Assembly: GCA_037833965.1 (NCBI GenBank)
Contig: AP031355.1
Location: forward strand, 29,041,501-29,105,500
Length of the DNA stretch: 64,000 nucleotides
DNA from: Marchantia polymorpha subsp. ruderalis
Taxonomy: Eukaryota > Streptophyta > Marchantiopsida > Marchantiales > Marchantiaceae
Direction of reading: 5' to 3'
Below are positions 1-64,000 of this stretch, in pieces. A program made the position numbers and the translations under genes. The notes under the pieces are model-generated. The model did not search any database. It saw only the letters and a program-made list of their open reading frames with translations, and had not been told where the DNA came from. Within the stretch, counting starts at the first letter, position 1. Every line of letters begins with the position of its first letter.

Positions 1-344
1 AGCAAAAGCAATAGAAGCTCTTGTCCGGCACGATGTCATAACCATCGTCATGGTCGTTATCCATGGTCCACGCTTTTCGTCTACCAGAGTTCTCACCGAA
101 GGGTTTGGTGTACTTTTTGAATATTATGCGCGTGAGTAGATGAGCTGAAACACAGCATCAACTCCAGTGATCGATTGAAATCCTCCCTTGTTCTGCATGC
201 AGGAGTCCTTCTCTACTAAACACTGAAGCTCGCAAGCCGAAGCTCACAGAGATTCATCTCAGGCCATGACTGCTTTGAGGGAGTCATCTACCGTCCCTAG
301 CGATCATGTAGACTTCAAATAGAGCTTCGGAGCAGGAGCAGATG
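1..344. other. unassigned flank
   Basis: No gene or repeat was recognised in this stretch of ordinary base composition. The short reading frames on both strands lack recognisable motifs. Confidence 0.4.
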
Positions 345-1200
345 ACACTCGCATTTTGTGGTTTATGTCTGAGGCTCAAACATCGATGTAAATCACAAAA
401 TGAGGCATACATCGAACTGAACTCTTCTGCTGCGTGAAACCTGACCATGATATATACATGGCCCTCGTTTCCTGTTCACAAGGAGCAAGTACGAATCGTG
501 ATCAGGTTCGGAGCAGGCGACCATCACAGTTCTGGATACGATATTACGAAAAGCCCAATTGTTATCAAGAATTGATGACAAGGGTGGAAAGCTCTTTCAT
601 GAGATCATGGTAATGTTATCATAAACCAGGGAAACCGTTTTTGAAGTTTGCATTTATTATCTTCCATTTTTTGGGTGTAAACATCTTCTTCATATTTTCG
701 AGGTTTGTGAGCACGAAACAAACTTTGGCCAAAAGTCAAAGACATGTTTTGGTTTGAACATCTTGTATATGTTTCAGTTTATTGCCGTCTGTGTTCAGGC
801 AGCTCTAGATCATTTGAAGATTTTGAGCAGGACGAGAACTTCAAAAGTATCTTCCAGTCGAAAACCTGACCGGGATATCAACGTGGTCCCCGTCTAAGAT
901 ATCTTAGTCAGGTTTCCGATAAAGAAAAGAAACTTGCTCAAGATGTAGGAAGTCGAGTTTGGTCGGGATTTTGCACTCACATTTTTGTGGTTTCCGGCCT
1001 CGTCGGGAACCAATAGATCGTAGAGTGGTTAGGACCAAGAAGAGAACTTCAATCAAAGGAGTCAACAGCATAATCTGTCTTTAAACCTAACCAAGACGTC
1101 AACATGGTCCCGTCGGATGGGGACCAGGGCTTCTAGTCCAAGCAAGAAAAGAAATTCATGTGAGTCCGAGTGCATACTTGGGTTGGAATCCCTGGCATGT
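345..1200 (+). repeat. degenerate tandem/dispersed repeat, about three units
   Basis: Three stretches share a core resembling 'aaacctgaccnngatatnnacatggtcc', at about 436-471, 861-890 and 1081-1112. Each is preceded by a similar 'gagaacttcaa' or 'gaactcttc' segment, and two are preceded by a 'cactcncattttgtggttt' segment (about 346 and 973). Unit lengths are uneven (roughly 220-430 bp), so this is an old diverged array and not a clean satellite. The middle unit contains the 14-bp palindrome ctaagatatcttag (about 893-906). No coding content was recognised. Confidence 0.4.
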
Positions 1201-4200
1201 TATCTGTGAGATTATCGAACACATTTGGAGGTTATCGAGTACAATGAGAACTACGGTTCTGAAATCCAAAAGCAGCTTTTGGTTGGAAGTTTTACGAGAA
1301 CATGAACGTGAAAGTATCAGCCAAAGGCTGGGACCGTAATGTGTCTTTGAAGCCTTTGAGCACGAATGTGTTGTTGTATTGCCAGAGGAATGTCGTATTG
1401 TTTTGCTGGTCGAGCTTTCGCTCGACCATTTTTTCGCGAAAGCGCTGGAAGCCTATTTTATAGCGGATCCTCGTTTACTCTTTCATAGAGGGCGGGGAGC
1501 CACACTCACGGGAAAGGTCGTAGCTGTTAACTTCAGTTCCAAACTTTGTAGTTTGAATGTGCGGCATTTTTGTTTAGCTTGGGCAATGAAAAGTGTGAAA
1601 CATAGTACTGTAACAGTTTGGCGAGAGGGAAGCTTTGAACTTAACGCAACATATGAGTGCGACTGACGAAGGATTTTTCTTGTTAAGATGGTTCTTCGAG
1701 TCTGCTCAAATCGTAGTTGTGTATGTTTTGATAAATTGCTACGCCGGACACAACTCTCAACATGTACTGATCAAGTTTTGACCGAAGTTTTCGAGTTTGA
1801 TGTACTCCGATCGATAGTCGAAAAACATCCGGAGTAGGTTCATGTCTAGATCTTCGGTGTTCACGCCTTGCGCTATGTCTTCTGCACTTGTGCCTCTTGT
1901 CAGGACTTCTTGAAAGATGCTGGATGATGATGTCAAGAATCTGTGAGGTCCCAGGAATACTCGAGACACGAAAGTCGATGCGCACCGTAGCAAATCGGTT
2001 TAATAGAGGAGCTCTAAAGTGGCCCAAGCCTGAGCTCTTCTGTTATCCGAGGAAGAAGCCTTATCCAACATTACCTTTACATCCGTTGGGATCCGCAGAA
2101 ATATAGAATATAGAACTGCTGGCATACACAAGTCGATGCTGATGAGCATATGAAGCTAAGTTTGATTCGTCATTATCTGCTTACTTTGGCTATTACAAAT
2201 GAAGGAAACCTCTACGATTCGTTTGTCACAGTCGAGCTCTCGAGCAGGTCATCAACTGGGTCAAAAGTAGGTCAGATCACAGAGGAAGATTTAATGAGAT
2301 ACTTGTGTTTGGCCTCTCTCGGTTGGAGAATAAAAAGCTATTGCTGAAATTCTCTCCAACTCTGATGCAGTAGTAGTTCTTAGAGGCACGAGTAGAGCCC
2401 ATCAACAAACCCCGAGCTGTAATAAATCTCGGTTATCTTCTGATCTGTGCAGTGGAAATACTTCACTCGGGTGATCAGATTCCGCAGAGCTTACAGAACT
2501 TGATTACAGAAGCCAAAGTTTTGACTTCCTACTCTGCTTTTACTTTCGCAAGTACGAAACGGAAATAGGATCCACGAGAGGAGAAGAGACGAGGCAGACT
2601 CAGAGCTTGACGACCGCGGTCACTTTAGAGGAATCTAGACCAATTCCAAAAGTGACATATCCATTTTATTCATATGAAATGAAATAGCCATATGTTGGCT
2701 TTCCAAAGTGTAGAAGCACCGCAATCATGAGCCATTATTGTCTTTTCGTATGACGTCTTCTACTTTAGGAACTTCCGTATCTTGCACGGGCAACAAATCT
2801 CGTTCATTTCGAGAAGAATACGGTCGTCGTCCCCACCCACTGATTTCCAAAAGACAACTCTCTTCTTACCCTCCAATATTCCACAATACATTTCCTTGTT
2901 AACTGCGCCAGCACAATCTCCTCTATTTTATACGTAGAAAATTAAAAATTTCGGACCTGGGCTTGGCTGGACAGAATGGTGGTCTTGGCTCCTGGCTCAA
3001 GTTAGCAGCCCTTCGAACTCCCAGCGATGGTAAGGACTTCGTCATATTCTGAATTCTCAAAGTTCTGGCATGAAGTTTTTGTTCAGAATATAGAATCAAC
3101 ACTTTGATGGTTCTGAAAACCTGCAAAGGGATGACAAGAATTTGGTATAACACGGCGGTAATGTACCCGAGTTCTGCATGAGCCCAAAGTGCCATCACCT
3201 CCAATCAAGTGTGTCGAAGGCTAGTACTGTGAACTGTAAAAGCCTCATGGAAAGGCGAAGGTGAAAACGAAGTTTCATGTTTCTCTTTCTATCTGGATCA
3301 GATCTTATGATCAAACGATATACGCAAACCTGTAAGGCGAGAGTCACTCCTCAAAACAGACAGAATGCTTCTCGTTGACTGCAACGCATGATCATGTCAT
3401 ACCCTTGTAGTGGAGAGCTAGGACCTCCAATTTACGACGACATAAGCAATGGTGCATAGGTACAGAAAGTCCACCATTCCTCGGGATTCCCATAAAGCGG
3501 CCGAACAACTGCCAACGCTACCAACTTGAGCACTTGAGCAAGTGGATCTTTTCCTCTGAGAGCGACCGAGTCTGAGAACGAGCCAATGAATCTCAGCGCG
3601 GATCGGAACCTTGCAAAGCACGTGAACCCAACGCTCAGAATCACTCCAATGTACAGAGAGATGTACGTGAGCAGAACATCGTTGTAGGCTGACGAGATGA
3701 AGGACGTCTCGATACAATGCTAAAGCTACTGTGGGGAGGCTGGGCTTTGGCTGAGGCTGGATTTATGCGATAAGCTCGTTCGATGCAGCGGACACGATAA
3801 CACCTTTTTCGATATCACCGTTCTGAAGTGATGTGGCGGCCTGTGTGATCTTGCACTGAGATGCTTGTCAGAAGGTCAAACCAGTGGTCTGATGAATGAA
3901 TGAGAACAGTTCTGATTCTGTGAGCAATGCGTGTCGTGACGCGAGAAGTCTCAAGGAAGGATGATAAGGTTGAATAGCTTTTCGAATAAGTCGAGGCTCG
4001 AAGAGATTCTGGCAAATTGACAAAATTTGTGACAACTTCTCTGGCCTTTAACCACTCATCAATCAATTCAGAGCTCGACATTGCTGTATTGACCACCTTT
4101 GACACGATAGAATCATCCATGGTCGGATATGTTTGCAGAGCGACTCCAATACAACTCCATGCGTGGGCTTGCGTCTCTTACACACGAAACAAAGTTATGG

Positions 4201-4329
4201 TTTCTGCAAGTTTTCTATCCAGAGAAACAAATGGAAATTGATTGGTGACGCAAAAGGGCTTGTACGGGCTTGTACTTGCCAAAGAGTATGAGAATGTGTA
4301 GGATTCACAAGCGTGAAGTTTTTTGAATG
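1201..4329. other. gene-free interval, nothing recognised
   Basis: Open frames here are short, overlap on opposite strands and carry no recognisable domain. Composition is ordinary. No RNA gene or transposon end was seen. A small perfect duplication of gggcttgtac lies near 4257-4276. Confidence 0.4.
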
Positions 4330-6330
4330 GACATTTGAGAAAGTGTCTACGATGTAGATTAGCTAGTTTTAAATTCTAGTGTCTTTGGCGTCTGAATTGT
4401 ATTTCTTAAACTGATTCTAACTTTTATGTTATATGCGTAGAGTGTACCTGCTTACGTTTTGAGAGTTTATATTTAATTAATCTCTAGAAAATAATTATCG
4501 TACTTAAGCTAATATACATCGTAGACACACTCTCAAATATCAACTCTCTAGTAATTGCAGTACCCTATGTAAGTGTTGTATATACTTCTACCTATGAGTT
4601 ATTGCATGAACATCACTTTGTTATGGTCTTACGCATAGACGTCACTTCTTCATGATAATGCTTAAGAGCGTAGTTTGTAAAAGAAGCTTCTTGAACTTGT
4701 TGTGAGCAACCTATCTCTCTTTGTTTCCTCACCAATCAACAGTAAAGATTGTTGTGATCTATATTTCTTCAACAGAAGAAGATCATGGTATTTATTGGTT
4801 ACATAATTTTTTCCGAACTTCAAGATATTATTGTGTTTCTAAACATTTTTTTTTCTACTTCACTTGGAACAAATGTCTAATCATAAATCATAAATATAAG
4901 AAAGATTCAACCCATCTATGCTGGAGTAATTTAACATGTAAAATTCTCACTCTAATTTCATGATATTTTTCAGAGGTGCCAAATCAAATTCAAAATTCAA
5001 AAAATTCACATTTTAACACTTGCTCAAATCTTTCACGGTTGCAATATCAAAGACTCAACTTAAAATTTTCTATTCCAAAAACTTCATATTATATTTCATC
5101 GCTTTAGTCCTTCTTTTCCTCATGACAAAAGATGCATTGTACCTAAAAGTAACAATTGGATGTATTTACTCCTACATGCTCATATCATACTTACCGTCAT
5201 GTAAGGAGTTGTAATACATTTTATCTTCATATATGTCTTTCATTACAATAAGCATTGTTGTTACAATTTAGCACTTAGATCAGCATATATAATCATAATT
5301 TTTTTAAAATAAACCTTCCAATCAAAAAGTAGTTTACTCTAACATTAAATAGTCATATCACTAGTAAACATGATGTATATAGTTCAAGAGTCAAGGATTA
5401 AAAATGATGAGGTAAGTTTTTTAGTGTTTAGTGCAAATACGCAATCTATAACATGTAACGGTTGTAGAAGGGGTGAAATAGGAGAGATTTACTTCATCCT
5501 CACTTGCTAAAAATTGTTAATCTTGGACACATGATAAATCATATATATATATATATATATATATATTCCTTAAGTTCTTATAAATAATCATACTTCCAAA
5601 GTTGTGATTTACAACCATGAGCTATTAGATTTGCTAATATCTCATTCAATTATTTTCATGACTCATGATATTAACAATGTTGTTACGGCCGTGACAGAAG
5701 CAGTGACGGCAGAGTAGTATTTTTTTCCAACTTAGCATGTGGTGTCAACTATTCAACTTTAGGGTTTTCCAGTACAATCCATTTCGAGTAGTTTAGATTC
5801 ATGACGTGATCCAACAGATAATAAAATAAAAATCTAAATGTGAACCGAAACTCTACTACCAAGTTCCAACTAACACACTATAGTAGTCATTTAAAATGTA
5901 GTCATCACATGTATCGATGATAAGATTATTTTTTAAATATTTCTCTAATATTACACTCTAGCCATACTAGAAGATAAAACATAAAACATCATGGAGTGAC
6001 ATAAATTAAAGGCCATGCATTATCGAAAAAAGTTGTGTCTATGTAGCAATCAACAAAATATAGATCAATACCGCCATTTCAATAATAGTTGATCAACACA
6101 TGGCTATGCCATTGAAATATGTATTTGAGTAATTTGTATGAAAATGTCACATCAATTGAGAATTATAAATTGTGATCTTGATACAAATTATGTACAAATG
6201 GAATAGAAAAATAATACTGAGGACTATTACAATTTGTAGTCTAAGACGTGGCTTGTGTATAATACAATGCATACACGCCACACAGAAGTGTATACTCCGA
6301 GAGTGTAAAAATACTATGGAATTATATAAC
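4330..6330. other. AT-rich spacer with (AT)n microsatellite
   Basis: The interval is clearly richer in A+T than the flanks and has no convincing gene. It contains an uninterrupted (AT)n run at about 5541-5566. It ends where the long-inverted-repeat element begins. Confidence 0.5.
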
Positions 6331-6359
6331 AATACATGGCAAATAAACTGGGAGTAGCT

Positions 6360-7746
6360 AGTTATCCGTCACTTTGATCTAATAATCCCTCATCCTAGTA
6401 TATGGTCTACCATGAGTGATGAAAGTTTATAGCTGCTAGTGGGGTTGAATTTATGGTTCTTCTAACATGGCTACTCCACCTTTGTGTTCCTCTCTGCATC
6501 AAATGTGGCAGGCGTGAGCCACATCAAAGTCAATACTCCGTAGTCTTTGTCATGACTTGTTAGATGTGTTGATTATGACTATACACAGTTTGGTGGAGTC
6601 GAATATGATAAGATGCGGTATTTCCAAGTTGCAACGAGATTGTTCAGGGTGCAAGTCTTGGACACTGCTTCGTCATTACATAGGGGTGGACTGGCTTAGC
6701 CTTCTAACTTTCAAAGGTACTTGTACTTTTGGAAACAGTAATAGTGTCGACCATGTGTTAACATCTTTAGTTAGTTTGAACTAAAGTAGAGGTTACTCAA
6801 AATGTTTATATAGTTTTTTAGCACGAACTAGTCATAGTTGCCACGTCAGCGATCCGCGTGATTGATAGGTAGATAGTAAATGTGTTAGTTAGTAGTGTCA
6901 CGTAAGCGATCCGTGTGTTTGGTAGGTGTAGAGAAAGTGTGTTAGTTGAAAATACCACATCAGCAATCCGTCTGTTTGTTAGTTTATCCGCCACGTTATC
7001 CATCCACTATGAGTGAGATGGATGGTGAGTATAAGATCTTATTTTCTTGTACTTGTTAGAATAGCTATATGAAGAAGAGTAGAACTATTGTTGGTATCTT
7101 TCATCTTCAGAATTTATGCTTTCATTTTCAAGTGAACTTTTCTCTAAACTCTAATGTTATACCATGGTTGTAAGACCTTGCATGATTTTATAGTCAAACA
7201 TGTAATCATTGAACTCGGCGAACGTGACATTGTTCCTAATATACGCATGCGTGTATGTGCTACGGCCTTACTAGACAGGTATTGCACATGAAGCCCTCAG
7301 CGAGAGCAGATGACGTTGCGAGAAATGTGTGATCACGCAAATGACATCATGTACTTTGATGGTTATTGTCTAGAAGAGTTGTGTTTCAATAGATTCGTCT
7401 CTATCTTTCAAGTTGTTTCACCTCGGCTGGAAGGAGGGAACACCTTGCACCATGAACAACCTCGTTGCACCCTTAGAAATACCGCACCTGATTATTCTCG
7501 CCTCCATCAAACTATGGGCAGTCATAATCAACACACCCGACAAGTCACAACAAATGCCAGAGAGGCGTGACTTTGAACGTGGCTCACGCCTGCCACATTT
7601 GACCTAGAGAGTATACCATGTTTCACACAAAGAGTAACAGGAAGGTGGGGAAGCCATGTTAGAAGAACTATAAATTCAACCCCATTGGCAGCTATAAACT
7701 TCGAACAATCCTTGTAGTGATGATTAGCCCAAAGTGTTGGATAACT
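6360..7746. mobile_element. foldback-type DNA element with about 300-bp terminal inverted repeats
   Basis: The left arm (6360-6655) is an imperfect reverse complement of the right arm (7444-7746). Both arms share, in order, agttatcc at the outer edge, tttatagctg, ggggttgaattta, gttcttctaacatggct, atgtggcaggcgtgagccac, tgttgattatgact and tgcggtatttc. The spacer between them is about 790 bp and encodes no recognisable transposase, so the element would be non-autonomous. Arm similarity is fair but clearly decayed. Weaker similarity extends outward to about 6331 and 7780, so the true ends are uncertain, and no target-site duplication was found. Long arms with a tandem-repeat spacer fit foldback elements or long-TIR Mutator-like derivatives; the superfamily cannot be fixed without the duplication. 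Confidence 0.72.
6837..7000 (+). repeat. three degenerate ~58-bp tandem repeats in the foldback spacer
   Basis: Three consecutive units share cacgtnagcgatccg, a gttnggtagg-like middle and a tgtgttagtt end. They start at about 6837, 6894 and 6951, and the third is truncated. They lie between the arms of the inverted-repeat element, where foldback elements often carry tandem repeats. Confidence 0.6.
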
Positions 7747-7780
7747 GAATATTCCCAATAAATTTCATATATGAAACATA

Positions 7781-9078
7781 TGCACATAGTTATTAGAAAT
7801 ATGCACTTCGTATTATTGTATATGAAGCAGAGATTTTCCAAGTATTAAGCTCTATGGGTAGAGGGGAGTTGCGGTCATTCACATGAAGAGAATCTCGAAG
7901 TGGAAAGGGTCTCGATTCTGTCCGGGACGCCGACAGGCACATCGTGTTGTGCAAGAAGACTAGCACCGCCTGCCTGGCTATGGCGGGCGGAGGTAGGCTG
8001 GCCACTATAGGCCAAGCTTTGGAAACTCGGGCCCCAGTCCGTGTTCCAGGCCAGCGGATTCGTCGGCACCCGGCGAGCTTTTGCTCATTTCGAGCTCGAT
8101 CTCAGGCGCCGCCTCACTTGCGCAAGCAAACTAGTCCTCGTGCAGCTGCTGAAGTATCAGTGTCTGAATCAGAGTCCAGCATTTGGAGGCCAGGTCCATT
8201 GCCTACGCAGCTTCCGCTTCAGCTTCTGCCGCTGGTCTAGCTCTCTCCCGCCTGCCGTGAGCCATGTCTGACCCGAAAAGAAAATCAGCATGCTCCGCTA
8301 CTTTTAGTCCCCGGGCAGAAGATCTCGGAGGATCCAATGACTGCTGTGCTGTGCGGAGCTCATTTGGCTCGACAAGGGTGTTTGATTGATATCATTCCCC
8401 TCTCAAGCTGCTGACTCGCCACAGCTCGGAGAAGTTGCCGAGCAGTCAGTCGCCTTCCGGAGGCGTGCAGTGATTGGGACAAGTCTTCATCTGTCACTGA
8501 GACTCAGCATAGTTCGTGAGCTTCGGTTGCCCCCGACCTCATTTTGCCGTCGGTTTGAAGAGAGGCGACATCACTCGACCACGTACTGGCATCAGCTGCC
8601 TCGATTTGTCGATGTGTGGTAAACTGTATTCTTCTTCCGTCGAATGCACAGCTGAAGCGCTCCCTCCCCCGCCTTCCCAGCTGGGAGCACGAATCCGAGC
8701 ACTCAGTTCTGCTCGCGCTTGCATCGTCGAAGAGTGCTGGCCGCCATGCATCGAATGCAGGCGTTTCAGGTGGACTTGCACAACATGTCAAGATTCTATG
8801 ATGTCATATAGTCAGATCAGTAGCGGCGAGGGGTGTGCATCGATAGAATCTCGTTTTCATCTCCGAGCCAGCTCGGGTTTTGTCGGAGGACGTTTCTGCA
8901 GTCTGTAAGTCTGTTGACCAGGATGCAGATGGTTCGTGAGAAGTGGAAGAGTGACAGTCGATAGCCACCATAGAAGCAGTCGTTATTATACTCCCTGCAC
9001 CGACCTCTCCCATGGCAGACTGAGCGACGGTCCAGCGCATGCATGATTCAGATGCATTGACTCCTTCCACCAGTGACG
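7781..9078. other. upstream region of the LEA_2/NDR1-like gene
   Basis: From about 8000 onward the composition is more GC-rich than farther upstream, which would suit a promoter and 5' leader of the gene starting at 9079. Several short frames overlap on both strands and look like chance frames. No clear TATA box was found close to the gene. Confidence 0.35.
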
Positions 9079-9738
9079 ATGGAGTTAATTCAGAAATGGA
9101 AGAACCGAAGTTGGAAGAAGAATGTTGTCAGTGGGTGCATCTGCTTCCTCGTGCTGGCAGCTCTTATCACCATCGGCCTATACGTCATACTTAATGGATC
9201 TGTGAAGGAGAGGGATCACAAGCTGCCAGATTTCCATGTCAAAGAGTTCAACATGTCGAGTCTGGATCAGAGCTTGACCGAAAACAGGATCAGCTCGCAG
9301 AGCTCGTTCGTGATCGAGACAACCAACAGAGGCCAGCATATGGACATCTGGTATGACACATTCATGCTGAAGTTGGAGTCCCAGAGCGAGGGCATCAGCT
9401 TCGGAAACGGGACTGTCCCTGGATTTTATCAAGCTAGTAAAAACACCACTCTCATTGTTGGGAATATGACATCTGTCCCTGCTGCCGGTGAAACCCTTGA
9501 TGCAGCCCAGCAGCTGCTACTACAAAATGCTTGGGCCAGTCAGGTTCTGCACCTCATCATCACGATCGATGTGCAAACGCGTTATGCTTACGGCTCGCGC
9601 AACAAGCAGATTCCACAATTCACTGCCGAGGTTTCCTGCAAGCTCGATGTCAATCCACAAACCACAGCTGGGTCGCAGCTTTTGTGGGAGTCTTGCAAGG
9701 TCGCGCAGTTCGACTGCCTTACAGATATATGCGATTAG
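9079..9738 (+). CDS. LEA_2 / NDR1-HIN1-like membrane protein
   Basis: This is a single-exon gene of 219 residues. The ATG at 9079 is taken as the start; the two codons before it in frame are GTG ACG, and GTG is not a usual plant start. A basic N-terminus (KWKNRSWKK) is followed by one hydrophobic segment at about residues 19-40 (CICFLVLAALITIGLYVIL), so a type II single-pass protein is expected. The lumenal or apoplastic part has the LEA_2 layout of the NHL family: a DFHVKEFNMSSL strand, an 'ETTNRGQHMDIWYD' segment corresponding to the NPN-type IYYD strand of relatives, and a 'VPGFYQASKNTT' segment. Potential N-glycosylation sites (NMSS, NGT, NTT, NMT) are present. The C-terminus is Cys-rich (SCKLDV, ESCKV, FDCLTDICD). 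Family members are linked to defence and stress responses; the exact role here is unknown. Confidence 0.8.
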   Translation: MELIQKWKNRSWKKNVVSGCICFLVLAALITIGLYVILNGSVKERDHKLPDFHVKEFNMSSLDQSLTENRISSQSSFVIETTNRGQHMDIWYDTFMLKLESQSEGISFGNGTVPGFYQASKNTTLIVGNMTSVPAAGETLDAAQQLLLQNAWASQVLHLIITIDVQTRYAYGSRNKQIPQFTAEVSCKLDVNPQTTAGSQLLWESCKVAQFDCLTDICD

Positions 9739-12700
9739 CTAGCTAACAGTGGCAAGGTTCAGTCCTTGAGTTGTGATCAACTGTAACAGCTCACAAGATT
9801 GCATCACTGTGGCATTGGTGTAGATAGATCGCATCACGAGCTGACAGTCCTCCATCTCAGGGAACATGTTGATGTCAGATTAGAGAATGTAGATTAAAGA
9901 CATATGTATGGCTAGAAAGCTAGCAATGTCTCGGTTTTGTTTAAGAAACGCCTCCTTCTTGTCATCACTTGAGTTATAAGTCTAATCGAGAGCTTTGAGT
10001 GAAAGCATGCTGCTCTCGCTACAAACTTTTCAAAATATACATACTCTGATTCTGTGCCATCATCCAAGTAAGATTGTTGATATCTTCACTATCGAGTGTC
10101 CAGGTCTCTATGTGCAATCATCGCTACTCAGCTGGATAGCACACCTTGTAGTCCATGCTAAGCTAGAGTGGGAAAATGTGCGTAGTTTCTGTTTCGCTCG
10201 TCAGCTTGAAGGCAGATGTCACATCATCCAGAAGAGAAAGCTCATGACTGTGGTCACTTTCCATATCTGGCTGTGGGTGCAGTGTTTGAGTATGAACCAC
10301 CCGCGAGCCGTGCTTCACGGTAAACTTGTGCTTGTGTGACTCCGAAAGTGGGTCAAGCCATGCTAACTTTCGGCGTGACACCATTTGGACTCTTTCTGCA
10401 TGAACGAGGATAAGTTTCAATGTGTTCCGTACTACCCTGTGCTAACTCTCACCTACAACACCTCGTGGAATGTCGAAAGAACAGACGGGGAGGCCAATGG
10501 GTCCCCCCTCGTGAGTCTGCTGGCATCAGAGGTAACTATGCGTAGACGAATTTTGAGGTTACAACAGTGGGTGAGAATTTTTACATAGAAATCAGAATGA
10601 AATCATAACTGATGAACTAACTCCACAAGCAGTCTCACAAGCACTGAGAAAGTATACATTTGCCTGATTATCATAGAATCGAAGAGTATGAGCCAATTTG
10701 TGCACCTCGCACTGCACTTTTCAGTGTACAGCGCTTACCACATTTCAAGCATCTGAACATCTCGATGCTGTAAAGATATACATGGATTGACTTTTCAGTT
10801 GCACACATGTTCCGAAAAGTGTGGATCCTGAAAGGACAGACTCAGGTACAGTCGTCCCTTAAATGTACGGATATTTCATCACATGTACTTCACACGGTCC
10901 AGGACATGAGGCCCACGACACCATGTAAGCTGAAGTCAGAGACCAACCTCTGTACGGTACGTACTCTAATCGCACTGCGCGAGAGGTGTCACGGCCATCG
11001 CTAACAGTCAGCCAGAGCGAGCTCGGTCAAAGGAAAATTTGACCATACTCTCCATCGATTCCGATGCTTTTCGATCGATTGGTGGAAATCGCTCGTGGTC
11101 CACAGCACCTTATCTCCACGCAGAACTATTGCTTTTGTAAGGACAGTTAACCTATATATTTTAACTGCAATGTTCTCCAACCACTGTACGTGGCACAAAT
11201 TCCAGAACTTATGTACCTCCTTTTCGGTGATCCGAAGTTGTAGGGGCCAAAATTCCTAGAAGTGTACACACTGTCCAACCAGTCTTTGGTTCAAGAGAAA
11301 TTCTGGTAGTCGTACTCATCCGTGAAGCGCTTTGCAAGAATAATTCGGATTGAAATTTTTATGTGTTTCTCCAGTATTCGCTGTCGAGATCCGTGCGAGG
11401 CGACTAGGGACCACTTATAGAATTATTCGAGGTAGTTCAAGGGATTGTGTGCGGAGATTGACAACGCCCGTCACATTCTTCCCAACATGTCTCTTCCACG
11501 GGTGCGGCAGAAAGCAAAATTCAGACCTGGATGTCAATGCTGCCGCTCCAGATATCATAATATGCAATTTACTTCACACCAACCTCCGTGACGATAACAT
11601 TCTACAGCAGATTTGAATGCCACACAAGAAGGATGGGCATACCCCAACAAGTATCACATGGATGGAATCAAACTGCGTGATGGCCACAATCATTGTATGT
11701 GATTGGGATATCAAACTGGCTACTCTCAGTAGCGTCACGAGGGGAAATATTGATAACAAAAGAAAGTGACACTTAGCAATTAAAAACTATCTATATTATA
11801 TTGTCTATAAAGCAGGAAAACATCAAACAATTGACGTTGTTGCTACTAGAGTGCGACTATGGTACTATAATCAAGTCAGGTCAGGTGATGTTAGAACTAG
11901 GAAGCATAAGTCTATAATGCTCTTCAATGTAAAGTGTTCCAGTCTCACCCACAATTTGCACAGCTAGAGATATGATCTAGCAAGGTTTGCACGTAAATGA
12001 GGAACACACGTGTCTAATGCCAAAGTCATGGAGACAACAGTAGCCAAAAGGTCGAAGAACGTGAAGGTCAGGTCCTGTATGTGACAATAAAATCATTTAC
12101 AGGACCTGCAAGGTGACAGCCTCAAGAGATGCCACTGTCTGTTCACACTTTGTACTCCTCGTGCTCGCAGATGACTTCTAACTTTGTTGGACTCTTTAAG
12201 GCCGCATTGCTGTTGCATCACATTTTTTTTATATTACTTGATTTTTAATGACATTCGTTTGAGGTACACCTATGTTACACTCCACCGAAGTCGTGCTTCT
12301 GAAACTTGGCTGCTAGGCTTAGGCAAGTAAATTGATACGAAAGGAAAATTTGCATACATACCTCATTATAATTGTGTACAGAAGTTCTTCCTTGTTCTTG
12401 GACGTGAAAGATCTAGCCTCCACTTTTTGGCCAGACTGGTCTGACGTTTTAGCGGCTTTTTCTAATAAAGGAGAATGGATATCGAACACATCTCCTGGGA
12501 ACGCCTCACGACCTGGTTGTCGACGTAATAATGACACTTTGGCGATAGGCCACTGATTGCCTACTCAGACCATCATAGACTATCAATTCGTACTTTTACG
12601 GTGAACTGCACAGGAGCTGGATCCGAAGCAGTGATTGCTGCAATAATGGAAGCACAGAATGTTTCTAAAAGTCCAAAAAAAACCAAGCTGCAAAAATTCT

Positions 12701-13906
12701 AAGCACCTTGATAGACTTAATCAAAGAAGATGTAGTTGAGTTTATTATTAACAGCTGAGGTGAAATTAAATGCAATAAATGTTAGTGTGAAACGTAAGAC
12801 AAGTCGATATAATTATGGAGGTATTATGTTTCATTAGATTTCTCAATGTAGTAAATAATAACATTTTACCCCTAAGAAAGGCAACAATATTCGGATATAT
12901 GCCCTTGAGTCAAGTTCGATTCTCATTATTGAGTGTGGATTATATGGCACTATTAGTAGTTATACCACTCTAAGCCTTATTAGTGCATATACTGTAAATA
13001 TTATATCGTTGTAATACGAACTAAATTTAATAACGGAAAATGAAAGACACCTGCAGCAAGCAGTGTAGTGTGCACGAATTGTTTACAATAACAAGGTGAC
13101 ATTGAGCATTGTCCTAGGCAATTGTCCTATGAAATCTTTATTATACCTAGAGTTCAGGATTAAACTCCAACTAAAGAACTAAAAGCTTAAAATTTATTCC
13201 AGATGAAACTTTGAAGACCCTCCATAGGGTTGGTTCGAGAAATCACGATTAGACTTTCGTATTTACTAGAAAGTCCTCGTCGATGAGTTGAAATGTGCCT
13301 TTTTTATCTTCATACACTTATGTGCATGTGAGAGCTCACAAGTTTCTGTGTAGGAAGTAAGGTCTTCCATGACTCAAAATTGGTAAGAGAAATGTGAGTG
13401 AACAAGTTCAATGAACAAGAAATGTTACTAGAGAGATGGAACGTTTCGTCCCAAAGGATTCGACCGCAATCAGGAACAAGAAGTGTTTCTAAATACTGGA
13501 TTTCTCGAAGTTTCACTGGGCAGTATCCTCTGCTACAGAACTTTTAGGAGGTGCTAATCTCACCATCACTTTCAGGCACCAATATCTTACATGCAAAAAA
13601 AAGCATCACATGGCCTTCCCGATGGACTAATATGCATCTGGTGTGGGTTTGGTTTACTCCAATCCCCAACGGCCATATGTCCAATCTGAAAGCATATCAG
13701 TGAACATTCGACGGAGAACATGTCCTCGAAACTCGAAGATGATGAAGTGGATTGCTCAAATTAGCCAGATACACTGTTCCAAATATCGACGTAGCTTTAC
13801 AACTTTGTAATTGAATAGGCACTACTGCCAGTTGAATAAGAACGAGCTTGACAGAAGTAAAAAATATTTTGGGGAAGATTGTGACATTCTACATGCAGGC
13901 TGTAAA
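9739..13906. other. intergenic interval between the LEA_2-like gene and GYRA
   Basis: The first 150-200 bases should be the 3' UTR of the upstream gene, and the last few hundred the 3' UTR of GYRA, which converges from the right. The rest holds only short unrecognised frames. A hairpin with perfect 11-bp arms (caggtcctgta, 12069-12079, with 12098-12108) was noted. No mobile element was recognised. Confidence 0.4.
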
Positions 13907-24931
<11,025 letters not shown>

Positions 24932-25500
24932 TTCTCATCCTGATGCTCTGTCCACCCGAAGCATCGCCCCACCCAAAGCTCTGCACATTTCAATCTTCCG
25001 TCACCAAATCTTTCTCCGAATCGCAAAACCCTTCGACCTCACAAAAGACCAAAGCGTGCCCTCGTCATCTGCTCTCGTGCACCGTCCTACATCCACAAGC
25101 CTGCGAGCAAGGGACTCGCTAAACCCTCGGGCATCAAGCAATTACCGAGTTCTGCCACAGGTAACAGATGACGACGTGGACCTCTAAACCCTGCAAGGTA
25201 ATCGAGAAGAGTACCAATTGCTTCATCCAGCCCTCCGAATGAATCCACGGACATTTTGCTTTGAACTGCATATCTTTTCACCGTCCATTCTTCAAATTGA
25301 TCATTTCTCGAAGCCAGGAATCATATTTTTTTATTACTACGGGTTATATTCAGAACATGTCAATATGTGGTTTTAATTCTACTTCTCCAAAGTCAGCGAA
25401 ATCCTTTCACAATAACAGCTTGGATGACCAGTCCCACAATGAAATGAATTTACACAATGTGCAAAATAAACTCAGCCTTAAGGATCATATAACTTAAGTG
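24932..25500. other. GYRA upstream region
   Basis: This should hold the 5' UTR and promoter of GYRA, which reads away to the left. The proximal 250 bases are C-rich on the plus strand (pyrimidine-rich relative to the AT block beyond). Short frames on both strands are not convincing. Composition then falls steeply into the AT-rich block from about 25500. Confidence 0.4.
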
Positions 25501-28500
25501 GTGTAGAATATGTTCATCTGATGCTATTGGAATATAGCCCATAGTGTTAAATTTCGTCCTTGTGAGTCTTGATTGATACAAAAAGTAATTATTTATGTAC
25601 ATTTTTCAAAAATATCATTTCCGAAGTATAATGAAAGTTGAATATGTTAGACTACATGAATTTTCTGAACGTAATAAATTTAACTTATGAATTGATTATA
25701 TTTAAAATAGATCAGATTTTATCATACTATAATGTTTCGAATTGAGTGAAGTTGTTTTGAGAATAACTTGAAAGAATACATCTATTCTATCCACGTATTA
25801 TTTCTGGTGAGATTGTTCATGGATTACACATTTCAATTGAATTTTATTATTTCAGTTTGTATCACACTGTCATGATGTAGCTTATGCAGAATGTATTCAA
25901 ATCCTTCAGATATACAATGTCTTTGGTTTTAATATCAGTTCAATTGATATCCATACTTTTTCAAGTTTTGTAAAAAATCTTGCACTCATATTACTCTTCT
26001 GATTTTGTGATTGATTTACAAGGAAAAAACTGATTTATGTTCGTATATATGTAATAACTAAATAATTTTTTCTTTGGATAAAAATAATTTTCATTTACAT
26101 TTGGGTAATGCAAATTTTTTTCTCTTTAAATGATTGACACAGATTTTTTTTAAACGTATCTATTACTATTCAGATACATTGTATCTTAAATACATTCCAA
26201 CATATTTAAATAATTTCAATTGAAATTTTAAAAAATATAATTTAAATCTGCTTCTACTTTTTTTTATTTTTGTGTTAGCTAGAGTAAAAAAATGTAAGTG
26301 AAATTTTTATATAAGTTGACTAACAACGCTTGTTAATTTGATTTTCTTACCAGGTTTGATTCAATATTTCTGTTCATAATTCATAGTTCAGAAAGTTTGA
26401 ATAGATTTTTAATCAAATTACGTACAGTAGATTTAGGGAAAAAAAAATACTGTTTGAAAAAAAAATTCTTTGGAAAAATATATCTCTCAATTTATTTAAC
26501 TTATGCAATTCATGTAATATTTTCAAATGTTTTGAAGTTGATGATTTTGAAAGTTGAATTCAAAACATTTTCTTAAACAAATTTTTTTTAAGAGTGAAGA
26601 TAATTGATCAAACTGTTGTTTGTCCAATGAAAGAATGTAAAATCCTAAAATTATCATCCCATATAAAAAATTCATTTTTTTCAATTTTTTCTCTAATATT
26701 TTTATAATATTAAGATTTAAATCATTAGCTTTATATATAATTATCTGGTTAAATCTAAATCTTTCATTGTGCAGATGCTTCTGATGATTCCATTTATCAA
26801 AAAAATTATTCACTATTTATATTTGAATAAAATCCTCATTTTTATAAAAAAAATATTTCAAAATAATCCTTTTGAGAAAAAAACCTATTAATTAATTTAA
26901 ATAAACATAAAAAATTATATATTTGATAAAATATTCATCATTTATCAAAATTTTTAAAAAAAGCTAGCTTTACTCAAGTTGGGGATTAACTTTAATTAGT
27001 TAAACTTGATTTGAAGGTTTTGTAGATTTAGAGTTTTTTAAACCCAGGAAAAGAGGGTGAGATGTAGCTCCACTCAAACAATGTTTTACATTTTCAGTGT
27101 AGTTTAATGCTCCTCTGAATGTAGCTCGGGAGAGACTAATCGCGTCTATGTTTGAGTGTGGTGATCTTTTGATTTTCCTATGAATTTTTCATAACAAATC
27201 AATTTTTCAATTTTTTTATGTTCATATTGTTATTTGCTTTGAAAATTAATTCTATAAAATAAACAGTTTTTGAATAATCAAAAAATATTATATGTATTTG
27301 CTATTGCAATTTCTTTTCACTTTAAAAATGCTTCTAGTTCAATGATCCTCTTTCACTATTCAGCTATCATGAATCATTTAGGGAAAAAATAAAAAACTCA
27401 TTTTTTAACATAATGAATTTTTAATGTTTTATTATTTAATGAGATTTCATCTTTGTTTGACATTAGAAAAAGAAAAAAATTAAAACTTTCACAGTGTAAA
27501 ATAGCAACCTTAATGTTAAGTTTTTCCCCTGAATATGCTTAATGTATTTTCAATTTTGATAATTTTTGTTGTGACATTGATATTGATATTCAAATTTTAA
27601 TAATTCTTTTCTCAAATTGTCTTTTAAATTTGATAGAATTTTCACACTCTCACAATGACTTTCAAAAAATTTTGAGATGAATTCCTGATTTAATATATTT
27701 AAATCAATCAGTGAATACTATAAAGTTGAACATTTTCTTTTTAAAAAAAATATATCAAATCATCTATATCAACAATTTTTCATCAGATGAAAGTCAGATT
27801 GAAGACGTTTGATAGGATGAAAAAATAATTGAAAATTGCAGATGATTTATTTTATAATATACAATTCTAGTGTATGCTTTGATTAAGTTTTACTTATTAA
27901 ATTACAAATATTAAAACTTTCTTGTGAGTTAGTTGATATATTATATTTTGAGCAAAAAAAAATTTGGGATCTTTATAATTGAGTTTTTTCAAAAGTACTT
28001 GCAAGATTGAAATATTGACCCAATAGTAAAAAGTTGTATTCTAAATTTAATTTGATCAGATTATAAATATATTTTGTAAGAAAAATTGAAAAAATGTCTT
28101 TTCATATTTCTACTTTATATACGAATTCTTTGTATGTAATATTTATTATAATTTTTAATATTATTAAAAATTTCTTATTATTATTTTTATACCTCCCAAG
28201 TAAATTTTGGTTTTTGCAATCAACAATTTAATTGTTTAGTGTTGGAAAAGTTTAACTGTTGGAAAAGTTAGTGGCAATCATGAATGCAGCAACTTGTATT
28301 TGAAAGAACCCAAATTTAATGCATAAGATTATAAACTGAAATGTGAGAACTTATAAATATGAGTTTGAGAGATGACCGATGTCAAAAAATAGATTTAATC
28401 ACCTATCAATATAGGGGTATATATATTGTGAATTATAATAAGATGATAGTGAAAAATGATATACAAGAGTATGTTACGTTGAATAAAAGAAAGATCAATA

Positions 28501-29230
28501 CGAGTTATTACGATATGGAATTGAACACTGACTTTTCACATTTTGAGGAATAAAAAAATATTTTCCTCTTTGTAATTAAATTATATCTATTAAAATTCAC
28601 TTATTATATTGCAAAGGATAATAGAAAATGTACCATAACTTGCAAAATCAGCGTGATAATGCGAAGATAATGTTAAGGTAGTAAAGTTCATATAGAAAAT
28701 GCCTGGATGATATTCATGAACCACGATTGTAATAACTTAGAAAGGTTAATTGAGAAAATTTTGTATATGATGTAGGCTTGTATATTTCTATAAAAAATAA
28801 CGATATTTATTTTTAAGCGTTTTTTGGTTGATTTGTGTTGACACATTTGTAAAACATAAAATTATTCATTCATTTTTTGAAATCTTCATATTCATAATAA
28901 ATGAAAAAAAATAAATGCATATTTTTATTAGATTTAATTGATAAAAATTTCATATTTTACAAATTTAAATCTTTGCGCTTGGAGTATTGATGCAATTAGT
29001 GAGGTGAAATCGAGACACATCAATTGAAACTATTTCATTTCTTTCATAGAACATTATGATTTAATTTAAGAATTTTTTTTAACTTAGATTAAAATTAAAC
29101 ACTTATAGGTTCTATAATAACACATTTGATAAGGATGATAACATATTTAGATTTAAATTGAAAAAACTAAAATACATGATAAATTAAGGAAAATTTGAAC
29201 TTCTTTGTACTCATCATTATTGTTCCAACT
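25500..29230. other. very AT-rich block I, no genes
   Basis: Nearly all of this stretch is A/T with homopolymer runs of A or T, and both strands are filled with stops. The longest frames (for example 28359-28553 plus, 26523-26813 minus) have Lys/Asn/Ile/Phe-biased content expected of AT-rich non-coding DNA. No tandem period was visible. It is contiguous with the HMG-box array that follows. A small less AT-rich patch lies near 27050-27140. Confidence 0.6.
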
Positions 29231-29234
29231 TTAA

Positions 29235-31190
29235 GCGGAGATACTCTTCATCTTTCTTGATGAGTTTAAGAATCGTTAAAGAATGATCATTTCGAGACGA
29301 AGTATGTTGATATGGTTGGCAAAAGCAAAGGAGAGAAATGAAAAAACATCTTTGAATTTGAGAATGCTTTTTACATTGACAAAACCTCTACTGTAGAAGC
29401 AAGAGAAGAAGATTACAACAAGCAAAAGTAGTACAATGAAGAATACAAATAAGGAGCAAATGAAAAATTGAATGAGTATGTTTAGAAGGACAAAAAGTCT
29501 AAGAAACAACAAAATTTGAAGAAGAACACAAAAGCTATCAATAATCAAACCAACCGAACACTTCATCAAGTGATTTTTCATCTTTCTTGATGAGTTAAAG
29601 AAGTTATTTAAGTAATATCATATCGAGACAAAGGATGTCGTCGTGGTAGGCAAAGCCGAAAGAGAGAAATGGAAAGACATGTATGAATTTAAGAGTATTA
29701 CTACATTAACAAGTTTCAACAAAAGAAGCAAGAATACGATAAGTTTATATCAACATACAACTATCAAAAGCAGGAGTATGAACAAAACAAAGATCAAATG
29801 AGGCTGTTGTGAAAGACTCAAAGTTAAAGAAAGAGTGGAAATCCAAGAAGGTCACAAATGATGCCAAAAACAAAACAAACCGAAGAGGTCATCAACTAAC
29901 TCCTCCATCTTTCTTGATGAGTTCAAGAAGTTGTTTAAGGAAGATAATCTCAAAGCTAAAATGATCGGTGTGGTTGGCAAAGTAAGAGAAGAGAAATGGA
30001 AGTACGTAGCTGAATTTAAGAAGTCTCTCTACATTGACAAGGTTTAAGAAAATAAAAAGAGTATAACATGTATATGTAAATTAACAACAAGCAATAGCAG
30101 GAGGATGAAAAAAACAAAGATGTAAATCAAATGAGACTGTTGTGAAAGACAAAAAGTCAAAGAAACATCAAAAGTCCAAGAAGGTCACGAAGTGTGAGAA
30201 GAACCAAACCAAAAAAAGAGGTCATCATGTGACTTCTTCATTTTTTTTGATGGATTTAAAAAAAGATTTTAAGGAAGATCATCCCCATGTGAAGCTGATC
30301 ATTGTGGTTGGCAAAGCGGCAAAGCCGGAGGAGAGAAATGAAAAAACATCTATGCATTTGAAAATGCTCTTTACATCGGAAAGTCTCAAAAGAGGAAGCA
30401 AGAGTATGATAAGTCAATGTTTGCTTATATCAAGCAAAAGCAGGACGATGAAAAGTAAAATGAGAGAATAGCTAAAGAGTCAAATGAGGCCATTGTGAAA
30501 GACGCAAAGTCAAAGAAGCAACGAAAGTCTAATAAGGACAAGAAGGCTGCCAAGAATCAAATCAATTGAAGAGATCATCAACTGACTTCTTCATCTTTCT
30601 TGATAAGTTCAAGAAATTGTTAAAGGAAGATAATCTTGAGATGAAAGTGGTATCCGTGGTTGGCAAACCCGGAGTAGAGAGTTGGAAAGACATGTTTGAA
30701 TTTGAGAAGCCTTCATACATTAATAAGTCCTTATAGAAGAAGCAAAAGTAGGATGATACACCAGGAAGAAGCACAAAGATGAAAAGAACAAAGAGGAAAA
30801 AACCTGAAAAATCAAGTGAGGTAGTTGTGAAAGATGCAAAGTAAAATAAACAACGAAAGTCCAAGAAGTTCAAAAAAGCTGCCATGAATCAAATCAAACA
30901 AAGAGATCATCAATAGACAGCTCCATCTTTCTTAATGAGTTCAAGAAGTTGTATAAGGAAAATAATCTCGAGGCAAAGGTGTTTGCCGAAGTTTGCAAAG
31001 CCGGAGGAGAGAAATGGAAAGACATGTCTGAATTTGAGAAGTCTCCCTACATTGACTCAATAGAAGAAGCAAAAGTACAATAAGTTAATGTCAACTTACT
31101 ACAAACAAAAGCAAGACGATGAAGAGGAAGATGAGGGAACACCTGAACAATTGAGTGAGTCTATTGGTAAAGACGCAAAGTCAAAAAACA
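29235..31190 (+). pseudogene. broken tandem array of six HMG-box (HMGB-type) units
   Basis: Six head-to-tail units begin near 29245, 29575, 29902, 30235, 30588 and 30921, so the period is about 327-353 bp (about 110 codons). Each reads, on the plus strand, an HMG-box-like core: FLDEFKKLFKEDN, then a GVVGKAGGEKWKDM-like segment, then FEKSPYIDK, then a KKKQEYDKL-like helix. A Lys-rich linker follows (DAKSKKQRKSKK, ending RRGHH). This matches the plant HMGB pattern of F-x-EFRKxFKEENP, VGKAGGEKWK and EKAPY. Every unit is interrupted by stops or frame changes, so no full-length product is made. The linker of one unit runs straight into the next box with no UTR or intron, suggesting an ancestral multi-box open frame and not separate gene copies. 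The longest surviving frame is 30142-30471. HMG boxes bind and bend DNA; no present function is claimed. Confidence 0.75.
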
Positions 31191-32640
31191 CAGTTACTTC
31201 AAGGTGTTGTGAATGGAATTATACGTGTGTAATGGACAAAAAGATTGTGTCACTATTCATGAACGAACAACTTTGAATGGATACCTGTTTTCATGCATGA
31301 AAACAAAACTCAGTTAAAATTGAGTATGCAGTGAATATCATTTGCATCGAAGTTGAGGTTAAGCTCACTACTGTTTTTTTAGACACATTATCAAAGAAAA
31401 GGCTTCAGATTGAGAGTTTTTGAACCAGGTGTTTAAATTTGATGCTACGAAAACTATGAACAATAGCTAGCGCCAGGCTTTAAAATCTTTTGAGAGTCAA
31501 GAAGAATTTGTTTGCCTAGTTTCTCATTTAAGTGCTATATTGATGAGCAAAGTAACTTGTGAACATTTTAAGAGTAAAATATTGAAGAAAGTACACTTGT
31601 GATAATGTAGTGTGATGTGATAGAGATGTATGTTGTGAGGCTGCATGCATGTGCAATTATCAAGAGAGAAGGTGAAGTCTGTATTGGTATGTATCGTAGT
31701 GACTTTGGATCAAAACAAATTGAAGGCTTATCAGATCAAGTATTCACGGATTGGAAATAAAATATTAATGTTGTAAAAGTTGTGTTTGTACATGAACCAA
31801 AAGTAGGGTGACAGGAGCCAAGGTCTCCGATACAAGAATATGAAGAGATGTCATCATTTTGGTACAACATCCCAGAATACTGTACTAGATTCAGTAATCT
31901 AAACTCAGAATGTCTTTTTTCAACTTACGGAGATTACATGATCTGCTTTTTGGATAAAGGAAACATTGTGACTCGACGAAAAGAATCAGGGAGATTTCGT
32001 CTAAGAGTCTGAACAGCGAGAACAAAGGTGAGGAAAACTTTGGTTTTAAAAAAGAAGTAGGAAAGCTAAGCTGCTGTATAAGGATGTAACGTGTTAATTG
32101 AATGAATTATGTTGGGGGTTGCTCTTGTAAGTTCGATAGTTCGTAGTAGAAGCATATTTTCAATATTGGTAGATTCGATTGGCGCAAGGCTTTGAAAGTC
32201 CCGCGTTTCGTCAATTTTGACGAGAATCCTCGAATTGAGATTGGCTTGACCATCGGACAGTCACATCAACGACGCGCTTGTCCTGCATGAATCGAGAATC
32301 GTACTGTGCATTGTACGTTCTTTCCGTCATGTACATCTGGACCATAAGGACAAATTGAATAAAGACAGGGTTGAGATCAGAACACAGGAATTTCGGAAGT
32401 CGCAAACTGTCGGGATTGGATTCACAAGTTGAAGCATCCCAGCAAGGCTGATCTCATAGTCCGCTGTGAGCTACCAACTGGCGAGTTGTCTGTCCTTGGA
32501 ATCAAGATTTCGTGCAATAGGACAGATGGTTGCCCATACTGTCGTTCTCTTAATGGCTGTATTCGTGGCCAAAGGAATAAACTCGGACGACTTTTAGACG
32601 AATAGTCTTGATAACACACTGTCGAGACTTAATCTTCAGT
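31191..32640. other. unassigned interval after the HMG-box array
   Basis: Composition rises gradually from AT-rich to ordinary. No domain, RNA gene or transposon end was recognised. Short frames at 32211-32619 on the minus strand have no recognisable motifs. Confidence 0.35.
31286..31305. repeat. perfect 20-bp palindrome
   Basis: The sequence tgttttcatgcatgaaaaca is its own reverse complement, with no loop. It lies about 100 bases beyond the HMG-box array. Confidence 0.8.
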
Positions 32641-32792
32641 AATATAATAAGTACACGATAATAGAAATGTCAAATACTCTCTCTCCTGCCATGTCTCATC
32701 GAGGTTGGTTGCCAAGGAATGTACTCTTATTCCACCGAGTGTTTTCATTCACTGTACCGAACGCACACCGGACAACGAGTCAGCGGAAACAA

Positions 32793-32841
32793 TGTGACCT
32801 TCTCGGTCTATATGGAGGCCATATAGACCGAGAAAGTCACA
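32793..32841. repeat. near-perfect snap-back palindrome, 23-bp arms, 3-base loop
   Basis: The left arm 32793-32815 and right arm 32819-32841 are reverse complements with a single mismatch, around the loop agg. Such a tight cruciform-forming sequence is not expected by chance. A short gctgtatgtatgtatgc repeat lies just downstream. Confidence 0.85.
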
Positions 32842-33531
32842 GGCAGGTCGTGCGCTGTATGTATGTATGCGCTGTATGTTCCGCAAGAGGTTCGATTTCT
32901 CATGGGTTCTGCTCTGATTCGTAGGACACCCTCGTTCCTTAGAATCGTTTTTTGTTGCCAGCATGCGCTGACCATGTGACCAAGAATATCATTACACAGT
33001 ACAACAGTTCCAAGTCGCAAATATCATGCAGGAGAGGGTGCCCCGTAACAGGTGGTGTGCGCTTGAGTCGAAGCAGACGGGGTCATAGCAACGCATCCAG
33101 TTACATGTGAGTGGAGCCTTCTTCGTTGTGAGCATGATCACAAAATAGCTTTAAGAATCTCACGAGTGGTCCGAATTCTGGACCTGGCGTTGTCGGCTAG
33201 AGTTCCAACAAGTTTCGAGAGCTTGACCGCAAACGTAGCCAACTTTTTTGGCTGGCGTCTGAGCACGTCTGTCGCAAGCTCCAGCCTTCTATGCACAAGT
33301 CTCGTGAATCAGAAAGCGCAAGGTCACGAAATTCAACTCCGGAAGTCTAGGCATGCCTCACCTCTGCGCGTGTATCTGCCTCACGTTTACTGTTATCTAT
33401 GTTATGGTACGTGCCAGGACATTCTCAAGACTCAAGATCTGAAATTCAGCATCTATAGAAGGTTGACCTCACTCTGCGATCAAGGAGAACGTGCAACGAT
33501 GGCGCTGTCCCTTCCCTAGCCACGTTAGCGA

Positions 33532-34045
33532 CTAGATTGACCCAGCATGATCGGTTGTTGAAGCTCTCTCTCGATGGTCGCAGCATGCACAGCCGAGATC
33601 GTCAGTCAGGCACACCAGACATGTCAGAACGAAAACTATCAAATTGCTGCCTGAGCTGACTGCCCAAAGTGGTAAGTTACTGATGGCTCCGGACCCCGTG
33701 AAGAGGTACTCTTGCCTCCCAAGGAAGTTGCCGTATACATCCATGCCACTGTGAATTCCCACATTCTTGGCTTCCTGCGAAGCATCGCGGATCCGGTACG
33801 TGACGAACAAGTAATCCCCAAATTCATGTTGGGAGGATTGTGCGGAGACATCGTTGACTCATGGACTTGTTGACTACGAGACGACGAGTCAAAGGGATGA
33901 AGTTGAATTGACATTCGGGATACTTGCGTTGAGCAGTGTCATATTTTTCACCTCCAATGACTTTTAGTGCACGCCAGGACTTAAGTCCCAGATGCTGGAC
34001 CCATACAGCATCAGAACTTATACCGTTACCTTCGGTTGGGTCCAA
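33532..34045 (-). pseudogene. possible dirigent-like gene fragment
   Basis: On the minus strand a frame reads HEFGDYLFVTYRIRD followed by ASQEAKNVGIHSGMDVYGN, then QEYLFTGSGAI. The spacing of FG to VG (20 residues between the glycines) and the following xxxGxxxY resemble the dirigent-family pattern FGxxxVxDxPLT...SKLVGRAQGxY. The similarity is by eye only, and the hallmark Asp and RAQG residues are not conserved. An upstream frame (33824-34045, LTRRLVVNKSMSQ) is offset and would need an intron or frame change to join. No complete gene was traced. It could be a chance frame. Confidence 0.22.
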
Positions 34046-34329
34046 TTGAATATTATGGAATTCACGACCCGACCGACGACCTGGTGACTGAACCCAGATA
34101 CGCCTTGACGCGTACTCGAACCTCGACTAGAGCTTTGGGCGTTTGTGCACCTGCAAGATGTTCCGCCAAAACTCTGGTCAATACAGATCGAAACGACACT
34201 ACGGCCAAACTGCAGTGGACATTGATTGGACTTCGATTGAAGAATCCAAACAATCATGAACATTCCTATCTGAAATGTTGTTATATATTTCTCAAGCATC
34301 GTTTCGGTTGCTGGATTCTTCAATTTTAT

Positions 34330-37300
34330 TTTTTTATGATATTAAAAAAAATATAAAAACATTCCATATGAGAATGTTCTTGTCTATGTTTAAAAGGTTA
34401 AATTTATATCTTTTCGTGGAACAAATAGTATTGTAAATGGGAAAAAAGTATTTCTAAACGATATAAATCATTATAAATTTTGACCATAGTAAGAACTGAA
34501 TGCCATGTTATATCTTTAGTTTCTAAAAGTGCAAAAATTTGTGGACGTTAAAAGAGAAGCTAAAACTCTAACATCTAAACGTTGCTTTAGATTATAAACC
34601 TCGAAATTTACCGTACAATGAGATCCCGTGTCTTCTTTCTCTATGATTTATCCACATTGAGATATTGCAAACTCTCTCTTCTCGTTTCGCGGAGAGGTTC
34701 AAACATCTGAATGTTGTATCGTTACATTTGTGATTTCATATCTCACAACAGAGAGACATAGCAAAAGCATATCCTTGAAGAAAATTCTACTTTATTCACT
34801 TAAGAGATTCAATTTCTCGTAAAATTTCTTTGCTATGTTATGTTTATATAATTTTTCCCCCACATAAGGATAAACTTTTGAAGTTAAATTCTTCATTTGG
34901 AGGGGTGAGTTTGTTGAATCTTAACATTATTCAAACTTGAAGAGGTACAAAAGATTCTTATAATGTACTTTTTACATGGAATACTCGACGACAAAACATG
35001 TTATTAATGATATAGCACCATTGTTTTTTTTAATATGAGACAGTGAAAGAATCTTACTTCGATCCTGATGAGTATCAAGATTAGCAGCTTGACATAGTGT
35101 ACACGATTGATTTCCTTCAAATTTAACTATCTTGAAGCCTTGCGCTTGCTAATCATTCTAATTATTGCAGTTTGATTTATTTCCATTTCTTCATTAGATT
35201 TACCAGAATCACAGTAACTTCTATTTCGCTGGGCTATGGGCAGAAGTTCTTAATAATGCATCCTCCTTTGTAAGACTGATCTTCACTTCTTAGCTGATTC
35301 TCTTACTCTAGATTGAAATGTGAGATGGAAAATTCTTCACCTCAGCAGTTTCTCGTGTCATTTCTCACTGTGAATCTCCATGAATCACGTACGTCATCCC
35401 TGGAAAAGTATCACATCGGTGGTTTTACCAAATACTCATAATTTAAAGTCTAATTGGAAGTCTTCTCTTCCTTCCCTGAGTCCAACGAATCATTCTCCAG
35501 AGTAGCACCTTGCAGAGTGACCATGATTCTAGGATCTGGGCAGGAAAGTCATTTGTCTGAACGTACATTTGAAATCATTCGACTAGACATGTGATACTTT
35601 CATCTCGCTTCGATATAAATGAATCGATGATTTACTTCCTGGCTCTTCGACGTTACTTGCCGAGGAAACTGCAGCAGGATTCACCTTTTCAATATCGTCT
35701 TCCTCTAATGTCGTTGATCCTCCGGGGTGGTGGCTTTTTTCCTCAGCAAGGTCAGAAGCCCGTACGTATGCTGGACAAAATCTTCACACGAGGTATCGAC
35801 ATTGAATGCAGTGCCAGCCTTGGGGATCTGTGCCCACTTTTCGTAAACGTTTCGTCAACGAATCTAGTTAGACCTGAGACCAGTCACTGGTAGCTCACGT
35901 TCAAAGCTTATCTGTTGTGCACAATCTTCGATCGTGCAACCAGCTCTGATGTATTCAACCATTACAGTTGAAGCTTTACCATCTTTCGAGAGGGACACGG
36001 AGTCAAAGATAACATTTCATAAGTCCTGGCAATTTGTGTGATTTTAGCACTGACCTGCTCTGTATTATCAATGGACTTACTATAGGAAGAAGGAAGAATT
36101 CTAGGATATAAACACATTTGGAGATATGACGCGATGTATAGCTACAAACGACTGAATTTTCTTCCAATTGGGCTCTAGACAGCTCGTATCCCTCATTCAT
36201 GATCGAAGAGAAAGATCTGCGACATGGAAAGGAAAACGTCAACAACTTAGTGGAAGGTCTTGAGTACAGCTCACTGGCTGCACGACGTAGGTATCGTGAA
36301 GCGTACTGTACCTGGAGTTCGAACCTCTCACTCTCTCACTCTCTCACACTCTCTTCGTCAAGAACAGTCACCCTGAGAGAAGGTACGTGAAGGCACCAAA
36401 ATTTGAGCTATCTGAGGGTGCCAAACATACGAAGCATATCCACAACATCTCCATGAATGTTGTTCCCTCACAATACGGGAGTTCAGGGATTAGATCAAGC
36501 TCCATGCGGTCAGTTTGTTGTTGTCGCTCCTAATGAATGCAAGCTCGATGCAATCTGGAATCAGCTTGGTGATCTAAACCGGCGTGAAAGTACGCGTTTG
36601 AAGGAGTCTGTGATTCCGTAAGCCAAAACAAAAGGATATGTGCTCGTTTGTGTGACGCGAGGTCCTGAACTTCTTCAGAAACATCTATCTGTAAAGAAAT
36701 AATTTTTACAAGCTCCCTACTACTGTAATTAATGCATTCATTTAGGCGTCGGTGTGCTGACGTTTATCTCGAGCTTTTACTTTCAGTGGATTTGGAAGGC
36801 GATTGAACCGGTACATGTGCTGGCAGTCACATTCTGATCCTCTCTCTATATATCTTCGACCGTAAATTAGTTCCTCTCTCAACGCTGTAACTCATCAACA
36901 CCTTCAACATCCTTTGGGATCGCTTGAACAGGTCCAGATCTCGGTGAGAAGCTCTGTGGAAGAAGTGACGAATTGAGACGCTGAAATTCAACGATGTCAC
37001 AAGATGGGACAAGCTTTGTCTACGTATAATATCTGATATGAGTGTATGGTCGACGATCTCGAATTCAGTGTTCAGTACTCCTGTATGCTTGAATTTGTGT
37101 CTTCTGTGCAGATGAAGGACTGATTCCTATTTCTTAAGAAATAAATAACACGTCGGAACCTTTTTCTTCCATTTTTTCAGGTTGTATTCATGAAAAGCTC
37201 TTTTACCATGCATCTGCTTGATCTTTTGCAATAAGTGTGTGAGGTACTCATTTCCATGCGGATTATTGTGTCATAATAAGAACCCTGACAAGCAAAACTT

Positions 37301-40030
37301 TTCTTGAAATTCGTATATTCTAAATGGTCCTCTGTCTCGCCGACGTTTTGAAAGGAGCACCTTGTAGATGGGCATGAAAAAAGCACACAGAACACGACAA
37401 ATGTTGTGATTTTGCCCCCAAAGCCAGTCGACCTAGACAAAGTCAGCGACGATGCATAACTGCACAAAACCGAAGCGCCCAAAAGCTCAGTGCATGCTCG
37501 AGTCCAGACTATAGGCACCTCTGCGACATACAAAAGCGCATTGTCTTTGCGCCAGGAAAAGGCAGGCAGTATCTAGTGTGGGATCCAAATGGTCAAAAGC
37601 GAACTGGTTCAGTCTCTATCTCCAACCCTTGGACTGGTGTCCACTCACCCTTTCGTACCTCTCACCCTTCCAGACTCTAGTAACTTTCGATTTCCCAGAC
37701 CGTAGGACTCCTCCCACAGAACCCTTTTGCACCTTTGGAATCCTCTCCAAGTCCTCACCTCGCACCTGCACTCGAGAACCCGAGACGTTACGATTGTGGA
37801 CGGGATCTTACTTGAGCCCAAAGGCTGGTGTCGCATTGATAATGAATAGAGAGGAATCTCGCTTGATTCTCCGCCTGCAAGGCGTGCAGCAGATCAGGGC
37901 CAGCCCACCACTGTCCCCATTATCACAGCTCGTCCTCAACCACATTGGCCCATTCCAAAGCGAGCTTCCATGAGCTCTCAGGATTCGCATATCAGGGACG
38001 TCCCCAGTAGAACCTTGCACTGTACTCCTCTCTCTCCTTCCCTCCATCTCTCCCCTTTTCCTGCACCTCATACTCAGCAGGGGAAAGCCGCCTCTGGAAG
38101 CCCTTTCGTCCGCTAATCGCTCGCTTTCGCTATCGGATCAAATCTGAGCACAAAGGCAGCTCCCCGCTGCGGTAAACATCGAGTCCCCAACCACCCTGAA
38201 ATGACAAGACTTCATATCGCCTGACCTTCAAGTGTCCTCTCCTTCGCTAGCAGCTCTTCTAAAACTTGTACACCCAGTTGTGATCCAAAAAGCATAATTT
38301 AAATCTTTTCATTCTGTCGAGTGGGGATTCTGGATGTGATCATGTTGCTCAGCCCCGTGCGACTTGACCAGCCCGTTACTCGCGGTTCTGTCACCGCACT
38401 CAGACTGACGGTCCTGGTGATGCACAATTTCCTGTTCAGAGAATATTGTGCTTGACAATGTGCGGATAGTCCACGGTTTTGTTGATAGAGATGCCACGTG
38501 CGCTCGATTTAGAGGTACTGATTGAATGGACAATAGTCAAAATGACATGTTGTGCTTTCTCAGACCTCGATTTTTGAACATCAAAAGTTCTGGCTCTCAG
38601 CTGAAATCGGTACGGATTGCAATCGTCTACGTTGCTGAGCGTCCTTTTTTGACGCGGAAACCCGTCCTCGAGGTTTCGGTTATCCGACTGCACGATGATC
38701 GTGCCTTGTAAAGCAGGTCTACTCGTGAGGTTCATGAATGAGGAACGGATGTTCGTGTGACGCGCAACGTGAGGTCTACGATTGCAAATCAGCTGAGGCT
38801 CATGAATCAGGAACCGATGCCTCTGTTACGTGCCGCGGTGCTACTGGCGAAATCTACTATTTCTGTAAAAGTGTTCAGCATCGTCCCGTGCCCTCAATTC
38901 AACTCCTGCTTACTGAGGCATGGACTGTCCTCAAATTGTAACGGATGTAATCATATGTGCTTATTTGTAAATGTATATCCGATCACCAGGATTGCGACTT
39001 TGACAAACTTTTTCTCTCTGTTTGACTGCGTTCCTTTCTGGATCTGTGTTGGAGGTGAGAGATGTAACAAGCCTGTTCCCCCACAGGGAAGATAGCATCA
39101 TCGTCATGCCGACCTCTACCACTAGCACTCCTAGCTAGAACGATCTGTCACTTTAGTGCAAATATCTTTCCTCACCGTACGGAATCATTGCAATGTGCAC
39201 ATTGCTAGATCATGTTTCGTTCTCAATCGCTGGCCAGCAAAAGGAGAAGGGGACTCTGGTTTGACATTACAAAGCAGAAGTAGACAAGTTTTGCCTACGT
39301 AACTCTGAGCTGCTCGGACCTTATGGTTTCAGTAACCTTACGTAATTCTCACAATCCGTTCAAAACTCATCTCGGCTCCACGTAACAAGTCCATCTATCT
39401 TATGTCACAGTTGACCGATTTTTGGCCATCAGACGCAGGGATTAGGTGTCCTCAATCTTTGGTCAAAGACAATCTAACCCACACACGGATGACTTAATCA
39501 CCTAGCTTATAAGACTTGAACATTGTCAAGCACCTTGCAGTGCACACAACATCTCATAAAATCTGGCCGTAGAGATGGGCTTATGATTGTTTCATATCAT
39601 AACTAGAATACAAAGCATAATGTACCAACACTTTCAGAACAGGGCTAGAAAACCCTTTGGCTGATTCAAATCTAAGACCTACTGACTTTCATGTCTACGA
39701 GTTGAATATGTTTGTCGAGATGCTGAAAATGAAACGTAACGCACTGGTCTGTCAAAACATTATGAACGACGTAAAATGACGTATGATGTACTAAAGTACA
39801 AAGTATGCTTCTTTTCTGGTAAATTTTGTGGAGTTTTGATTATTTTATAATATACCCACCGTTGTGATCGACCACGAATATCTAGCATACATTCTGTTAA
39901 AAAGCTGATAAGAAATACTCTTTTTTTTATACTTTTTATTATTATTTTTATTCATTCTACCCTACCGTACATTGATCAAACTCAATCATATTGTCGTGCT
40001 TACGTCGACGAACTCACCCCTTCTCCACAA
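34330..40030. other. long gene-poor interval
   Basis: 34330-35200 is AT-rich. The rest has ordinary composition with many short overlapping frames and no recognisable domain. A CT-rich simple repeat of ctctca units occupies about 36326-36354. A 54-codon frame at 36457-36621 (plus) and a CT-rich stretch at 37620-38060 were inspected without recognition. Confidence 0.35.
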
Positions 40031-40066
40031 GAACGCATACACTTCCTTTTATTTGCACTTGAGTAT

Positions 40067-40201
40067 GAGATATCATACACATGTGTATATATCTTGGACT
40101 TATAATGTGACTCACATACGTACACGTCGACGATAGTTTAACCTGTGTTTGACATCTCATACACAGGTTTAAATATCTTCGACATATATTGCGACTCATT
40201 C
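40067..40201 (+). repeat. two-copy tandem repeat, ~84-bp period
   Basis: Unit one (40067-40116) and unit two (40151-40201) share the order atctcatacaca, atatcttngac, tgngactca. About 15-25% of positions differ. Confidence 0.6.
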
Positions 40202-40434
40202 CCATACTTTGTATGATAAAAAATATATCCGAGCTACAAAAAGTCCCCCATAAATTTAAGTTTTTTGCAGCAAAAACATTGACTAAAGATCGACCTTTTC
40301 ATCTTTTTTGTCATGAAATCGAATGTTCAAGATAACCCTTGTCTGAAGATAACCTTTGTACAAAGCTTATCTATGATTGTACTTAACGTGGCTGGGTTGG
40401 ACATACACTGGTGACATATTATTTCTTCTTCCTA

Positions 40435-40469
40435 CTCTGATAGTCAATTCACTGAATTGACTATCAGAG
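40435..40469. repeat. perfect palindrome, 17-bp arms, 1-base spacer
   Basis: The arm ctctgatagtcaattca (40435-40451) is followed by one C and then its exact reverse complement (40453-40469). Confidence 0.88.
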
Positions 40470-43400
40470 GTACTTTGTTCAAACCTACACTTGAATTTTT
40501 CAATCATCCTCGGATCTTGTTCAAATTTTGAAAGGTTAAGTTTGACTAGATCCCCTGCCTGGATGCACCTTAGAGCGACATATTACTCCTAATCGGATGT
40601 TACGGTACACGCAATCGTGTCAAAAAAATTGACTAATATTTTGAGCCCAAAAACAACTAATCTTGTCATTGTCTGAAATAAAATATCACTTTGTACTTAT
40701 TAATGTTCGTACGATAACATCATCTAATAGCCTTATTATATATATTATATATAAATATAGAGAGAGTCTGTTATCACTTACATCTCTATGGTATTAATAA
40801 AGGGTTTCGAAAATGGGCCCATACCATACAGTGAATAGTTTTCATAAAATCCATCCCCCTTGTTTGAACCTACGAAAGATAAAACAAGTTCTTATCCATA
40901 ATTCGAATTCGAATATATTATTGAAACTTTCGTGGATGCGGACGAAACATTTTCGGACATCGAAATCGTTTGTCATGAGCGATCTCGCAGCCTCATGGGA
41001 ATCTTACGGGTATAGGCAGGTGACTACGATTGGTGTGCATGTCAACTGCTGGCTAGATTCAGTGGAGGAATGGGAAACGCGTTGAATAAAACGCGACTGC
41101 TGTACGATGCAAAAAGCCGAAGAGGTCAGTGAAGACCAAGCGGGTGGCGAATAGACGAAGCGAGGATGATGAATGACGAATAGTAAACGGCAAATCCCAA
41201 CAGTTAGAGCCTTGACGGGTATGGATGACTCGGTAGGGTCAGTGGTTCTGCTCAGACTCGCAAGACACCTCTTTGACCTCAGTCAACAAGCTGTTTTCTT
41301 CTCTGCGGGGTTTCCAATTTCTCCGGCAGAGTCGGGAAAGGGTCTGTGTGCCTTGGTGCAGTCGATCACCTAGCTGACGCGGTTGACGATTTCCTGGAGA
41401 CAACGAAGCACAAAATCGTTACATGAACGAACTAGCTGGAGATTCCCCAAGCCTGCAGCTTCAGGTTGCAGCTGCAAATCCTGTACCTGGCTGGCGTGAT
41501 TGAATATTTCCCTCAGGCTGGAGATTCCCCAGCCTGCAGCTTCAGGGTGTACCTGCGAACCCTCGGGCTCAAGCTCAGGCTCGAGACAAAGCGCTTGTTA
41601 CTCTCAGTTCGGGCGGCGACTTAGGAATTTTCTCTGCATCATCATATCAGCGACACAATAGCAAACGGCGTGCATTGGTGCGAACTTAATCATAACTGTA
41701 GAACCATCATAAGACTCGGTCCTTGATTTGCCTCTGCGATGATTCATGGACTATGGTTGTGGTTTCAGCTCTTTGTTTGCTCCACAATCAGTGCTCCAGA
41801 GCGACAAAAGAAAAGCTTGGACGAAATAGCTTCAATGAAAGTTGCATCGGTCAGTCAAAAAGGTTCAAAAGCGAAGTAAGTCCAAAAGGATCAAGAAATG
41901 CTTCGTAGATCCTCCAATGTGTCGGTAAATTTGTGCGCAGTCTTGACTGTTTTCACCTTACTACCCTGAATTTAGTTGCTGTCAGAGTCTCTGGCATTCC
42001 TTGTGGCTACTCTTACTGGAAATATGGCCTAGCCTCATTCCAAAGCAATGATCTTCGCTGTAAAAACGGACTTCTTAGATAGCACCGTCTTCTTTCTATC
42101 AAATTATGCGGATTTTTTGTCCACTTCATTGTCATCGTGGAAAACTCGTGCTCCCCACCTTCTAACGCGTGAAAGCCACCGACGTCGAGTGTTCAACGCT
42201 TGGCTGCTCAGTCTTGCATTTTCGCCGGCGCAAGGTCCTCCTCGGGGCGGACGTGACATGTAGCCTGGCTGCTCAAAATCGGCGTTGACTCAGTTCAGGA
42301 ATCACAAATCTAAGCATTTGTGTATACTTCAAGAAAGTCCGAGATTTTATATCATACATTTATGCCTCTGAGGAAGTTCAAGCAGATGCGTGGAGCCAGC
42401 GTCCGAGGCTATAGTCGTGATCCTGTGTCAAGCAGATTATGTGAGCTTCTTCTCATTCCATGTACACCACGATGATGGTTTTCCTATCTCGTCACTCAAT
42501 GGATAGATGCGGGAATCAGAAGGACTCGAGAGATTTATTGGCTGCTTTCCTCTTCTTTGTTTAATCGCCAGAGGATCTTTGCTGAACTTAATGCAAGTCC
42601 CTCCTGCAAGTGCTCGCTGTCGACACGACCCTTCGGGCCTCTTAGCTGTATCCAGCTTCTGCTCATCAGCTTCTGCTCTGCAGGTCGGATCTGGATGCAT
42701 GGCTTGGCTCGATGGTGAAGAGGAATTCCAGTTCAACGATCGGCTTAACAGGATTTCTGTGTGTCCAAATGTTTGTACTCCTCCATGCACAATGTTTCCC
42801 TGAACGAAATAATTTCTGCCTTTCTACTGCTCCTATCAAACGTGGTAACGTACGCTTTTGCATGAGCCTGAATGTGAGCTAGTGCAAGCAAGCAGCAGCC
42901 GCCGCTAAAAACCCGAGATTCTACTGAACACCGAACATAATAAGAACGAATGGCGACACGATTGGGAAGAGGCAACGGCCGCGCCGGGTCCGAGATTTCA
43001 CTTTCTTCCCTCACCCCCTTAAGCTGCGCCACGTTACATCTGTCAACAATGTGGAGACTATTGCTCAAAATTTAGTTGACAGACAACTGTAATATTGCCG
43101 ATAATGGCTCATTTACTTCTGAAATGGCTCCGAGACATGATTTTTTCTTGTACTCTTTGTTTACATCATTCCAAGATTAACTTTCAAGCAGCAAATATAC
43201 CCAACGGAAAAACGCTAGAAAATCTAATCAGAAGGGTTGGTGTGGGCTAGCCATGATAACAATGATATATCTTGACCACACCGTATCCAAACTCACAAGA
43301 AGTGTAGGCATGGGCTCAACACCCGAAAAGCGGTCATAATAATATTTCTTGAAGCTTTGAATTATAAGGCAAGACCAAAGTCAGTTTCCACATTTCCTTG

Positions 43401-43683
43401 ACATTTCGTTCAATCAAAGAGTATACGTACCCTCACCCCTTGTCATAGCAATCAGTTGCGCAGTCTCAAGTAAAAAATTCTACAGCATTTCAAATTCATG
43501 AGTACCTTCCCATCCTTGAATCAAAGGCCCTCGCACTGCTCCGTCGAGAATGTAAATTACTAAAATACAGTTCTTACCCTTGCACCGTCGTTAGCAGCTC
43601 TTAGAACACGACCTGGAGTTGGTACATAGCAGCGTAATGATAGTGATATAATGTTTTACAGAAATGATGGATGCCAAGATCTC
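40470..43683. other. unassigned interval with a small duplication
   Basis: No gene was recognised. Composition is ordinary and turns somewhat GC-rich around 41200-43000. Frames such as 42437-42790 (minus) and 42507-42803 (plus) overlap on opposite strands and carry no recognisable motif. Confidence 0.35.
41435..41563 (+). repeat. two-copy tandem duplication, ~82-bp period
   Basis: The stretch gctggagattccccnagcctgcagcttcagg followed by a related cctgna/ctgcnaacct segment occurs at 41435 and again at 41517. The copies differ at only a few positions, so the duplication is recent compared with other repeats here. Confidence 0.7.
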
Positions 43684-44030
43684 CTTCTTCCCTTGCATGT
43701 CTTCCTTTATGCATCATTCGCTTACGAAGCAAAAGCCTCGTCCTCTTGCCTTTTACCATTTTCCAGTTGCATTAGCCAATTCAAATGCTTGACATAATGA
43801 CTAGTGACTTATCCAATCAGTCAGACTGATGTATACCGTTACAGGTCCATATCCAAAAGAAGACGATTAGTTTACGGCATTAAACTTTGTCCTTCGTGTT
43901 CATCAGCATCGTCGTCCATAATGTCTGGATATGAATTTTCACGTGAGACCGCTGAATGTATGGGAGTATGATCGGATCGATGTTAGAGTGAAGCGAACGT
44001 GGACAATGAGATCCCTTTGGGCTGTCTTCT
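43684..44030 (+). repeat. direct repeat A, left copy
   Basis: This stretch matches 44818-45160 in the same orientation at roughly 85-90% by eye. Shared blocks include ccagttgcattagccaatt, accgttacaggtccatatcc, aaaagaagacgat, tttacggcattaaa and cacgtgagaccgctgaatg. The similarity ends at tttgggctg. The left copy has about 20 extra bases near 43720. The two copies flank repeat B, an arrangement that could be terminal repeats of a short non-coding LTR-like element or a tandem duplication interrupted by B. No primer-binding site, polypurine tract or target duplication was recognised. Confidence 0.75.
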
Positions 44031-44110
44031 ACTCTAAAGGGAATTGCACGAATATACATAAACATCATAAATATAAAAATGCGTGCTTCTTCGTTCTTGG
44101 CTACGTTCAT

Positions 44111-44815
44111 GAAAATAACAAGATCTATACTAAAAAAACCTGTCAAATATTCAGTATGATTCCTACAAATAAACAGAATTTGTGGTTATCATTATAACTA
44201 GGGTTAAATCTAAATCTAACTCTAACCCAAGTTAGGTTAATGAGAATTTAACCCAAGATTAGAGTTAATAGTAACAATCTTTTCCTTAACTCATATACTG
44301 GAAATAGTAACCTCCATATCATAGTATATATGCTGAAAAAGGCCATAATCTGTGTCCATTGTGTTCTCATGCTTCTCCTAGTTTCTTTCTAAAATTTCAT
44401 TCGTAATGGACATTCTTTAAGAGGTTAAGGCTACTCTTCAAGTTATTTGCTCAAGATTTCATCAACACACATCTTTCTGTTGAATTGAGTGTAATGAATA
44501 TTCATTACTTCTACTTCGACAAGAAATGTATTGATAAAGTTTTGGTGTCTGGTCATACCAATTCTTCATCGAAATATATTTTTCTATTGAAGTAGGTGTA
44601 ATGAAGATTTAGTCCTGGCTAAGACAAAATTGTTGGGACATTTGTTCCTATACAATTCATGGGTACTGGGGCGCTGAAGTTAAACACTTGTCTTGTCCAT
44701 ACGCTCGAAGTCGGCGGCTTCATATGGTACTTGAATTGATGTTTGATTTGACTTTTAATTGTCTTAGATTTACAGTGCATTCTGGTCACTAGGTATATCA
44801 GTTGTGGAGTAATAG
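44111..44815 (+). repeat. dispersed repeat B, copy 1
   Basis: It is related over its whole length to 56890-57940. Shared blocks include ataacaagatct, actagggttaaa, atctaactcta, tttaacccaagat, gtaacctccatatcat, accaattcttcatcga, gtaatgaagatt and tcttagattta followed by gtgcattct. No coding capacity is conserved between the copies. The gggttaaat and atttaaccc blocks form an inverted pair inside each copy. Confidence 0.72.
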
Positions 44816-44817
44816 TA

Positions 44818-45160
44818 AGCACTTCCTTTGCATGTAGTCCTTTGCGCATGTAGTCCTCTTGCCTTTTACCATTTCCAGTTGCATTAGCCAATTCGTATGC
44901 TTGATGTGGTGACTAGTGACGTATCCAATCAGTCAGACCGATGTATACCGTTACAGGTCCATATCCAAAAGAAGACGATTTGTTTACGGCATTAAAGTTC
45001 GTCCTTCATGTTCATCAACTTAGTCGTCCATGATGTCGGGCCCCATGGCCTGTCTGGATATGAATTTTCACGTGAGACCGCTGAATGTATGGGAGTCTGA
45101 TCGGATCGAAGTTAGAGTGAAAGCGAAGGTGGAAGATGATACCGCTTTGGGCTGCCCGAG
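44818..45160 (+). repeat. direct repeat A, right copy
   Basis: This is the right-hand partner of 43684-44030. It carries about 19 extra bases near 45036-45054 (gggccccatggcctgt region) within the cgtccatgatgtc block and is otherwise collinear. Confidence 0.75.
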
Positions 45161-47020
45161 CCCAGATGCGATGGAACGAGAAGCGACCGGAGTGTAAAGG
45201 TGGACCCCAAAAGGCCTTTGCTTGGACGTTCGATGTCGGCTTCCTCGACACATATTGCGCCACGACTCTTTCCTCGTGTTGCTCACCTCAAGTCGCGATC
45301 GGCTGCCTGGCATGACGAAGCGAATGCCAGGCCAGCGAAACGCGCAGTCTGTCATGTCACACCATTTCGCTTGCCTCACCCGTTTGCACAAATTTGGTTC
45401 GAACTCCTCTAAACTCTGGCTGCTGGGATAACCCATTCCATCTAATACACAGCAGGAGGAGCGATATATTTCCAGCATATAACAGCATGGCACGATTTGC
45501 GATTGTGTGAGTCAAATACACTATCTTTCGATTCCCATAGTGCGCAAACTGTTACCGGGCGGTGGTGGCCTCTATATGTGCGCCTCGTGCTGTTGGTGGC
45601 CCAATGTATTAATCATTCTGATTGATATTTTTGCTTCTTCGAGATTCGTTTCCAATCCAACACGCATGTGATCAGGCGAGTAGTAGGTAATCAGAATGGT
45701 GCTCGGAATGTTTTGAAATATGAAGCTACTGTACATCATATTAGTCAGTACCCGCGGGAGCTCGGACCTGATGGTGCAATTCAGGGAGCCTCCTGTTGCG
45801 GATGTTCAAGAACGGAACATTGTTCGAAATAGCATCGATCGGGTCCATCATTGCATGTGGACCACAATTCATCACGCTTAGCCAAAAGCCACGATTTAGA
45901 AGTTACTGGAGCTTCGTGGGGCCTGATGCCATACGATTGAGAGAGTTGACTGACGCAAGAATGCGATTTCGAAAGAATCGTGAAGCCATGGAGAAGAGTC
46001 ATGCAGTCTCTTAGATAAGAGTGAACTGAGCAGCGTAGCATCACAGCTGGAAGTTGGCGATATAATTGCTGAGATCACTCCAGCGCGCACTGTCATGTAT
46101 GATCAATTTGGAATGAATGCAACTGAAAATCCGCCTGAAATCCATTCTGGCTATGGAACTGTCAGATCCACAATAATAAATCACATTCGCGCAGAAACCA
46201 GATTTAAGTAAGCATCAGCCTTCCCTTTTTAAGCGTTAGATCAAGTGACCCATTCTACTTGGCTCTATGGAGGAACTGAACTGCAACTGAGACGAACGAT
46301 TAAGAATCTGAGCAGCACTTGCAATAAATCGAAGATAGCTCTCGACACCACTCTGCTCACGTTCACATATCAGATAGCTCAAAAGAAATCTTCAAAAGCG
46401 TGGACATAGACACCCGCGTGTGATATGGTGACCGAATTTCGAATTCTCTGACTTGGATAATATACAAAGTCACTCTAAAGAGCGTCACCTCTCTAAGTCA
46501 AAGATAATTTTCAGTCAGAGAAAATTTCCTCTACAACAAAATTATGCTATGATATCAGCTGCAACCAAATATGTTATTTCCACATTTTGTGAATGTCTCG
46601 ATCACCGGTAGGCACTCGTGAAAGATTTATAACTTCTATCTACATGTAGATAACTAGCTACACCCTCGACCCTGAAGGATTCAACAGCTGCCGGGCAACA
46701 CTGGCAAATAATGATTAAACGTTCCATCTCTCTTGTGAATGAATAGCTTTACAGGCCTAGATCGAATCCCCTATATTTACCCAATAGAATGTAGAAAATC
46801 TATGAAAAGAATCTCTACTATGGCAGTGGTTGTTCTCTCTCTCTCTCTCTCTCTGTGGAGATCTATGAGTAGCTATTATAGATTGGCTTGACCACTCAGG
46901 AATCTTGGAGCTTTAGGCCCAATGCAGGCTATCTCATATAATATTGCTATGTGCCCGGATCCTCGTCAGGCGATTTTTCACATGTTCAGATGGAAGTTCA
47001 AGCGGCTGTGCCAATGAATT
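45161..47020. other. interval downstream of the P450 gene
   Basis: The part nearest 47020 should include the P450 3' UTR. The minus frame at 45068-45493 overlaps repeat A and has no recognisable motif. A (TC)n microsatellite lies at 46834-46854, and a 14-bp palindrome atctacatgtagat near 46638-46651. Confidence 0.4.
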
Positions 47021-49133
47021 CTAAAACCCTTCTCTCTTGGTGAAGCAAACCTCAAGAGCACGCTCCTTGGGGATGAAGCCGAAGACGGTCTTCTTGTCTT
47101 TAGTCCAGTCGCTAGGGAACTTGATATCATACCTCTGAGCTAAACTGCCGACTATCATGTGCGTGCAGTTCATGGCGAGTGGAGATCCAGGGCAAATTCG
47201 TCTTCCAGCACCGAACACAATGTAGCTGGGGTCTTCGCCGGCCAAACCCACTTCTTTGTTGAGAAATCTTTCAGGCTTGAGCACAAAAGGGTCGGGGAAG
47301 ATCTCCGGGTTGTGAGCCATGGCCCAGACATTGATCCAGATAGAAGAGCCCTTGGGAATGTCATAACCGTCCAGCTTCGTGTCCTCCATGTTCACGTGTG
47401 GGACCAGGATAGTGAGCGTACGGTGTAGTCTGAGACACTCTTTGATGAAGGCTTGGAAGTAGGGCAGCTTCTCGACGTCCTCCAGTCTCAACTGTTTCTT
47501 CCCGATCTTCTCGTCCATCTCGGCTTGAATCTTCTTGAGGATGTCGGGACGATCAGCCAGCTCCTTGATGGCTCCTTCGATCGCCTTGGCCGTGGTTTCT
47601 TGACCTGCAGTGGAGGATCACACACTCTACCAGTCAGCACCTAAAACAAGTAATGCGCATCCCCGATAAGAACAACACTGCACATCAAACCAGCCATCAA
47701 CGTAAAGCTCGTCAAAGTTGCACCCACCTGCGAAAATAACTTCGTCGAGTAGATGCATGGATCCATCGGTGCTGATTTCCCCATTCTTCTCGGAATCAGC
47801 AAGAAGGTCACAGAAGGACCACTTCTTCTCTCCGCCGTACCTGCCAATAAGAAACAGTCACAACGTAGATCTGTAAGAAACAGCCGATTGCCTTGCCTGA
47901 CCACTGTCCACGAGATCTCTGTCGTGCACGTGCACCAGCCACGACGAGATGATCTTATAGCGGGTGCTCGAAACTGGCATCGCATGCGGTTTCAATGTCC
48001 GGTTATCAGACGTCGACAAACTTTGTCATAAATGCAGAACGGGAAGCGAGGCTCTTGTCCGAGACCGGGCAGAGGACACACTTGCTATGTTGTCTGCAGC
48101 GTTCCAGCTCTCTGGGAGGCCTCTGATCGTAATCACCAGGCAGCCAAAGGAGTTACAGTGTCACAGTGGCTCTAATTCTAGTCGTGACGTGCGTGCGCCA
48201 ACAGACCGATACAAAACGACGGATCGTGAGAAGGTAAATATCCAGATGCCGAAGGAAAGGACGATGAATGCTGACTTACCTCGATCGGTCCTCGAGAATA
48301 GTCTTCAGAATTCTGAATTTATCGGCCATGCACTTCCTCGTCACGTATCGGCCCCAGTAGAGGTCGAAGAGGGGCTCGATGTGTGGGAAGAACCATTTCG
48401 CGAACTCGGACATGTCGAGACAGTAGAACATGATATCGTTGAGAGCATTGAGCTCCTCGCCGTATTTTTCTGCACCGGGTCCGAACATGAAGACCAGGAA
48501 GATTCGGAGGAGGAACACTCTGCAGATCAGGGTGCGGACCTCGAAAGGGTGCTCTCCGTTTCTGCTCAAGGCTCCCTTCTTGGTTTCGAGCTCGTTGTAC
48601 AGCACTTGAAGGAGATCCACAATGAAGGCATCGCCGTGGATTTTTCTGTGCTGCAGCTGTCCGACAGTCATGAGCTTCCTGTTGGTCCTCCAAGTGGGGC
48701 TGTAGTGGGTAAACAAGACGCCAGTATCCTTGCCATCCTTGCCGTAGACCATGTACCTCTGCGCGAATGTTGGGGGAGATCGAGAGGCAAATGTTTGCCC
48801 TTGAGTGACCAGCACCTCCTTTGTCAGTTCGGGTGACGACACAACATAAACCTTTTGCTTGTTCACGAGCTTGAAGCTCATGACGGGCCATTTGTTTTGA
48901 GCTGCTATTTCGGCCAGCTTTTTAGGAAGAACGTCGCCAAACAGCAAATTCATGTTACCTATGAAGGGTAAAGGTTTGGGACCTGGTGGGTATCTCCTGC
49001 CATCACTCTTCCCACCGAATAATTTCATGCTGACGATCCCCAGAAGCACCAAAGCCAGAACTGGCTTCCACATATCGGGCCATGCCTGGTTCACCAAGCT
49101 GTCCTTAAGACTGTTAAACGTAGCATTCTCCAT
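47021..49133 (-). CDS. cytochrome P450, CYP71 clan, CYP73 (cinnamate 4-hydroxylase)-like
   Basis: Exons are 49133-48280, 47840-47728 and 47604-47021, all with GT-AG introns; they give 516 residues, normal for a plant P450. The N-terminus has an ER membrane anchor (PVLALVLLGIVSM, about residues 24-36) and the hinge YPPGPKPLPFIGN. Landmarks are the I-helix AGQETT (residues 322-327), K-helix ECLR (378-381), PERF (433-436) and the heme loop FGAGRRICPG with Cys about 460. VSSPELTKEVLVTQG, HYSPTWRTNRKLMTV, LVPHVNMEDTKLDGYDIP and LPYFQAFIKE closely resemble CYP73 segments. The two introns fall in phases 2 and 1, the second inside the I-helix, as I remember for CYP73A genes. Differences from true C4H (AGQETT for AAIETT, FGAGRRIC for FGVGRRSC) make the substrate uncertain. 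The enzyme would be anchored in the ER and use a P450 reductase. Confidence 0.9.
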
Positions 49134-49386
49134 CTTGAAACCAGATCTGAACGCAGAATTCCCTCGTTCAAATCAGCCGCAGGAACTCTATAATGTGCAC
49201 GGGGTGCGAAGCCCCAGTGATAGATGAATGAGTGAATGAATAAGTGGGATGTGTTATAGTACGAGCTGCCGAGGCCACACAGGTACCTCACCCTTTGAAT
49301 AGGCCTGAGAGGCTGATCGACCGTCTCCAAGCTCGCTCTCAGAGAGCTGGAGGGACTGGACTGTATCTCCACCTCGGCCTCGACCT

Positions 49387-49393
49387 CTTTATA
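49387..49393 (-). promoter_or_regulatory. candidate TATA box of the P450 gene
   Basis: The minus strand reads TATAAAG about 255 bases upstream of the start codon, which would give a leader of roughly 225 bases. This is the best TATA-like match between the start codon and 49500. Placement is by sequence only. Confidence 0.3.
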
Positions 49394-49525
49394 CTTGCTC
49401 GATCGATGGAATATACCAGCTTCCAGATCATGGCTCACACAATGCGAGAGCTGAAACAGTGGCTTTCTCATGATGCTTCGCAGTGAGACCCGTCGCACAG
49501 TGCGGACAAGTCAGTCGCCGACGAA

Positions 49526-49635
49526 GGAAGAAGATTGGTGGATTGCTACAACACTGCTCGCTGTCCAAAGACCTGAAGACGGAAGAAGATTGGCGGAAAG
49601 CTACAACACTGCTCGCTGTGCATAGACCTGAACGC
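49526..49635 (+). repeat. two-copy tandem repeat of 55 bp upstream of the P450 gene
   Basis: Units 49526-49580 and 49581-49635 share ggaagaagattgg, gctacaacactgctcgctgt and agacctgaa, with about six differences. They lie about 390-500 bases upstream of the P450 start codon, in the likely promoter. Confidence 0.8.
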
Positions 49636-50400
49636 AGCTGCGCGCGAAGATGGAGGTGGAAGACCCCCCGAGCCCGATCTCGGCAGCCCATGGAAAAGCA
49701 AAATCCCGGACCTCGCATCATCAAGCCAGCATCCGGTCAATCAAACGAAGTCTTTTTTTAATGTTTTAACTTGTCCTGCGTGCCAAATTTTGCCAAATTT
49801 TGCAAAATTTTCATCACGATTTAATCCATTTCTTCTAATCGATAGATTACGTGCATATGTCCAAAGAATAACTCTACAGTTCAAGGGGATGCATCTAGAA
49901 CATCCTCCATCACACGGTTAATAGAAAGAGTATGGAATATTCCGATAAGGGACTGCGAATGAGCCAGAATAGTGAAGAAAATTACACAAGTTGAGATATT
50001 GCAACTGAAATATTTGCACTTGATTTGTTTTGGGTGTACAAGACCTGGAGTTCGTGAATTGGATGAGGTTAAAATCCACTAGAATGATGAGCTAGGAAAC
50101 GGTGGTTGGTGCTTCAAATGCAATCAGTTGAAAGTTTTTGGACTTGACCAGTAAGCTCGAACTGCATAGTTCGCGAATGCGCAAGCCGATATTCTTTTAG
50201 TTTGACATCGATTCACTGATGACTATTTGCCACAGTGAAGACAGAGGTGTAGGTGTGCAACAAAATCTTTGAGTCATGTCTTCCCAAAGGAGGCCTTGAT
50301 GTTAAAATGTTTGATCGTAGGTGAGCAGCGGAGAATGCCAACGCGACCGGGCCTTTTGGATTGATACCAACTAAAGGGCCGAGTAAGCAAAGAATCATGT
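49636..50400. other. unassigned interval upstream of the P450 gene
   Basis: No gene was recognised. A short run of aaattttgcc-like repeats lies near 49785-49812. Composition falls toward the AT-rich block after 50400. Confidence 0.35.
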
Positions 50401-52480
50401 TACGTGTTTAGCGAATAATACCATACTAGAGTTGAGGTCTTACTTGAAGTCTAATAGACTTCAATAATTTATATGTTTATCATATAGAGTTAGTTTGAGT
50501 AACACGCAAGCATATCGTGTGCTCATGATGATGTTTGCCAAATCATTTATTTACTTAAAATTGAGTGTTTGGTGAATATGTGATATTTTGTACCTTTTGT
50601 AATTCTAGAAGTTTTTGTCATGAGAACTTTGGAGTTTTTGAGTTATCAAATTTTCATATCATCACTTCTCTAACGTGACCATGGTCTCGAAGCCAACTTT
50701 CAGTATGGAGTGTACTGAAATTGTGATGACAGACTCAGATTTTATGAATATTCACAAAGATAAAGAAATATGTATAATCTGAATGTGAAGTAGTTACACA
50801 TTATGAAATGAATAGAATATAGTAGATTGAGAATGATGAAAAATGAAACAGAGATTGTTGCTCCACAAAAGAGAATATTAAATGAACAAGATCAGAGTTG
50901 ACTTTGAATAGATGCATCACAACAAGAACTATTTGATAAAAATATGAAAATATACTACTTAATATAGTTTCGTAGCTTTTGACTCTGAAAAGATCCATGT
51001 GCTTCACAAGTTTAATTTTACGAATAGATATAAGTGTTTTTGTCTATCTAGATAAGAGAAAAAAAAATTTAACAAAAAAGTGCCAAAATCTCTTTTTTAT
51101 TTATAACATCTTTTAAATTTAATTATATTGAAAGAGTGTTGTTGGAATTATTTCTTGGAACAGGCTTTGGTTAAAACCTCATAGTCTTATAAAAAAACCT
51201 TCAGGAATTAAAATTTTAAGTAAATTCTCATAAAAAATTAATTAACAACGGATTTTTTTTACTTTCAACTTTTTAAAAAAATTGGAAAAATAATCCAGAG
51301 TTATCTAATTCAATGTAGATATAAAGAATTTTTTTTTGGCAAACTTGATAGAATCATCATATGAAGAGTTTGAGTCTGTCGTGCTGATAGTTGTGAACAG
51401 GTATATACATCACAGTCATACCAAAATACGTATTTTTCATAAAAATTAAGATTAATGAACATAAAAATTTGATAAATTATATATGTATATATTTGAAGCA
51501 ATTTTTGCATCAAGTTCTAACAAAATTATATTTTTTAGTATAATATCATTGATAAAATATAAAAATCACATCAAGAATCTTTTTAGCAATCAATTTGCAT
51601 GGCCATTATATGTTGTATTGAAATGTCAAATTCATTAATTCAATTTCAAATATAATAAACTTAGTTTTCATGTCAAGATCATAAAATATTAATAATTCAT
51701 TGGATATGGAATTATGAATTATATTTAATTTTTTATTTATAAATTTCTAATTAAAAATTATGAGAAAAATCTATTATTAACGTACTGGTTCATTCAAACA
51801 TCTAACAAAGCTAAAACGAGTGAATTCTCTAAAAGTTGAAAGAAAGAAAAAAGACAATGTTACTTGTATAGAACAAAAAAAAATCGAAGATTTTTTTGAT
51901 AATGTAAATATGCAGATTTGAAAATATTTCAATTTTTTTTGAAAATATATTTTTTAAAAATATAATTTTAATGATAAAAATATAATTTATAATTTTTTCT
52001 TATCAAATTTGATGACAAGCAAAATTTTGAATATCTATTTTGAGAAATATCATTCGAATAATTATTTAAAAAAGGCTAAAATATATTCAGTTTTTCAATT
52101 GCAAAACAATGTAACTGCTAAATACACGATCTGATCGTTTTCTTTATTTAAGGCAGCTTAAAATTTTTTAATATTTTTTTAAATGTACGTTGTTTAAAAT
52201 AATGAGATTTTGTTGGACATCATTTTAAAATAAACTTGGAAATTTTGTCAGATTTAGTCTAAAAAAACTAATTAAATCAGACCTCTGATAGCAATCACTC
52301 TCAATATCTGATAGATATAGTAGAATTATTCATTTTATTCACGAAAAAACCCAGAAAAATCCGTTAATTTATCTCTGTATAGATTACCATATAAATAGAT
52401 AAGATTAATTGGAAAAAATTCTGATCACACTCCATTCTTGGCAAAATGTTATGTTACAATATTCTGAAAATAGTCCTGGC
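50400..52480. other. AT-rich block II, no genes
   Basis: Strongly A+T-rich from about 50400, extreme between 51040 and 52440, with stops throughout all frames. No repeats or domains were recognised. It ends near 52500 with a short TA/CA alternating run (tatatatatactgtacacacacacgtacg). Confidence 0.6.
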
Positions 52481-54290
52481 CTTAAGAGACTTGGCACTCT
52501 TTTATATATATACTGTACACACACACGTACGAGCTGTAGGAACCGTATGGCCAAGGTGGCTGTCGCTCGTTAGCTATCCTGGGTCTAATTTGGCTCCAGT
52601 TTTCAACGTCAACTGGCTGTCATGATATCCGTCGTGATATTAGAGCTTCTCTAACTGAACGTGTACAGAAGACGCACCTTACCTTCATACACAATGTCGT
52701 ACTTTTATCCATACGTCCAGCAGAGCCTATCGCATACATCGAAATGCCACAACAATGTTATCTAGTGAAGGGTGTTCATTCTCGTACTTTGATCTTACGA
52801 TTTTCTGTCGTACAATAGTTTTGTGTCGTTTTTTTGCGACAATGATGGATTTCAAATATTTGTTTTGTCAGATATACCCACGTACTCATGTGATCCATGG
52901 CAAATTGGTCGGAAACAGATCCCGAAATAATTCTCGGCCTTTGTCCTCAAAATGATTTCGTTTCATCTGCGTTCATCTTTTGTGTCTGGAATCATCAACA
53001 TTCAAAGTCGTCTTTTGGTTTTAGAAGCGCAAGGCTGGCGTCGATGGTGCTGTCAAATGCCCAAGACATGCCATCAGATATACCAAAAGTAATGCAAGAT
53101 AATGAAGAAAAACTCTGAAAAGTACGCATTTTATGCGAATGGGCCGAAGGTCACCTTTCTTGCGTTCTCTCGCAAGAGAGGAATAATCTTCAGATGAACT
53201 CGGCCGGTCAAAAAAAGAGTACGGTGCTTTTTCTTCAGACGTACACATATGACGAGATGCAGACTAGCCCCGCAATTGTCAACGTTGCAGACACATGAGA
53301 ACTCTCTCGCAAATTTTAAATTGCATGCAGTTGAAATTTTGCGTGACAACAGAAGAACACGAATGCGAATGGGAACGAGCCGAGGTATTTCATACCTGAT
53401 GCCATGCATAGCCGCAGAGCATACGGAACTTTGACGACCGAGCCGCCGACTACAATCGACACGCCAACATGGTTACAGGTGACCGAATGTTTTAAGCCTC
53501 TCATAAGGATTACTTTGTAGGAGCCTTTTATTACCAAATATGATTATCAACCGATGCGTCCTCGAGCAAACTATGCTAACTCCGTTTGGTATGGGCACAC
53601 TACACCCTACGGGCGCACACAATAATGTAATAAGATCATATTATCTATTTGTATCCATCTGTATCATGGGGACACCTTGACTCCCTACAGTGGAAGGGCA
53701 CGCCTCCCCGTTCGCAGTCATATAACAGAAAATTCCGTTCCAAACCAAAAAAGAAGAAGATCCATATTAAGAGCTGCACGATCTACTCTATATATTTTTT
53801 GACACCTTGAGTTGTTATTTGGATAACAAAACGCTCAGTGAAATCGTTGATGTATGTAACGCATTGATGATAGACACGCAGGTATCGCGTTGAAGACGTT
53901 ATCAACATGGAGCCCCCTTATCAAACAATGTGAAGGTGCAATCGTGCTTTTCAGACGATATGAATAATGATAACCATTTCTACACAATCATTGCTGCTTG
54001 CTATACTTTTGATGTGCCTTCACACGTCAAGGTTGTGGATATGGATCCAAAATATCTGGTAATAATCGTGGAAAATATTTTCTTACTCGGAAGGAAGCCT
54101 GAAAAGAGTGTGTAGAGAGAGAGAGTAAATATTCCTTACTCATCTCTATAAGCAAATCATGTGCGTCTTGGTTTCTATTATGAATATAAAAAAGTGACAA
54201 TAGTTTATTATCCGGCAATAATTTACTCAATATCACGTAGAGATTGACCGATGGTATCAGATAAAGCAGTCGAAGAACGAATCGGAAGCT
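52481..54290. other. unassigned interval
   Basis: Ordinary composition and no recognisable gene. A (GA)n run lies at about 54114-54125. The string tggtatcag at 54252-54260 resembles the primer-binding site of some LTR elements but has no supporting repeats. Confidence 0.35.
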
Positions 54291-54906
54291 CACAAGACGA
54301 CACGTGTCAGGAGCGGGTCAGGTTCGAGTAAAAGCGGAGGCGGACCTAATGCGACCCACTCGTTCGGAAAGTGCCTTACCCGAAGGACTTTCGTGGCCGT
54401 GTACTGGAGATTAGGGCACAGCTCCAGTAATTGTTGACGCACGGACGGAGAGAACCGGCAGTCGCGCGAAGACATCCACCCGTGATCCTCCCCGCGATGC
54501 TAGGACGCGGGGCGTAAGGGACACTCGGTTCGAGAGGCTCCAATTCGCCGGTCGTGGGCGGGCATTCGACGCCTTCTCTAATCGTGGACCGGGTGTACCA
54601 AAGGAATACGACCTGTGCTTCTAAAGGGCCCGATTGGCCTCTCGAAGCCGTGTCCTCTATGATATTTATCACGGGCGCACCCTGTACTTAGTGCAAGGAC
54701 CGGCAGGGCGGGGACGGTCTCGCCCTGCCCAGCCCGGCCCGTGTGACCTGGTGTGCCACGGTGGAGAAGGGGAAAGCAGTGATGGGTTTTGTGACGACGG
54801 CTGACCGCTGCCCGGGGGAGCAGCCTTGACCAGTATGCGCTTTGAGGCGGGCATGACGTCGCCTACTCCTTTTACGACGTCGGGGTGGCTAAATCCTACC
54901 GTACAC
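54291..54906. other. GC-rich island of unknown origin
   Basis: This 600-bp block is much more GC-rich than anything nearby, with sharp edges. Open frames cover it on the minus strand (54290-54475, 54376-54672, 54669-54854). The first reads DCRFSPSVRQQLLELCPNLQ followed by YTATKVLRVRHFPNEW, which looks protein-like but was not recognised. The sequence does not match 5S, 18S, 5.8S or 26S rRNA as I know them. Horizontal transfer, a foreign gene remnant or a GC-rich element are all possible. Confidence 0.4.
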
Positions 54907-56889
54907 TAGATGAGACCAAAAAATAAAGGCAGTACATAAATTGAAGATAAAGGGCCTCGGGCATAGCGCAGGTTGACTCGCAGCTTAAATCGCGGGAGTT
55001 GAACGGAAATCACCCCCCGCAATTTATTCTTGGATCTGAGACCTTCTACACGCGGCAGGAAATTGAGAATGGTGCTTCCCTCCAAGCTCATGCGATAGGT
55101 GATTTTCGGGGATTCATAGCTTAGAATAGGCGGCCGAGACAAATGAATGATTCTGTTGACTATTTTGGAGGTGGTGTTGTTTTGATATTGGCTGTATATT
55201 GTGGACTCTAGACTTTGTCGGGTGAGCGTAGCACGAGACCGCAGGGGAGAGACCGCAGGGAGAGGCACGAGACTGAGGACCAGATGGAGAGGTCGACAGC
55301 ACTCGACCAGGTCCGCATCATTCTCAATCCTACCTTAGGTCCGGCATCTGATTCTTCTGTTCAAGGGCTTCAGAGTCTCCTCCAAATCAAATCTGGTCCA
55401 AACAAACTCCAAACCCCAACGAAGCCATCGCCATGCTTACTTGGGGCTCCATCATTACCCAACTCCACTCTTTTCATATAAAACTGGAGTTAGCTTTACG
55501 CATCGTGTGTTCTAAGTTGATAGTGCCTTTGTGCATTGCTAGAGTCTAAGACTTCGTAGCATGTGAGGGTACGGAAAAAGTTGTATGGTTTGACTCTTTT
55601 AAAATTCATTGCACGAGACTTTCATGTTTTTCATTTCTCTGGCAGCTTTTCATGCGTGATGCTAGACAGCTCTAGGTTCATGTGAGTCTTGTAAGGATTA
55701 CTTTAGACAAAAAGGAGTCTCCTCCAAATTTGAGTCCAAGCAAATCTCTAACCCCCACCTCGTCTCCCCAGGTCCACTCATCCTTCAGAGCTAATATTAC
55801 TTGTCTCCCTCACTACACCACTCCACTCATAGAGTTCTGGAGGTTGCTTTACTCATCACCTATTGGAAGCGTCTAGAGTCTCTTCGCATTGTACGAAGTG
55901 TCTTCCACTTCTTCTCACGTGAGTGCCCAAAAAGACAATATGGCTTGGATATACATACTCATGCAGTTTTTCATGCGTTATGGTAGGCAGCTCCTAGGAT
56001 TTAGAGAGCGTAGTAACAATCACTTTACACAAGGGTAAAGAATACACTTGAATGGAATTCAATGAGTAAAGATTGCAGGAAGAAGAATGAAGTGTAAGCT
56101 GATCTTGAGGAAAGCCAATGAGCATGTTTACACATCTTTTACAAACTCTAGACATCACATTCTTGAGTTTCATTCACATCCCATGTGAGATTTCTTAGAA
56201 CAAACTTAAGAAGAAAGTTTGTTTTGTGCAATGCTAAATTGCTTGTGATATAATTACTGTACAAGCACATACTCTAAGATACTTGTTGGACCATATATGA
56301 AATCTATGTATCATAAGAATAGTGAGATCACATACTCTAAATTATCTTCAAATTAGAGGCTTTTGTTATACATTTGAACTTTATGGGGAAGTGATTATTG
56401 CGTTTTGATCGTTATTGTAACTTTCTCCAAGTTATGAATGTATTATTCATGATTTTCTTTTAGTATTACTCAAAAAATTTGATGCATTCGGATGACTAAG
56501 AATCTACATCTGCTCTATTAGGTGTTAAAACTTCTAATGAATAAATTGTTGACATTGAAAATAGCCAAAGCAAATAAGATGATTTGATTAAATAAATAAC
56601 TCAAGATACATATATAATATATAAAAAACTAAATGGAAGCCACATCGTCATCATCAAAAGTTGATGATACATCTATAGTCAAATTAGAGAATGATTGTGA
56701 AAACAAAACATGAATTAAATAAAACATACACACATACAAAAAATTTCATCCTGTCAAAGATCCAAGGCTATCATACAGTTTGAAAGTTTATGCATCTTGT
56801 ATGATTTTACTGTAATGGAAATAATAAACATAGTGAATAGAAGAATGATGGAGAAAAAAAAACCTGATTCATCATTCATTAGAATAACA
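54907..56889. other. unassigned interval, AT-rich toward the right
   Basis: A 120-codon minus frame (54906-55268) has no recognisable domain. The string gagaccgcagggnagag is duplicated near 55236-55264. From about 56000 the composition becomes AT-rich up to repeat B. Confidence 0.35.
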
Positions 56890-57940
56890 AGATCTTTATT
56901 TAAAAAACCTGTTAAGTGTTAAACACAATCTGTGGCCTGCACTTTTAGTACTACAAAGATACAAAATTTTAGATCTCATCATAACTAGGGTTAAACCGAA
57001 TCTAACTCTAGCCCAAGTTAGATTAACTAGAATTTAACCCAAGATTTGAGTTAGTACTGATAATATTTCTCTACACTCATGTTATGGAGATTGTAACCTC
57101 CATATCATAAGATATGGTTCTTTTTTTCCTTTGGGCTAGCATTCATAGAGGTTTCATTCTCACCTACAGATATTTCTTGAATCTTTGGCTAGTTTATATG
57201 TCACAACAACGTGATAACGTGCTTTGCGTCGTCACAGCACGAGTTCATTTTTTTGAATTTCTTATTTCATCTGTAGTGTACAATCTTTAAGAACTTGAGG
57301 CTTCTTTTCGATATTCTCAACCCTTGTGACGAGTGTTCTTTGGTCTAGTAGACAACAAGACTTTATCAACATAGATATTTCTTTTGAAGTAAGGAAGAAT
57401 TCTAATTCGACAAGAAGATGTGTGTTAACAAAGTCTTCATGTCTGCTCACACCAATTCTTCATCGACAGATTTCGATTATACCTAGTTCGATAGGGAATT
57501 TACGGAACCTATCGAACTAGGTATAATGAAAATATAATCCTAGCTGGGATTGAATTGTTCGAGCATCTAAGTAGACAGCAAGACTTAATCAACATAGATC
57601 TTCCTGTCAAAGTAAGAAAGGTTCATGAATTCTAATTCGACAAGAAGAAGTGGGTTCACAAAGTATTGGTGTCTGCTCACATCAATTCTTCATTGACATA
57701 CATTTTTCTATCAAAGTAGGTGTAATGAAGATTTAATCCTCGCTGGGACCAAATTGTTCGAGCATTTGTTCCTAGACACTTCATGGAGAAGATAAACACT
57801 TGTCTTGTCCATACACTCTCAAGTCGATGGCTTCATAGACTACTGAAATTGATTTTTAATTGACTTTTAATTTCCGATTCATTGTCTTAGATTTAAGGTG
57901 CATTCTAATCACTAAGTATATTGGTTGTGGAGTAGTCCTA
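56890..57940 (+). repeat. dispersed repeat B, copy 2, with internal duplication
   Basis: It is collinear with 44111-44815 but longer. About 225 bp in its middle are duplicated: 57344-57568 and 57570-57766 both run from agacancaagactt through aattctaattcgacaagaaga, tgtctgctcaca and aattcttcat to ttgttcgagcat. The first subunit contains the palindrome described separately. Repeat A does not flank this copy, so B can exist without A. Confidence 0.72.
57476..57527. repeat. perfect snap-back palindrome, 20-bp arms, 12-base loop
   Basis: The left arm attatacctagttcgatagg (57476-57495) and the right arm cctatcgaactaggtataat (57508-57527) are exact reverse complements around gaatttacggaa. In the sister subunit (about 57701-57730) and in repeat B copy 1 (about 44581-44605) the same place reads ttttctat(c/t)(g/a)aagtaggtgtaatgaagat. 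So the right arm is the family sequence, and the left arm is extra sequence copied from it in reverse complement. Confidence 0.9.
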
Positions 57941-59640
57941 AGGGTTAGCCAATCAATCTACTATATCTGACAAATTATCTTCATTCGTGTCACTGTCTAC
58001 ACTATTGTTATTTCTGCTGGATGTGAAAGTGGATTGACAGTCGAGATCAAGGCCACAGATCATCATCATTTATGTCCTTTTGGTTAGTACCTCGTCAAGC
58101 AAATAATGGTCACTAGGTTTCTGGTAAACATAGTTTAGGTTATCCGTCGGTCCAATTTGAGCTGTTGATCTCCACATCTCGTTGCAACAGGAATTTAAAA
58201 GGCAAAAGCCCTTTCCTCCTTTTTTTTAATTCCCTTAAACTCGAGTCATGTGTTTAATGCAGAACTCATACCGCTTGGGAATCCCCATTATTATCTAAAT
58301 TAACTTAATACATAGATTTTATTCGTCTTAATTTTGGTAAATTCTAATATTACCAAAATTACTAAAAGAAACAGAATGCTCACACGCAATTATTGGATCA
58401 TGGAATTGATCTAGATGTGACTTCCATAAATTTACAACATCGTTTTCGCGGTCTTCGCGATGTACTCCTAACTAATTGGAAACGAACATCGAGAGATGAT
58501 TAACATTACAAGCGTTCAATTTCAACTGTTTTTCTCGGCTTTACTTTTGAAGAGAATAGATTTATTGGTCATAGCATCCCTGAAAGACTTCAAGGACAGA
58601 TTCTATTGTTTAATTGAGTTAGCACCAAAAGGTTCAAACTCAAGAGTATTTTCTAGGATGGGCCGTCATTTAACTATTCTCGCAAAACGTCAAGTCAGGA
58701 TTGCAATTGACAGACTAATATTCTTAAACTTTGAAAATACTCTCATTATCTTGACCTTGCATTTAAAAATTCTGTGAAAGAAAACTGGAAGAGTTGAATT
58801 TGAATACAAGAAACAGAGTATACACACATGAATCGAACTTGTGATAATTTTTTAGTACGTGGTGTATCTTACTGAAGGAAAATTTGTCTCCGATTCAACA
58901 TGTATTATCAAAAGACATTCTCATTTATGATCATAAAGTCGTCCTATGATCCTTAATTCATGGACTCCGCAAGATTTATTTTTGCTTAATTTTGGGATTC
59001 TGGAGACAAATCCCAAAATTTAGGAGGCCTGGTCTAATGAGACTCCAGAAGTCAACAACTCTGCCATCTTCCAACTGCCACTTTGTGAACCCTTGACACC
59101 TCTTGAAAATTCTATTACCTGGAGCATTTTTATTCCACACAAGTCCATCAGTCCGATTTGAGCTGTTCAAAAAATCCACAAGGCATCTCTTCCCTCCTCT
59201 TCATGAATTCTTATAAACTCGAATCATGCATCTGACGAGACTCCACAAGCCAACAACTCCGCCACCTTCTAATTGCCGCTTTGTGAAACCTTGACACCTC
59301 GTGAAAATTCTATTACCTTGAGCATTTTAATTCCACGGAAGTTTTTCTCATGTGGAATAAAAATTTCCGCAATTCACTACCCACCGATCTCCACATCTAA
59401 AAGTGTGGCGAGTTTGTGTGTAAACACCTGCAGATTGAAACGAACTAGTATCTCATTCTCCCTCGTATCTTATTTGTCTTCCTTCTAATTCTATCACGCT
59501 TCTGAAGAAGCTACAAAACATCAAGTTCTTTTCACGAGCTGGCTGATTTAGAATAGAGCCTTTATGAGGAGATTCAAGGATTCTACGGAAAAGGTTCCAG
59601 CCAGGTCCAATCTCCATACACCAGGAATGCACATGCCCTA
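57941..59640. other. repeat-rich spacer
   Basis: Most of this interval is occupied by two or three diverged copies of one repeat (separate entry). A frame at 58496-58777 (plus) has no recognisable domain. Composition drops sharply at about 59640. Confidence 0.45.
58150..59400 (+). repeat. diverged direct repeats, best pair 198 bp apart
   Basis: 59033-59143 and 59231-59341 match at about 85% over 110 bp. Shared blocks include caacaactc, ccttgacacctc, gaaaattctattacct and gagcatttt. A partial third copy near 58152-58260 shares tccnatttgagctgtt, ttcctcct and ttaaactcgagtcatg with 59152-59230. The array is old and has no coding frame. Confidence 0.6.
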
Positions 59641-62600
59641 ATATTTCAACTATGAAAAGATAAAAATTGATAAAAATACATCCAATAAAGAGATATATAT
59701 TTCAATCAAATATGTAACGTATTTATCAATAGCATGCATTTTTACATGATTATTTTATTCAATAACCATATAAAATGTATAAAAAAAATCAAAGTAAGAT
59801 ATTAAACTCAATCCTTATAATTATAATCTAATGGTTTTATATTATTTGTTGCAACAATAGAAAAATTTATACTAAGTGTCAAGTAAGACACATTTATATA
59901 ATTTAAACTAGAAAGATGTTTTGAAATAAGGTGCAGATTGTATTATTTTCAATGAAAAAAATGTGTAATAATCATAATCATAAATAAAAATATACTTTAA
60001 AAATAATTTTAAATTGAAATATTAAAACAACGTAAACTTAAATGTACAAATGGAATAAAAAAAATTACTATGCAATTTCATTCTTCTGACATAATATAGT
60101 AAAAAATCAGATGAAGTCGACCGCACTACGGTATATAGAGCCAGGGTGACCTTCCCCTCCAGGGCCTTCGGATGCGGTCTCGGCCACCCGCAAGAAACTC
60201 GACAAATAAACTATTTGCGCTTCGCAGATGATTTTCTTTTTGGAGTCATTGTTCCAAGAGCTTTGTCAGAACTTATCCAAGATGAAAACATAAAAAGATG
60301 TGAATGAATTGTAAAAGCAAAAGAATTAGATGTGAAAAAGTTGGTTCAACTCACATAGTCATATATTTTCAAATAAAATTATACGATTATAAAATTATAA
60401 AATTTTAAAAAAATGTTTCATCCTCGAACAAATGTTAGTAAGATTTTTAATGGTTTGTGTGAGATTTTCAACACTTAACATATGTAACAAGATTTGAATA
60501 TTTACAATTTAGTTACAAGACTTTTTCAGTTGTATGATTATGTTAAGATGAAAAATTGATTTTTTGCAAACATATGTTATAACATTTTTTAATTTGAGAA
60601 ATCACTGCAAATTACTAACATTATTCTGAAATAGTACATACATTTTGCAACATTATGTTAATAATTCAAAGATTAATCTCTTGAACCACAACATTTTACA
60701 GTTTAAGAGATGGTTAAATTATAGTTAAGTATAAATAATCTGACTTATAAAAAATTATTTTATCATATTGAATTCTTTGATGATGAATCATCATGTTTTA
60801 ACAGAGTTATTTCTTATTTTTTTAACACAAGGAACAAAGGTTAAAATGAAGATATATCTTTTTATATATAGTATCAATGAAAAATCTTAGACAATTTTTA
60901 ATTTATACAATTTTTAAAAATTAGCTATAAATTACATTAAACTTTAAAATAAAAAATATGTAAAAACAATAATTGAATGATTAGTGTGATGGAATTAATT
61001 TATAAGTCAAAATATGTGTAGATATTGAGTGTTAGAATGAAAATATAAATAATTTCAATATAAAGGTACCCAATGAAAATTTCAAGTTTGAATTTATTCC
61101 AGTATTAACAATCCAATTCATAAAAAAACAAAAATCTTATTAGAATATTTTATTTTAGTACAAATCTGATTTTTATTGAATTTGAAATTTTACATGAGAT
61201 ATTTATTTTAACATAAAATTCATTTTATTTAAAAAAAATGAAATAAAAATTGTAGCAGTTTGATGTTCACTCCAAACAATTTAGGTGATTTTATGTAATC
61301 AAAACGAAATTCATAAATTATCATGGTTTGTGGGTCTATTGAAATCTAGAACATTGTTTTAATATATATATATAAAGTTAATATATATATATATATTAAA
61401 AAATCAAAATATTCATCTTTGATGATCGAAATTTAGAAATAAAAACTTCTATCTTATTGTAGATATATGATAAATAATTACATATGTTTGTAGAATTAAT
61501 CCATGTTTTCACGAATTAGTTTGTTAAAATTGAGGAAGAATTTCATCAAATTTGATTCAAATTAAAAAATGGACGTATTTTTTAATTTAAATACTTTTAA
61601 TTAAGTATTAATAAAATCTTATTTAAATGGATCATACTCTTATATATTTATATGCGATTATGATATAATATCTAAAAAACATAATCTTGATAATGCTTTC
61701 ATACATGTCATCTCAATAAAATCTAGTACTATTTATTATTCACAAAATTTTAAATTTTATTATCTATTTTTTGTTGCTACATTAAAGTACTATATTACAT
61801 ATCATCCAATGTCTCATACATAAATTAAATTCAAATCACTCAAATGAATATACTTTACATTTCTTTTGAATTTTTCATCTAAAGTAATTCATAGAATCAC
61901 AAATCATATTTTTATTTTATACCTTTGAAACTCTAATATAATTTTTTAGATGATACTATCATCTAAAAATATTATATGTAAATTGTATCAAAATTTTTAA
62001 TTCCATTATTTAAGTTGATCACCTTTCTTTCACAAAATGTCCGACAATTTTTACTCCATGTAAACTACATTGTTGTTTTAAAAAATTCTTTTTTCAAAAT
62101 CTTATATAATATTTTTTTTTCCTGAATTGGTTTAATCTCATAATGTTTTTTACATGTAATGAATGTTTTAAACTTATCGTTATCATTATTACATGTATAT
62201 TTATTCAATGTGTTAGAATTTGAAATAAAAATAATACCATGTGTGTATTCATCAATATGTATAATATATATTTAAATTTTTTTCATTTTTTTAAAAAATT
62301 TTACAAATAATTTTCATATATATAAATTTTGCATGTGCATAAATATTAATAGAATTATTTCTATATCTCAAGGTTGATAATATAATTAGAGAGCTTTTCA
62401 AAAAAAATACGAATGCAACGTTTCAAATTATAAATGAAAATTGTGTATAAATTATTTAAATAAAAGGTCGAAAATTTTGTAATGATTTTAAATCTAATAA
62501 GTTTTATAAATGAGTTTTAAAAATCACGAAGATTAAATGATTAAAAACAACAATAATTTCCTGTATATTGAATATCAAATCTCAATAAAATCATGATTAG

Positions 62601-63130
62601 AAAAAGTATATAAAAAAATCATATCTATTTATAAAATAAAATTTTTTACGTTATCATTTCAAACTTTAATTCTATCTAAAATAAAAAAAACAAAATTTTT
62701 AAATTTTTAATCATAGTTCGAAATTAAAAAATTTATTGAGTATAAAATTAAAACCCACAGAAAAATTTGTGAGATAAAGTTTTCATTATATATTCAAAAA
62801 ATAAAATTATATATAATATTTTCTATGTACTATTTAAACGATAATTACATAAAAACTTGAATTTTCCTTTCAATATAACAGATTCAAGTTTAACATAAAA
62901 CAGATAACATCAAATTTTGTGGAAAAAACAGAAATTTTTTTAAAAATCATTTCTAAACATAGTTGTGAAAAAACTAAATTCTTTCGAACCAGATTAAAAT
63001 CATGTTCTTATGTGTCAATTGAGTTATAAAATAAAAGATTTATAAATAAATTCAATCATCACTATAATAAGTTTAATTTCAAGAATTTCGAATTAGTCTA
63101 ATATTTAAATCAGTCCATCAATAAAAAAAC
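59641..63130. other. very AT-rich block III, no genes
   Basis: This is the longest AT-rich block, with A/T homopolymers and (TA)n runs at about 61362-61400. No frame is convincing. It is interrupted only by the GC-rich island at 60105-60225. The right edge at about 63130 is abrupt. Confidence 0.6.
60105..60225 (-). other. GC-rich island with a short protein-like frame inside AT-rich DNA
   Basis: About 120 bases of ordinary-to-GC-rich sequence stand alone in the AT block. On the minus strand they read in one frame FLRVAETASEGPGGEGHP followed by GSIYRSAVDFI, which looks like real coding sequence but was not recognised. It may be a surviving exon fragment. Confidence 0.4.
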
Positions 63131-64000
63131 GAAGCACTACCACAGTAAATGGCTAACTTGGAAAGGCGTTCGACATCAGCCGGCTCGGAGATCGATTATG
63201 GCTCGTCCCGCAGTACCATGCACTGCGTCCAATCAAGCATGTCCGAAAACAAAGAGTGTCAGCGAGGTCAGTATCGAATCCTCAGGAGTGTGCTGTTCTC
63301 GGCCTTCGCAAGAAAGTATGAAAATTGTAAATGTGCCGAAATAGTGCAGCCACTCTGTTCCTGTATCCTCGTTGACTAAATGTTTCGAGAATACAGCGAT
63401 ATGCTCGACTGTATCCACTGTACCGATTGGTACAGTGGATACAAAGAGTGTCAGCGGTGTCGAATTTTAGAGCCTTCATTTCGAGAAGTGTTGGTGTTCA
63501 GAAACCCGAAGAGATTCGAATCACTCTTAAAGGTGTCAACTCGGAACATCCACTACTTCGATCTAGGCTTTGCGTCTAGACATTGTCATATGTGTATAAC
63601 GTCAACAGCATGATAAAGCGATTCACTGCTTAGATTTCACAGCACATGGCCCGAATTACATCGATGAAAAGCCCGTCCCAACAATTGACTCGCTCGAGGC
63701 ACAGAATCCAAGTTTCTCCATTAATCCGAACACCGATCGAACGTGTGTTCTTTACCAACTTCTATGGCTTTTTCATGCTTTCGTTTCGTCCCGTGCATCA
63801 AATGCTTATTGAGAGTACAGGCCGCGAACTATTAAACAGTGGAGGATTTTCTGATTCCGCTGAGCTCTCTTCGACCTCACTCCATTAGAGGTTCCTCAGT
63901 TTGTGATCTCCATAGGCTCGAGTTGTTCCATAACATTCGAGCTGGACCGGATGAGCCTCTGTTCGTCCTATTGTGTGAGGTCCTAATCATCTACATGCCT
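63131..64000. other. unassigned right flank
   Basis: Composition returns abruptly to ordinary values. Several overlapping short frames exist on both strands without recognisable domains. The duplicated acaaagagtgtcagcg segment and the palindrome are the only structures seen. Confidence 0.35.
63410..63443. repeat. perfect palindrome, 15-bp arms, 4-base loop
   Basis: The arm tgtatccactgtacc (63410-63424) and its exact reverse complement (63429-63443) flank gatt. The right arm runs into acaaagagtgtcagcg, which also occurs at about 63249-63264 in the same orientation. Confidence 0.85.

Follow-up and report, generated by a model that had tools for sequence, protein, structure and literature searches.

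The block at positions 29241-31208 of the window, which is the whole 64,000-nucleotide stretch analysed here (C6:29041501-29105500 of a 241-Mb genome in nine contigs), in all likelihood belongs to a set of tandem repeats that is scattered over the genome and arose from processed copies of the host's own one-box HMGB gene. The first-pass annotation had described six tandem HMG-box units, all of them broken, and this description is borne out, as each of the six has a match to the spliced host HMGB transcript (E 1.1e-20 to 3.9e-50) and all are decayed. Three origins had been put forward, a lost architectural protein gene, a repeatedly duplicated retrocopy or a foreign gene, and the retrocopy is the correct one; overall, that earlier interpretation is partly supported. 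The features of the block and its surroundings are as follows.

29241..31208, + strand: six-unit degenerate HMGB-cDNA tandem array of the ~343-bp type (part of exon 2, exons 3, 4 and 5, part of exon 6)
29245..29559, + strand: unit 1, truncated at its 5' end; transcript match 29244-29472, E 1.1e-20
29563..29887, + strand: unit 2; transcript match 29479-29783, E 7.6e-33
29889..30220, + strand: unit 3; transcript match 29799-30110, E 3.9e-37
30222..30573, + strand: unit 4; transcript match 30132-30483, E 1.3e-41
30575..30905, + strand: unit 5; transcript match 30485-30807, E 2.1e-40; Pfam HMG_box 20.3 bits, below the cut-off
30907..31208, + strand: unit 6; transcript match 30816-31163, E 3.9e-50; Pfam HMG_box 31.2 bits, above the cut-off
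28969..29027, no strand assigned: short dispersed repeat ~215 bp upstream of the array, found on all nine contigs among the matches listed

The six units follow one another head to tail at spacings of 331, 326, 333, 353 and 332 bp by profile projection; the tandem period previously read as 330-350 bp is thus confirmed with a slightly wider range (326-353 bp), and the pairwise DNA identity of the units is 65-74%. The array stops shortly past an exon 6/exon 2 repeat junction. A reversed copy of the window, the single control, gave zero matches to the HMGB transcript at E up to 10. The units are spread over three reading frames with many stops, and when seven stop-free pieces of the window were compared with Pfam, unit 6 alone exceeded the HMG_box cut-off (31.2 versus 25.4 bits), while five stop-free pieces from units 1-4 gave zero HMG_box matches. 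Pfam alone therefore places an HMG box in fewer than four of the six units, an outcome that the first-pass annotation had named as grounds for giving up its reading; however, plain Pfam misses most units because frameshifts hide them, and searches with the transcript and with family-specific profiles recover all six. The window array encodes no HMG-box protein, and it most likely has no function. Its G+C content is 0.345, compared to 0.224 for positions 26000-29240, 0.345 for 31209-32000 and 0.499 for exons 2-6 of the parent gene.

This parent, L047 (C9:9581000-9586500, C9:9.58 Mb), is an intact, intron-bearing, one-box HMGB gene whose coding exons are delimited by GT/AG splice sites and, when joined, encode a 170-aa protein with a basic N-terminus, one HMG box (76.2 bits to HMG_box) and an acidic tail. 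Comparison with the genome's own HMGB genes, as the earlier reading had proposed, traced the units to L047: the unit consensus aligns exon by exon to exons 2, 3, 4, 5 and 6 at 81-93% identity, and, as also noted at first sight, no introns interrupt the units, in which parent exons 2-6 are contiguous. To judge from this alignment, the units are the spliced exons of L047 without its introns. Three other candidates from the HMG_box search (L032, L034 and L035) were rejected as parents, being other HMG-type sequences, and the genome's own 3xHMG-box gene presumably lies near C3:13.326 Mb (L005, L010). The isolated, AT-rich setting of the block would suit a foreign (viral, bacterial or fungal) HMG gene, but the source sequence consists of exons of the host's own intron-bearing gene and one unit had no match in 50,697 phage records, which leaves a foreign origin with a practically negligible chance.

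Related sequence occurs at ~30 places on eight of the nine contigs (C2-C9), as counted by hand among the matches listed. This approximate count, which draws on searches with 131, 273 and 140 matches, merges matches less than 10 kb apart, includes some places with one or two rows, and leaves out the parent gene and three HMG_box_2 matches with stops (C3:59687, C3:15235299 and C7:27919676). Sequence was retrieved, always from one assembly, for 21 of the 30 places (the window, L022-L031, C7:18.17 Mb with L038 and L039, L040-L043 and L048-L052), and two or more tandem units were found at 19 of the 21, L048 and L052 having a single unit each; array size across loci ranges from 2 to more than 20 units. 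The modal head-to-tail spacings are 94 bp (21 cases), 221 bp (15 cases) and 343 bp (8 cases, with 344 bp three times), and 248 bp is the junction distance in L024. The large unit measures 343 bp by profile projection versus 344 bp by summing modal segments, and none of the unit lengths (94, 221, 248 and 343/344 bp) is a multiple of three. At C2:28.93 Mb, two opposed HMGB arrays (L049:877-4187 on the - strand and L049:4199-4953 on the + strand) lie ~11 bp apart and form an inverted repeat, a transcript of which could fold back on itself.

Splicing is also evident in the untranslated regions at other loci. Contiguous matches to 5'UTR, exon 1 and exon 2 precede the boxes in L027, L050 and L051 and are present in the single copy L048, spliced exons 6-7-8 follow the boxes in L029, L030, L031, L049 (twice) and L052, and L052 combines a 5'UTR piece with exons 2-8. 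Neither 5' nor 3' mRNA ends are found in the window array, nor in the other retrieved 343-type arrays, and because these arrays lack them we infer their retroposition from the spliced structure and the kinship of the units. At the few ends that were examined by eye, neither a poly(A) tail nor a target-site duplication was visible; the copies are old.

The points at which the repeats restart can be given in transcript coordinates: ~874/875 joins 532 in the window, L026 and L038-L043; 823 joins 603 in L022, L023, L025 and L027-L031; 851 joins 604 in L024; ~718 joins 621-625 in L022, L023, L025, L027, L028 and L031; and ~1048 joins 603 in L031 and L049 (L026 and L040 were excluded from the 221-type count). 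As read from the consensus, the 874/875-532, 823-603 and ~718-621/625 junctions fall on shared TAAG, CAA and GCC (3-4 bases) inside exons, and no clear shared stretch was seen in the consensus sequence at the 851/604 junction. All five junction types lie inside exons and none at a splice site. Rolling-circle reverse transcription of an exonic circular RNA could account for intronless exon concatemers with periods that are not multiples of three, but a splice donor meets a splice acceptor in none of the five junction types; back-splicing is unlikely on this ground, and we regard such an origin of the tandem exons as extremely improbable. That each unit module consists of whole, back-spliced exons was likewise rejected, since the junctions fall inside exons. 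Box-to-3'UTR units (transcript 603 to ~1048) in L031 (L031:2716-3205) and L049 restart at 603, and thus 3'UTR pieces are embedded within these two arrays.

Unit lengths were compared with the transcript segment by segment. Among 38 units spanning the exon 2 segment T585-632 (almost wholly from 343-type arrays, with the C7 overlap removed), the length difference is -1 in 24, -2 in five, -17 in three and one of six single other values in the remainder, with 0 in none, while four other segments have a mode of 0 (66/130, 55/104, 54/70 and 22/27). The window's spanning units all show -1 (5/5). This deletion is present in the 343-type arrays, in one L023 unit and in L048, whose segment is at -2 with one base lost at the same place as in the 343-type. 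Thus, the one-base exon 2 deletion predates amplification in the window's 343-type family. It is not common to every array, an option we considered and rejected, as this place has its native length in the first boxes of L050 and L051 (221-type) and in the separate copy L052; two further single-base losses are peculiar to L027. With the deletion absent from L050 and L051, a single progenitor does not account for all arrays, and at least two retrocopy lineages were amplified.

These length data bear directly on whether the array is what remains of a genuine six-box gene for an architectural protein. A majority consensus of 188 unit matches does read as an HMG box with a Lys-rich linker and one stop, and considered by itself the exon 6/exon 2 junction looks in frame (345 bases); in L024, one box and the beginning of its neighbour lie in a single open stretch, which then ends at a stop. 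However, the exon 2 deletion breaks the frame of the 343-type (-1 or -2 in 29 of the 38 spanning units and 0 in none), and the 221-, 248- and 94-bp types lose the frame through their repeat length. Moreover, spliced UTRs of a one-box mRNA edge several arrays, and the longest open frame beside any match, among the matches listed, measures 200 aa, and the match concerned contains stops. Nor is there an excess of synonymous change: in non-CpG columns, with mutation type matched, 3793 nonsynonymous changes away from the unit consensus were observed versus 2938.8 expected at synonymous rates (1.29x), and no codon-position effect appeared (P(pos3) 0.85), some C7 units being counted twice in the consensus, constraint and identity tallies. 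The divergence of the units looks neutral, with coding constraint lost. Because of the inherited frameshift and the lack of visible protein-level constraint, it is very unlikely that a six-box frame ever existed, and we consider a lost six-box gene correspondingly improbable as the origin of the window array.

The units retain 92% of parental A and 91% of T, 56% of C and 62.5% of G. C>T and G>A changes dominate, at rates of 0.38 in CG and 0.37 in CHG versus 0.23 in CHH contexts. Units are about as similar within loci (0.67-0.76, about 0.72) as between loci (0.704), which is the pattern expected from rapid, old amplification and dispersal. L029, in part an exception, was amplified locally as well, since many of its units share a ~13-base deletion between transcript positions 633 and 705.

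When 16 places (20 loci) were compared, the shared DNA consisted of the arrays or retrocopy ends plus short pieces at L023:2530-2950 and L028:4903-4966. In the 2-kb flanks of the window array, one short repeat and a local inverted match are the only sequences that are not single-copy. The short repeat at 28969-29027 has 41 matches including itself (40 scored of 67 candidates), its copies being ~73-88% similar and extending to the small contig C1. A palindrome-like inverted pair with a self-match on the opposite strand is located at 32793-32841, and a 57-bp tandem repeat of 2.5 copies at 6841-6982. Elsewhere in the window, we take the ORFs at 15860-16378 and 24425-24931 (within 15860-24931, - strand) to resemble parts of an organelle-targeted DNA gyrase A gene and those within 47021-49133 (- strand) to resemble a plant cytochrome P450; a 55-bp tandem pair (49526-49632, 90% matches) lies beside the P450-like ORFs.

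Upstream of the HMGB 5'UTR, three loci (L027, L050 and L051) have additional sequence in common. It is a member of a dispersed family and, in antisense orientation to HMGB, shows similarity to the protease and reverse transcriptase of Ty3/gypsy, a putative label that draws in part on characteristic motifs. One relative of this sequence scores 21.3 bits to gag-asp_proteas, below the cut-off of 28.2, and another scores 22.7 bits to a zinc knuckle, above the cut-off; Pfam searches on broken pieces next to HMGB copies were uninformative. In all three loci the gypsy-like part stops immediately ahead of the HMGB 5'UTR, the end point being almost identical (~855 in L050, 2003 in L051 and 5982 in L027). 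It is conceivable, if rather unlikely, that the arrays are internal repeats of a nonautonomous Ty3/gypsy-like LTR element that took up spliced HMGB mRNA as a captured cDNA, lengthened it by template switching at short shared sequences and spread it over eight chromosomes. The short shared bases at the junctions would fit template switching, which PMC5408686 presents as a general mechanism of gene capture by LTR retrotransposons. Against this, the gypsy-like part is antisense to HMGB, and by tblastn a match was found in only 3 of 25 loci (22 places, parent included), the other 22 having none. Moreover, L050 and L051 lie ~110 kb apart with 83% identity over 1.4 kb, and to judge by their sequences they may be one segmental duplication.

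We thus favour processed copies of the host HMGB gene as the source of the arrays, with a history that most probably ran as follows. The mRNA of the gene at C9:9.58 Mb was retroposed more than once, reverse transcription presumably preceding tandem expansion. In one retrocopy lineage, by then a pseudogene with the one-base deletion, the stretch from exon 2 to exon 6 was tandemly duplicated into ~343-bp units, the family of the window, while in other retrocopies without that deletion shorter stretches (221, 248 and 94 bp) were duplicated, breaking the frame. The arrays then expanded, probably by unequal exchange or template switching, and were copied to many chromosomal sites in an old burst, after which the copies decayed in a neutral-looking manner, mainly by C>T and G>A changes.

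The family shows how cDNA copies of one chromatin gene can become dispersed tandem-repeat families of several unit lengths, and for each length a junction in a single known transcript can be named as the source. There is also a warning for annotation, since any multi-domain repeat protein that was predicted from blocks of this kind would be an artefact. Since the parent, the junctions and the decay spectrum are all readable, the family could be used to date the burst and to measure C>T decay in this plant; if the gypsy-like reading were true, it would represent a retroelement whose passenger is a self-lengthening exon satellite.

Retrocopy-derived tandem arrays are already known, and sub-gene HMGB cDNA units of multiple lengths at ~30 places appear to be a variant that we have not found described, a literature search mostly outside subscription journals having returned no description of such HMGB arrays. 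The arrays resemble processed pseudogenes in lacking introns, in having spliced UTRs at several loci and in being dispersed and decayed, but differ in that the coding middle is tandemly repeated and in that the sequence scattered across most contigs is array material and not whole cDNAs. Plant 3xHMG-box proteins are encoded by intact genes with several HMG boxes in tandem; the arrays share with them the presence of more than one tandem HMG box, whereas the array boxes derive from a one-box HMGB. The LTR gene capture covered by PMC5408686 is similar in that a retrocopy lies beside LTR-element sequence with short shared junction bases, while here this applies to three loci only and in antisense orientation. 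In the D4Z4/DUX4 macrosatellite, a tandem array with an intronless retrotransposed gene as outlined in PMC3004920, a retrocopy of an intron-bearing gene for a DNA-binding protein likewise gave rise to a tandem array with dispersed relatives; the D4Z4 units, however, are 3.3 kb long with an ORF conserved by selection, whereas the HMGB units are sub-gene in size (94-343 bp), out of frame and neutral.
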